Assembly: GCA_946404685.1 (NCBI GenBank)
Contig: CAMJEK010000003.1
Location: 1 to 46,554 of the forward strand
Direction of reading: 5' to 3'
DNA: 46,554 nt
DNA from: an uncultured Candidatus Saccharibacteria bacterium
GTDB taxonomy: Bacteria > Patescibacteriota > Saccharimonadia > Saccharimonadales > Saccharimonadaceae
Of the stretch, positions 1 through 46,554 are shown piece after piece. Each line of letters begins with the position of its first letter. Within the stretch, counting starts at the first letter, position 1. The notes beneath the pieces are model-generated. The model was not told the DNA's origin. It was given only the letters and a program-made list of their open reading frames with translations, and did no database searches. The position numbers and the translations under genes were made by a program.

Positions 1-1443
1 CTGTCCCTAGATTTGCCAAGAAATACTTATACTCTAACCGTAAACCGTGATACATCTTATGTTTCTGCTGCATCCGGTGCTGGCACATATCGCTGGGGAC
101 AATCTGTGTCTATTAGTGCTACGGTTACTACTAATGGTGTATTCAACGGCTGGACTCAGACTGCTGGTACCGCTAGTTCATTTGGCAATGCTAATACTGC
201 TTCCACTACATTCACCATGCCAAAATCTAATGCCACGATTAAGGCAAACGGTAAGATCAAAACTTTCACTTGTACAAAGAGATACCGTCTCCAAAATGCG
301 GACGGCACTTATCCTTCGTCCTATGTGAGTGCTGGTACAGAAACTATAAACTATGGCGCTACATGTAGTTATTCGCAAACCTATTCTGGATACCAACAGC
401 AGTCTACTAGCAAAACCAACATGACAGCCAACGCAACGCTTAGTTTAGATTTGCCGAGGAATACCTATTGTATAACTGGGCTCAATAGTAGTACAGACTG
501 GTTTATGTATACTGGAGACTATGGGTGTGGTTTTCGTTGGGGGCAAACCGTTACAGCCTCTGGGGTTAACCTTGAACTGAGTGAGGTATTTGACAGTTGG
601 GGGATTCAAGGTACGGCTCCATCTGGATGGAATGACACTGCCAATCCTAATACCTTTACTATGCCACAGGGTGGTGTCACTTTTTACGTAAACTATAAAT
701 GCGGTCTCTCTGCCAATAAAGAGGTCTTCAGTTCGACGGAAGCGGGAGAGCACGCTTTCGTCGTCAGAGGGGTTTGTCCAGGCAGATACAAAATCCTTGC
801 TCTTGGTGCTCCAGGCGGAGATATTGATTCGGCCCATACTGGAGGTAATGGTGGACGCTCGATCGGTACTAAGAGTTTTTCAACTGAAACAGTATTATAT
901 ATTAACGTTGGTGGGGTGGGTACTTCGAATGGTTGTATAAACAGTAACTCGGTCTGCTTTGGCGGAACTAATGGTGGTGGTGCTGGACATGCGACTGCAT
1001 CAACTAGAGCTTCGTCCGGAGGTGGGGCCTCACATGTATCTACGGTGAGTGGTGGCCTGAATAATGCAAATGTCAGAAATGGGATTATTATTGTTGCCGG
1101 TGGTGGAGGGGGAGTTGTGTATAACGGTTCTGGCGCAAATGGTGGTCTGGGTGGCGGTGCTCAAGGGGGCAAAGGAAACTATAGCGGTTGTGATGGCGGA
1201 TCGCAAACGGCGGGTGGCTCGTCTAATTGTGTTGTGGCTGGCACGGCTGGTTTTGGCGGTTCGCAACTTGCGAATGGAACTACTGCTGCTGGAGGTGGCG
1301 GTGGATGGTTTGGTGGCGGTGCTGGTGAGACCGCTGGTGGTGGTGGCTCTGGATATCTTGGTAGTGGCCTCACGGATGCAACTATGGAAAATGGCATACA
1401 GGACAACTGGGGGAGAGTTACTATCACCTATCTTGGTAATTAA
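1..1443 (+). CDS. Glycine-rich modular surface protein, 3' part (5' end outside window)
   Basis: The frame is open from base 1, and the track start at 13 is an internal TTG, so the gene begins upstream of the window. What is visible is a divergent InlB-B-like repeat (ending in the motif FTMPKSNATI), a module starting CTKRYRLQNADGTYP, a second InlB-B-like repeat starting at LDLPRNTY, and from about residue 235 a glycine-rich module (PGRYKILALGAPGG, then runs of GGGGG) ending YLGN. The same modules in the same order form the C-terminal halves of the genes at 23689 and 26044, so this is a third family member. There is no LPXTG-type sorting signal at the C-terminus. By family resemblance it is an extracellular adhesin-like protein; ligand and anchoring are unknown. 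No clear intrinsic terminator follows. Cysteines are spaced in a way that could allow disulfides, in line with an extracellular location. Confidence 0.85.
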   Translation: MSLDLPRNTYTLTVNRDTSYVSAASGAGTYRWGQSVSISATVTTNGVFNGWTQTAGTASSFGNANTASTTFTMPKSNATIKANGKIKTFTCTKRYRLQNADGTYPSSYVSAGTETINYGATCSYSQTYSGYQQQSTSKTNMTANATLSLDLPRNTYCITGLNSSTDWFMYTGDYGCGFRWGQTVTASGVNLELSEVFDSWGIQGTAPSGWNDTANPNTFTMPQGGVTFYVNYKCGLSANKEVFSSTEAGEHAFVVRGVCPGRYKILALGAPGGDIDSAHTGGNGGRSIGTKSFSTETVLYINVGGVGTSNGCINSNSVCFGGTNGGGAGHATASTRASSGGGASHVSTVSGGLNNANVRNGIIIVAGGGGGVVYNGSGANGGLGGGAQGGKGNYSGCDGGSQTAGGSSNCVVAGTAGFGGSQLANGTTAAGGGGGWFGGGAGETAGGGGSGYLGSGLTDATMENGIQDNWGRVTITYLGN

Positions 1444-1496
1444 ACTTAGAAGTCATTAATGTAACCGCAAACATTTTCCTGAAAAGTGCACTGGGG

Positions 1497-1525
1497 TTGA
1501 CAACATAATCTCCCGTGCTAATGAT
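1497..1525 (+). promoter_or_regulatory. Possible distal sigma70 promoter upstream of recA
   Basis: A perfect TTGACA lies at 1497-1502, and AATGAT (4 of 6 to consensus) follows after 17 nt. It would add about 85 nt of leader to recA. The -10 match is weak, so this is tentative. No LexA-type operator was recognised nearby. Confidence 0.35.
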
Positions 1526-1579
1526 AACCATAGCTATGTCTTATCCGAAGTTTGTAGCCGTCTTCTGGGGCGCGACATG

Positions 1580-1588
1580 TGCTATAAT
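1580..1588 (+). promoter_or_regulatory. Extended -10 promoter of recA
   Basis: TGCTATAAT is a perfect extended -10 element placed 27 nt before the recA ATG at 1616. It overlaps the longer ORF-track start at 1577, which is why that start was rejected. No good -35 is present at the right distance. Confidence 0.6.
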
Positions 1589-1615
1589 AATAACAACTAT
1601 AAAAAAGGTAATACT

Positions 1616-2641
1616 ATGGCAAAAAAATCAGAAGCGGTGGCAGAAAAAACAGATAACGGCAAAAATGAAGCCTTGAAACTTGCGATTGCTCAAATCACAA
1701 AGCAATTCGGTGATGGCTCAATTATGAAACTCGGCGAAACTCCAAAAATGGATGTTGAGCTACTTCCTTCCGGTTCATTGTCTCTCGACTTGGCGCTCGG
1801 CGGAGGCTATCCTAAGGGGCGCATTATCGAAATCTATGGTCCAGAATCTTCTGGTAAAACTACCCTCACCCTTCATGCAATTGCTGAAATCCAAAAGCAA
1901 GGCGGCCAGGCAGCCTTCATTGATGCGGAGCACGCCCTTGATCCAGCCTATGCAAAACGCATCGGCGTCGACACAGCAAACCTCCTCATTTCTCAACCAG
2001 ACAATGGTGAGCAAGCTCTCGAAATTTGTGAAACCCTTGTTCGTTCCAACGCAGTCGATCTTATCGTAGTTGACTCTGTCGCTGCCCTCGTCCCACAGGC
2101 AGAAATTGATGGAGACATGGGTGACTCCCAAATGGGTCTTCAGGCTCGCTTGATGTCTCAGGCTATGCGCAAGCTGACCGGTATTATTAGCAAATCCAAA
2201 GCCACGGTCATCTTCATTAACCAGATTCGTATGAAGATTGGCGTCATGTTTGGCAACCCAGAAACCACGACTGGTGGTAACGCTCTCAAATTCTACGCTT
2301 CCGTTCGTCTTGATATTCGCCGCATTGGCCAAATTAAGGAAGGCGACAATGTAACCGGCAACCGCACTAAGGTTAAAGTTGTCAAAAACAAGATTGCTGC
2401 CCCATTCCGCACTGCCGAATTCGACATCATGTATAACGAAGGTATTTCTAAGACTGGTGACGTCCTCGACCTAGCAGTTCAATTCGGAATTATCGACAAG
2501 GCAGGCGCCTTCCTCAAATACAATGGTGAAACTATTGGCCAAGGTCGTGAAGCCGTGAAGAAACTCTTCAAAGAAAAGCCAGAATTCATGGCCGAAATCG
2601 AAGCTAAGGTCCGCGAAAAAGCTAAAGAAGCAGAAGAATAA
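1616..2641 (+). CDS. recA: RecA recombinase
   Basis: RecA binds single-stranded DNA and drives homologous strand exchange in the cytoplasm. The protein (341 aa from this start) has the Walker A motif GPESSGKTT, the Walker B region [12 protein letters not shown], the L2-type stretch [21 protein letters not shown] and an acidic/lysine-rich C-tail. Length is normal and no intein is seen. I chose ATG 1616 (MAKKSEAV) over 1577 because the upstream codons lie in the promoter -10 box and because AAAAAAGGTA precedes 1616. It heads a cluster with a NUDIX gene 3 nt downstream and recX, its usual modulator, next. The short gaps suggest one transcript. Confidence 0.97.
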
Positions 2642-2644
2642 TTT

Positions 2645-3190
2645 ATGGAACATCCAGGCGAACTTTGGCAGGAGTATGATTTTAATGGCGAACGCATAGG
2701 GAACGGCCTTGTTCCTGGCGAATGTTATAAAACCGGCTTTAAGCTCGCCGGCGGGGCTGCGGTTATGTTATACCGTGTCCGGGATAAAGAAATCGAGTTC
2801 TTATTCCAGCATCGTTCCAAATCTCTTCGTGGGAATCCGGACAAATGGGATGTTTCGGCTGGCGGCCACATCAATGTTGGCGAATCAAAACTAGATACTA
2901 TGGTCCGAGAGGCCAGAGAAGAAATTGGCGTCTTGCTGGACAAATCCAAACTCGAATTCTCGGACACCTATGTTCGTGGCGATGCGCTTATTAATCTATA
3001 TTTCTACGATTGGACCAACGAGGAAGACAACTTTTCTTTTGATGATAAAGAAGTCGAGGAAGTCTTGTGGGTAAAAGAAGATGATCTCGAAACTTTTTGG
3101 CCAAAGCTAAAACCACAGATTTTGGACGATGAAGTTTTTGCCGCTGCCATGAAATACAAAATCCAGCAACTAAAAAAGTCATGGAAATAA
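2645..3190 (+). CDS. NUDIX hydrolase family protein
   Basis: The 181-aa protein carries a complete NUDIX box, G-x5-E-x7-REAREEIGV, at about residues 78-100 (starting GGHINVGE). NUDIX enzymes use this helix to bind divalent metal and cleave nucleoside diphosphates linked to another group. The N-terminus (EYDFNGERIGN, then a beta strand and FLFQHRS) resembles the YfcD / isopentenyl-diphosphate isomerase-like branch, but the isomerase active-site residues were not established here. The substrate is unknown. It lies 3 nt after recA and overlaps recX by 10 nt, so it is probably co-transcribed with both; a role in sanitising oxidised nucleotides is possible but only inferred from position. Confidence 0.85.
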   Translation: MEHPGELWQEYDFNGERIGNGLVPGECYKTGFKLAGGAAVMLYRVRDKEIEFLFQHRSKSLRGNPDKWDVSAGGHINVGESKLDTMVREAREEIGVLLDKSKLEFSDTYVRGDALINLYFYDWTNEEDNFSFDDKEVEEVLWVKEDDLETFWPKLKPQILDDEVFAAAMKYKIQQLKKSWK

Positions 3191-3849
3191 TAAGCCTAAA
3201 ATCGGAAGACTCTGGAAGGGCCGAGCTAAAAATCACAGATATTAAGCAGGCCGTCAAAAACCCTAACCGTGCCAATGTTTTTGTTAATAACGAATACTCA
3301 TTCTCGCTCGACATTGCTCAACTCGTTGACGAAAAACTCAAGATTGGTACGGTTCTCACCGCCGAAAAATTAAATGAGTTAAAAGATAAATCTGAATACG
3401 GAAAACTTTATCAACGTACGCTCGAATGGGTTCTCACTCGCCCGCATTCAATCAAAGAAACCAACGATTATTTATTTAAAAAAGAGGTGCGCTCCGAAAG
3501 AGACATCTCGCGTTTTCGGGACGAGATTCTTGAGCGACTAATTTCAAAAGGCCACCTTGATGACAAGCGCTTCGCCGAGTACTACGTCGAAAATCGTTTT
3601 GTCTCGAAAGGAATTTCCAAGAAGCGCATGCGCATGGAACTGATGAAAAAGGGGATTAAAAGCGAAATAATTGACGATGTATTAAATTCGAGTGCACGAA
3701 ACGATGAAGCAGAAATCAAAAAAATCATCGCCAAAAAACGTAATAAATACGACGATGAAAAGCTAATTAATTATCTTGTTCGTCAGGGTTTTGGTTTTGA
3801 GCTGGCGCGTACTCTGGTTCAGGATCCGGATTCTTGCGGAACGGATTAA
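3181..3849 (+). CDS. recX: RecX-type regulator of RecA
   Basis: RecX binds RecA filaments and usually inhibits them. The 222-aa protein has the typical three-helix repeats: ERTLEWVLTRPHS-like region (residues 79-95, YQRTLEWVLTRPHS), ISKGHLDDKRFAEYYVENR and KKRMRMELMKKGIKSEIID, which match RecX repeats. An N-terminal beta-rich extension of about 60 aa precedes them, as in Firmicutes and CPR RecX. It starts inside the 3' end of the NUDIX gene (10-nt overlap). Its 3' end overlaps the convergent PRC-barrel gene by 83 nt, which is unusually long (see findings). Location next to recA supports the call. Confidence 0.9.
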   Translation: MEIISLKSEDSGRAELKITDIKQAVKNPNRANVFVNNEYSFSLDIAQLVDEKLKIGTVLTAEKLNELKDKSEYGKLYQRTLEWVLTRPHSIKETNDYLFKKEVRSERDISRFRDEILERLISKGHLDDKRFAEYYVENRFVSKGISKKRMRMELMKKGIKSEIIDDVLNSSARNDEAEIKKIIAKKRNKYDDEKLINYLVRQGFGFELARTLVQDPDSCGTD

Positions 3850-4384
3850 CAAAATTCGGGATAAAATCTTCGTGTTCTAGGCGCTCTTTGATTTTCTTCT
3901 CTTCGTCCTTCACGATGACTTTGTAGTCATTGATCTCGACGATTTCAGAACGTGGAATTGTCAATTCGGAATCAAAAAATGATTTGAGTGCTGGACGTTG
4001 GACGATGAGCTGTTGAATAATGAAATCGTTTTCTGTACAGGTAAAGCCAGAGACCTTGCCAAGCCTAGATTTCTTTTTAGTTTCGACTTTGAGACCAATT
4101 AAATCGAACTTGAGTTTCAAGACCTTTGCGATCTTCACGACGTCATCTTCGGAAACGATTTCCTCGATAGAATCAATGACCATTCCATATTGAGAAAACT
4201 CGCGCACGCTCTTGATGTCGAGGACATGTTCGTCTTTTCCGTCGACGAGTGGGCCATGTACGAGAAATCCAAGAATCTTCAAATCATCTGGATCAATAAT
4301 CGCTTTGCGCGTCCATGCAACTGGACCGCCGGCCTGCAAGCTTAAGACTGGTGTTTCAATTAACTTCGACCCATTGATTAACAT
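3767..4384 (-). CDS. PRC-barrel domain protein
   Basis: The 205-aa protein has two short beta-barrel-like segments: residues 1-80 (LSLQAGGPVAWTRKAIIDPDDLKILGF region) and 90-165 (KLKFDLIGLKVETKKKSRLGKV region), each fitting the PRC-barrel pattern of a strand with G-K-V followed by D/E-rich turns. PRC barrels occur in RimM and in small RNA- or protein-binding proteins; the exact role here is unknown. The C-terminus is a disordered Pro/Glu/Gln tail that is encoded antisense to the last 28 codons of recX. Its start sits 6 nt after a perfect minus-strand TATAAT, suggesting leaderless mRNA. Confidence 0.75.
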   Translation of the reverse strand: MLINGSKLIETPVLSLQAGGPVAWTRKAIIDPDDLKILGFLVHGPLVDGKDEHVLDIKSVREFSQYGMVIDSIEEIVSEDDVVKIAKVLKLKFDLIGLKVETKKKSRLGKVSGFTCTENDFIIQQLIVQRPALKSFFDSELTIPRSEIVEINDYKVIVKDEEKKIKERLEHEDFIPNFVNPFRKNPDPEPEYAPAQNQNPDEQDN

Positions 4385-4390
4385 AACCTA

Positions 4391-4396
4391 ATTATA
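4391..4396 (-). promoter_or_regulatory. Leaderless-type -10 box for the PRC-barrel gene
   Basis: TATAAT on the minus strand is followed by exactly 6 nt and then the ATG at 4384. Transcription would begin at the start codon. Confidence 0.65.
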
Positions 4397-4443
4397 TCAC
4401 AAGTGGCACTTGTCTATCTCTGGAAAAAATGCCTCAAAAATGT

Positions 4444-4449
4444 TATAAT
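4444..4449 (+). promoter_or_regulatory. -10 box of lepA, near-leaderless
   Basis: TATAAT lies 9 nt before the ATG at 4459. The longer ORF-track start at 4429 lies upstream of this box and would not be transcribed from it. Confidence 0.6.
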
Positions 4450-4458
4450 TTTCATTAC

Positions 4459-6258
4459 ATGAATCCTGAGAAAATCCGAAATTTTTGCATTATTGCCCAT
4501 ATCGATCACGGCAAGTCCACTCTCGCAGATCGCATGATGGAAATAACTGGCACCGTAGAGAAGCGCGAAATGAAAGCGCAGCTTCTTGATTCAATGGAAC
4601 TTGAACGCGAAAAAGGTATCACAATTAAACTCACCCCAGTCACGATGAACTGGAAGGGCTATATGCTAAATCTTATCGACACTCCGGGACACGTCGATTT
4701 TTCTTACGAAGTCTCGCGAAGCCTTCAAGCAGTCGAAACGGCTGTGCTCGTAGTTGATGCTACGCAAGGTATTCAGGCTCAGACTTTGGCCAACGTTTAT
4801 CTTGCCATTGAACAAAATCTCGAGATTATTCCAGTTATCAATAAAATCGATCTTCCGGCTGCGGATGTTGAAAAAGTTTCTGCCGAAATTATTAATCTTC
4901 TTGGCTGCAAAAAAGAGGATATCATCGGAGTCTCTGCTAAAACCGGACTTAATGTTGACCAGGTTCTAGACAAAATTGTTGAGAAAGGTCCATCAGCAGG
5001 AAAGCAACATCCGGAGCTCCCAGCGGATGGCACAGAACCAACTCGTGCCCTTATCTTTGATTCTTATTTCGACGATTATCGCGGTGTCGTTCTTTACGTG
5101 CGCGTTGTTGATGGGACAATTCCAAAAAATTCTGAAATCCACATGATGGCAAACCATAACAATGGTCTCGCTCTTGAAGTAGGGAAACTCACTCCAAAAA
5201 TGTCGCCAAAAGACGACCTAAAAGAAGGTGAAATTGGTTACATCGTCACTAATCTTAAAACCACTCGCGAAGCAAAAGTTGGTGATACTGTTACGCTTGC
5301 CAAAAAGCAAGCCACCGACCCACTTCCGGGCTACAAGGAAGTCTTGCCGTTCGTCTATGCTGGTTTCTTCCCAGTTTCAAACGATCAATACAAGGACTTA
5401 AAAGAAGCAATCGAAAAACTTGCCCTCTCTGATTCAGCACTGAGATTCGAACCAGAAAATTCCCCAGTTTTGGGATTTGGTCTTCGTATTGGTTTTCTTG
5501 GGCTGCTTCACATGGATATTATCAGGGAACGTCTCGAACGTGAGTTTAAACTAGATTTAATTGTTACGAACCCATCGACCAACTATCACGTCGTCCTAAA
5601 CAACAATGAAGAAATCGAAATCAAATCTGCTGCCGACCTTCCGGATATTTCTGAAGTTAAGGAAATCAAAGAGCCGTGGGTCAAGGGCGAGATTATTTTG
5701 CCATCAAATATGATTGGAAACGTCCTAAATCTAATCAATGAAAAGCGCGGACATCAAACCAACCTCAGCTATATCGAAGATCGCGCCGTGATTGACTTTG
5801 AAGCCCCAATGGCCAACTTGTTGACTGACTTTTATGATCAATTGAAATCCGCAACCTCCGGCTACGCCTCGTTTAACTATGAGCTTAGTGGTTACCATAC
5901 CGAAGATCTCGTTCGTGTCGACTTTCTTATCGCCGGCAACAAGATGGACGCACTTTCAATCATGTGTCATAAAACCGAAGCTGACAAAATCGGTAGGGAA
6001 ACAACGAAGAAATTGAAGGAAGTTATTCCCCGCCAAAATTTCGAAGTTGCCATCCAGGCTGCTGTTGGTGCCCGTATCATCTCTCGAGAAACTATCGGTG
6101 CGTATCGCAAAGATGTGACAGTAAAAATCCATACTGGCGACCGTGATCGCAAAGCTAAACTTCTTGAAAAACAGAAACGTGGCAAGGCACGCTTGAAGCG
6201 TTTTGGAAAAATCGACATCCCGTCAGACGCATTCACCGTCATGTTAAAACGCGACTAA
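4459..6258 (+). CDS. lepA: Elongation factor 4 (LepA), ribosome-associated GTPase
   Basis: LepA/EF4 is a translational GTPase that acts on stalled or initiating ribosomes. The 599-aa protein has G1 AHIDHGKST, G2/G3 EREKGITIK and DTPGHVDF, G4 NKIDLP and G5 SAKTG, then EF-G-like domains II, III and V, and the LepA-specific C-terminal domain (GRETTKKLKEVIPRQNFEVA; ends KRFGKIDIPSDAFTVMLKRD region). Length is typical. I chose MNPEKIRNF at 4459 because it matches the family start and lies just after the -10 box. It is divergent from the PRC-barrel gene, with the two -10 boxes only about 50 bp apart. Confidence 0.97.
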   Translation: MNPEKIRNFCIIAHIDHGKSTLADRMMEITGTVEKREMKAQLLDSMELEREKGITIKLTPVTMNWKGYMLNLIDTPGHVDFSYEVSRSLQAVETAVLVVDATQGIQAQTLANVYLAIEQNLEIIPVINKIDLPAADVEKVSAEIINLLGCKKEDIIGVSAKTGLNVDQVLDKIVEKGPSAGKQHPELPADGTEPTRALIFDSYFDDYRGVVLYVRVVDGTIPKNSEIHMMANHNNGLALEVGKLTPKMSPKDDLKEGEIGYIVTNLKTTREAKVGDTVTLAKKQATDPLPGYKEVLPFVYAGFFPVSNDQYKDLKEAIEKLALSDSALRFEPENSPVLGFGLRIGFLGLLHMDIIRERLEREFKLDLIVTNPSTNYHVVLNNNEEIEIKSAADLPDISEVKEIKEPWVKGEIILPSNMIGNVLNLINEKRGHQTNLSYIEDRAVIDFEAPMANLLTDFYDQLKSATSGYASFNYELSGYHTEDLVRVDFLIAGNKMDALSIMCHKTEADKIGRETTKKLKEVIPRQNFEVAIQAAVGARIISRETIGAYRKDVTVKIHTGDRDRKAKLLEKQKRGKARLKRFGKIDIPSDAFTVMLKRD

Positions 6259-6263
6259 TTTGC

Positions 6264-6269
6264 TATAAT
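6264..6269 (+). promoter_or_regulatory. Leaderless-type -10 box
   Basis: TATAAT, 6 nt, then ATG 6276. It lies directly after the lepA stop codon, so the two small envelope genes have their own promoter. Confidence 0.65.
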
Positions 6270-6275
6270 AAAAAT

Positions 6276-6776
6276 ATGAAGAAAATCGCACTTGGTTTTT
6301 CAATCGTCTTGGCATTTATGCCACTAACTACTCTCGCTCTAACTAGTGATCAAGAGGCGGTTATTTCTGGAGAATGCGATACAATCCGTGAGACGTTGAA
6401 AATGATTCAGCGCGCCGATTCAAAAGTCCGCACCCACCTTGGCGCCTACTATGAAAACATCCTCAACAAGTTTATGAAGCCGCTAAACAACCGTCTAGTT
6501 GAAACGAATATTCCAAGCAACGAATTGATTAATGCTCAGGTTAATCTCAAAAACGCCAAAGATAAATTTTCCGAAGACTTCATTGTCTACCAAAGAATTC
6601 TTGGTGACGAATTAATCCAAATCGACTGCCGCAATAATCCTAAAGGTTTTTATGATAAACTCGTCGAAGTACGACAAGCTCGCGCTATTGTTCGAGATGA
6701 TGTTCAGAAAACCAACGCTTTAATCTACGAATATCGTAATTCGGTTACGAGAATGATGGAGGGTCTAAATGACTAA
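6276..6776 (+). CDS. Small secreted or periplasm-facing protein with signal peptide
   Basis: I do not recognise a named family. The 166-aa protein begins MKKIALGFSIVLAFMPLTTLA, a clear signal peptide with a probable cleavage near LALT (about residue 22). The rest is mostly helical (KMIQRADSKVRTHLGAYYENILNKFMKPLNN) with two cysteines, at ECDT and IDCRN, that could pair outside the membrane. It overlaps the next gene by 8 nt, so the two products are probably made together and may form a membrane pair. Function unknown. Confidence 0.75.
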   Translation: MKKIALGFSIVLAFMPLTTLALTSDQEAVISGECDTIRETLKMIQRADSKVRTHLGAYYENILNKFMKPLNNRLVETNIPSNELINAQVNLKNAKDKFSEDFIVYQRILGDELIQIDCRNNPKGFYDKLVEVRQARAIVRDDVQKTNALIYEYRNSVTRMMEGLND

Positions 6777-7098
6777 AGGCGGACGAAACTTGCTGATTCT
6801 TGGAGTTGCCGCAGTTGCTATTTCTGTTGTTGCGACTGGAGTAAGCCTCCTTATCTATCATAATTCTGGCGACATTTATCTCGATCGCTCCCGACCAGGC
6901 TTTTTGCCAGACGAAGAGGAAATTGAAGAAGAGGAAACCAAGCGTGAAAACTCCTACGAGTTTAGTAGTGAGGGTGAGATTAATAAATCCGTTATGAAAG
7001 AATATTTGGAAAAACTTGATCAAGAAATCCAGGGAATCAAGGCTGTCGAAAAACCGTATAGTGATGATGCCCTCTACGATTCAGTCTTTGGGCTTTAG
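6769..7098 (+). CDS. Small single-pass membrane protein
   Basis: The 109-aa protein has one N-terminal membrane segment (LLILGVAAVAISVVATGVSLLIY, about residues 8-31) and then an acidic, probably disordered stretch (DEEEIEEEE) and a short helix. No domain is recognised. The start overlaps the preceding gene by 8 nt. Its TAG stop overlaps the stop codon of the convergent murC by 4 nt (TTAG shared), leaving no room for a terminator between them. Confidence 0.7.
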   Translation: MTKGGRNLLILGVAAVAISVVATGVSLLIYHNSGDIYLDRSRPGFLPDEEEIEEEETKRENSYEFSSEGEINKSVMKEYLEKLDQEIQGIKAVEKPYSDDALYDSVFGL

Positions 7099-8309
7099 TC
7101 TTTGAACGTTTCCCTGGCGAAGCTGTCATTTTCGCCAGTTAGAATCATTAGAATTAGATAGCCGTTGTCGCGGTACTCGTTGAGTTTTACTGCAAGTGCG
7201 TCGTTCATTTCTGCGGGTTCGGCAATCTCCGGATTCTCGAGCTCCTTAATTAAATCTTCTGGGGTCAAAATTGGAAGCTCAGGATTCTCGCGCGTCAAAA
7301 ATGTTGGTAGCCAAAACAGCTTCTTTACTTTATCGAACGTATTCTTGTACATGTGACGGACTTCTAATTGGCGCATATTTTGAAGCGGTTGATAAGCAAC
7401 CACTACGCCATTTAGTCCCAACCTTTCGGACTCTTCGAGCGCAATATTAATTACAGTTTCTACCTCTTCTGGGTGGTGGGCATAATCAGAATAAACATTC
7501 TTCGCGACTTTTTCAAAACGACGACCGACTCCTGGAAACTCATTGATGACTGCAATAATTTCCTCTTCGGAAAGTTCCGGCATCAAAATTTTGAATGCAC
7601 GAAGCGCAAGCGTCGCATCAAAGCGGCGAGCCTCGCCCACGAGAGTGATACGTTTGTCCGATTCCCCGCCTTCGATTACGATTTCTGATTGCGCCCTAAA
7701 TTGATCAAACGCTGCATGATAATCCTCGCGAGTAGGATAAATATCGGCATGGTCATAAGTTTCAGACGGAATTATTGAAATATATGGATGGAAATGTAGG
7801 AAGTTACGATCAAATTCATCGGCTTCGTAGATAAAGTACTTATCTCCCGCTTTATACGAACCAGCCGGCGCAAACTTCAAAGTCGAGCCAACAATGTGTG
7901 CTGCAGGAAGACCAAATTTTTGGCCCAAGAAAACCAGAAGAGCGGTGGTTGTAGTTTTACCGTGAGTTCCGGCAACTGCAATCATTTTCATTCCCGCCTC
8001 CTTTAGAATAAATGCAATCAATTCATCACGTTTTGAAATCTTAATTCCAAGTTGCTTTGCGGCCAAGTATTCCGGGTTATCGCTCTTAATCGCGGATGAA
8101 TGGACATACCAATCCACGTCGCCAAGTTCTTCTAGGAAGGTTCCGTCTTGTGGACCGATTTTTACCTTAATATTTCGTTTCTCGAGTTCTGGCATCATGT
8201 CACCATCAGAGGCAAGGTCTGACCCCACAACTTCAATACCAGCGTCGCTTGCCATCAATGCTAGTGGCCCCATCCCCTTTCCAGATATACCAGAGATATA
8301 TATTTTCAT
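7095..8309 (-). CDS. murC: Mur ligase, MurC-type (UDP-N-acetylmuramate--alanine ligase)
   Basis: MurC adds the first amino acid to UDP-MurNAc in cytoplasmic peptidoglycan precursor synthesis. Visible features are the N-terminal Rossmann motif ISGISGKGMGPLA, the ATP-binding loop AGTHGKTTTTA (about residue 113), the central E-A-D-E-F-D-R-N segment, and the C-terminal YSDYAHHPEEV motif typical of MurC and Mpl. At 404 aa it is shorter than the usual 440-490 aa, mainly in the C-terminal domain. Mpl (murein peptide ligase) shares the same motifs, so that is the main alternative; MurC is preferred because a minimal genome needs the biosynthetic enzyme. It starts 6 nt after a minus-strand TAAAAT box that overlaps the tsaE promoter. 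Confidence 0.85.
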   Translation of the reverse strand: MKIYISGISGKGMGPLALMASDAGIEVVGSDLASDGDMMPELEKRNIKVKIGPQDGTFLEELGDVDWYVHSSAIKSDNPEYLAAKQLGIKISKRDELIAFILKEAGMKMIAVAGTHGKTTTTALLVFLGQKFGLPAAHIVGSTLKFAPAGSYKAGDKYFIYEADEFDRNFLHFHPYISIIPSETYDHADIYPTREDYHAAFDQFRAQSEIVIEGGESDKRITLVGEARRFDATLALRAFKILMPELSEEEIIAVINEFPGVGRRFEKVAKNVYSDYAHHPEEVETVINIALEESERLGLNGVVVAYQPLQNMRQLEVRHMYKNTFDKVKKLFWLPTFLTRENPELPILTPEDLIKELENPEIAEPAEMNDALAVKLNEYRDNGYLILMILTGENDSFARETFKD

Positions 8310-8311
8310 GA

Positions 8312-8321
8312 TATAATTTTA
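8312..8321. promoter_or_regulatory. Overlapping divergent -10 boxes for murC (-) and tsaE (+)
   Basis: Plus-strand TATAAT occupies 8312-8317 and minus-strand TAAAAT occupies 8316-8321. Each is exactly 6 nt from its own ATG (8324 on plus, 8309 on minus). The whole intergenic gap is 14 bp. Confidence 0.7.
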
Positions 8322-8323
8322 CC

Positions 8324-8725
8324 ATGAAAATCACCTCAGAAGAAGGGATGCTCGAGTTTGGGCGTGAGTTTGCAAAAAAGCTGCATGCTCCTGCGGTTAT
8401 TGAACTTGTTGGCGACGTTGGTGCGGGCAAGACTACTTTTGTACGTGGTCTCGCCGAAGGTCTCGGCGTAAAAGAATCAGTCACTAGTCCGAGCTTCACG
8501 ATTTCGAAAGAATACGCTTTTGATGGTGGCATCCTTATTCATTACGATTTTTATCGCTTACAAGACCCAGGTCTTATGCTCGGAGATTTGGAAGAGTCAT
8601 TGAGCGACCCGTCCGCTATTGTTTTGGTTGAGTGGGCCGATTCGGTTGCCGGCATTCTGCCTGAAGATCGCATTCGCATCGAGATTAAATATTTAGACGA
8701 CGGAGGTAGGGAAATAATACTATGA
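8324..8725 (+). CDS. tsaE: TsaE, ATPase for tRNA t6A37 modification
   Basis: TsaE works with TsaB and TsaD to place threonylcarbamoyl on A37 of ANN-decoding tRNAs. The 133-aa protein has the Walker A motif GDVGAGKTTFVRGLAEGLG (residues 28-46), the family segment SPSFTI and YDFYRL, and VEWADSVAGILPEDRI near the C-terminus, all typical of TsaE. Length is normal. It overlaps tsaB by 4 nt (ATGA), giving a two-gene operon. TsaD and TsaC are not in the window. Confidence 0.95.
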   Translation: MKITSEEGMLEFGREFAKKLHAPAVIELVGDVGAGKTTFVRGLAEGLGVKESVTSPSFTISKEYAFDGGILIHYDFYRLQDPGLMLGDLEESLSDPSAIVLVEWADSVAGILPEDRIRIEIKYLDDGGREIIL

Positions 8726-9054
8726 AAATGTACTTAGACACTTCTAGTCCAGTCACAATTCTAAAATTGGATGACAAAGAATATACCTGGGAGTCTGGCC
8801 GTGATCTCGCCGAGAAACTTCACGGTTTCCTGCGCGACAAGCTCGCCGAAAACGGAGCCACCTGGCAGGATATCGAAGAAATAACTTTTATGTCTGGCCC
8901 AGGTTCATTTACTGGTCTTCGCATTGGTGCCGCTGTGGTTAATTCCCTTGCTCACGAACTTCAGATTCCGCTCTATAATCACAAAGGTGAAAAAGTTCAA
9001 ATCATCCTGCCGGACTATGGCCGCGCCGCCAATATTACTGCCCCGAAAAAATAA
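8722..9054 (+). CDS. tsaB: Short TsaB-like protein (t6A machinery), N-terminal domain only
   Basis: The diagnostic TsaB motif SGPGSFTGLRIGAAVVNSLA is present at residues 58-77, after an N-terminal MKMYLDTSS that matches the family start. At 110 aa it is about half the usual 200-230 aa: only the first ASKHA-type lobe remains, and the protein ends soon after the region where the second lobe would begin. No frameshifted continuation was seen before radA, which starts 19 nt later. It could be a natural minimal TsaB that keeps the TsaD-dimer surface. Translational coupling to tsaE supports the assignment. Confidence 0.85.
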   Translation: MKMYLDTSSPVTILKLDDKEYTWESGRDLAEKLHGFLRDKLAENGATWQDIEEITFMSGPGSFTGLRIGAAVVNSLAHELQIPLYNHKGEKVQIILPDYGRAANITAPKK

Positions 9055-9072
9055 CTTAAAAAGGAGGATTCC

Positions 9073-10422
9073 GTGAAAAGTAAAACCAATTTTGTTTGCC
9101 AGCAATGCGGCACAACCTCTGCAAAATGGCTTGGCCAATGCCCGAATTGCAAGGCCTGGAATTCTTTTATTGAACAAATTGCCGAAACTGAAACCGAGAA
9201 AAAATCCGCTCTCGAAAAGGGGAAGCTTTCTGGCAAAAAACTCGCATACGAAAATATCAAGTCTATTTCCCCATCGGATACCAAAGAACGCCTGAAGACC
9301 GAATTTAAAGATTTGAACACAGTTCTTGGTGGCGGTATTCTTGCGGGCTCCGTAAACCTTCTCGCTGGTCAGCCGGGTATCGGAAAATCTACCCTTCTTA
9401 TGCAAATCTGCGCCGAGGTCGCCAAAACCAAAAAAGTACTCTATATATCCGGTGAGGAATCAGCTGGGCAAGTTAAGTTACGTGCCGAACGTCTTGGCGC
9501 CGATGCTGATAATCTTAACTTCGCTAGCAGTACTTCCGGAAATGACATTGCAAAAACCATTGAGTCGGCAGAGTTCGATCTTGTGATTGTCGACTCGATT
9601 CAGACTCTCGCCATGGACGAAATATCATCTGCACCGGGCACCGTTTCTCAAGTTACGAACTGCGGCAACCTCATTATTCGTGCCGCCAAAGCTACGGATA
9701 CTGCCGTTGTGATTGTTGGTCATGTCACAAAAGATGGAACCTTGGCTGGGCCAAAAACCTTGGAACATCTTGTCGATGTAGTTCTCAATTTCGAAGGCGA
9801 CCGCTATGGTGGATTCAAAACGGTACGTGCCGTTAAGAATCGCTTCGGTGGAACTAATGAAGTCGCAATTTTCGAGATGAACGAGAAGGGTCTCAAGGAA
9901 GTCCAGAATCCTTCTGCTGCCCTGCTTGCTGAACGCCAAAATACGGATGGCTCGATTATTCTTGCAACTATGGAGGGAAACCGTCCGATTCTCGTTGAGA
10001 TTCAGGCTCTTGCTACCACGACCACCTATGGCTATCCAAAGCGTACCGCTTCGGGATTTGACTTGAACCGTCTTAATCTCCTGATTGCCGTCATCGAACG
10101 CCGCACTAAACTAAAACTAAATGACAAAGATATTTTCATTAATGTTGTTGGCGGTATGAAGCTTAGTGATTCTGCGGCAGACCTTGCTGTTTGTCTTGCC
10201 ATTGCTTCGGCCGTCGCTAAGCGAAAACTTGATGATAGCTATGTTGTCTTTGGTGAAGTCGGTCTCGGTGGGGAAATCCGCTCCGCGTTCCGTGCGGACC
10301 AGCGCATCGCTGAGGCTAAAAAACTTGGTTTTACGCATGCTATCGCTCCGGCCGCCACGAAAGATAAGTTTGTTATTCCGGTCAAAGACCTCCGTGAAAC
10401 CTTGATAAAATACGTCAAATAG
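9073..10422 (+). CDS. radA: RadA/Sms, DNA repair and branch-migration ATPase
   Basis: RadA is a RecA-like helicase that extends recombination intermediates and helps integrate incoming DNA in natural transformation. The 449-aa protein has the N-terminal zinc finger (CQQCG...CPNC), Walker A GQPGIGKST (about residue 97), the family KNRFG motif, and a Lon-like C-terminal domain (NVVGGMKLSDSAADLAVCLAIAS). Length is normal. The start is GTG at 9073, fixed by a full AAGGAGG 5 nt upstream; this is one of the few SD-led genes in the first half of the window. It follows tsaB by 18 nt. Confidence 0.96.
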   Translation: MKSKTNFVCQQCGTTSAKWLGQCPNCKAWNSFIEQIAETETEKKSALEKGKLSGKKLAYENIKSISPSDTKERLKTEFKDLNTVLGGGILAGSVNLLAGQPGIGKSTLLMQICAEVAKTKKVLYISGEESAGQVKLRAERLGADADNLNFASSTSGNDIAKTIESAEFDLVIVDSIQTLAMDEISSAPGTVSQVTNCGNLIIRAAKATDTAVVIVGHVTKDGTLAGPKTLEHLVDVVLNFEGDRYGGFKTVRAVKNRFGGTNEVAIFEMNEKGLKEVQNPSAALLAERQNTDGSIILATMEGNRPILVEIQALATTTTYGYPKRTASGFDLNRLNLLIAVIERRTKLKLNDKDIFINVVGGMKLSDSAADLAVCLAIASAVAKRKLDDSYVVFGEVGLGGEIRSAFRADQRIAEAKKLGFTHAIAPAATKDKFVIPVKDLRETLIKYVK

Positions 10423-10471
10423 ATTAAGCTTAAGGTAATATCTTTTAGTGCGGTAATGGAAAGGAAAACGC

Positions 10472-11086
10472 ATGAATAATAGACCAATTAAAACTGCAAC
10501 TACTGCCGGCCTCCTCGGTATCTTTCTGGGCGCGTTTGGCGCGGGCGACTGGTATCTATCTAGTGGTGGAAACACTAGTGCAGAACATAAGAAGAAAGCA
10601 ATCATCCACGTTATTATTGCCGGTGTCGGTATTGCAATGGAAATTATCTCTTCAATCATAGTTGCAAACTCAACAAGATCACTCGCGAGCCTCATTGGTG
10701 CAGTTACCTCTCCAGCCGCTGCTATTAGTGGAATTCTTGGAGCTGTCGGTTGGCTCACGCTTGCAGGCAGCGCTGTATGGGGTATCGTCGATGGCATCCG
10801 CTTCTTGACTAAAGGCGACGCCGGTCTTGCTGCGGAAGGTTTTGCTACCGCCGCTCCAGCTCAACCATATGCTCAACCATATGCGCAGCCATACGCTCAG
10901 CCGATGCAACAACCATATGCGCAACCAATGCAACCAGCTCAACCAATGCAACCAGCTCAGCCTATGCAACCAGTTCAGCCTGTGCAACCAGCTCAGCCAA
11001 TGCAGCCAGTCCAGCCAGCTCAGCCAATTCAGCCAACTGAACCAGCTCAACCAATTGATCAAAATAATCCATTTAATCAACAATAG
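10472..11086 (+). CDS. TM2-like membrane protein with Pro/Gln-rich repeat tail
   Basis: The N-terminal 120 residues hold about three membrane segments. The first, [19 protein letters not shown], resembles the TM2 domain pattern (LGxFLGxxGxxxxYLG). Residues 125-204 are a low-complexity tail of QPYA and [11 protein letters not shown] repeats, ending NNPFNQQ. A tail of this type is probably cytoplasmic and disordered, and could bind partners. The repeat DNA is open in several frames, which explains the long antisense shadow ORF. An AAAGG 8 nt before the ATG serves as ribosome binding site. The next gene follows after 11 nt and also has an Ala/Pro-rich tail, so the two may function together. Function unknown. 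Confidence 0.7.
10860..11070 (+). repeat. Degenerate Pro-Gln-rich coding repeats
   Basis: Tandem units based on CARCCA (QP/AQP/MQP) encode the tail of the TM2-like protein. Units such as CAACCATATGC and CAGCCAATGCA recur with small changes, so copy number may vary by slippage. Confidence 0.7.
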
Positions 11087-11097
11087 AAAGGTAATAT

Positions 11098-12108
11098 ATG
11101 GCAGACAAAACACCTGACGACAAAGCTAAAGTAGAGGCACCAGCTGCCGAACCGGTCGCTGAAACTCCAGCTCCTGCTCCTGCAACCCCAGCCGCTCCAG
11201 AAGCTACCCCAGCAGCTGCTCCAGTCGCAAAAGCACCAAAGCAGCCAATGGATCCAAAAAAGAAAAAAACAATCATCATTTGGGTAATCATCCTAGTGAT
11301 CCTTATCTCTGGTGGTGTTGCCGCTGCGATTTTAATCCCAATGTTCTTGAACGTTGATTACGAACCAGCCTTCAACGCTGTAAAAGAAATCCGTAGTGAC
11401 ATCAGCGACATTTATTATGGTGACTGTGATTCCGCAATCTCATACGTAAAATCTGGCTACACTTCCATTGCTAACTATTCAGACTATGTCTCTGAATGTA
11501 TTGAGACTATGAATAAAAACATCGAAGAGAAGTTTAATGCTATAGCAAATTCTGCAGCCATCCAACGCGACGACAAGTTATCAAAGCTCTTCGCTCCATT
11601 CAAAGCTGCTTATGACAGCTTGCCAAAAGGTGACACCTTGACTGCTGGTCTCAAAGTTTATGAAGCATGGCATGGTTTCGAAGTTGAATCACGCGATGTT
11701 TCCTACATCAGCTCTTCAAAGGGCGAAGAAAAACTAACTAGTGCCGCCGAGAAGGCCGCCAAATACCTCACCGATTCTGGCGTCGACAGCCTCAAAGAAT
11801 ACGGCGAAAAATGGCTCGAAAAAATCAAAGCCTACATCAAAGCCTACTTCACTTACTACAACGCTAAATATAATGATCCATCCCGCAGCTCATATCGTGA
11901 TGCTATGACCACCGCAAAATCAGAATATGAAGATGTTGTGGAAGCAGAACCAGATGTAACCGAGATGTTCAAGCTCGACTTCGAGAAGGCCCGCGAACTT
12001 CGCGATGCTTACAACAACCTTTACGATGGTGTTGCTGAAGCTTACAAAGAACATCAACCAAAAACCAAAAACTGTATCACAATCTACGGACAAGAAATCT
12101 GCGAATAG
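11098..12108 (+). CDS. Single-pass membrane protein with extracytoplasmic helical domain
   Basis: Residues 1-60 are Ala/Pro-rich and lack a signal peptide, residues 63-86 form one membrane segment (IIIWVIILVILISGGVAAAILI), and the remaining 250 residues are a helical domain. Cysteine pairs (GDCDS with SECIE, and NCITIYGQEICE at the C-terminus) suggest disulfides outside the cell. No family is recognised. It follows the TM2-like gene by 11 nt with AAAGG as ribosome binding site, and a strong terminator ends the unit. The shared Ala/Pro/Gln-rich cytoplasmic tails hint at a common partner, but this is inference. Confidence 0.7.
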   Translation: MADKTPDDKAKVEAPAAEPVAETPAPAPATPAAPEATPAAAPVAKAPKQPMDPKKKKTIIIWVIILVILISGGVAAAILIPMFLNVDYEPAFNAVKEIRSDISDIYYGDCDSAISYVKSGYTSIANYSDYVSECIETMNKNIEEKFNAIANSAAIQRDDKLSKLFAPFKAAYDSLPKGDTLTAGLKVYEAWHGFEVESRDVSYISSSKGEEKLTSAAEKAAKYLTDSGVDSLKEYGEKWLEKIKAYIKAYFTYYNAKYNDPSRSSYRDAMTTAKSEYEDVVEAEPDVTEMFKLDFEKARELRDAYNNLYDGVAEAYKEHQPKTKNCITIYGQEICE

Positions 12109-12115
12109 TAAACCT

Positions 12116-12146
12116 AAAAATAGGGACTTTAGCGTCCCTATTTTTT
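12116..12146 (+). terminator. Intrinsic terminator
   Basis: TAGGGAC, 6-nt loop, GTCCCTA, then TTTTTT, with A-rich upstream flank. It ends the two-gene membrane-protein unit. Confidence 0.9.
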
Positions 12147-12157
12147 GTTGTCATTGA

Positions 12158-12163
12158 TATAAT
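12158..12163 (+). promoter_or_regulatory. Leaderless-type -10 box of ruvC
   Basis: TATAAT, 6 nt, then ATG 12170, just downstream of the terminator. Confidence 0.7.
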
Positions 12164-12169
12164 AATGGT

Positions 12170-12637
12170 ATGAAAATCTTGGGAATCGATCCAGGCATTG
12201 GCATTTGTGGCTTTGGCTTAATCGAGGGGAATCAGGCTCTTGATTTTGGCGTAGTCACGACCAAGATTCGTGCACCACTTCCGTCTAGACTAAAAGAACT
12301 CTATGATGGCCTAACTCAGATATTTGACGAACTAAAACCGGACGTGGTCTCCGTCGAAAAACTCTTCTTTAGTAAAAATATTACAACAGGCATCTCGGTT
12401 GCTGAGGCTCGCGGAATTGTGCTTCTTGTTGCCGAGCAACATAATGTTGAAGTCTTTGAGTATACTCCAAATGAAATTAAGAAAACGCTAACTGGTTATG
12501 GGTCCGCCAAAAAGGGTCAAATCCAGGAAATGGTCAAACTTCATCTAAATCTTGAGACTCGCCCAAGGCCAGACGATGCCGCTGATGCCCTTGCGGCCGC
12601 CATCACTCATTCTCTGATGGCACGAATCATGGTATAA
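12170..12637 (+). CDS. ruvC: RuvC Holliday junction resolvase
   Basis: RuvC cuts four-way junctions at the end of homologous recombination. The 155-aa protein has the acidic catalytic set of the family: D in GIDPG (residue 7), E in VSVEKLFF, and the aspartates of RPDDAADALAAAI near the C-terminus. Length is typical. RuvB is elsewhere in the window (31196) and RuvA was not found. The stop codon TAA sits inside the -10 box of the following tyrS gene. Confidence 0.95.
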   Translation: MKILGIDPGIGICGFGLIEGNQALDFGVVTTKIRAPLPSRLKELYDGLTQIFDELKPDVVSVEKLFFSKNITTGISVAEARGIVLLVAEQHNVEVFEYTPNEIKKTLTGYGSAKKGQIQEMVKLHLNLETRPRPDDAADALAAAITHSLMARIMV

Positions 12638-12638
12638 T
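12633..12638 (+). promoter_or_regulatory. Leaderless-type -10 box of tyrS
   Basis: TATAAT, 6 nt, then ATG 12645. The box contains the TAA stop codon of ruvC (12635-12637). Confidence 0.7.
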
Positions 12639-12644
12639 GTAGCC

Positions 12645-13880
12645 ATGAAACTATCTGAAGAACTTATCTATCGTGGCTTTCAAGCCAAAACTACAATTGA
12701 AAATCCTGAAGATTTGGACACTCGTGCCTCGAAAAAGTTCTATTGGGGCGCCGACCCTTCTGCCGATTCTCTAACGATTGGTAATTTGGCGGCCCTTATG
12801 ATGTGTGCCTGTTTTGTTCGTCATGGTTATGAACCATATCTTCTTGTTGGTGGCGCAACTGGCCAAATTGGTGATCCAAAAGATAATGGCGAGCGCGATC
12901 TCAAAACTATCGAAGAAGTCGAGCACAACAAAGCTTGTATTAAGTCCCAGATTGAACGTGTCGTAAAATCCGACAACCTTACTATGGTCGACAACTACGA
13001 TTGGTTCAAAGATATGAACTATCTCACTTTTCTCCGTGAAGTTGGAAAGACCTTCTCAATGACTCAACTTCTTGACCGCCAGTTTGTTCAGAATCGTATT
13101 GGTGAAGGTGGATCAGGAATCTCTTACGCTGAGTTTTCATACACTTTGATCCAGGGTTATGATTTCTTGCATCTCTATCGCAAATATGGAGTTTCCCTCC
13201 AGCTTTGTGGCGCAGATCAGTATGGCAACTGCACTTCCGGTATTCATCTAATTAAGCGCCTCGAAGACGCCGACGCTGATGTCTGGTCAACTCCACTAAT
13301 CATTGATCCAGTCACTGGCCGTAAGTTTGGCAAATCCGAGGGCAATGCTGTTTGGCTCGCCAGCAAAGATAATGGTTCCGGAAACTACACCTCGATCTTC
13401 GACTTTTATCAATTCTGGCTCAACCAACCGGATGAATCCGTCGAATATCTTATCAAAATCTATACTTTGCTTGAGAAGGATGAAATTGAAAAAATCTTGG
13501 CAGAGCATCGTGAACACCCAGAACTTCGTATCGCCCAAAAGGCTCTAGCAAAAGGAGCTACCGAAGTTGTTCACGGCAAAGAAAATGCGGAAGCAATTAT
13601 CAACCTCTCAGAGATGCTATTTAGTCGAGACACTGATTTCTCGAGCTTCTCTGCCGATGAGATCTCCGAATTTGCAGAATATCTCCCAACCGTGGAAAAG
13701 AATACTAATATTGTTGACGCAATTGTCTCTACCGGTCTAGCAGAATCGAAAAAGAAGGCTCGCGAATTCCTCGCTCAGGGAGCAATCTCGGTGAATGGCG
13801 TCAAAGTGAATGAAGAAATCGAATTGACTCAAACCGCCATCTTGAAAAAAGGTAAAAACAAATTCGCAGTAGTGAAATAA
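12645..13880 (+). CDS. tyrS: Tyrosyl-tRNA synthetase
   Basis: TyrRS charges tRNA-Tyr. The 411-aa protein has the class I core: the GADPSADSLTIGNL segment at the HIGH position, ATGQIGDP, the tyrosine pocket FSYTLIQGYDFLHL, the LCGADQYGN motif, and KFGKS in place of KMSKS, as is usual for TyrRS. The C-terminus is an S4-type RNA-binding domain (AREFLAQGAISVNG). The HIGH signature reads TIGN, so both histidines are replaced (see findings). Length and architecture are otherwise normal. Its stop codon lies at the base of a bidirectional terminator. Confidence 0.96.
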   Translation: MKLSEELIYRGFQAKTTIENPEDLDTRASKKFYWGADPSADSLTIGNLAALMMCACFVRHGYEPYLLVGGATGQIGDPKDNGERDLKTIEEVEHNKACIKSQIERVVKSDNLTMVDNYDWFKDMNYLTFLREVGKTFSMTQLLDRQFVQNRIGEGGSGISYAEFSYTLIQGYDFLHLYRKYGVSLQLCGADQYGNCTSGIHLIKRLEDADADVWSTPLIIDPVTGRKFGKSEGNAVWLASKDNGSGNYTSIFDFYQFWLNQPDESVEYLIKIYTLLEKDEIEKILAEHREHPELRIAQKALAKGATEVVHGKENAEAIINLSEMLFSRDTDFSSFSADEISEFAEYLPTVEKNTNIVDAIVSTGLAESKKKAREFLAQGAISVNGVKVNEEIELTQTAILKKGKNKFAVVK

Positions 13881-13906
13881 AAAATCGCCCCGAGGGGCGA
13901 TTTTTT
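13879..13906. terminator. Bidirectional intrinsic terminator between tyrS and rpmA
   Basis: AAAAAATCGCCCC, 2-nt centre, GGGGCGATTTTTT. T-tracts on both strands serve the two convergent genes. It overlaps the tyrS stop codon. Confidence 0.92.
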
Positions 13907-13912
13907 GATTGA

Positions 13913-14185
13913 CTAACGGACTTCAACGCGAACGCGTGGCAATGATTTGCCGGAGAAGTGAGTTTTCTTGGTTTTTACGAAAGTAACAACACCATCTTTG
14001 GCTGCATGAATCGTAAAGTTGCGAGACATGTAGGTGCCAGGACCAGCGATTTTGGTTGCGCCAGTTTGGCGAACAAGAACTTCACCGTTCTTGACTTTTT
14101 GGCCACCAAAGCGTTTGACGCCAAGGCGCTGGCCAGCATTGTTATGGACGTTTTTGGCGGTACCGCCAGCTTTTACGTGTGACAT
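13913..14185 (-). CDS. rpmA: 50S ribosomal protein L27
   Basis: L27 lies near the peptidyl transferase centre of the ribosome. The 90-aa sequence begins MSHVKAGGTAKNVHNNAGQRLG and contains RQTGATKIAGPGTYMSRNFTIHA, which match the family. The N-terminus has no Firmicutes-type cleavable extension. It follows the RNA methylase stop codon directly (0 nt gap), so both come from one minus-strand transcript. The usual partner rplU (L21) is not adjacent. Confidence 0.95.
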   Translation of the reverse strand: MSHVKAGGTAKNVHNNAGQRLGVKRFGGQKVKNGEVLVRQTGATKIAGPGTYMSRNFTIHAAKDGVVTFVKTKKTHFSGKSLPRVRVEVR

Positions 14186-15301
14186 TTATTTCTTCCTTAA
14201 TATTATTATATCTCGCGCAACGATTTGGCCTTCCCGATAATAAAGAAGCCCCCGACGAGAATTACTTGTAACATTATACCCCATATCTTTAATTTCGTCA
14301 ACAAGATTCATGCGATGATAACTACCATCCGGGCGAAGCCATGCCGGAATAGCGATAACTACAGGCGTGCCAGGTTTAATTTGTGAGCTAAGATTCTTCA
14401 AGAATCCTAGAATGATGGATGAACACTCCTGTTTTTCGCTCTTTAGCTTAATCTCGACTGGAGGCTGAGACATTGGCTGCCCAAGATAGCATTCGCAAGC
14501 TACAGCGTCGATTGGTAAATCCCAAGAGAAACTCGTTGCGTCGCCTTGAGAAAGACGAATCAGGTCCTTCCCCGAGAAGTGGCTTGATTCGTCTTTCTGA
14601 AGCCACTCCAAGTTTTTCTTCGAATAATCAATCATCCTTGGGTTGAGATCGGTGCCATAGGCTGAATATCCCATGAGTAAGGCCTCTTGCAAAACAACCC
14701 CAGTGCCGCAAAACGGATCTAGGATGCGTGATCCTTCTGGGAGCGGACCACAAAGGTTAATTAGAATCTGCGCTAGCTTTGGTGGTAACATTCCTACTTT
14801 GGCATCGCGTGCTGGGCGGGCTTGGTCGCGGCGTGCATAGGCGTCGATATCCTGCACTCCAATCACTCGCCACCATTCCTTGTTGTTCAAAATCAACTCA
14901 ACCTTATTAGATTTTGATCCGGACAGGCCATTATGAAGGGAAGTTGCGGTAGAAATCGCAGCGGTCTTATTTTCGACTACGCGCACGCTGCGGCCGTGGC
15001 GAGAGAGGATTTTTTTGAGTTTTAATGCCTCGCCCTGCGCTTTTCTGGCGGAGGTGTGTGGGGAATAGTCGGAAACGCCAAGCGTGATTTTGCCTTCCGG
15101 AAGGGAGGTTAAATATTCGAGTGGAGTCTCGGCAAGGGGAATGGCAAGTTTGAGAATTCCGCCGAGCCTCGCGATTGATGGCGTTGTATCGGAAGAAAAT
15201 GTTGCAATATTATTTGAAACAAGCGTAACTCGTGAAAATAAAGCCGAAAGCTCGGCCAGGGAAATATCTGGTTGACGGCCAAGAATGGCTAAATATCTCA
15301 T
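14186..15301 (-). CDS. Trm11/UPF0020-type RNA methyltransferase
   Basis: The 371-aa protein has an N-terminal THUMP-like region (LGRQPDISLAELSALF start) and a C-terminal Rossmann methylase: motif I ILDPFCGTGVVLQEALLMGY, then YGTDLNPRMIDYSKKN and QGDATSF. These fit SAM-dependent guanine N2 methylases of tRNA such as archaeal Trm11/TrmG10. The catalytic (N/D)PPY position reads ACECYLGQP, which departs from the family consensus. It shares a transcript with rpmA. Start chosen at 15301 because it lies 6 nt after a minus-strand TATAAT. Confidence 0.85.
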   Translation of the reverse strand: MRYLAILGRQPDISLAELSALFSRVTLVSNNIATFSSDTTPSIARLGGILKLAIPLAETPLEYLTSLPEGKITLGVSDYSPHTSARKAQGEALKLKKILSRHGRSVRVVENKTAAISTATSLHNGLSGSKSNKVELILNNKEWWRVIGVQDIDAYARRDQARPARDAKVGMLPPKLAQILINLCGPLPEGSRILDPFCGTGVVLQEALLMGYSAYGTDLNPRMIDYSKKNLEWLQKDESSHFSGKDLIRLSQGDATSFSWDLPIDAVACECYLGQPMSQPPVEIKLKSEKQECSSIILGFLKNLSSQIKPGTPVVIAIPAWLRPDGSYHRMNLVDEIKDMGYNVTSNSRRGLLYYREGQIVARDIIILRKK

Positions 15302-15307
15302 GCTAAA

Positions 15308-15331
15308 ATTATACCACGATTATGCTATAAT
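15308..15331. promoter_or_regulatory. Back-to-back leaderless -10 boxes
   Basis: Minus-strand TATAAT (15308-15313) is 6 nt from ATG 15301. Plus-strand TATAAT (15326-15331) is 6 nt from ATG 15338. The whole intergenic region is 36 bp. Confidence 0.7.
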
Positions 15332-15337
15332 TCTCTT

Positions 15338-16384
15338 ATGAAGAAGATATCTTTCCGTACTATTTTGACGTTGCTTACGACTGCGCTCGTCGCTTATGTG
15401 ATCTATCAAAACTGGCCAGACATTGTCGAGGCCGCAAGGCATTTGAATGAAGCTAACATTTTTGTGCTCCTTCTTCTCATCCCGGAGCAGCTATTCATGT
15501 ATTATGCTTGTGGACAAATCTTCTTCTCCTACATGAAGCGCCGCAGGGAAATTAAAAAGCTTACAACTAAAGATCGCCTCAGTATTTCAACGGAGCTAAA
15601 TTTCGTGAACCATGCCGTTCCGGCTGGTGGTGTTGGCGGCCTTACCTATCTCACTTTTCGTCTTCGTCCACTTGGAGTCTCGGCCGGCCAATCTAGCTTT
15701 CTCTATATCTTCCGCTATGCTGTTACAACGGTGATTAATTATTTCCAGGCGCTCGTTGCTATCGTCTTTTTGCTTCTGGTGCACGGCATTCCGGACGAAG
15801 CTATGTGGGTGCTCCCAGTTTCTCTTATTATGAATGTTGGTGTCGCCTTCATTTTGATGCTAATCATCTTTGTCGCCAGTGGCAAACGTCGTCTTGAATT
15901 CTTTTCAAAAGTTATCACAAACGTCGGTAATATGCTTGCAAAAATCTTTACCTTTGGACTCAAGAAAAAACCACTAAAACGTGAGAAATTCGATCATTAC
16001 TTCCTTGATATTCATCAAAGCGTACTTCTCGCCCGTCGCAGCAAAAAAGATTTGAAAGGTCCAGTCTTCTGGGGTGTCATTTATAGTCTTTGCGAAGTTG
16101 GTACCTACTGGATTGTCGCAATCTCGCTTGGCAAACCAGAAATTTTGCCGTGCATCCTAATTGGTGAAGCTATCGGCTCTGTCTTTGATGGAATCGTACC
16201 ATACGGCCTATACGAGCTCGGCATGGTCGGCGTGATGATCGCACTCGGCGTTGACTTCTCAACCGCAACTATCGTGACGGTTATGACTCGTGTTGCAACC
16301 CTCCTCTTTACAATTATTTCTGGCGCTATCCCATATCGCAGAACCATCATGAAATTAGGAAAAGAAAATGGAGAAGACTCCTAA
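15338..16384 (+). CDS. Flippase-like integral membrane protein (LPG synthase TM / UPF0104 type)
   Basis: The 348-aa protein has about eight hydrophobic helices starting with ILTLLTTALVAYVIYQNW. The NFVNHAVPAGGVGGLTYLTFRL segment and the C-terminal VPYGLYELGMVGVMIALG segment match the membrane region found in MprF-type lysyl-phosphatidylglycerol flippases and related UPF0104 proteins. There is no C-terminal aminoacyl-transferase domain, so it may only move lipids or glycolipids across the membrane. The substrate is unknown. It overlaps xseA by 17 nt. Confidence 0.82.
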   Translation: MKKISFRTILTLLTTALVAYVIYQNWPDIVEAARHLNEANIFVLLLLIPEQLFMYYACGQIFFSYMKRRREIKKLTTKDRLSISTELNFVNHAVPAGGVGGLTYLTFRLRPLGVSAGQSSFLYIFRYAVTTVINYFQALVAIVFLLLVHGIPDEAMWVLPVSLIMNVGVAFILMLIIFVASGKRRLEFFSKVITNVGNMLAKIFTFGLKKKPLKREKFDHYFLDIHQSVLLARRSKKDLKGPVFWGVIYSLCEVGTYWIVAISLGKPEILPCILIGEAIGSVFDGIVPYGLYELGMVGVMIALGVDFSTATIVTVMTRVATLLFTIISGAIPYRRTIMKLGKENGEDS

Positions 16385-17468
16385 ATTTACTCCAACTGAA
16401 TTTATTGCCGTCACCAATCAGACTCTTGAATATGCATACTCTGGTGCCGTCATTGAGGGCGAAGTTTCGAGCTTTAAGGTCAATCAGGGGAAATGGGTAT
16501 TCTTCGATCTGAAGGATGAAGAATCGAGCATCGGCTGCTTCATGACTGCCTTTCAACTTCGCATGCCGCTTGAAGATGGCATGAAGGTTGTCGTCCGTGG
16601 CTACCCAAAGCTTACCAAATGGGGTAAGTTTTCCTTTACGGTCCAAGCTATTCAGCCCGTCGGTGAGGGGAGCCTCAAAAAATCTTTTGAACTGTTGAAA
16701 GCTAAGCTCGAAAAAGAAGGTCTCTTCGACCCGTCCAAAAAACGCCCACTTCCAGAAAACCTGTCGCGAATTGGCGTTATTTCTTCAACCCAAGCAGCCG
16801 GCTATGCTGACTTCATTAAGATTATCAATGAACGATGGGGTGGACTCAAGATTACTACCGCGCATACTCAGGTTCAAGGGCTCGATGCTGCCGACCAAAT
16901 CATCCGTGCCCTTAATTATTTTAATGAACACGGTGGCGTGGAAATTATTGCTATTATTCGTGGCGGCGGCTCGGCCGACGACCTTGCGGTATTTAATGAC
17001 GAGAAACTCGTTCGCGCGATTGCTGCGTCAAAGATTCCAGTTATTACTGGCATTGGACATGAAGTTGATGAGAGCTTGTCGGATCTTGCTGCGGATATTC
17101 AAGCATCGACCCCATCAAACGTTGCACAAATGTTGACAAAAGATCGAAAAGCCGAAATCGCTAAAATTGACGCAACAATAACTAGAATCAAACAGATGAT
17201 TCTGACCAATATACAAGCCGCCAAAAATAAGAATGAAGAAAAGATCTTAAATATAATCCGGGACATTAAATCTAAAATTGCAAACTATGAGCAAGCCATT
17301 GATCAAAAGATTAAACTGATCGAGGCCATGAATCCTGAAAAAATCTTAAGGCAAGGGTATGCCATTATAAAAGGAAAAATCTCCCCAGGTAATGTTGTAA
17401 AAATCACAACATTTGAAAAAGAAATTAATGCAGAGATAAAGGAAATCTATGACCGAAAAAACGCTTAA
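16368..17468 (+). CDS. xseA: Exodeoxyribonuclease VII large subunit
   Basis: Exo VII degrades single-stranded DNA from both ends. The 366-aa protein has the N-terminal OB fold (EGEVSSFKVNQGKWVFFDLKD), the catalytic domain (IGVISSTQAAGYADFIKII, IIRGGGSADDL, ITGIGHEVDESLSDLAAD, STPSNVAQML) and a coiled coil from about residue 265. It is shorter than the usual 400-460 aa, mainly in the coiled-coil and C-terminal part. It overlaps xseB by 20 nt, as subunits of one enzyme. Confidence 0.95.
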   Translation: MEKTPKFTPTEFIAVTNQTLEYAYSGAVIEGEVSSFKVNQGKWVFFDLKDEESSIGCFMTAFQLRMPLEDGMKVVVRGYPKLTKWGKFSFTVQAIQPVGEGSLKKSFELLKAKLEKEGLFDPSKKRPLPENLSRIGVISSTQAAGYADFIKIINERWGGLKITTAHTQVQGLDAADQIIRALNYFNEHGGVEIIAIIRGGGSADDLAVFNDEKLVRAIAASKIPVITGIGHEVDESLSDLAADIQASTPSNVAQMLTKDRKAEIAKIDATITRIKQMILTNIQAAKNKNEEKILNIIRDIKSKIANYEQAIDQKIKLIEAMNPEKILRQGYAIIKGKISPGNVVKITTFEKEINAEIKEIYDRKNA

Positions 17469-17643
17469 CCAAAAAATCGAACAGCTTGACTCCGCAGTTG
17501 AATGGTTCTATTCGGACGAATTCAAACTAGAAGAGGCAACCGAAAACTACAAAAAAACTTTGGGTCTTGCCAAAGAAATTGAAAAAGATTTGGATAATCT
17601 AAAAAACGAGATTGAAGTTTTATCTGAAGACTTTTCAAAATAG
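17449..17643 (+). CDS. xseB: Exodeoxyribonuclease VII small subunit
   Basis: The 64-aa helical protein matches the XseB pattern: an N-terminal helix ending LDSAVEWFYSDEFKLEEAT, then a central LAKEIEKDLDNLKNEIE helix. It pairs with the XseA coiled coil and is translationally coupled through a 20-nt overlap. Its stop is followed at once by the -10 box of the next gene. Confidence 0.88.
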   Translation: MTEKTLNQKIEQLDSAVEWFYSDEFKLEEATENYKKTLGLAKEIEKDLDNLKNEIEVLSEDFSK

Positions 17644-17646
17644 TGT

Positions 17647-17652
17647 TATAAT
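17647..17652 (+). promoter_or_regulatory. Leaderless-type -10 box
   Basis: TATAAT, 6 nt, then ATG 17659. The ORF-track start at 17653 falls in the 6-nt spacer, so 17659 is preferred. Confidence 0.65.
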
Positions 17653-17658
17653 ATGCTT

Positions 17659-18405
17659 ATGGATAATAATACACAACAAACCTTGCCTCCGGTTCCGCCA
17701 ACGCAGATTTTTATGAATCCGACCGAACCAAAAGCTAAGGTAAGCCCAGTCGAAAAGAAAAAAGATAAGAAAAACATTGTAAAAATTGTTGTTATTGTTA
17801 TTTTGTCTCTCATGACGATCATTTTTGCATCTCTCATGGTTTATGAGATCGTGCAATATAATAACCTGAAAGATAATTTTGATACCAAGACTGCCGAAGA
17901 GGTCGCTAAAGCTGAAGCTGCTCAGGCGGAACGTCTCGAAAAAGAATTTGCTGAGCGTGAAAAGAATCCATATAAAACTTTTGCTGGCCCAGTGGACTAT
18001 GGTGAGCTAAGCTTTAAATATCCAAAAACTTGGAGTGTTTACATTGCTAAAGACGCTACGACCGGTGGTGATTTTGAAGCCTATTTCACTCCTGGCGAAG
18101 TCGAACCAGTTTCTAACAAGAATATCAATGCTCTCCGTGTCATTATTCGCGACAAGAGCTACGAATCTGTCGTTCAGGAATATAATAAGCAAGTCAGCAA
18201 GAAAAACAGTACTCTTTCGGTTGAGACAATAACCGTAAATGGAACTACTGCAAACCACTACATCGGCACAATTCCAAACACCGAGCTAAACGGTCATATC
18301 GTTGTCTTCAAGATTCGCGACAAAACCGCCATTCTCCAAACCGATTCCAATTTATTCTTGAATGATTTCAATACCCTCCTCCTCTCGGTAGGCTTCAACG
18401 CCTAA
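17659..18405 (+). CDS. Single-pass membrane protein with PsbP/Mog1-like extracytoplasmic domain
   Basis: A proline-rich cytoplasmic N-terminus (QTLPPVPPTQIF) is followed by one membrane segment (IVKIVVIVILSLMTIIFASLMVYEIV, about residues 36-62), a charged coiled-coil-like linker (AEEVAKAEAAQAERLEKEFAEREK) and a C-terminal domain of about 145 aa. That domain, from YGELSFKYPKTWSVY to LNDFNTLLLSVGF, follows the pattern seen in PsbP/DUF1795-like folds. The role is unknown. The track start was moved two codons downstream to fit the promoter. Confidence 0.7.
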   Translation: MDNNTQQTLPPVPPTQIFMNPTEPKAKVSPVEKKKDKKNIVKIVVIVILSLMTIIFASLMVYEIVQYNNLKDNFDTKTAEEVAKAEAAQAERLEKEFAEREKNPYKTFAGPVDYGELSFKYPKTWSVYIAKDATTGGDFEAYFTPGEVEPVSNKNINALRVIIRDKSYESVVQEYNKQVSKKNSTLSVETITVNGTTANHYIGTIPNTELNGHIVVFKIRDKTAILQTDSNLFLNDFNTLLLSVGFNA

Positions 18406-18412
18406 TTTGTGC

Positions 18413-18418
18413 TAGAAT
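18413..18418 (+). promoter_or_regulatory. Leaderless-type -10 box of the HNH nuclease gene
   Basis: TAGAAT, 6 nt, then ATG 18425. Confidence 0.6.
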
Positions 18419-18424
18419 TAATTT

Positions 18425-19210
18425 ATGCTAAGAATAAGACATAGAATAAGGCGTCTAATTCTTGTAGTTATTGCCCTCGGAGGTTTGGGCACGTGGCTTG
18501 TTGTGAATCCAAAAAGCTACGAAACAATCTTTCATGAAATCGATAACATTGGCTCAGATTTTGGTATTAACCAGCTAGTCGATGCTGCAACGGACAAATT
18601 CTCTGCAATTGCAACTAGTCTTTCTGATCCAAATGCCCCTTTGGCAAAGGATGTTCTGGAGAAACTAGAAATCAAGGGCCGCTCTCCAAAAACCGGTTAT
18701 ACTCGCGAGGAATTCTATAACGCCTGGCCAATCGTGGATGGGTGCAATCTCCGCCAAAGAATAATCAAGCGTGAGTTCGGGGATTCTGCTAAACTCGATG
18801 GCTGCACGGTTCTTTCTGGCGAATTTGATGAACCTTATACTGGCGAACATAAAATATATCAGGAAAAATCCCAAATCAGCACCGGTATTCAAATCGACCA
18901 CGTCGTCGCACTGTCTGATGCATGGCAAAAAGGTGCAGACAAAGACCACATGGATGCTGAAACGCGTTATAATCTCGCAACTGACCCGCTAAACCTTTTG
19001 GCTGTCGATGCTAAGGCAAACCAGCAAAAATCAGACGGCGATGCTGCAACTTGGCTTCCGTCAAATAAAAAATTCCGTTGTCAGTATGTCGCAAGACAGG
19101 TTTCTGTAAAATTCAAATACAAACTTTGGGTTACAGATGCCGAAAAAGATGCTATTTCAAGAATTCTTGAGAATTGTCCAAACGAACCAGCCGTCGGCGT
19201 TTCTCTATAA
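18425..19210 (+). CDS. Membrane-anchored or secreted HNH-family nuclease (DUF1524 / GmrSD C-terminal type)
   Basis: The 261-aa protein starts with a basic stretch and one hydrophobic segment (LILVVIALGGLGTWLVV), so the rest is outside the membrane. The C-terminal domain has the DUF1524 hallmarks: IDHVVALSDAWQKGA with the catalytic DH, RYNLATDPLNLLAVDAKANQQKSDGD, and WLPSNKKFRCQYVARQV. Three or four cysteines may form disulfides. Such extracellular nucleases degrade environmental or host DNA or RNA. A nucleotide-scavenging or DNA-uptake role fits an organism without visible nucleotide synthesis, but this is inferred. It has its own leaderless-type promoter. Confidence 0.88.
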   Translation: MLRIRHRIRRLILVVIALGGLGTWLVVNPKSYETIFHEIDNIGSDFGINQLVDAATDKFSAIATSLSDPNAPLAKDVLEKLEIKGRSPKTGYTREEFYNAWPIVDGCNLRQRIIKREFGDSAKLDGCTVLSGEFDEPYTGEHKIYQEKSQISTGIQIDHVVALSDAWQKGADKDHMDAETRYNLATDPLNLLAVDAKANQQKSDGDAATWLPSNKKFRCQYVARQVSVKFKYKLWVTDAEKDAISRILENCPNEPAVGVSL

Positions 19211-19217
19211 TCTATGC

Positions 19218-19223
19218 TATAAT
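19218..19223 (+). promoter_or_regulatory. Leaderless-type -10 box of the kinase operon
   Basis: TATAAT, 6 nt, then ATG 19230. It excludes the longer ORF-track start at 19137, which runs inside the nuclease gene. Confidence 0.7.
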
Positions 19224-19229
19224 GGGGGC

Positions 19230-19913
19230 ATGGAGCAGGAGGTAAATAGTATTCTTTTGGCGGCGCATGAATTAAAGGCTCCGCTAGCTGTTCTGAGGCA
19301 ACTTGCCTTATCTTTTGAGTTTGAAAAATCGGCCGAGAACGAACATATCCGTTCTGAAATGATCAGTGTTTCCGAACGTGCCATCAAGCAGGTGAATGAC
19401 CTTACGAAAGTCGCTCGCCTCGAGGATGGCCTCTTCGAAATGGAGCCAGTCTCAGTACGCGCCGTCTGTGACGACGTTACCCATGAGTTAAGTTACCTCT
19501 TCCGCTACAATAAACGCGATCTGTATATAAAATACAAAAACAAGTCTCGTCTTGTTACGGCAAATCGTGAACTCTTGCACAGTGTAGTTTACAACTTCCT
19601 TTTGAATGCGATGCATTATTCCGGAAAAGATACTCGCTCTGAACTTATTGTGAACGAAAAGCGTGGAAAAGTTCGCATTGATATTCGCGACTACGGGCCG
19701 TCACTTCCGAACGATGTCTGGCGCGAGATTAAGCGCGGCTGGGTTGAAAAACCAACCTCCATTGCTATGCGTCCAGGCAGCTCTGGTCTCGGTCTTTATA
19801 TCGCCTCAAAATTCTCTCGCTATATGAACGCAAATGTCGGCGCAATTCGCCATCGTGATGGGACTAGCTTCTTTGTTGAACTTCCGATATCAACTCAAGC
19901 AAGGCTCTTCTAA
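19230..19913 (+). CDS. Soluble histidine kinase without a sensor domain
   Basis: The 227-aa protein is a bare kinase core. Its H-box is AAHELKAPLAVLRQL at residue 12, the N-box is VYNFLLNAMHYSG, and the G-box is GSSGLGLYIASKFSRYM. No membrane segment or sensory domain is present, so the signal must come from a partner or from the cytoplasm. The stop codon overlaps the start of the response regulator gene (TAATG). It is the first gene of an apparent operon with the regulator and recO. Confidence 0.88.
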   Translation: MEQEVNSILLAAHELKAPLAVLRQLALSFEFEKSAENEHIRSEMISVSERAIKQVNDLTKVARLEDGLFEMEPVSVRAVCDDVTHELSYLFRYNKRDLYIKYKNKSRLVTANRELLHSVVYNFLLNAMHYSGKDTRSELIVNEKRGKVRIDIRDYGPSLPNDVWREIKRGWVEKPTSIAMRPGSSGLGLYIASKFSRYMNANVGAIRHRDGTSFFVELPISTQARLF

Positions 19914-20260
19914 TGATTTTTGTGATTGATGATGATGAAATCATGGCTGAGTGCATCAGTCGTGCAGTGAGTCCAGAAAAAACCAGGATATTTGGAAACG
20001 CCATTGATGCTATGTCTGCCATTGACGAAGAGCTTCCAAAACTAATCTTTCTGGATATCCTGCTAGATGGCCCGGATGGTTTCACCTTTTTGAATGAACT
20101 TGCATCATACAGCGATACTGCAAAAATTCCAATTATTATTGTTTCGTCGATTGATATTTCTGGAAAAGACCTATCTAGCTATGGCGTTGTTAAAATTGTT
20201 AATAAAGAAAAAATGACCCCAGCCGAGATTAAGAGCTATGTCAACGAATTCACAAAATAG
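19913..20260 (+). CDS. Single-domain response regulator
   Basis: The 115-aa protein is a receiver domain only. Acidic pocket residues are in VIDDDEI, the phospho-acceptor aspartate is in LIFLDILLDGPDGF, the switch serine is in IIIVSSID, and the conserved lysine is in IVNKEKMTP. No DNA-binding output domain follows. It must act through protein contact or as a phosphate shuttle. It overlaps the kinase by 1 nt and recO by 23 nt. Confidence 0.87.
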   Translation: MIFVIDDDEIMAECISRAVSPEKTRIFGNAIDAMSAIDEELPKLIFLDILLDGPDGFTFLNELASYSDTAKIPIIIVSSIDISGKDLSSYGVVKIVNKEKMTPAEIKSYVNEFTK

Positions 20261-20927
20261 AGACATAAGGACTAATGCCTACGTTCTTCGCCGTACAAAT
20301 TATGGTGAGGCGGACAGGATTCTAAACCTAATTACCCCAAGTGGCCGGATGTCGGTCATTGCTAAGGGTGTACGTAAGGAAAAATCCAAGCTCGCAGGGA
20401 ATATTGAGATGTTCTGCTTGGTCGACGTAAATATCCATTCTGGAAAAAGCGAATTTGGTGTTTTGACTAGTGCTAAAATGTTGAAATTCTACAACAATCT
20501 CGTTACGGACTTTGGCTCTATGGAGCTTGCCGCAACATTCTTAAAACGTGTTAATGCAGTCTCCGAGCATTCTGATAGTGAAGAATTATTTAAGGTTCTA
20601 GACCAAGCACTCTCGTCCCTAAATGATGGCATGAACAAAAGTCTTGTCGAATCTTGGTTCTTGTTCAATATTGCTAGGGTTTCCGGTGAAGACATTAACC
20701 TTTATCGTGACAATAGGGGCGTAAAGCTCGATGCCAATAAAAGATACTATTGGGAAGGTATCGAGTCGGCACTTGCTGAAAATCCAAACGGAGAAATCGG
20801 TGCTGACGAAATAAAAATAATGCGGTTGATGCTGACTTCGCCGCTTGCATTAGTTTCACAAATCAAAAATCTCGACGAAAAACTTCCACCAATTTCGTAT
20901 ATCGCAAAGTCCATCAGTCGTCTTTAG
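20238..20927 (+). CDS. recO: RecO recombination mediator
   Basis: RecO helps RecA load on SSB-coated DNA and anneals strands. The 229-aa protein has the N-terminal OB fold of the family (YVLRRTNYGEADRILNLITPSGRMSVIAKGVRK) and a helical C-terminal domain. The four-cysteine zinc site found in many RecO proteins is missing. The start lies 23 nt inside the response regulator gene, in another frame, so translation is likely coupled. RecF and RecR are not in the window. Confidence 0.92.
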   Translation: MSTNSQNRDIRTNAYVLRRTNYGEADRILNLITPSGRMSVIAKGVRKEKSKLAGNIEMFCLVDVNIHSGKSEFGVLTSAKMLKFYNNLVTDFGSMELAATFLKRVNAVSEHSDSEELFKVLDQALSSLNDGMNKSLVESWFLFNIARVSGEDINLYRDNRGVKLDANKRYYWEGIESALAENPNGEIGADEIKIMRLMLTSPLALVSQIKNLDEKLPPISYIAKSISRL

Positions 20928-20932
20928 TGTGA

Positions 20933-20938
20933 TATAAT
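20933..20938 (+). promoter_or_regulatory. -10 box with SD-led start
   Basis: TATAAT followed by a short leader with AAGGAGG (20951-20957) and ATG 20961. This start is leadered, unlike most promoters nearby. Confidence 0.6.
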
Positions 20939-20960
20939 TGAGAAGTAAAAAAGGAGGAAA

Positions 20961-21377
20961 ATGACAGAAGAAAAATCCAAGAAAAGCAACGTCGCCTTCT
21001 ATTTTGCTGGCGGAATAACAATTGCGGCTATCGCAATGGTCGTCTTATTGGTTCTCCGTGGTCCGGTTCTTGGCGCAAGCTTCTTTAATACGGATGATAA
21101 AAAGTATGTCATTTCTTCTGAGGATATCACTCTTGGCGCAATCAAATCCCACATTGTTTATTACCATGACGGCGACAAAGTAACCAACGTGGAAAAGTAT
21201 CTTGAGTTCAAAGATTCCGCAACTGCCAAAAAAGTTTTTGATGAATTCAAAAAAGAAATTAGCGAAAGCGACAAGTCTCAATACGATTTGAGTGGAATCT
21301 ATATTGTCGAAAAATACCCAGAATCATATTATCAAGATCTAGATTTAAATAGTATCAAAGAAGAATCCGGCGAGTGA
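20961..21377 (+). CDS. Small single-pass membrane protein
   Basis: The 138-aa protein has one membrane segment (VAFYFAGGITIAAIAMVVLLVL, about residues 10-33) and a C-terminal domain with strands around KYVISSEDITLGAIKSHIVYYHDGDK. No family is recognised. Its TGA stop overlaps the uvrD start, so the two are co-translated. The strong AAGGAGG is 3 nt from the ATG. It may be a lineage-specific envelope protein; function unknown. Confidence 0.72.
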   Translation: MTEEKSKKSNVAFYFAGGITIAAIAMVVLLVLRGPVLGASFFNTDDKKYVISSEDITLGAIKSHIVYYHDGDKVTNVEKYLEFKDSATAKKVFDEFKKEISESDKSQYDLSGIYIVEKYPESYYQDLDLNSIKEESGE

Positions 21378-23368
21378 TGGATATAACGTCGGGTTTGAAT
21401 CCAGCTCAAAAAGAAGCGGCGGAAACTCTTTCTGGCCCGCTTTTGATTTTGGCAGGTGCTGGTTCCGGAAAAACCAAAACCCTGACCCACCGCATCGCTA
21501 ACCTTATTTTTCATGGTATTAAGCCAGAAAACATCCTTGCCGTAACCTTCACGAATAAAGCCGCGAGGGAAATGCGCGAAAGGCTTTGGAAAATACTCGA
21601 AGGCAAAGGCTCCGAGCCGCCGCGCAGTTTCATGCCGTATATGGGCACATTCCATGGTATTTGTGTAAAAATTTTGCGTATTGAACATGATGCCGCTGGG
21701 CTCGACAAAAACTTCACTATCTACGATACGGACGACCAGGTCTCTCTGATTAAGCGTGCGATGAAAGAGCTAGGTTTTTCTGATGATAAATCCTTGAAGC
21801 CAAAGTCAATCCAATCAATCATCAGCAAATCCAAAAATGAAGGTCAGACTCCGGAAGAATACGAAGCTAGCATCTTTTATCCAAACCAGAAGAAAATCGC
21901 CCAAGTATTTAAGAGATACGAAGCGGGGAAACGCGATGCTAACGCACTTGACTTTGACGATTTGCTACTAAAAACCTTAGAACTATTCAGTAACCATCCA
22001 GACATCCGAGAAAAATGGCAGCAAAAATTCGAGCATATTTTGATTGATGAGTATCAGGATACCAACATGGTTCAGTATCACCTCATCAAGTTGCTCGTGA
22101 ATGAAAAACGCAACATCTGTGTGGTTGGCGATGACTGGCAGTCGATCTATTCTTGGCGTGGCGCAGACTTTACGAATATTTTGCATTTTGAAAAAGACTT
22201 TCCTGGTGCAAAAGTTATTAAGCTCGAGCAAAACTACCGTTCGACTGGAAATATTTTGGAAGCATCTCAAAAAATCATCAACGAAAACAAGACCCGTACA
22301 GACAAGACTCTTTTCACGGAAGCCGAAAAAGGTGAGCCGGTTGATATCGAATCTTTGCGAGACGAAACCGAGGAGGCAAACTTTGTCGCAAGAAAAATAT
22401 TTGAGCTCCATCGTTCGTATCCAGATTTTTCGGACTTCGCAGTACTCTATCGCACCAACGCTCAGTCCTACACTTTTGAAAAAGCATTTATCAATATGCA
22501 TATTCCATACAAGATTGTTGGCGGCGTCAGGTTCTATGACCGCAAGGAGGTTAAAGATGTTCTTGCAGTTTTGAAGATTCTAGTCAATCAACGCGACCGC
22601 GTCAGCCTTGAGCGCGTCACGAAGAATGTCTTGTCTGGTATTGGCGAAACTTCACTAAACCGCCTGCTTGGCGCTATTGATTCGATTTCTGGAGACAGGC
22701 CACTCGTCGATCCAGATCTTCCGGACATTCTTTCCGGAAAAGCCAGGAACGCATTCTTAAAACTCGTTTCCTTTATCGAATCAACTCCGCTCGATCAGCC
22801 GCCAGCAGATATCGTTAGTAAGGTGATTATTTCGTTTGGATTTGAAGCGATGCTTCGCGATGGCACCCCAAACGGCGAAGAGCGCATTGATAACCTTACC
22901 GTCCTTGTTGGTAATGCGACGCAATATGAAACGTTGGATGATTTTCTTGCTGACGCAACGCTCATGTCTTCTGTGGATGAGAGCTCGGCTGCAAACTCCG
23001 TCACGCTCATGACACTTCACGCCGCCAAAGGTCTGGAATTTCCAGTTGTCTTTATTGTCGGTATGGAAGATGGGCTTTTCCCGAGCGCACGCGCTGAAGA
23101 TGAGGCATCGCTCGAGGAGGAGCGCCGCTTGGCTTATGTTGGTATGACTCGCGCGATGAAACGATTGTTCATGACTTATGCCGCTTCGCGCTTTTCTTTT
23201 GGTAGTCGTGCATATAACATGCCATCAAGATTCCTGCTTGAACTTGGATATAATCCATACGGTTCGAATCAAATGAACAAAGACTTGGACGGCGACGGAT
23301 TCAACGATTTTTCTGACGACGACTTCTTTGATGATCCGTTCCCGGATGATTTGCCAACATATTATTAG
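21377..23368 (+). CDS. pcrA: UvrD/PcrA/Rep-type superfamily 1A DNA helicase
   Basis: These 3'-5' helicases act in repair and displace RecA. Motifs in order are LNPAQKEAA (Q motif), GAGSGKTKTL (Walker A), TFTNKAAREMRERL (Ia), DEYQDTN (Walker B), VVGDDWQSIYSWRGA (III), QNYRST (IV), TLHAAKGLEFPVVFIVGMEDG (V) and ERRLAYVGMTRA (VI). The C-terminus is acidic (DLDGDGFNDFSDDDFFDD). At about 663 aa it is slightly short for PcrA. I chose ATG 21377 over the in-frame GTG 21374; either overlaps the previous stop codon. Confidence 0.95.
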   Translation: MDITSGLNPAQKEAAETLSGPLLILAGAGSGKTKTLTHRIANLIFHGIKPENILAVTFTNKAAREMRERLWKILEGKGSEPPRSFMPYMGTFHGICVKILRIEHDAAGLDKNFTIYDTDDQVSLIKRAMKELGFSDDKSLKPKSIQSIISKSKNEGQTPEEYEASIFYPNQKKIAQVFKRYEAGKRDANALDFDDLLLKTLELFSNHPDIREKWQQKFEHILIDEYQDTNMVQYHLIKLLVNEKRNICVVGDDWQSIYSWRGADFTNILHFEKDFPGAKVIKLEQNYRSTGNILEASQKIINENKTRTDKTLFTEAEKGEPVDIESLRDETEEANFVARKIFELHRSYPDFSDFAVLYRTNAQSYTFEKAFINMHIPYKIVGGVRFYDRKEVKDVLAVLKILVNQRDRVSLERVTKNVLSGIGETSLNRLLGAIDSISGDRPLVDPDLPDILSGKARNAFLKLVSFIESTPLDQPPADIVSKVIISFGFEAMLRDGTPNGEERIDNLTVLVGNATQYETLDDFLADATLMSSVDESSAANSVTLMTLHAAKGLEFPVVFIVGMEDGLFPSARAEDEASLEEERRLAYVGMTRAMKRLFMTYAASRFSFGSRAYNMPSRFLLELGYNPYGSNQMNKDLDGDGFNDFSDDDFFDDPFPDDLPTYY

Positions 23369-23370
23369 AA

Positions 23371-23420
23371 ACAAAAATGGTCTGGGTGACCTGACTTGAA
23401 CAGGCGACCTCAGCGTCCCG
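23371..23420 (-). repeat. 50-bp duplicate of the 3' half of tRNA-Pro
   Basis: The segment is identical to 23454-23503, which covers the tRNA-Pro anticodon loop to CCA and a few flanking bases, with an offset of 83 nt. It lies just after the uvrD stop codon. See findings for the associated hairpin. Confidence 0.9.
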
Positions 23421-23440
23421 TTCGTGAAGCGCGGGACGCT
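23412..23440. repeat. Inverted repeat joined to the tRNA-Pro fragment
   Basis: AGCGTCCCG, 11-nt loop, CGGGACGCT on the plus strand. The tRNA fragment supplies one arm. In tRNA orientation the loop reads CGCTTCACGAA. There is no T-tract, so it is not a standard terminator. Confidence 0.85.
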
Positions 23441-23460
23441 CGAGTTATTAAGCACAAAAA

Positions 23461-23536
23461 TGGTCTGGGTGACCTGACTTGAACAGGCGACCTCAGCGTC
23501 CCGAACGCTGCGCGCTACCAACTGCGCTACACCCAG
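23461..23536 (-). tRNA. tRNA-Pro (anticodon CGG)
   Basis: The full cloverleaf reads on the minus strand. The acceptor is CTGGGTG/CACCCAG with discriminator A and encoded CCA. The anticodon stem CAGCG/CGCTG encloses TTCGGGA, giving CGG. C1:G72 is typical of bacterial tRNA-Pro. The 320-bp gene-free stretch from 23369 to 23688 holds this tRNA, its 3' duplicate and the promoter of the next gene. Confidence 0.95.
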
Positions 23537-23546
23537 ACATGTGATT

Positions 23547-23552
23547 ATTATA
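23547..23552 (-). promoter_or_regulatory. -10 box of tRNA-Pro
   Basis: Minus-strand TATAAT lies 10 nt before the mature 5' end, leaving about a 3-nt 5' leader. Confidence 0.6.
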
Positions 23553-23591
23553 TCACAATTTCTCTGGCCTTAATTTGTACACAAAAAAGTA

Positions 23592-23620
23592 TTGACATAT
23601 CATACTGCTCATGCTCTAAT
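23592..23620 (+). promoter_or_regulatory. Sigma70 promoter of the first tandem surface-protein gene
   Basis: TTGACA, 17 nt, TCTAAT. The downstream 60-70 nt leader (GTAGAGTGTAAAGTTATACG and on) is almost identical to the one before the next paralog. Confidence 0.85.
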
Positions 23621-23688
23621 TGAGGTAGAGTGTAAAGTTATACGGCCTAAAAACAAACAGAGCAAAACCAAAAAAGGGAAATAAAAAC

Positions 23689-25863
23689 ATGTCAAAACAA
23701 ACATTTCGTTTGAGGAATAATATTATCCTAAACATTTTGTTTTCATGCTCTAGCGTTTCGCTAGCCCTTTTTGGTCTGCTCACTTTTGTTCCACCGTATA
23801 ACCCAGAGAAACAGGCCGAAGCTCTCATCGATCCAGATCTCTATACTATTTCTGTAAATGCTGTTTCGGACATTAGTCTCCAAGTAAATCCAACCGCTGC
23901 CGGAACCGTAGCGATGGTTGAAGACGTTATTACTAGCTCCACGAACTCTCCATCTGGTTATAAACTCTATGTTTCTGTAGACGGAGATCACAATGATATC
24001 TATCTCAATGGTGATTCAAACAATGACGTGTCCGGCAAAAAGATTGCTGCAACCTCTGGCACTTTTGATTCCCCAGCAGCCCTCACTAGCGATTCATCAT
24101 CCTCATGGGGTTATGCAGTTCCTGGTCTAAATAATTTTGACATCGCCTATGATCCATCCTCCCCATCTTCCTCCGCTAAGTTTGCAGCACTCCCAGTTAT
24201 TGGTGAAGAACAACTCATCCATGAACACGAAGGCGTAGCTACAGACGACACAACTAGTGTCTATTATGGGGCCAAAGTAGACTCCAATATTGCTGCAGGC
24301 CACTATATTGCCAACGTCGTTTATACTTCCATGACAGATATTTCATCTATTACAAATGGCGAGCTTACAGTTTCTCCAAACGACTTCACAGAAAACTACG
24401 ATCCAGTAACCATCACAATCACGACTTCTCTTAGCACTTCCCGTGAGATCGGAACTGTAACTGCAACTGTTGGTGGAAACATTTGTGACAATCTAAACAT
24501 TATAGATTATGATCCGTTAGCGGTAACCTGTACCCTCCCAGCCGGCCTCTCTAATGCAAGACACGGCGTAACCTTGAACATTCCACGTCTCGGCAAAAGT
24601 TACGAAGATGAAAACGGCATCACGGTTGCGGCAACATCTCACACTTGCACTAAGCAATATCGTCTCCAAAACGCAGATGGCACCTATCCAGACGAATATG
24701 TTCAGGACCCAAGTCAAACCGAAACAATTGCCCATGGTGAAACCTGTTCTTACACTAAATCTGTTGAGGACTACCAAGAACAGACAATCACTATCACTCC
24801 ATATGAGGATACCGCAGTCTCTCTAGATCTTCCACGCAACATGTATGAACTCACAATTACACATAACGCTTTCATCGTCTCTACCTCCGGCGCCGGAACC
24901 TATCGTTGGGGTGAAGAAGTCCCTGTCTCTGCCATCTCAACAGGTGAACTCCCGTTTAGAAAATGGAAACAAAAAGCCGGAACGACGAGCACTTTCACAG
25001 ACGAAACTCAAATTGAGACTTCATTTATCATGCCTAAATCAGACGCAACTATCTTCGCAGATGGTGGCAGCTACTGTGACTATGAACCAGGAGAATCTTG
25101 GGAATTCTCATACAAAGGCTCTCCGGAGGAATTCCCAGTGCCTTGCGCCGGAACATATAAATTAGAAGTATGGGGCGCGCAAGGATACTGTACTGATACT
25201 GGTAGTGCATCTGGTAAAGGAGGCTACTCTGCCGGAAACGTTTCTTTAGAAACCGGCGCAGTTCTAAAGGTTGTTGTTGGGGGCTATAATAATGGCTACA
25301 ACGGCGGAACCTATAATTCTTCGTACGATTCTCCTAATGGTTGGTATGTGACCTACTCTGGTGGAGGAGCTACACATATCGCACTAAAGAAAAATAATGA
25401 TACATTCACGACACTTCAATCATATAATAATCCAGCAACCGCAATAGAATACGTCTATCTTGTTGCTGGCGGCGGCGGCTCTGCAGCATACTGGTCTGGA
25501 AGTGGCGGTGCTGGTGGAGGAGAAAATGGACTTGGTGGTGGCGGTGTGAATCCTGGCCGCGGAGGAACCCAAACCTCAGGATACGCGTTTGGTCGTGGCC
25601 AACCTGGAACATATTGGGATAATAACGACTCTCATCCGCACTACACCGGAGCCGGTGGCGGTGGCTGGTATGGTGGAACAGCCGGCGGCGTGAAACAGGA
25701 TTCTGGCGGTGGCGGCGGATCTGGATATTTAAACGTTGACCTCGGTTTGTTGAATAGTGAGGGTATTGCTGGCAATGCATCTATGCCAACACATGATGGT
25801 ACTGGTACGATGACTGGTAACACTGGCGCTGGTCATGCAAAAATCACCCTGCTCGAAGACTAG
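23689..25863 (+). CDS. Glycine-rich modular surface protein, tandem copy A
   Basis: The 724-aa protein starts with an uncleaved or signal-type hydrophobic helix (residues 12-37), then a domain of about 180 aa (DLYTISVNAVSDISLQVNP to VVYTSM) and a beta-sandwich-like region (residues 220-305). A C-x-K-QYRLQNADGTYPDEY module (320-385), a divergent InlB-B repeat (LDLPRNMYELTI to FIMPKSDATIF) and a glycine-rich C-terminal module (from CAGTYKLEVWGAQG) follow. No sortase signal is visible, so the N-terminal helix may anchor it. It is adhesin-like by architecture. The N-terminal 260 residues are nearly identical to copy B while the C-terminal module differs. AAAGGGAA precedes the ATG. A terminator follows. 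Confidence 0.88.
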   Translation: MSKQTFRLRNNIILNILFSCSSVSLALFGLLTFVPPYNPEKQAEALIDPDLYTISVNAVSDISLQVNPTAAGTVAMVEDVITSSTNSPSGYKLYVSVDGDHNDIYLNGDSNNDVSGKKIAATSGTFDSPAALTSDSSSSWGYAVPGLNNFDIAYDPSSPSSSAKFAALPVIGEEQLIHEHEGVATDDTTSVYYGAKVDSNIAAGHYIANVVYTSMTDISSITNGELTVSPNDFTENYDPVTITITTSLSTSREIGTVTATVGGNICDNLNIIDYDPLAVTCTLPAGLSNARHGVTLNIPRLGKSYEDENGITVAATSHTCTKQYRLQNADGTYPDEYVQDPSQTETIAHGETCSYTKSVEDYQEQTITITPYEDTAVSLDLPRNMYELTITHNAFIVSTSGAGTYRWGEEVPVSAISTGELPFRKWKQKAGTTSTFTDETQIETSFIMPKSDATIFADGGSYCDYEPGESWEFSYKGSPEEFPVPCAGTYKLEVWGAQGYCTDTGSASGKGGYSAGNVSLETGAVLKVVVGGYNNGYNGGTYNSSYDSPNGWYVTYSGGGATHIALKKNNDTFTTLQSYNNPATAIEYVYLVAGGGGSAAYWSGSGGAGGGENGLGGGGVNPGRGGTQTSGYAFGRGQPGTYWDNNDSHPHYTGAGGGGWYGGTAGGVKQDSGGGGGSGYLNVDLGLLNSEGIAGNASMPTHDGTGTMTGNTGAGHAKITLLED

Positions 25864-25868
25864 AAAAT

Positions 25869-25909
25869 AACAGGACTTGTTGTCTAAAACGACTACGGTC
25901 CTGTTTTTT
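25869..25909 (+). terminator. Intrinsic terminator after copy A
   Basis: AACAGGAC and GTCCTGTT pair across a 21-nt loop, which can itself form a short GTTG/CGAC hairpin. TTTTTT follows. Confidence 0.85.
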
Positions 25910-25948
25910 GTGAAATTAAAAGGGGGGCTTGCCGCTTATAAAACAATA

Positions 25949-25977
25949 TTGACATGCAAAAACTCTTATGCTTTAAT
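25949..25977 (+). promoter_or_regulatory. Sigma70 promoter of the second tandem surface-protein gene
   Basis: TTGACA, 17 nt, TTTAAT. Spacing and downstream leader match the promoter at 23592, so the regulatory region was duplicated with the gene. Confidence 0.85.
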
Positions 25978-26043
25978 AAGGGTAGAGTGTAAGGTTATAC
26001 GGCCTAAAAACAAACAGAGCAAAACCAAAAAGGGAATACAAAC

Positions 26044-29000
26044 ATGTCAAAACAAACATTTCGTTTGAGGAATAATTTTATCCTAAACATTTTGTTTTCA
26101 TGCTCTAGCGTTTCGCTAGCCCTTTTTGGTTTGCTCACCTTTGTTCCACCGTATAACCCAGAGAAACAGGCCGAGGCAGTTATAGACCCAGACCTCTATA
26201 CCATCTCTGTTAATGCTGTCTCAGACATTAGCCTCCAGGTTAATCCATCCGCCGCCGGCACTGTTGCAATGGTTGAAGACGTTATCACTAGTTCAACCAA
26301 CTCCCCGTCTGGCTACAAGCTTTATGTCTCCGTAGATGGAGATCATAACGACATTTATCTCAATGGTGATTCAAACAATGACGTGTCCGGCAAAAAGATT
26401 GCTGCAACCTCTGGCACTTTTGATTCCCCAGCAGCCCTCACTAGCGATTCATCATCCTCATGGGGTTATGCAGTTCCTGGTCTAAATAATTTTGACATCG
26501 CCTATGATCCATCCTCCCCATCTTCCTCCGCTAAGTTTGCAGCACTCCCAGTTATTGGTGAAGAACAACTCATCCACGAACACGAAGGCGTAGCTACAGA
26601 TGACACAACTAGCGTTTATTATGGCGCTAAGGTGGATTCTAATATCGCCGCAGGTCATTATGTTGCCAATGTCGTCTATACATCCATGACAGACATTTCA
26701 TCCATTACAAACGGCGAACTCACCGTCTCTCCAAACGACTTCACAGAAAACTACGATCCGGTAACCATCACAATCACGACTTCTCTTAGTACTTCCCGTG
26801 AGATTGGCACCGTAACTGCGACTGTTGGCGGAAACATCTGCGGAGATCTCGATATCGCTAATTATGACCCACTTACTGTAACTTGTACTTTACCAGCAGG
26901 CTTATCAAACTCTAGACATGATGTAATGTTAAATATACCTCGCCTTGGCAAGAGCTATGAGACCGAAGGTGGCATTAAAGTGTCCGCATCGAACCACACC
27001 TGTACTAAACAGTATCGTCTCCAAAATGCGGACGGGACTTATCCGGACGAATACACTCAAGATACTGAAGAAACAGAAACTATCGCACATGGCGAGACCT
27101 GTTCATACGCAAAGAGCGTTGATGGTTATCAAGGTCAAAACACGACTATCACCCCAGACGAAGATGTTACTTTGTCTCTCGATCTCCCAAGAAATACGTA
27201 TGAATTAACCATTCATTACAATCAATTTATCGCCTCAGTTAGTGGCGCCGGAACTTATCGCTGGGGAGAAGAGGTCTCCGTATCTGCCGTTTCGACCGGT
27301 GAAAAACCATTTAGGGGCTGGGAGCAAATGAGCGGCGAAACAAGCTCATTCGCTGACCCAACCGCAATAAGCACAACGTTTGTCATGCCAAAATCAAGTG
27401 CTGTCATTTTTGCAGATGGTGGGCGCACCTGCGACTACGATCCAGACCATACATGGACATTTGGATATACCGGAGCTCCGGAATCATTCGACGTTCCATG
27501 TGTTGGTGCCTACAAGATTGAAGCATGGGGTGCATCCGGCGGTAGCGCTTCCGCAATCGGTCACTCGATTGCTGGCGGACGTGGTGGTTATGCCGTTGGA
27601 AATTTAGTTCTGACCACTGACGATACTCTCTATATTGGTGTAGGTGGCGCTGGTGCTGGTGGGTCAACCACGGCAAGAAATGCCGCAGGTGGATGGAATG
27701 GTGGTGCAAGTGGCCACACTGAGACCCCAACCGGCTTGTGTCAAGGCGGCGGTGGTGGCGGTGGCGCAACGCACGTAGCGGTAGCAGACGGCGCTTTACC
27801 TACCCTTAGCGCATCAGATGTATTAATAGTAGCTGGCGGCGGAACTGCTGCATATGTAAAAACTGCCTATAGTGATGACGGTGAAGGTATTGATAGCTCC
27901 GCAACTGGTAAACCTGGTGGGGCTACCGTGTCACCAGTCGGAACTACTATGTCGCCAAACGGATCAACATACCGTACTGGCGGTGGATCGGGCTACGCCG
28001 GTGGAGGGGGCGGATATATAGGCGGTTCAGGAAGTGCTGGTGGAGCAAGCTACTTTGCCTCAAGCGTGAGAGAAACATCGTTTGCTGGCGGGAACTCTGT
28101 TATGCCAACTCACGACGGAACGGGAACTATGACCGGAAATAGTGGTAGCGGTTACGCCAAAATCACGTTCATTGGTGAAGCTTATCAAGTCATATTCGAC
28201 GCTAACGGCGGGAACGTCGATATCGCAAGTAAGACACTCGATCTAAACAATAATATAATGGGCGATATGCCAGTGCCTACTAAAAACGGTGAATTCTTCT
28301 GGGGCTGGTATACTGATACTACATATAAAACGCTAGTAACCACTACTTCAGTCATAAAAGAGAACATGCGCCTATACGCAAGATGGGGCGCCCAGAATAA
28401 AGACTTTGATTATCAGGGCTATGTTGAGGGTGTAAGGGTCCCTACAAGTGGTACATATAAAGTTGAATTATGGGGTGCATCCGGTGGCACCGCAAACCCA
28501 ATCGGTCACACTATTGCTGGTGGGCGCGGTGGCTATGTCACGGGAAATGTATATCTAACAGCTGGTAGTTACCTCTATATTGGTGTAGGCGGTGCTGGTG
28601 CAGGCACATCGACCACGTACAGGGATGCTGTGGGCGGATTTAACGGTGGCACAAGTGGCCACGTCGAAACCCCACTCGGTCTATGTCGAGGTGGCGGCGC
28701 TGGTGGTGGCGCAACACACATAGCAACAGCAGATGGTACTTTACCAACTCTTAGTGCATCGAATGTAATGATCGTAGCTGGTGGTGGTTCTGGTGGGTAC
28801 GGAAGAACCAACTACAGTAATGACGGTGAATACATTGAAAATAGTGTAGTCGGTGGTGCTGGCGGTGTTACCGTATCTCCAGTCGGAACCAACATTTCAG
28901 CAAGCGGCTCCTCATTCCATATCGGTGGTGAAGCGGGCTACTCTGGCGGAGGCGGCGGATATGTTGGTGGCTCCGGCAGTACTAGTGGTACGAGCTACTT

Positions 29001-29127
29001 TAGTGAATCAATTACGTCTACGTCTTCAAAATCCGGAAATGAATCTATGCCAACCCACGACGGAGCGGGAACCATGACTGGTAACTCCGGTAGTGGCTAC
29101 GCAAAACTCACCTATCTCGGTAATTAA
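26044..29127 (+). CDS. Glycine-rich modular surface protein, tandem copy B (two glycine-rich modules)
   Basis: The 1027-aa paralog has the same order as copy A up to about residue 470: N-terminal hydrophobic helix, conserved domain, YRLQNADGTYPDEY module and divergent InlB-B repeat. It then has a glycine-rich module (CVGAYKIEAWGASGG to YAKITFIG), a canonical Listeria-Bacteroides/InlB repeat (YQVIFDANGGNVD to RLYARWG, about 715-785), and a second glycine-rich module (GTYKVELWGASGG to YAKLTYLGN) that is similar to the first. An internal duplication with an InlB linker therefore made copy B longer. Likely extracellular and adhesin-like; ligand unknown. It converges on dnaK across a shared terminator. 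Confidence 0.88.
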   Translation: MSKQTFRLRNNFILNILFSCSSVSLALFGLLTFVPPYNPEKQAEAVIDPDLYTISVNAVSDISLQVNPSAAGTVAMVEDVITSSTNSPSGYKLYVSVDGDHNDIYLNGDSNNDVSGKKIAATSGTFDSPAALTSDSSSSWGYAVPGLNNFDIAYDPSSPSSSAKFAALPVIGEEQLIHEHEGVATDDTTSVYYGAKVDSNIAAGHYVANVVYTSMTDISSITNGELTVSPNDFTENYDPVTITITTSLSTSREIGTVTATVGGNICGDLDIANYDPLTVTCTLPAGLSNSRHDVMLNIPRLGKSYETEGGIKVSASNHTCTKQYRLQNADGTYPDEYTQDTEETETIAHGETCSYAKSVDGYQGQNTTITPDEDVTLSLDLPRNTYELTIHYNQFIASVSGAGTYRWGEEVSVSAVSTGEKPFRGWEQMSGETSSFADPTAISTTFVMPKSSAVIFADGGRTCDYDPDHTWTFGYTGAPESFDVPCVGAYKIEAWGASGGSASAIGHSIAGGRGGYAVGNLVLTTDDTLYIGVGGAGAGGSTTARNAAGGWNGGASGHTETPTGLCQGGGGGGGATHVAVADGALPTLSASDVLIVAGGGTAAYVKTAYSDDGEGIDSSATGKPGGATVSPVGTTMSPNGSTYRTGGGSGYAGGGGGYIGGSGSAGGASYFASSVRETSFAGGNSVMPTHDGTGTMTGNSGSGYAKITFIGEAYQVIFDANGGNVDIASKTLDLNNNIMGDMPVPTKNGEFFWGWYTDTTYKTLVTTTSVIKENMRLYARWGAQNKDFDYQGYVEGVRVPTSGTYKVELWGASGGTANPIGHTIAGGRGGYVTGNVYLTAGSYLYIGVGGAGAGTSTTYRDAVGGFNGGTSGHVETPLGLCRGGGAGGGATHIATADGTLPTLSASNVMIVAGGGSGGYGRTNYSNDGEYIENSVVGGAGGVTVSPVGTNISASGSSFHIGGEAGYSGGGGGYVGGSGSTSGTSYFSESITSTSSKSGNESMPTHDGAGTMTGNSGSGYAKLTYLGN

Positions 29128-29133
29128 CACCAA

Positions 29134-29162
29134 AAAATAACCCCCTCGCGGGGGTTATTTTT
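29134..29162. terminator. Bidirectional terminator between surface protein B and dnaK
   Basis: AAAATAACCCCC, TCGC loop, GGGGGTTATTTT, with T-rich tracts on both strands. Confidence 0.9.
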
Positions 29163-29171
29163 ATTTGTAGA

Positions 29172-31061
<1,890 letters not shown>

Positions 31062-31078
31062 ATTTTTTCTCCTTTTCT

Positions 31079-31105
31079 TTAGCACTCTACGCATGAGACT
31101 GCTAA
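31079..31105 (-). promoter_or_regulatory. CIRCE operator 1 (HrcA site) in the dnaK leader
   Basis: TTAGCACTC-N9-GACTGCTAA has one mismatch to the consensus TTAGCACTC-N9-GAGTGCTAA. It lies between the transcription start and the start codon. Confidence 0.92.
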
Positions 31106-31114
31106 TATGTCTCT

Positions 31115-31143
31115 ATTGTAGTAAACTAGCACTCATTTGTCAA
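31115..31143 (-). promoter_or_regulatory. Sigma70 promoter of dnaK
   Basis: On the minus strand TTGACA, 17 nt, TACAAT. The -35 box lies inside the spacer of CIRCE 2. Confidence 0.92.
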
Positions 31144-31152
31144 GAGCGCTAA
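31126..31152 (-). promoter_or_regulatory. CIRCE operator 2 over the dnaK -35 box
   Basis: CTAGCACTC-N9-GAGCGCTAA has one mismatch in each arm. Together with operator 1 it brackets the promoter. Confidence 0.85.
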
Positions 31153-31183
31153 AATACAAAAAATAAAGTCGCTGATTCCGTGA

Positions 31184-31189
31184 TATAAT
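31184..31189 (+). promoter_or_regulatory. Leaderless-type -10 box of ruvB
   Basis: TATAAT, 6 nt, then ATG 31196. Confidence 0.7.
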
Positions 31190-31195
31190 AGAGAT

Positions 31196-32257
31196 ATGAT
31201 AGAGAGGCAAAACGATTTTAAGAAGGACCGCCTGGTTGAGCCAACCATCGCCGGCTCTGATTCTGATGAAGAAAAAATCGAAATTAGCCTCCGCCCAACC
31301 ACTTTTTCTGAATATATTGGCCAGGAACGCCTCAAAAACAACCTAAAACTCGCTATTGATGCCGTCAAAAAGCGAAACGACGGTACCACTCTCGACCATA
31401 TATTATTATATGGTCCTCCAGGTCTTGGCAAAACCACCATGGCCGGCGTTATTGCCCACGAACTCGGCGCCTCGCTCCGAGTTACTTCTGGTCCTGCTAT
31501 TGAGCGTGCCGGAGATCTCGCAAGCATTCTGACAAATCTGAAAGATGGCGACGTTCTCTTCATCGATGAGATTCATCGCCTCCGCCGTGCTGTTGAGGAA
31601 GTTTTGTATTCTGCTATGGAGGACTACAAGCTGGATATCGTTATTGGTAAAGGCCCAGCCGCGCGCAGTGTTCGTCTCGATCTTCCGAAATTCACTGTTA
31701 TTGGCGCAACCACCCGTACTGGCTCTCTTGCTGGCCCACTCCGTGATCGCTTTGGTATTATTCATCGCCTTGAGTATTATAAGCAACCAGAAATCAAAGA
31801 AATCATTAACCGCACTGCTGGAATTCTAAATACCCGCATCGACGATGCTGCAACCGAGCTTCTATCTACCCGTTCTCGCCTTACTCCGCGTATTGCTAAC
31901 CGCATCTTCAAGCGCGTTCGTGACTACGCCGACGTCAACGGTGATGGTTTTATTGATAAGGCTATCGCTGAAAAATCCCTCGAGCTTATGGAGATCGATG
32001 ATCTTGGGCTTGACCCGGCCGACCGCAACATGATGGAGTTAATGATTGAAAACTATGGTGATCGCCCAGTTGGTCTCACGACTATTGCTGCTTTGACCGG
32101 CGATGAGGCCTCCACTATCGAGGATTATTATGAGCCATACCTCTTGCAACTTGGCCTTCTCGCGCGCACTCCACGTGGCCGAATCGTAACTGAAAAAGGG
32201 AAGAATCACTTGTCAAAAGTGTCTAAAAATGATATAATTGAAAAAAGGAGTCACTAG
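31196..32257 (+). CDS. ruvB: RuvB Holliday junction branch-migration ATPase
   Basis: RuvB is the hexameric motor of branch migration. The 353-aa protein has the family segment [19 protein letters not shown], Walker [10 protein letters not shown], Walker B DEIHRL, sensor and arginine-finger region [18 protein letters not shown], and the C-terminal winged helix ([27 protein letters not shown]). Length is normal with a short N-terminal extension. RuvC is about 18.5 kb upstream and RuvA is not in the window. The next gene starts 1 nt after it and has its own -10 box within the ruvB 3' end. Confidence 0.97.
32233..32238 (+). promoter_or_regulatory. -10 box inside the 3' end of ruvB
   Basis: TATAAT followed by AAAGGAG (32245-32250 region) and ATG 32259. 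It would give a short SD-bearing leader for the PH-domain gene. Confidence 0.5.
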
Positions 32258-32258
32258 T

Positions 32259-32849
32259 ATGGATGATACTCTAGCCAATATCCGCCACGAGCGCAGCAAA
32301 AAAGATTTTCCAGCTCTCAAGTTGGAAGACGGCGAATATGTTGAATATGCCTTTTCTCGTTCAAATAAGTGTTTTCTCTTAATCTGGGGTAGCGTCGCAT
32401 TTATTATTCTATCTCTTATATTTGTCTTCTTTGTCGCAAAGACTAGCATGAGTAACTTCGATAATATGGGGACAAACTTCCTTATACTTATCATCGGAAC
32501 TTTGGCCGCCGCATCAGTTGTTGGTGGTCTCATCTCCACCAAGGTTTTTAGCTGTAACAAGCTCTATATCACCAACCGCCGCGTGATTCAATATATCATG
32601 CTTTCACCTGTTGCAACCTCGAAAAATGTGATCGATCTCTCTTCGATTGAAGATGCGAGCTTCCGTCAGACCAACATCCTTCAAAAGCTTATTGGCATCG
32701 GCACCCTTCGCCTCTCAACCGTCGGCGACGAAACGACCTATACCCTCCAATACACCGACAGTATCGGTGGCGACGAGCTAAACGGCATCACAAAATTGAT
32801 CCGCACCGCCAGAAACCGCCTCAATAATAAAGTTGAAGAAGAAAACTAA
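32259..32849 (+). CDS. Membrane protein with bacterial PH domain (bPH2 / YdbS-like)
   Basis: The 196-aa protein has two hydrophobic segments (LLIWGSVAFIILSLIFVFFVA and FLILIIGTLAAASVVGGLI), then a PH-like domain. NKLYITNRRVIQY, VIDLSSIEDASFRQTNILQKLIGIGTLRL and the closing strands follow the bPH2 pattern. The function of this family is poorly known, and membrane stress or lipid binding has been suggested. I moved the start from 32238 to ATG 32259, which follows AAAGGAG by 8 nt; the earlier start lies on the -10 box. The stop overlaps the convergent pilin gene by 4 nt. Confidence 0.82.
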   Translation: MDDTLANIRHERSKKDFPALKLEDGEYVEYAFSRSNKCFLLIWGSVAFIILSLIFVFFVAKTSMSNFDNMGTNFLILIIGTLAAASVVGGLISTKVFSCNKLYITNRRVIQYIMLSPVATSKNVIDLSSIEDASFRQTNILQKLIGIGTLRLSTVGDETTYTLQYTDSIGGDELNGITKLIRTARNRLNNKVEEEN

Positions 32850-33235
32850 TTTCGATTTCTTTTAATATAGATATCTTCTTTTTCAAGAACTGCCTTTAGG
32901 GTATATTCTTTGCATTTCCCTTCAACGCAGTCTGCTGGTTCATAGAAATATGAGCTAAGTTCAGTCCCGAGATTATACCCAAGCGGATCGGTCCAGAGTG
33001 CTGGATCGATCATTTTTAGGTTATCTTCGGAGATCGATTCAGGATAATAGCCATGGCTAGGATAATAGCCTTCCTCGAGGGCATAATACATGGCGTTAAT
33101 CGCGGTTTTACGATCCTCATCACGCTCCATCGCGTCGATATTGGACTTTTGAACGAAGAATAGAATGACAAGAAGCGTTGCGAAAAAAGCAACAATTGAG
33201 ATTTCTAAAATAGTAAAACCGGATTTTCTTTTCAT
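32846..33235 (-). CDS. Type IV pilin-like protein (prepilin)
   Basis: The 129-aa protein starts MKRKSGFTILEISIVAFFATLLVILFF, a class III prepilin signal with the cleavage site G/F and the +5 glutamate, followed by one hydrophobic helix. The C-terminal part has DPLGYNLG and a cysteine pair (DCVEGKC), as in minor pilins and pseudopilins. Type IV pili drive twitching and DNA uptake. No other pilus genes lie nearby, so it may be an orphan minor pilin. It starts 6 nt after a minus-strand TATAAT. Confidence 0.85.
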   Translation of the reverse strand: MKRKSGFTILEISIVAFFATLLVILFFVQKSNIDAMERDEDRKTAINAMYYALEEGYYPSHGYYPESISEDNLKMIDPALWTDPLGYNLGTELSSYFYEPADCVEGKCKEYTLKAVLEKEDIYIKRNRN

Positions 33236-33241
33236 ATCTTT

Positions 33242-33247
33242 ATTATA
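33242..33247 (-). promoter_or_regulatory. Leaderless-type -10 box of the pilin-like gene
   Basis: Minus-strand TATAAT, 6 nt, then ATG 33235. Confidence 0.65.
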
Positions 33248-33284
33248 ACACCAAAATATGATACAATAATTATATCGTCTTTAT

Positions 33285-33361
33285 GGTACCGTAGCTCAGC
33301 TGGTTAGAGCGTGGGACTCATAAGCCCAAGGTCGGTGGTTCAAGACCACCCGGTACCACCA
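33285..33361 (+). tRNA. tRNA with anticodon CAT (elongator Met or Ile2)
   Basis: The acceptor is GGTACCG/CGGTACC with discriminator A and encoded CCA, and the loop CTCATAA gives CAT. The G1:C72 pair and lack of three consecutive G:C pairs next to the loop argue against an initiator. Pair 31:39 is A.G. Elongator Met is most likely; lysidine-modified Ile cannot be excluded by eye. Confidence 0.92.
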
Positions 33362-33372
33362 TAGACTAAAAC

Positions 33373-33393
33373 TCGGCACCTAGCCGATTTTTT
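33373..33393 (+). terminator. Intrinsic terminator after the CAT tRNA
   Basis: TCGGC, 5-nt loop, GCCGA, TTTTTT. A second hairpin (GTGGC...GCCAC, 33394-33423) follows without a T-tract. Confidence 0.85.
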
Positions 33394-33429
33394 GTGGCAT
33401 ACCCTTGCGAGGTGCAACGCCACACAGCT

Positions 33430-33458
33430 TTGACAAATATAGATAAGTATTGTATAAT
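33430..33458 (+). promoter_or_regulatory. Perfect consensus sigma70 promoter
   Basis: TTGACA, 17 nt ending in TG, TATAAT. It is the only perfect -35/-10 pair in the window. It drives an about 80-nt leader with two predicted hairpins (CTAACC/GGTTAG and CCCA/TGGG around TGCGTATGCA) and a full AAAGGAGG. Confidence 0.9.
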
Positions 33459-33542
33459 AATAACGCTAACCTAATAGTGGGTTAGTAAAACAGCCCATCT
33501 TGCGTATGCATCTGGGAGCACATTAAGAAAGGAGGTATTCGT

Positions 33543-33893
33543 ATGAATACCAATAAGACAGAGTACTATGACATCGTAGCTGGCCCAAACAAGGACGCAT
33601 TGTTCGACGCATGTAAGTATGCGCACAGCAAGGCAGCAAAGATTCCTATCGATTTCGAAGTTGTAATCGGCTATACACTGCCTCCGAACGAGCCAGGCAG
33701 CGCTTACATCCCGATGGATATTACCGACATCAGCATTACTTGCATCGAATACGAGGATAACTCAGGTGAGAGTTTCAATCTGAACGGGAATTGTTACGCT
33801 GACCCGGATTTTACCGGAGGAAGTAAGCCTTATAGATTCAAGGCTTATTATAATTCAAAAAAACGTATAGGCCGCATTGCTTTCGAGGAGTAA
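33543..33893 (+). CDS. Hypothetical protein of unknown family (island gene 1)
   Basis: The 116-aa protein is not recognised. It lacks membrane segments and a signal peptide, and looks like a compact alpha/beta domain (YYDIVAGPNKDALFDACKYAHSKAAK, then FEVVIGYTLPPNEPGSAY). Three cysteines are present. The ATG follows AAAGGAGG by 7 nt, and the strong promoter and long leader contrast with neighbouring leaderless genes. Codon choice also differs from neighbours (for example more CTG and AAG). This suggests a transferred gene, perhaps of plasmid or phage origin, but that is inference. The next gene follows after about 85 nt with a GC-rich hairpin between them. Confidence 0.65.
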   Translation: MNTNKTEYYDIVAGPNKDALFDACKYAHSKAAKIPIDFEVVIGYTLPPNEPGSAYIPMDITDISITCIEYEDNSGESFNLNGNCYADPDFTGGSKPYRFKAYYNSKKRIGRIAFEE

Positions 33894-33913
33894 GTCTTTC
33901 CACAATGATCCAC

Positions 33914-33938
33914 CGCCCGGGGGGCTTCGGCCCGGGCT
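33914..33938 (+). repeat. GC-rich hairpin with TTCG tetraloop
   Basis: GGGC-TTCG-GCCC, extended by CCC/GGG past a 3-nt G bulge. There is no T-tract. It lies between the two island genes and could protect or process the mRNA. Confidence 0.7.
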
Positions 33939-33977
33939 TGCAAAGAAGTGTACACCACGAATAAGGAGGTGGTATTA

Positions 33978-34571
33978 TTGGCAGACTTAGTTGATTTCTC
34001 ACTGAGCATTGACCAGATCTATCACAGGTGTTTAGCAGATGTAGACGATGTGCCCGAAAAGGTCAAAAGGCTCGTTACTGGTAGCCTTGAGATTGGCAAC
34101 GTAATCTATGTAAAAACAATAGAACCAGAGCCGCATGTCTTCGACAAAGGAAAGATCATGGAAATGAGCAACCATATCTGGGAGATAGTAGAATGCATGC
34201 CGAGTCAATTCAGGCATAATTACTTCGGCGCTCCATATCGCGATGCTATCCCCTATTGGATGATGCCGCTTGGTGGATTTGATTTAAATAATCCCAACGA
34301 CCATCGAAATCTCACAACCTTCGATCATCTTGTTGCTCTTGGCGTAGCATCAAGATGTATGCAGCTGCCATTCCATAAGTCAGATTGGTGGATGCTATGG
34401 GACGGATTACCTCACGTCAAAGTCGTGGGGCCGCCAAACCTCAGAAGGAGAATCAAGAATCCTGTGAGATTCATGGGGGTCGTAAAGAAAGTTCCTGGGC
34501 TTGTCCTCGCGTTACTGTGTCTTCCTCTTCTCTGTATTATATGGGGTGAAAAGCCCTCCGATATCTTCTAA
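33978..34571 (+). CDS. Hypothetical protein with C-terminal membrane helix (island gene 2)
   Basis: No family is recognised. The start is set at TTG 33978, which is 8 nt after AAGGAGG. The track start GTG 33948 lies before this SD. The protein (about 197 aa) is soluble for most of its length and has aromatic-rich stretches (FGAPYRDAIPYWMMPLGGFD, HKSDWWMLWDGLPHV). It ends in one hydrophobic helix (VPGLVLALLCLPLLCIIW) followed by a short tail, so it may be tail-anchored. It is co-transcribed with island gene 1 and closed by a terminator. It lies between two tRNA genes, a common integration context, but no integrase is present. Confidence 0.65.
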   Translation: MADLVDFSLSIDQIYHRCLADVDDVPEKVKRLVTGSLEIGNVIYVKTIEPEPHVFDKGKIMEMSNHIWEIVECMPSQFRHNYFGAPYRDAIPYWMMPLGGFDLNNPNDHRNLTTFDHLVALGVASRCMQLPFHKSDWWMLWDGLPHVKVVGPPNLRRRIKNPVRFMGVVKKVPGLVLALLCLPLLCIIWGEKPSDIF

Positions 34572-34585
34572 ACAGAGAACAAAAT

Positions 34586-34613
34586 AAAGGACCCGAATTT
34601 TGGGCCCTTTTTT
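34586..34613. terminator. Intrinsic terminator, likely bidirectional
   Basis: AAAGG-A-CCC, 7-nt loop, GGG-C-CCTTTTTT with one internal mismatch. The A-rich left flank gives a T-tract on the minus strand as well, serving tRNA-Ser. Confidence 0.85.
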
Positions 34614-34622
34614 ATTTCTTCC

Positions 34623-34709
34623 TGGCGGAAGGGACAGGATTCGAACCTGCGAAGCTATTAACTTGCTGGTTTTCAAGACCAGTGCCATCAACCACTCGGC
34701 CACCCTTCC
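34623..34709 (-). tRNA. tRNA-Ser (anticodon TGA)
   Basis: The minus strand reads GGAAGGG ... CCCTTCC-G-CCA. The anticodon stem CTGGT/ACCAG encloses CTTGAAA, giving TGA. A long variable arm (CAAGTTAATAGCTTCG region) confirms serine. Confidence 0.95.
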
Positions 34710-34722
34710 ACGAATTATTATA

Positions 34723-35817
34723 TCATATATCAGCATCGAGGACAATGGATATGCTGTATTTTGGATAAGCCTCGTGAATTTTCTTTTTGATTTCTGCGAT
34801 CTTCTCGCGAGCACCGCGTTCCTCGAAACTAAAGATCAAATCAAACGAAATCGCCTTCTTCTCGGCATCGACATAAAATCCGTGCATCTGCTTAAGGGTA
34901 CTGTATCCTTTCAGAATCTCTTCGATAGTATCCTTGATGTCTTTAAACTCGCCATCCTCGTTCGCGGCATAAACGCCAATCGTCAGGATAATTCCAAACT
35001 CGTTATAAATCGCGGTCTCAATTTTTCGAGATAAATTATGGATCTCGCCCGTGCGCATTTCGTCGTCAATCTGGATATGGGCGCTTGCAATAATCTTGTT
35101 TGGACCATAATTATGAAGCGTCAAATCATAAACGCCCTGTACGTCATCAAACTTTTTTATACGGTTTTGAACTTTTTTCATCAGCTCCGCGTCGACGCCA
35201 GAACCAATAATGTCGCTAATCGCATCCCGTAAAATCTCGATTGCTGTTTTGATAATCACAATCGAAATCAGAATACCAATATAACCTTCAAGGCTGACAT
35301 GCCAAATAAAGCTCACTAATGCGCCGACCAAAACCGAGGACGAAAGTGCAGCATCTGAAATTGCATCAATGCCACTAGCCTTCAGGCTACTAGAATTAAG
35401 TTCTTTGCCACGCTTCAAAACAAAACGTCCAAAGAAAAGTTTCACGAGCACCGTAGCGCCAATGATAACAAGGGAAATAACAGAATAATCTGCGTCGCCC
35501 GGGTTGATAATCTTATCGATTGATTCTTTGACTGCCGTTACACCTGCGGCAAGCACGATGAGAGAAACGATAAGAGCAGAAAAATACTCAATGCGGCCAT
35601 AGCCGAATGGGTGTTTTTTGTCTGGTCTTTTCTGAGATAGGAAAACACCAAGAATCGTCACGATCGACGACAATGCGTCGGTAAAGTTGTTTACGGCATC
35701 AAGCACCACAGCCACGGAGCCACTCAGGATCCCAACGGTCGCTTTTGTTGCCACCAAAATCAGATTAACGATGATTCCGATAATACTAATTTTGACGATA
35801 CTTTTGCTACGATTCAT
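34723..35817 (-). CDS. Cation diffusion facilitator (CDF) family metal efflux protein
   Basis: CDF proteins export Zn2+, Fe2+, Mn2+ or similar ions using the proton gradient. The 364-aa protein has six membrane segments, the metal site residues in VLDAVNNFTDALSS (normally DxxHxxxD; here N replaces the histidine position), the HPFGYGRIEYFSAL signature, and a C-terminal cytoplasmic ferredoxin-like domain (DVQGVYDLTLHNYGPNKIIASAHIQID) with a second similar stretch. The metal is not predictable. It starts 1 nt after the yebC stop, so the two share a transcript. Confidence 0.92.
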   Translation of the reverse strand: MNRSKSIVKISIIGIIVNLILVATKATVGILSGSVAVVLDAVNNFTDALSSIVTILGVFLSQKRPDKKHPFGYGRIEYFSALIVSLIVLAAGVTAVKESIDKIINPGDADYSVISLVIIGATVLVKLFFGRFVLKRGKELNSSSLKASGIDAISDAALSSSVLVGALVSFIWHVSLEGYIGILISIVIIKTAIEILRDAISDIIGSGVDAELMKKVQNRIKKFDDVQGVYDLTLHNYGPNKIIASAHIQIDDEMRTGEIHNLSRKIETAIYNEFGIILTIGVYAANEDGEFKDIKDTIEEILKGYSTLKQMHGFYVDAEKKAISFDLIFSFEERGAREKIAEIKKKIHEAYPKYSISIVLDADI

Positions 35818-35818
35818 T

Positions 35819-36520
35819 TTATTCTGCGTTCGTATAAACAGCCACCACGTCGTCTAGGTCATCAACGGCATCGAGCAACTTCTCGAGCTTCTCGGCATCG
35901 TCGCCCTCGACTGGAACATAATTGTTAGGAACATATTTGAGTTCGGCGGAAGTAACAGTGAGGCCTGCCTCGATTAGGGCAGCACGAACCTTCATAAGAT
36001 CAGATGCGGCAGTAAAGATTTCGATACCATCTTCTTCTTCGGATGCATCTTCAGCGCCTGCATCAAGTGCAGTCATGAGCGCATCTTCACCCTTCTCGGA
36101 AATCATGATTACACCTTTGCGGGAGAATTGGAACATGACAGAGCCTGGATCAGCCATGCGGCCGCCATTTTTATCAAGTGTATGGCGGACTTCTGGCATG
36201 GTGCGGTTTTTGTTATCGGTTGCAATTTCGATCACGATGCCAACCCCGCCTGGGCCATACGCTTCGTAAACTTCTTCGATGAGTGCAGCAGCAGACTTAT
36301 CAGCCACGCGAGCGATTGCGCGTTCGATGTTAGCTTTTGGCATATTAGCAAGGCGAGCTTTTTCAAGCACCATTGCGAGTGATGGGTTCATGGCTGGATC
36401 GGTGCCGGCGCGAGCCGCGATCGCAATCTGGTTGCCAATCTTGGTGAACAAAGCACCACGCTTTGCGTCAACGACGGCTTTCTGACGTTTTGTGGTCTCC
36501 CACTTACTGTGTCCTGACAT
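35819..36520 (-). CDS. yebC: YebC/PmpR family protein (translation or transcription factor)
   Basis: The 233-aa protein begins MSGHSKWETTKRQKAVVDAKRGALFTKIGNQI, the signature of the YebC family, and keeps the AIARVADKSAA, YEAYGPGGVGIVIE and DKNGGRMADPGSVMFQF segments. The family is described as a transcriptional regulator and as a factor that eases ribosome stalling at proline stretches. The second role is of interest here because Pro/Gln-rich proteins are encoded nearby. Its SD is GGAG before ATG 36520. It heads a two-gene operon with the CDF gene. Confidence 0.95.
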   Translation of the reverse strand: MSGHSKWETTKRQKAVVDAKRGALFTKIGNQIAIAARAGTDPAMNPSLAMVLEKARLANMPKANIERAIARVADKSAAALIEEVYEAYGPGGVGIVIEIATDNKNRTMPEVRHTLDKNGGRMADPGSVMFQFSRKGVIMISEKGEDALMTALDAGAEDASEEEDGIEIFTAASDLMKVRAALIEAGLTVTSAELKYVPNNYVPVEGDDAEKLEKLLDAVDDLDDVVAVYTNAE

Positions 36521-36591
36521 ATTATTTTCTCCAAAAAAATGTATTAAAAACTTACAATTATTTTAACATATTTCCGATGATTAGCCAACAG

Positions 36592-36614
36592 AAAAGCCCC
36601 CTAAAAGGGGGCTT
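36592..36614 (-). terminator. Intrinsic terminator after hppA
   Basis: Minus strand AAGCCCCC, TTTTA, GGGGGCTTTTC. It separates hppA from yebC. Confidence 0.85.
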
Positions 36615-36633
36615 CTGAAAAAAGTACGATAGA

Positions 36634-38811
36634 TCACATAAAGAGGGAGTTGTTTTGAATAATGGGGACAATTGCGTTTGCTACGGTAGAGGTCAGCTTC
36701 ATAAAGATGTCGAGATCGACGCCGATGACGTCCTTACGGGTATCACCAGTCGTATCGCCAACGACGGATACTTTGTGACTTTCTGAGCCTTTGCCATAGT
36801 TAGCATCAGGGTCGATAATTCCAGGAACTAATCCGGCCTTGATGTCTTCGGTCAGGTGACCAGCTTCAATGTACTTCTTGGCGTTGTCGAATGCGCCGCC
36901 AGAATTACCATTGAAAATTGCTCTGGGAATAGCGACAATCATCTCGCCTACGAGTAATCCGCCAACAAACTCAACGCCAAAGAGTTTGCCGCTGCCAATC
37001 GGTACGAAAACTGCGAGTAGTGAAGGGATAATCATCTTCTTTAGAGCATTCTTTCCAACAATCTTAATGCACGTAATGTAATCGGGCTGAACTGTTCCTT
37101 CGATTACTCCAGGGATTCGCAGCTGCTTGGTAGCTTCGTCTGCCATCATTTTTGCGGAATCGATGGTATTGTCTGCAAGAATTGCGGAGAAGAACTCGAT
37201 CAGAGCGCCACCAACTATGCCGCCGGCAACAACTACGAAATTAGCGATGTTAAGAACTGGTGTTGTTCCAACTTCGGTGTAGCTGTTGACGTATGCAACG
37301 ATCAGTGAACAAGTAGCAAGTGATGCTGAGCCGATAGCAAATCCTTTGCCGATTGCTGCAGTTGTATTGCCAACAGCATCAAGCAGATCGGTAATTGCTC
37401 TAACAGTGGGAGGAAGTTCGCATCCTTCAGCGATTCCGCCAGCGTTGTCGGCTATCGGGCCAAATGCATCGATGGAGACGGTTGTAGCAACAAAGCTGAG
37501 CATTCCGAGTGCTGAAACGGCGATTCCGTAGAGGCCGCCGATCTTTCCGGAAAAGAGCAATGTGATACCAAGAACAAGGATTGTCGGCATGCAAGACTTT
37601 GAGCCAAGAGCATCGCCTTTTGTAATCAGGAAAGCGGAGCCTTCTGGAGCGATCCTAGCAAGCATTCTTGTGGGTTTATAGTCCGTAGAGGTATAGTACT
37701 CGGTAATTGCACCGATTGCTACGCCGCTCGCAATGCCAAGCATTGCGGATACGAACGGTGAAATCCAGCCAAGCTTGAAAGAATCATACAGTTCAACATT
37801 CCTGAAGCAAACGTAAGAGGCGATGAGTCCACCGGCGAGCGTTAAACCTGCTGAGATATAAGTTGTAAGATTTAAGTCTCTAGAAGGTTTAGATCCAAGC
37901 TTCCTGAATAAGGTAAACAAGATACCTATGACACAGCCAAGAAGTCCAAATCCGAGAAAGAGAATAGGGAAAGTCATAGTTGCGTTGAAGGTATAAATGT
38001 TGGCACCTTTCGCACCGTGAAAGACTGCACTGTTGTAAATAGTGACGCCGATCATGAGTGTAGCGGATGCTGATGCAACAAGGCTTTCCATAAGGTCGGT
38101 AAGGTTTCCGGCAATATCGTTGATGCAGTCGCCGATAAAGTCTGCAATTGTGCAGGGATTGCAACGGGCATCTTCGGGAAGATTAAAATGAATCTTGCCT
38201 GTAATGTCCGAACCTACGTCTGCGGCTTTAGTGAAGTTGCCTCCGGCCACACGGTTAAACATTGCTACGATGGAACAACCCATGGAATAGGTTATAAAAC
38301 GTGTAATGAATGGGTTACATATGGTCTTCGTGATAAGGCCACTACCTTTTGCTGTAGGATCGATGAATCCGCCAGTAATAAGGAAGACGATACAAAATCC
38401 AAGTAATGCAAGTCCCATAACCAGTAGTCCGCAGACACTACCGCCTTTGAAGGCGGCTTGAACTGTCTTGCCGATGTCCTGGGTTTTTCTTGCGACGTTC
38501 GTGACACGGACGTTCGCGTACGTTGCGCATTTCATTCCCGGGATGCAGGCAAGTGTACTAAGCCCTACTCCAAGTAGGAAGGTGAGGCCACTTGATCTCT
38601 CGATGAAAAGAGTAATCATAATGGCTCCTATGGCGACGACGATAGCAATAACCATGAACTGAATCTTCATGAAAGTATCCGCGCCATCGCGAATAAGTTT
38701 CGCTAGATTCTGCATATCTTCGGTGCCTTCATCCATCTTTTTGATGGAGAAGTAATTTATTGCGGCAATAACCAACGCCGCGATACTCACCGACATAATG
38801 CCGAGAACCAA
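36634..38811 (-). CDS. hppA: Membrane-bound ion-pumping pyrophosphatase, with apparent 5' frameshift
   Basis: This enzyme couples pyrophosphate hydrolysis to H+ or Na+ export across the membrane. The 725-aa frame has about 16 membrane helices, the pyrophosphate site DVGSDITGKIHF...PEDARCNP, the DFIGDCINDIAGN acidic motif and the second acid cluster SIDAFGPIADNAGG. GNTTAAIGKG has alanine where K+-independent enzymes have lysine, pointing to the K+-dependent subfamily; H+ versus Na+ is not resolved. The best start is problematic: the only SD-linked ATG (38834) runs into TAA after two codons, and one extra G in the G-run would join it to the frame (MGVTTPIS then LVLGIM). Otherwise TTG 38811 or ATG 38796 must be used without an SD. 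Confidence 0.93.
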   Translation of the reverse strand: MVLGIMSVSIAALVIAAINYFSIKKMDEGTEDMQNLAKLIRDGADTFMKIQFMVIAIVVAIGAIMITLFIERSSGLTFLLGVGLSTLACIPGMKCATYANVRVTNVARKTQDIGKTVQAAFKGGSVCGLLVMGLALLGFCIVFLITGGFIDPTAKGSGLITKTICNPFITRFITYSMGCSIVAMFNRVAGGNFTKAADVGSDITGKIHFNLPEDARCNPCTIADFIGDCINDIAGNLTDLMESLVASASATLMIGVTIYNSAVFHGAKGANIYTFNATMTFPILFLGFGLLGCVIGILFTLFRKLGSKPSRDLNLTTYISAGLTLAGGLIASYVCFRNVELYDSFKLGWISPFVSAMLGIASGVAIGAITEYYTSTDYKPTRMLARIAPEGSAFLITKGDALGSKSCMPTILVLGITLLFSGKIGGLYGIAVSALGMLSFVATTVSIDAFGPIADNAGGIAEGCELPPTVRAITDLLDAVGNTTAAIGKGFAIGSASLATCSLIVAYVNSYTEVGTTPVLNIANFVVVAGGIVGGALIEFFSAILADNTIDSAKMMADEATKQLRIPGVIEGTVQPDYITCIKIVGKNALKKMIIPSLLAVFVPIGSGKLFGVEFVGGLLVGEMIVAIPRAIFNGNSGGAFDNAKKYIEAGHLTEDIKAGLVPGIIDPDANYGKGSESHKVSVVGDTTGDTRKDVIGVDLDIFMKLTSTVANAIVPIIQNNSLFM

Positions 38812-38876
38812 CGAAATTGGTGTTGTTACCCCATATGTTTTCCTCCTTTTTGTTTTGGAATTTGTTAAGTTGCAAT

Positions 38877-38898
38877 AAAAAGATCTCCCTCAAGATCT
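38877..38898 (-). promoter_or_regulatory. Attenuator-like hairpin in the hppA leader
   Basis: On the minus strand AGATCT, 6-nt loop, AGATCT, then TTTT. It lies between the promoter and the SD, so it could stop transcription early. The stem is only 6 bp and no competing antiterminator was identified. Confidence 0.4.
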
Positions 38899-38908
38899 AT
38901 CTGGTCGC

Positions 38909-38937
38909 ATTATAACAGAAAAACTGGCAAAAATCAA
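38909..38937 (-). promoter_or_regulatory. Sigma70 promoter of hppA
   Basis: Minus strand TTGATT, 17 nt, TATAAT. It gives a leader of about 65 nt. Confidence 0.85.
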
Positions 38938-38958
38938 GTAATTAACAGGGGTAGATGC

Positions 38959-40113
38959 TTATGTTTTCCGCCTTCGCGCGAAAATCGAGACGAGAAAAAA
39001 TATGACAATTGGAACGTATATTAAAAACACCCACCCATTCCTTTTTGGTACTTCAACCAGAAAATATTTCTGCTCAGCAAAAAACTTCACGGTTAGAATG
39101 TGAAAGTCGAGCAAACGCGTCGTAACGAAGGTGACCGCCGTGCCAACCATAGGAATGTCAGCTAGGACGCCGGTCATAAAAAGAAGACCAATCGCAAATG
39201 GCAGTGTTGGCAAAATAATCAGGTTAGCGAGAATTGTGATGAGTGAGAATGAGCCAAAATAAAAAATCGTAATCGGGAGTGTAGCAAGTGTGGCGACAGA
39301 AGAAGTAATAATAGACTTTGCAACAAAATTCGGTTTCTTGTCGCCATAGAAAAACCGTGTCACCTTTGGAGAAATGATCATGATTCCGCCAAACGAAGCG
39401 AACGATAATTGCCAACCCATGTTCGTGACAAACATCGGATCAAAAAGCAAGGTTGCCGCCATCGCAATTAAAACAATTCGCCATGCCGAGAATTTTCTTC
39501 CCACAAACCACGCTAGTGTCGAAAGAATCGAAACAATGCCGGCGCGCAAAATCGACGGCGTCCAGCCAATCATCACGACGAAAAGCAAGATAAAAAGCAG
39601 AGAATATAATAGCCCCGCAAAGCGCGAAATCCTTCCAAAAATCTTTTTCACGGCTCCGGTCAAAATCGAAAGATGCGTCCCACTTGCCACCACGATGTGA
39701 GAAAGTCCAATCGCTCGAAGTGCCTCGGCTAAATCCTTCGGAAGACTGCCTTTGATGCCAAGAAGATACGCTTCTCCCAGTTCCGAGTTTGGTTCCGGAA
39801 TCATTTTAAAAAGTCTTGTCCGAAACCATTCCTGAATATCCATCAGCCATCCCCATTGTTCAAACTCGGCTGATCCGGAAACAAGTGATGGCACCGCGCG
39901 CACAAATCCAACAATCATTCCGGCAAGAAACGAAACCAGAATCAAACCTCTCGCAGGATAAACTAAAGAATAAGAAAAAAGCATTAATGCCGGAATAATC
40001 CAAAAAGGCGAAGCAAAAAAGTTCCAACGAAAAATCACGACACAAATAATCCCAACAATTAAGCCCACAAGAAATGCGACGAAAAAGTATGAGCTATGGA
40101 TAAATTTGTGCAC
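38959..40113 (-). CDS. comEC: ComEC/Rec2-type DNA uptake channel, short form
   Basis: ComEC moves single-stranded DNA across the inner membrane during natural transformation. The 384-aa protein has about nine hydrophobic helices and the competence-domain signature LRAIGLSHIVVASGTHLSIL and GWTPSILRAGIVSILSTLAWF. Full-length ComEC (700-800 aa) also has an N-terminal OB domain and a C-terminal metallo-beta-lactamase domain; both are missing here. This is therefore the channel domain alone. The start GTG 40113 lies 6 nt after minus-strand TAATAT, in line with a leaderless mRNA. Confidence 0.9.
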   Translation of the reverse strand: MHKFIHSSYFFVAFLVGLIVGIICVVIFRWNFFASPFWIIPALMLFSYSLVYPARGLILVSFLAGMIVGFVRAVPSLVSGSAEFEQWGWLMDIQEWFRTRLFKMIPEPNSELGEAYLLGIKGSLPKDLAEALRAIGLSHIVVASGTHLSILTGAVKKIFGRISRFAGLLYSLLFILLFVVMIGWTPSILRAGIVSILSTLAWFVGRKFSAWRIVLIAMAATLLFDPMFVTNMGWQLSFASFGGIMIISPKVTRFFYGDKKPNFVAKSIITSSVATLATLPITIFYFGSFSLITILANLIILPTLPFAIGLLFMTGVLADIPMVGTAVTFVTTRLLDFHILTVKFFAEQKYFLVEVPKRNGWVFLIYVPIVIFFLVSIFARRRKT

Positions 40114-40119
40114 GCAAAA

Positions 40120-40125
40120 ATATTA
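40120..40125 (-). promoter_or_regulatory. Leaderless-type -10 box of comEC
   Basis: Minus strand TAATAT, 6 nt, then GTG 40113. It shows the same spacing with a non-ATG start. Confidence 0.55.
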
Positions 40126-40160
40126 GCGAACAAAGAATAATAATCAACCCCCTAGTTAGC

Positions 40161-41495
40161 TTAAGCGATAGCTTGTTCGAGCTCGGACGCAAGATTATTC
40201 ATGAGCTCAGTAATCTTTTCTAGATCTTCGCCCCAAACCACGATACGTACAATGTTTTCGGTGCCGCTAGGACGAACCAAAATTCTGCCACCAAAATTCT
40301 TAAACTCCGCATCGTATTTGATCAAAATCTTTTTTACTTCTTCGGAAGATTTTAGTAATTCTTTTTGATTTGGATCGGCGCTAATTTTGGTTTCGGCCTG
40401 AGGAAGTTTCGTCATGGAAGAGGCAAGATCTTTGAGGCTCATGCCGCTGTCTTTAAGGATCTTTGCAATCATCATTGAAACGAGCAAACCGTCGCTGCAA
40501 GTTTCGTGTGGAAGATGAATATGCCCATTTTGCTCGCCGCCAACTAGTGCACCTTTTTCGTGCATTGCAGCATAAACGTGGTGGTTGCCAACCGGCGTAA
40601 CCTCAATGTCGATGTTATTGTCCTTGGCCCAGTTCAAGATACCTTGGTTGCAGGAAACGGTCACAACGACAGACTTGAGTTTTAAGGCCTCAGCAACAAT
40701 CACAATAATTTGGTCACCATCAACTAGATTCCCTTCAGCATCAACGAGTAATGCGCGGTCGCCGTCACCATCAAAAGCGATACCAAAATCATATTCGCCA
40801 TTTTTGATAAGCTCGGTTATGGCCTCAATATGAGTGCTGCCGCAGCCATCGTTAATATTTTTCCCGTAGCTTGAGTCGGCATGAATCAGTGTAACTTCGG
40901 CACCGAGCGCTTCAAGTGCGGATTTATTAATAACGCTCGTTGCGCCATCAGCGCAGTCCATACCAATCTTGAGTCCAGACAAATCTTCGCGATTAATATA
41001 ATCCAGAAGATGCTCGCGATAGAGTGAGACTGCCTCATCGTGCAAATCTTCACGAAGGGAAGTGGCTACTGTTTCGAATTCATGTTCATTTTCTATTGCG
41101 GCTTCAAGTGCGAGGCATCCTGCTTCAGAAATTGATTCGCCGCAGCTAGTGCCGCGCTCAAAGAATTTCAAACCATTATCCGTATACGGGTTATGTGAAG
41201 CGGTCACGTCGATTGCGAAATCAAATCCCATTTCATAAAATGCGTAGTCGATGGCTGGAGTTGGCAAAACGCCAACTGTTCCATATTCAATACCGAGCGT
41301 TTCAAATGCCTCGGAAAGAGTCTGAATGATTTCTTCGGAAGATTCGCGCGTGTCGCCACCAAGGAGAACTTTGATATTGTCGCCACCATAGTTGACGAGG
41401 CCTTTGGCAACTTTTTGCAAAAATGCTGGCGTGAAAAAACCAGCTTCACGACGAATGCCGTCGGTGCCAAAGTATTTTAGTTTTGTTTCTGACAT
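40161..41495 (-). CDS. glmM: Phosphoglucosamine mutase
   Basis: GlmM converts glucosamine-6-phosphate to glucosamine-1-phosphate for UDP-GlcNAc and peptidoglycan. The 444-aa protein has KYFGTDGIRREAG at the N-terminus, the phosphoserine loop TASHNPYTDNG, the metal loop AFDGDGDRALLVD, the sugar-binding GGEQNGHI and the phosphate-binding RPSGTENIVRI. I chose ATG 41495 (MSETKL) over 41531 because GGAGG lies 5 nt upstream. It overlaps the 3' end of sufSU by 19 nt, so it may be transcribed with the suf genes. Confidence 0.94.
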   Translation of the reverse strand: MSETKLKYFGTDGIRREAGFFTPAFLQKVAKGLVNYGGDNIKVLLGGDTRESSEEIIQTLSEAFETLGIEYGTVGVLPTPAIDYAFYEMGFDFAIDVTASHNPYTDNGLKFFERGTSCGESISEAGCLALEAAIENEHEFETVATSLREDLHDEAVSLYREHLLDYINREDLSGLKIGMDCADGATSVINKSALEALGAEVTLIHADSSYGKNINDGCGSTHIEAITELIKNGEYDFGIAFDGDGDRALLVDAEGNLVDGDQIIVIVAEALKLKSVVVTVSCNQGILNWAKDNNIDIEVTPVGNHHVYAAMHEKGALVGGEQNGHIHLPHETCSDGLLVSMMIAKILKDSGMSLKDLASSMTKLPQAETKISADPNQKELLKSSEEVKKILIKYDAEFKNFGGRILVRPSGTENIVRIVVWGEDLEKITELMNNLASELEQAIA

Positions 41496-43066
41496 ATATC
41501 CTCCATGGTATGCCAACTTAGTGTTGCGCATTTTGCGCGTGCCGGCATCTTCGAAATGTTTTCGAGCGCAGCCGCTTCCTTTAGCAAACTAAGTTCGTCA
41601 TTATTAATTTTATTGTTAATCATTTTAATGAACAAATCCGCAAGCTTTTTTGCCTCATCAACTGGTTTTCCAATAATGAGATTAAGCATGATATCAGTCG
41701 AGGCTTGCGAAATTGCGCAACCGCTGCCAGTAAAACTTCCGTCACGAATCACCCCATCCTCAATTTTGATATGAAGAGTAATATCATCTCCGCATGATGG
41801 ATTGATACCTTCTTTGTCAAAATTTGCGGAAGGTAGTTCGTACTTGTGAGTAGGGAACAAATTATGTTCGTTTAATACCTCATCATAATCTGTTTTTGGA
41901 AGTTCTCCAAGCGCTTTGGCGAGATTCATTATATCATCTTTTGTGTTGTAAATTCCAACACTAACTCGGACTGCAGAATTTTCACCAAGGAAATTCACGA
42001 GTGGCTGCGCACAATGATGTCCGGCGCGCACAGCGATGTGCTTTGAATCAAGGTATGATGCAACGTCATGTGGATGCACGCCAGTAATATTGAACGAAAC
42101 AATGCCAAGGTGCTCGTCCGAATTATTCGAACCTAAAATTTTCACTTGTGGTATTTTGGCTAACTCACCAAGAAGCAGTTTCGTTAATTCTTTTTCATGC
42201 TCCGTGATTTTTGAGAAACCTGTTTTGTTAATAAAATCTATGGCAGAATGAAGTCCCACAGCGGCGGCCGCATCAACCGTTCCTGCCTCAAACTTTTGAG
42301 GGAGTGGCGAATAATGAACGTCTGTTTCGCTTGCAAAATCTACCATTCCACCACCGATGAGGAAAGGCGGCATTTTCTCGAGTAGTTCACGCTTGCCATA
42401 AAGCACACCAATTCCAGTGGGGCCATACATCTTGTGTCCCGAAAACGCCAAGAAATCTACATCCAGATCTTGGATGTCAATCGGCATGTGGGCCACACTT
42501 TGCGCTGCATCGCAAACAATAACTGTTCCATTCTTATGGCAAACCTCAGCAAACTTTTTTATGTCATAAACCATGCCAAGCACATTTGATACTTGCGTAA
42601 TGGCAAAAAGTTTTGTCCTTGGCGTTAGGCGCTCACGAAGCATGTCGGGACTAATTGAACCATCCTTATTGCAATACAAAAAGTTCAGTTTCAAATGTTT
42701 GTCTTTTGCAAGTCTTTGCCACGGCAGGAAATTACTGTGATGTTCCGTGATTGCAACCAAAATCTCATCGCCAGGTTCAAGCAGTGATCCATATGAAAAC
42801 GCCACGAGATTTAGGCTTTCGGTTGCGCTTTTTGTGAAAATGATTTCGGCGCTTTCCTTGGCGTTTATAAAGTCGCGTACAGCCACGCGTGCCGCTTCAA
42901 ACTCCGCAGTCGCATCAACGCTCAGCTGATAAATTCCTCGGAGCGGGTTGGCATTTTTTTCGCGATAAAACTTGTCCATTGCAAGAATAACTGCCTCCGG
43001 CTTTTCGGTCGTCGCGGCATTGTCTAAATAGCAAAGCTCCGGATATTTTTCTTTAAAAGGAAACAT
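41477..43066 (-). CDS. sufS: Cysteine desulfurase SufS fused to scaffold/transfer protein SufU
   Basis: SufS frees sulfur from cysteine with pyridoxal phosphate, and SufU (a zinc-bound IscU-like protein) accepts it. The 529-aa protein has SufS at residues 1-400: the PLP lysine in AFSGHKMYGPTGIGVLYG and the catalytic cysteine in RAGHHCAQPL. The SufU part (about 415-529) has the ligands in SCGDD, SGCAIS and RAKCATLSW. Separate proteins do these jobs in Firmicutes, so this is a natural fusion of enzyme and acceptor. No stop or slippery site separates the halves. It overlaps sufD by 1 nt and glmM by 19 nt. Confidence 0.93.
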   Translation of the reverse strand: MFPFKEKYPELCYLDNAATTEKPEAVILAMDKFYREKNANPLRGIYQLSVDATAEFEAARVAVRDFINAKESAEIIFTKSATESLNLVAFSYGSLLEPGDEILVAITEHHSNFLPWQRLAKDKHLKLNFLYCNKDGSISPDMLRERLTPRTKLFAITQVSNVLGMVYDIKKFAEVCHKNGTVIVCDAAQSVAHMPIDIQDLDVDFLAFSGHKMYGPTGIGVLYGKRELLEKMPPFLIGGGMVDFASETDVHYSPLPQKFEAGTVDAAAAVGLHSAIDFINKTGFSKITEHEKELTKLLLGELAKIPQVKILGSNNSDEHLGIVSFNITGVHPHDVASYLDSKHIAVRAGHHCAQPLVNFLGENSAVRVSVGIYNTKDDIMNLAKALGELPKTDYDEVLNEHNLFPTHKYELPSANFDKEGINPSCGDDITLHIKIEDGVIRDGSFTGSGCAISQASTDIMLNLIIGKPVDEAKKLADLFIKMINNKINNDELSLLKEAAALENISKMPARAKCATLSWHTMEDICQKQN

Positions 43067-44076
43067 TAATTGATGAGCTCCCGAATTTTATCTAATGCAA
43101 TTTTATCACGCACATTTTTGACCGTCTCGAAAATCTTTGCTTTCGTCATAAGTTTGCGGATTTGTTTATCGCTAAGTCCACGCGACCTTAGATAATACTC
43201 GACTTTTTCATCCAGTCGTCCAATTGACGCCCCATGTGCTCCTTCAACATCATCTTCTGTACAAAGAATGAGAGGAACTGCTTTATTGGTCACGGTGTCA
43301 TCAAGGAGCAGGGCCTCTTCGCTTTCGGCCCCCTTAGAACCGGACGCTCCGGTTTTGAAATCGATCGTTCCGCGATAGATTTTTTCAGACTTGCCGGAGA
43401 GCGTCCCGCGAACCTTGATGTCGCTCACGGACTTTTTGCCACGATGAATTGCAACAAGGTTGAGATCGAGTAGTTCAGATTTTTTAAGATTGTATCCAGC
43501 ATTGCAATCAAGCTTCGCGCTTTCACCCACGAGTTCCGCAAAGGCGCCACCATACATCTTCGCACCGTTAAGGTAAACTTGCGTAAGTTTAACAGTTGCA
43601 TGTGAAGAAATCTTTGCGCCAACATCACTAACTAGCAAAAACTTTGTCCCGGCATCAACGATCTGCACAAGATTAAGTTTTGAATTTTCATCCGCAACAA
43701 TTTCGAGTTGCACTACGCCAGTTCCGGATTCTGAAGAAGAAAAATTCATTACAACTTCAAGCTCAGAATTTGGTAGGGCATGAATCTTAATCCTGGAGCC
43801 AGAAGTAGAATTTTTAAAGTTATAATCCAAGCGAAGCGCTGACGTACATTTTTTAGAAACCGTAAATACATGCTTTGGTAAAACTTTTTCAAGTTCTTGG
43901 GATAGCTCCTCTCCGCACTCAGTTTGAATCTCGCATGATTCTTTAATAACCTCAATCGAAACTCCGGACGGGGGAACGACGATCGGTTCAAACGGAGAAA
44001 TTTCATCAAACAAAACCTCAGCATCGTTTACGTTGGATTTGTTCCAGGTCGGAACAGAAAGATGGTTAATTTTCAT
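43066..44076 (-). CDS. sufD: SufD, Fe-S cluster assembly scaffold subunit
   Basis: SufD pairs with SufB and SufC in the SufBC2D scaffold. The 336-aa protein has a poorly conserved N-terminus and the family C-terminal part: GTIDFKTGASGSKGAESEEALLLDD, then the histidine-containing EDDVEGAHGASIGRLDEKVEYYLRSRGLS. It is shorter than the E. coli protein (423 aa), mainly at the N-terminus. It overlaps sufB by 4 nt. Confidence 0.92.
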   Translation of the reverse strand: MKINHLSVPTWNKSNVNDAEVLFDEISPFEPIVVPPSGVSIEVIKESCEIQTECGEELSQELEKVLPKHVFTVSKKCTSALRLDYNFKNSTSGSRIKIHALPNSELEVVMNFSSSESGTGVVQLEIVADENSKLNLVQIVDAGTKFLLVSDVGAKISSHATVKLTQVYLNGAKMYGGAFAELVGESAKLDCNAGYNLKKSELLDLNLVAIHRGKKSVSDIKVRGTLSGKSEKIYRGTIDFKTGASGSKGAESEEALLLDDTVTNKAVPLILCTEDDVEGAHGASIGRLDEKVEYYLRSRGLSDKQIRKLMTKAKIFETVKNVRDKIALDKIRELIN

Positions 44077-45482
44077 CCTATGCTCCCTTCCATTTCCATA
44101 CTAATTAGATTATTCATTTCCATCGCGTACTCGATCGGCAACTCTTTTGAAACATCGTCACAAAATCCACGAACGATTAGCGCCTTGGCTTCTTCTTCGC
44201 TTAGTCCTCGCGAAGTGAGGTAGAAGATTTCGTCGTCACCGATGCGACCAATCTTGGCTTCGTGACCAACATCAGCAAAACTTGTTTGGACATCCATTAT
44301 TGGAATAGTGTTGGATCTAGATGCTGGATCGAGCATGAGCGATTCGCAACTTACGGAAGATTTGCTTCCGCGAGCCTTTTTTGTCACCTTTACGATGCTG
44401 CGAAAAGTATTAATCCCGCCACTTTTTGAAATTGAGCGTGTGTTCATGTATGATGATGTGTCCGGCGCGGCATGAATAATTTTTGCGCCAGTGTCGAGAT
44501 TTTGACCCGCACCCGCAAAGGAAATGCTGGTGAATTCTGCTCGTGCACCTTTGCCGTTCAAAATACTCATTGGATAAAGGCAGGAAGTGTGTGAGCCAAA
44601 AGACCCAGAAATCCACTCGATTTTTCCGCTCTCCTCAACAATCGCGCGCTTGGTGTTTAGGTTGTACATATTCTTAGACCAGTTTTCGATTGATGAAAAA
44701 CGCATTGTGGCATTCTTTTTTACGTAGATTTCTACACATCCAGCATGAAGAGAAGCCTTATAATACTTTGGTGCCGAGCAGCCCTCGATAAAATGTAGAT
44801 ACGCGCCTTCGTCCACAATAATCAAGGTGTGTTCAAATTGTCCGGCACCCATTGCGTTAAGCCTAAAATATGACTGCAATGGATATTCAACATGCACTCC
44901 TTTTGGTACATAGACAAACGACCCACCAGACCACACTGCTGCATGAAGCGCCGCAAACTTGTGGTCATCCACTGGCACGAGCTTCATGAAATAATCTCGA
45001 ATCATTTTTTCATAACGTTTATCGCGCATCGCCCCTTCGATATCCATATATACTACGCCATCAGCTCTCGCCTCTTCGCGCATGTTATGGTAAACCAGCT
45101 CGGAGTCATACTGTGCTCCCACGCCCGACAGCGATTCGCGTTCCGCCTGCGGGATCCCGAGACGTTCGAACGTGTTCTTGATATCTTCCGGGACGTCCTC
45201 CCAGTTATTTTTCATGCGCACCTTTGCGCGAATATAGGTCACGATTTCGGACATGTCGAGCCCATCGAGAGGCGGCCACCAATCCGCCGTCGGCATCTCA
45301 TTATAAACTTTTAGTGCATTCTGGCGAAATTCCCGCATCCATTCTGGATCATTTTTTTCTTTGGAAATCTCATCGATTATTTCTGGCGTAATGCCACTTT
45401 TTAGCATGTCCTTCGGTTCTTCGTCAAAATAAAAATCGTAACGACTAGTGTCTACATCCGATACTTGAGTTTTCTTTTTCAT
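44073..45482 (-). CDS. sufB: SufB, Fe-S cluster assembly scaffold subunit
   Basis: SufB is the main Fe-S scaffold of the SUF system. The 469-aa protein has the family segments AALHAAVWSGGSFVYVPKGV, GCSAPKYYKASLHAGCVEI with the conserved cysteines, RAEFTSISFAGAGQNLDTGAKI and SFADVGHEAKIGRIGDDEIFYL. Length is normal. It overlaps both neighbours by 4 nt, as expected for a tightly coupled operon. Confidence 0.97.
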   Translation of the reverse strand: MKKKTQVSDVDTSRYDFYFDEEPKDMLKSGITPEIIDEISKEKNDPEWMREFRQNALKVYNEMPTADWWPPLDGLDMSEIVTYIRAKVRMKNNWEDVPEDIKNTFERLGIPQAERESLSGVGAQYDSELVYHNMREEARADGVVYMDIEGAMRDKRYEKMIRDYFMKLVPVDDHKFAALHAAVWSGGSFVYVPKGVHVEYPLQSYFRLNAMGAGQFEHTLIIVDEGAYLHFIEGCSAPKYYKASLHAGCVEIYVKKNATMRFSSIENWSKNMYNLNTKRAIVEESGKIEWISGSFGSHTSCLYPMSILNGKGARAEFTSISFAGAGQNLDTGAKIIHAAPDTSSYMNTRSISKSGGINTFRSIVKVTKKARGSKSSVSCESLMLDPASRSNTIPIMDVQTSFADVGHEAKIGRIGDDEIFYLTSRGLSEEEAKALIVRGFCDDVSKELPIEYAMEMNNLISMEMEGSIG

Positions 45483-46228
45483 TTCTTATCCGCCAAATAC
45501 TTTTCGAAGCCAGAATTGTTAATCTCATCAATTATTTCAGGGCCACCACTCTTTGCGATTTTTCCATCAACCAGAACATGAATTTTGTCGAAGTGAATTA
45601 TTTCTGCAATCTTGGTATTGTGGGTAATAATAATCATCGCGTGAGTTTTGTCGTCTTGGAATTGTTTGATTCCTAAAAGAACAGTCTTCATGGCGTCGAC
45701 GTCAAGGCCGGAATCAGTTTCGTCCAAAATCGCAAGCTTCGGGTTTAGCATCAGAAGCTGCAATATTTCGGCCTTCTTTTTCTCGCCACCAGAAAAACCA
45801 ACATTTAGATCTCGCTTTGCGTACTTCGGATCCATCTTGAGGAGTTTCATATTTTCCTCTAGACGGTCTTTGAAATTCAGGATTTCGGCATGGCGATCCG
45901 GATCACTCTCGATCACGCTGCGCAAGAAATTTGAGAGCGTGATTCCTGGAACCTCGATTGGGCTTTGGAAGGAAAGAAAGATACCCTTTCTTGCTCGTTT
46001 ATCGGAAGAAAGCTCTGTAATATCTTCTCCCTCGAACAGGATTTGCCCGTCCGTAATTTCATAAGATGGGTTCCCCATGATGATATGTCCGAGTGTGGAT
46101 TTTCCAGCACCATTCGGGCCCATAAGAACATGAGTCTCGCCAGGTTTTATATTGAGAGAAATGCCATGCAGGAGTTCTTTTTTTTCGAGTCCAGCATAAA
46201 CATTCTTTAGTTGTAGAATATTTGTCAT
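45479..46228 (-). CDS. sufC: SufC, Fe-S assembly ATPase
   Basis: SufC is the ABC-type ATPase that drives the SufBCD complex. The 249-aa protein has Walker A GPNGAGKST, the signature FSGGEKKKAEILQ and Walker B LAILDETDSGLD. I chose ATG 46228 (MTNILQLKN) over 46285, because the earlier start lies inside the promoter -10 box and GGAG lies 9 nt before 46228. It is the first gene of sufC-sufB-sufD-sufSU, an order typical of the Gram-positive SUF system. Confidence 0.96.
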   Translation of the reverse strand: MTNILQLKNVYAGLEKKELLHGISLNIKPGETHVLMGPNGAGKSTLGHIIMGNPSYEITDGQILFEGEDITELSSDKRARKGIFLSFQSPIEVPGITLSNFLRSVIESDPDRHAEILNFKDRLEENMKLLKMDPKYAKRDLNVGFSGGEKKKAEILQLLMLNPKLAILDETDSGLDVDAMKTVLLGIKQFQDDKTHAMIIITHNTKIAEIIHFDKIHVLVDGKIAKSGGPEIIDEINNSGFEKYLADKK

Positions 46229-46237
46229 AACAGTACA

Positions 46238-46255
46238 CTCCAGTTTATATTGGAG
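46238..46255 (-). promoter_or_regulatory. Leader hairpin covering the sufC ribosome binding site
   Basis: Minus strand CTCCA, 8-nt loop, TGGAG. The GGAG of the ribosome binding site forms the 3' arm, so folding would limit translation. The stem is short. Confidence 0.4.
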
Positions 46256-46284
46256 ATCAAGGCCTCCGATATCAGTAATTATCA

Positions 46285-46290
46285 TTATAG
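46285..46290 (-). promoter_or_regulatory. -10 box of the suf operon
   Basis: Minus strand TATAAT, about 56 nt before ATG 46228. A leadered promoter, unlike most single genes here. Confidence 0.65.
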
Positions 46291-46328
46291 CATCTCAGGC
46301 TCGTTGTGGTAAAATATTAGAGAAATAT

Positions 46329-46405
46329 GCACCCGTAGCTCAGTGGATTAGAGCATCTGTCTTCGGAACAGAGGGTCGTGGGTTCGAGTCCCTCCGGGTG
46401 TACCA
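46329..46405 (+). tRNA. tRNA-Arg (anticodon TCG)
   Basis: The acceptor is GCACCCG/CGGGTGT with a G1:T72 wobble, discriminator A and encoded CCA. The stem TCTGT/ACAGA encloses CTTCGGA, giving TCG. The T-stem has a T.T mismatch at 50:64. A minus-strand suf promoter lies just upstream. The gene-free stretch from 46286 to the window end holds only this tRNA, its 3' duplicate, a terminator and a possible -35. Confidence 0.95.
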
Positions 46406-46431
46406 TTTTTTTAGAATTATCTCAGTCCAGC

Positions 46432-46469
46432 GGGACTCTGGCTTCGCGCGAGTCCCTCCGGGTGTACCA
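46432..46469 (+). repeat. Hairpin joined to a 21-nt duplicate of the tRNA-Arg 3' end
   Basis: GGGACTC, 11-nt loop TGGCTTCGCGC, GAGTCCC, followed by TCCGGGTGTACCA. Bases 46449-46469 repeat tRNA bases 46385-46405 exactly. The unit lies between the tRNA and its terminator, so it should be transcribed with the tRNA. Confidence 0.88.
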
Positions 46470-46483
46470 ATATATAGACCATA

Positions 46484-46514
46484 AAAATAACCGCTTATGT
46501 AGCGGTTATTTTTT
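46484..46514 (+). terminator. Intrinsic terminator of the tRNA-Arg transcript
   Basis: AAAATAACCGCT, 5-nt loop, AGCGGTTATTTTTT. Confidence 0.92.
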
Positions 46515-46531
46515 AGCGACCATCTTTAAGA

Positions 46532-46537
46532 TTGACA
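46532..46537 (+). promoter_or_regulatory. Possible -35 box at the window edge
   Basis: ATTGACAT resembles the -35 context of the surface-protein promoters at 23592 and 25949. With a 17-nt spacer the -10 box would start at 46555, one base past the window, so it cannot be confirmed. Confidence 0.3.
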
Positions 46538-46554
46538 TGTTTTCTTTTGTCGCT

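Follow-up and report, generated by a model that had tools for sequence, protein, structure and literature searches.

The 3' ends of tRNA genes are classic landing sites of mobile DNA, and displaced tRNA fragments serve for the mapping of islands. Behind tRNA genes we found units of 60-120 bp, in each of which a spacer or terminator is followed by an inverted arm, a short core hairpin and a copied tRNA end. They fit no mobile element known so far, but several known systems resemble them in part. REP/BIME palindromes with RAYT transposases are likewise short, intergenic, imperfect and present in many copies; however, our units stand only behind tRNA genes, their arms copy the host tRNA and no RAYT gene was found. 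Integron attC sites, too, are hairpins with internal loops that stand in tandem behind an anchor site, but the units have neither an integron integrase nor gene cassettes, and their arms are set by the adjacent tRNA. The fragments known as tRF-3 and tRNA 3' halves, which we take to be 18, 21-22 and 43 nt long and to end in CCA, are like the copies in these respects; the units, in contrast, are DNA copies, and the genome under study has no reverse transcriptase (PF00078 was absent from it and positive in one of eight genomes, G283). In the islands of tyrosine integrases (Islander; Williams sublocations), a 3' fragment lies downstream in the same orientation, runs to the 3' end and has its boundary in the anticodon loop, T loop or T/acceptor junction, which are the three subsites of these integrases in Islander, and only tyrosine recombinases were then known to target tDNAs (PMC4383910). 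Unlike these islands, the units are small, enclose no island and come without an integrase other than Xer; their fragment is preceded by an inverted arm that matches the host and by a core hairpin, and they form arrays and occur at many tRNAs per genome. Template switching makes perfect hairpins in a single event, in which an inverted copy arises together with a local duplication (quasi-palindrome mutations; PMC8794818). The arms of the units agree with this in being inverted copies of sequence close by, and so does the duplicated flank; however, the cores are not of local origin, and the units differ further in sharing constant cores across tRNAs and species and in their site preference.

The present locus lies in a window of 46,554 nucleotides (the whole stretch of DNA that was analysed) from an uncultured Candidatus Saccharibacteria bacterium, whose genome is called G000 here. 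Positions 23371-23420 and 23454-23503 are identical letter for letter. The tRNA-Pro(CGG) gene, placed by ARAGORN, is followed in tRNA orientation by a T run, CTCG-AGCGTCCCG, the 11-nt loop CGCTTCACGAA, a 43-nt copy of its own end and the 7-nt flank TTTTTGT (Table 1), and the interval from the CCA to the copy, which comprises spacer, arm and core, is about 40 nt. In the stem, AGCGTCCCG and CGGGACGCT enclose the loop, and past one bulged G it is extended by CTC/GAG. Folding gave a pair probability of 0.97 for the inverted arm (X') with the second copy (X2), and of 0.005 for X' with the tRNA itself. A first-pass annotation, made from the letters, had pointed to the exact 50-bp repeat from anticodon loop through CCA and to the hairpin with its bulged extension; coordinates and letters were re-confirmed, and the pairing bears the hairpin out. 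The duplicate and its hairpin are real and far above chance. No integrase gene lies between the tDNA and the fragment, which agrees with the earlier statement that no integrated element is present. The tRNA-Arg(TCG) at the window end had been described as built alike, and this was confirmed: its tail reads GGGACTC / TGGCTTCGCGC / GAGTCCC and includes a 21-nt copy. The two remaining tRNAs of the window, tRNA-Met (33285) and tRNA-Ser(TGA), have no downstream copy.

Table 1. Positions of tRNA genes and unit parts in the window
Feature	Positions	Strand
tRNA-Pro(CGG), intact, with encoded CCA	23461-23536	-
Spacer after CCA (T run, then TTAATAA) with stem-extending CTC and bulged G	23441-23460	-
Inverted arm X' AGCGTCCCG, complementary to nt 1-9 of the copy	23432-23440	-
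11-nt core/loop CGCTTCACGAA, a variant within the TTC-loop type of core	23421-23431	-
Second copy of the tRNA-Pro 3' part, C34 to CCA, 43/43 identical	23378-23420	-
TTTTTGT flank, duplicated also after the first CCA	23371-23377	-
tRNA-Ser(TGA), site empty in the window and filled in relative G336 by a unit of 78 nt	34623-34709	-
tRNA-Arg(TCG), intact	46329-46405	+
Inverted arm of the Arg unit, GGGACTC	46432-46438	+
Core of the Arg unit, TGGCTTCGCG; shared with the Leu(caa) unit at another place in the genome	46439-46448	+
21-nt copy of the tRNA-Arg 3' end, C56 to CCA	46449-46469	+

Among the 41 tRNA genes of the window genome, copies of the gene's own 3' end were found behind Pro(cgg), Pro(tgg), Arg(tcg), Leu(caa), Ser(gct), Lys, Gly(tcc) and Ser(gga), and the Pro(tgg) tail has two hairpins. 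With a score of at least 11 as the criterion for a copy, the own tRNA was matched in 8/35 tails and the ends of other tRNAs in 7/1398 comparisons with the identical downstream sequences. Three further related genomes had copies in 9/41, 14/34 and 8/20 tails, which gives 39/130 tails for the four genomes pooled, as compared with 46/4849 swapped pairs (0.95%). This bears out the earlier suspicion of a specific unit rather than an accident. Furthermore, copies were present in 10/30 tails of a genus genome that is 99% complete in four contigs (G163), and in 6/32 tails of an overlapping sample of five complete genus genomes; the matching design was seen in independent assemblies from different studies. 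In complete genomes from other genera of the family, 3/39 tails had copies (background 18/1853 pairs), and proline loci from 28 family genomes had none (0/36). The copies are a feature of the genus of the window organism, with at most rare cases outside, and in well-sampled genus genomes hairpin units stand behind up to about one third or more of the tRNA genes. The survey of loop and stem likeness at other tRNA genes, which had been put forward as a test of the first observation, showed that the design recurs throughout the genus with several core types. The four tmRNA genes examined are without such a tail. As far as we have searched, this family of tRNA-tail units has not been described before; the literature searches, which mostly did not cover subscription papers, found no description. 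Three contigs of the window genome stop precisely at a tRNA CCA, C36 at Ile(tat), C17 at Ala(ggc) and C26 at Arg(gcg), hinting at further long tail copies or at strain variation that broke the assembly.

The anatomy of the units was surveyed in 299 tails, in which 87 copies of at least 10 nt were counted. Their starts are discrete, at 18 nt (28 copies), 21-22 nt (17), 11-12 nt (15) and 28-30 nt (7) from the tRNA 3' end, and the Pro copy of the window starts at 43 nt; these places are T-loop position 59 and C56, the T/acceptor junction, the variable loop/T-stem start and the anticodon. The copy ends exactly at CCA in 47/87. The arm X' precedes the copy and pairs with it. Within 50 nt, an inverted copy of the first nine bases was found at 7/9 positions or better in 31/87 copies, compared with 7% of swapped arms, and at 8/9 or better in 9/87, compared with 0.8%; the copies without an arm of at least 7/9 have longer or branched inserts instead. 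The inversion of X in X' is often imperfect and leaves an internal loop of 2-3 nt near the T/acceptor junction (Ser, Ala).

Several types of core were distinguished. Type A is (C/A)TA-[GCGAGC..GCGAGC]-GTC, with an inner stem that covaries between species; all five occurrences of TAGCGAG..CGAGCGTC (also given as TAGCGA..CGAGCGTCC) in the window genome are behind tRNA genes. Its pattern was found in 20/174 genus genomes and the reversed control pattern in two. Apart from a few chance matches in genes, nearly all type A sites adjoin a tRNA gene whose end is copied on the 3' flank, and the outer arms pair at 7 or more of 9 positions in 19/46 units, compared with 1.4% after swapping. In an exact scan for the specific type A form (one genome per species), only Candidatus Saccharibacteria MAGs matched, from ruminant guts where the source was named; confinement of the family to a rumen subclade was nevertheless rejected, because this is true of the type A scan only and copies occur genus-wide. 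Type B has a 3-bp stem around TTC (GGC TTC GCC AA, ACC TTC GGT G, TAC TTC GTA T), and its copy usually starts at CG. The loop GCTTC(A/G)CG, noticed at first as common to the Pro and Arg units, belongs here; it does recur, but as only one of several core types, and the inner stem varies around the TTC loop. Types C and D are longer inserts after the TTCG of the copied T arm, and a further type consists of simple tetraloop hairpins, GGAT-NNNN-ATCC. While the arms match the host tRNA, the cores, of 11-36 nt, are common to different tRNAs: the Leu(caa) unit combines the arm GGGAATC, matched to Leu, with the core TGGCTTCGCG of Arg(tcg). The main puzzle is how a core that stays constant comes to be joined to an arm that fits its host: an element moving with fixed ends cannot achieve this, and local template switching alone is insufficient as the source of a shared core. 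Units also stand in tandem arrays, at Asn in G163 with identical terminators and at Lys in G340 with three units. In another locus (L082, around 1390-1540), a tRNA-Glu-like sequence with a 36-nt hairpin core inside its T loop lies upstream of an intact tRNA-Glu.

The window genome was compared with G336, the closest motif-bearing relative examined. Pro(cgg) is filled in G000 and empty in G336, a presence/absence difference of 83 bp, and Leu(caa) is distributed in the same way; Ser(tga), on the other hand, is empty in G000 and filled in G336, where the old terminator is retained behind the second copy. The direction of change at these sites, gain or loss, can presumably be read from the duplicated sequence. 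Such empty and filled sites between close species offer a natural polymorphic system for studying the origin of new perfect hairpins. In the Lys hairpin, a compensatory change from GGTGAG/CTCACC to GGCGAG/CTCGCC separates G000 and G336.

We tentatively read the units, with somewhat less than even confidence, as DNA-level, target-copying insertion or duplication units of one genus-wide family. Directly observed are the anatomy of the units with its fixed boundaries, their presence or absence between relatives, the combination of shared cores with arms that match the host, and the tandem arrangement; a strand asymmetry was not found, nor, in the window genome, any integrase, RAYT or RT gene, one Xer-type recombinase aside. 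Where a strand ends or stalls in the tRNA 3' region, it would fold back, an arm complementary to the host tRNA would be copied onto a transferable core, and synthesis would restart inside the tRNA, so that its 3' end is duplicated. Recombination between copies could then expand the units in tandem, and cores would spread from tRNA tail to tRNA tail; the whole process may run without a dedicated enzyme. A hairpin that acts as RNA should show more G.U than A.C on the sense strand. In 52 copy hairpins we counted 19 G.T and 18 A.C, and 13 G.A and 15 T.C, a test of limited power; equal G.T and A.C are the expectation for copied DNA arms that decay without strand preference. Against fold-back copying, cores of this length in different tRNAs are impossible by plain local template switching, X' is often imperfect and a near inverted arm accompanies only a part of the copies (31/87). 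In addition, the model explains only loosely, by helix ends and loops, that the starts are integrase subsites, and no intermediate was observed. In a more specific form, which we consider possible but doubtful, a tRNA-anchored repeat family carries only the core hairpin, copies its arms from the target tRNA at each insertion and, having no integrase of its own, inserts at the anticodon loop, T loop and T/acceptor junction; this would be either a micro-element templated by its target or a novel activity that processes DNA ends at tRNA genes. For a genus whose genomes lack a dedicated integrase, the repeated gain of matching hairpin fragments at tRNA tails would imply that either an unrecognised process copies the target onto a constant core, or the "fragment" signature of integrases is possible without integrases.

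A serious rival, although rather unlikely, is that the tails are integrase attachment-site scars or micro-islands, in which a tRNA 3' fragment was displaced by site-specific integration and the element was then lost, or a cargo-less circle was mobilised in trans by the integrase of a phage or plasmid. The strongest argument for such an origin is that the three main places where copies start are integrase subsites (PMC4383910). The fragments also lie downstream in tRNA orientation and run to CCA, and related species differ in their presence or absence. The coincidence of starts and subsites is not decisive, because strands of a folded tRNA gene would also stall or be cut at its helix ends and loops. 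The search for recombinases speaks against it: a single PF00589 recombinase was found in 7/8 genomes and none in G344. The copy examined, that of the window genome, lies elsewhere in the genome, outside the Pro unit, and has Xer-type domains; it scored 259.9 bits with XerD and 246.3 with XerC, both below the equivalog cut-offs, and 131.1 with the integron integrase model, whose cut-off is 265. No genuine match to an attP was obtained in IMG/VR, phages or plasmids: phage and plasmid BLAST gave nothing, and viral contigs scanned for the Arg/Leu core gave 0 matches. Further core scans yielded four viral pattern matches, none at a tRNA gene and three in GC-rich (0.60-0.66) contigs, which look like chance. 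Moreover, the units, of 60-120 bp, form tandem arrays with no island inside, and their hairpins are centred outside the block of identity, in contrast to the classical core site, which flanks the crossover. The minimal mobile element or integrase scar considered in the first-pass annotation is weakened, there being no integrase besides Xer. In G291, an island of about 8 kb (L116, 579-8753) stands directly behind tRNA-Phe, with a large serine recombinase ORF overlapping the tRNA on the opposite strand. The tails as remnants of this island were rejected, since it sits between the tRNA and its tail.

Unlikely, but likewise a serious rival, is a functional RNA trailer, that is, a co-transcribed tail that acts as a terminator or makes the pre-tRNA bistable, with X' paired to either the tRNA 3' end or the second copy. 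The units do lie downstream on the tRNA sense strand, and in folding the Arg(tcg) RNA prefers X' paired with the tRNA's own end while the second copy takes its place, so that an Arg pre-tRNA could adopt an alternative fold with the second copy replacing the first. The compensatory change at Lys and the covarying inner stems show that base pairing is maintained, but correction of palindromes in DNA has the same effect (PMC8794818). However, the compensated Lys arm no longer fully pairs with the tRNA, X' of Pro(cgg) pairs almost exclusively with the copy, and many units sit past a strong terminator. The copy stems are balanced in G.T and A.C, whereas terminator-like stems lean to G.T (20:9 in a first count). 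An RNA role is possible but not favoured, because the copy stems have no such excess, and the earlier idea of a trailer acting on tRNA processing is not supported. As for the terminators themselves, those of tRNA genes in the genus (e.g. L025, L120) have long, symmetric stems with the A run paired with the T run; in places, as with CTCACCAATAAAAAGAAGCC..GGCTTATTTTTATTGGTGAG at Lys, the stems reach into the end of the tRNA, and they look as if they came from snap-back copying.

Extragenic palindromes of the REP kind, moved by a RAYT (Y1) transposase, are a very improbable source. The units are, like them, imperfect GC-rich palindromes, intergenic and repeated, with internal mismatches, but Y1_Tnp was found in 0/8 genomes while all five control genomes matched, and the arms vary with the host tRNA whereas a REP sequence is fixed; on inspection, no constant tetranucleotide, a REP trait, was seen before the hairpins, the outer arms of which follow the host tRNA. 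An assembly artefact or chance duplication is scarcely credible: the genome is metagenome-assembled in 37 contigs, some of which end exactly at a tRNA CCA, but the design recurs in independent assemblies and in the four-contig genome, and swapped-pair controls are near zero.

Some minor observations were made around the units. At the Arg(tcg) tail of G336 (L174, 5113-6747), a pyrG-like gene lies between the tail and the next terminator; in the window genome the terminator follows the Arg tail (46470-46554) and the pyrG-like gene is absent there. We rejected pyrG as a cassette, since no further tRNA copies bracket it. Within the window, a 9-bp-step array at 10901-11062 encodes a Q/P-rich repeat inside the ORF at 10472-11086. 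The region 23583-29127 holds two paralogous genes (23689-25863 and 26044-29127), whose leader regions are duplicated with 82-88% identity and whose products have glycine-rich ALK_LTK_GRD and InlB/Listeria-Bacteroides repeat domains; they apparently represent a surface protein duplicated in tandem. A stretch of 48 nt from this region is found again at 267-314.
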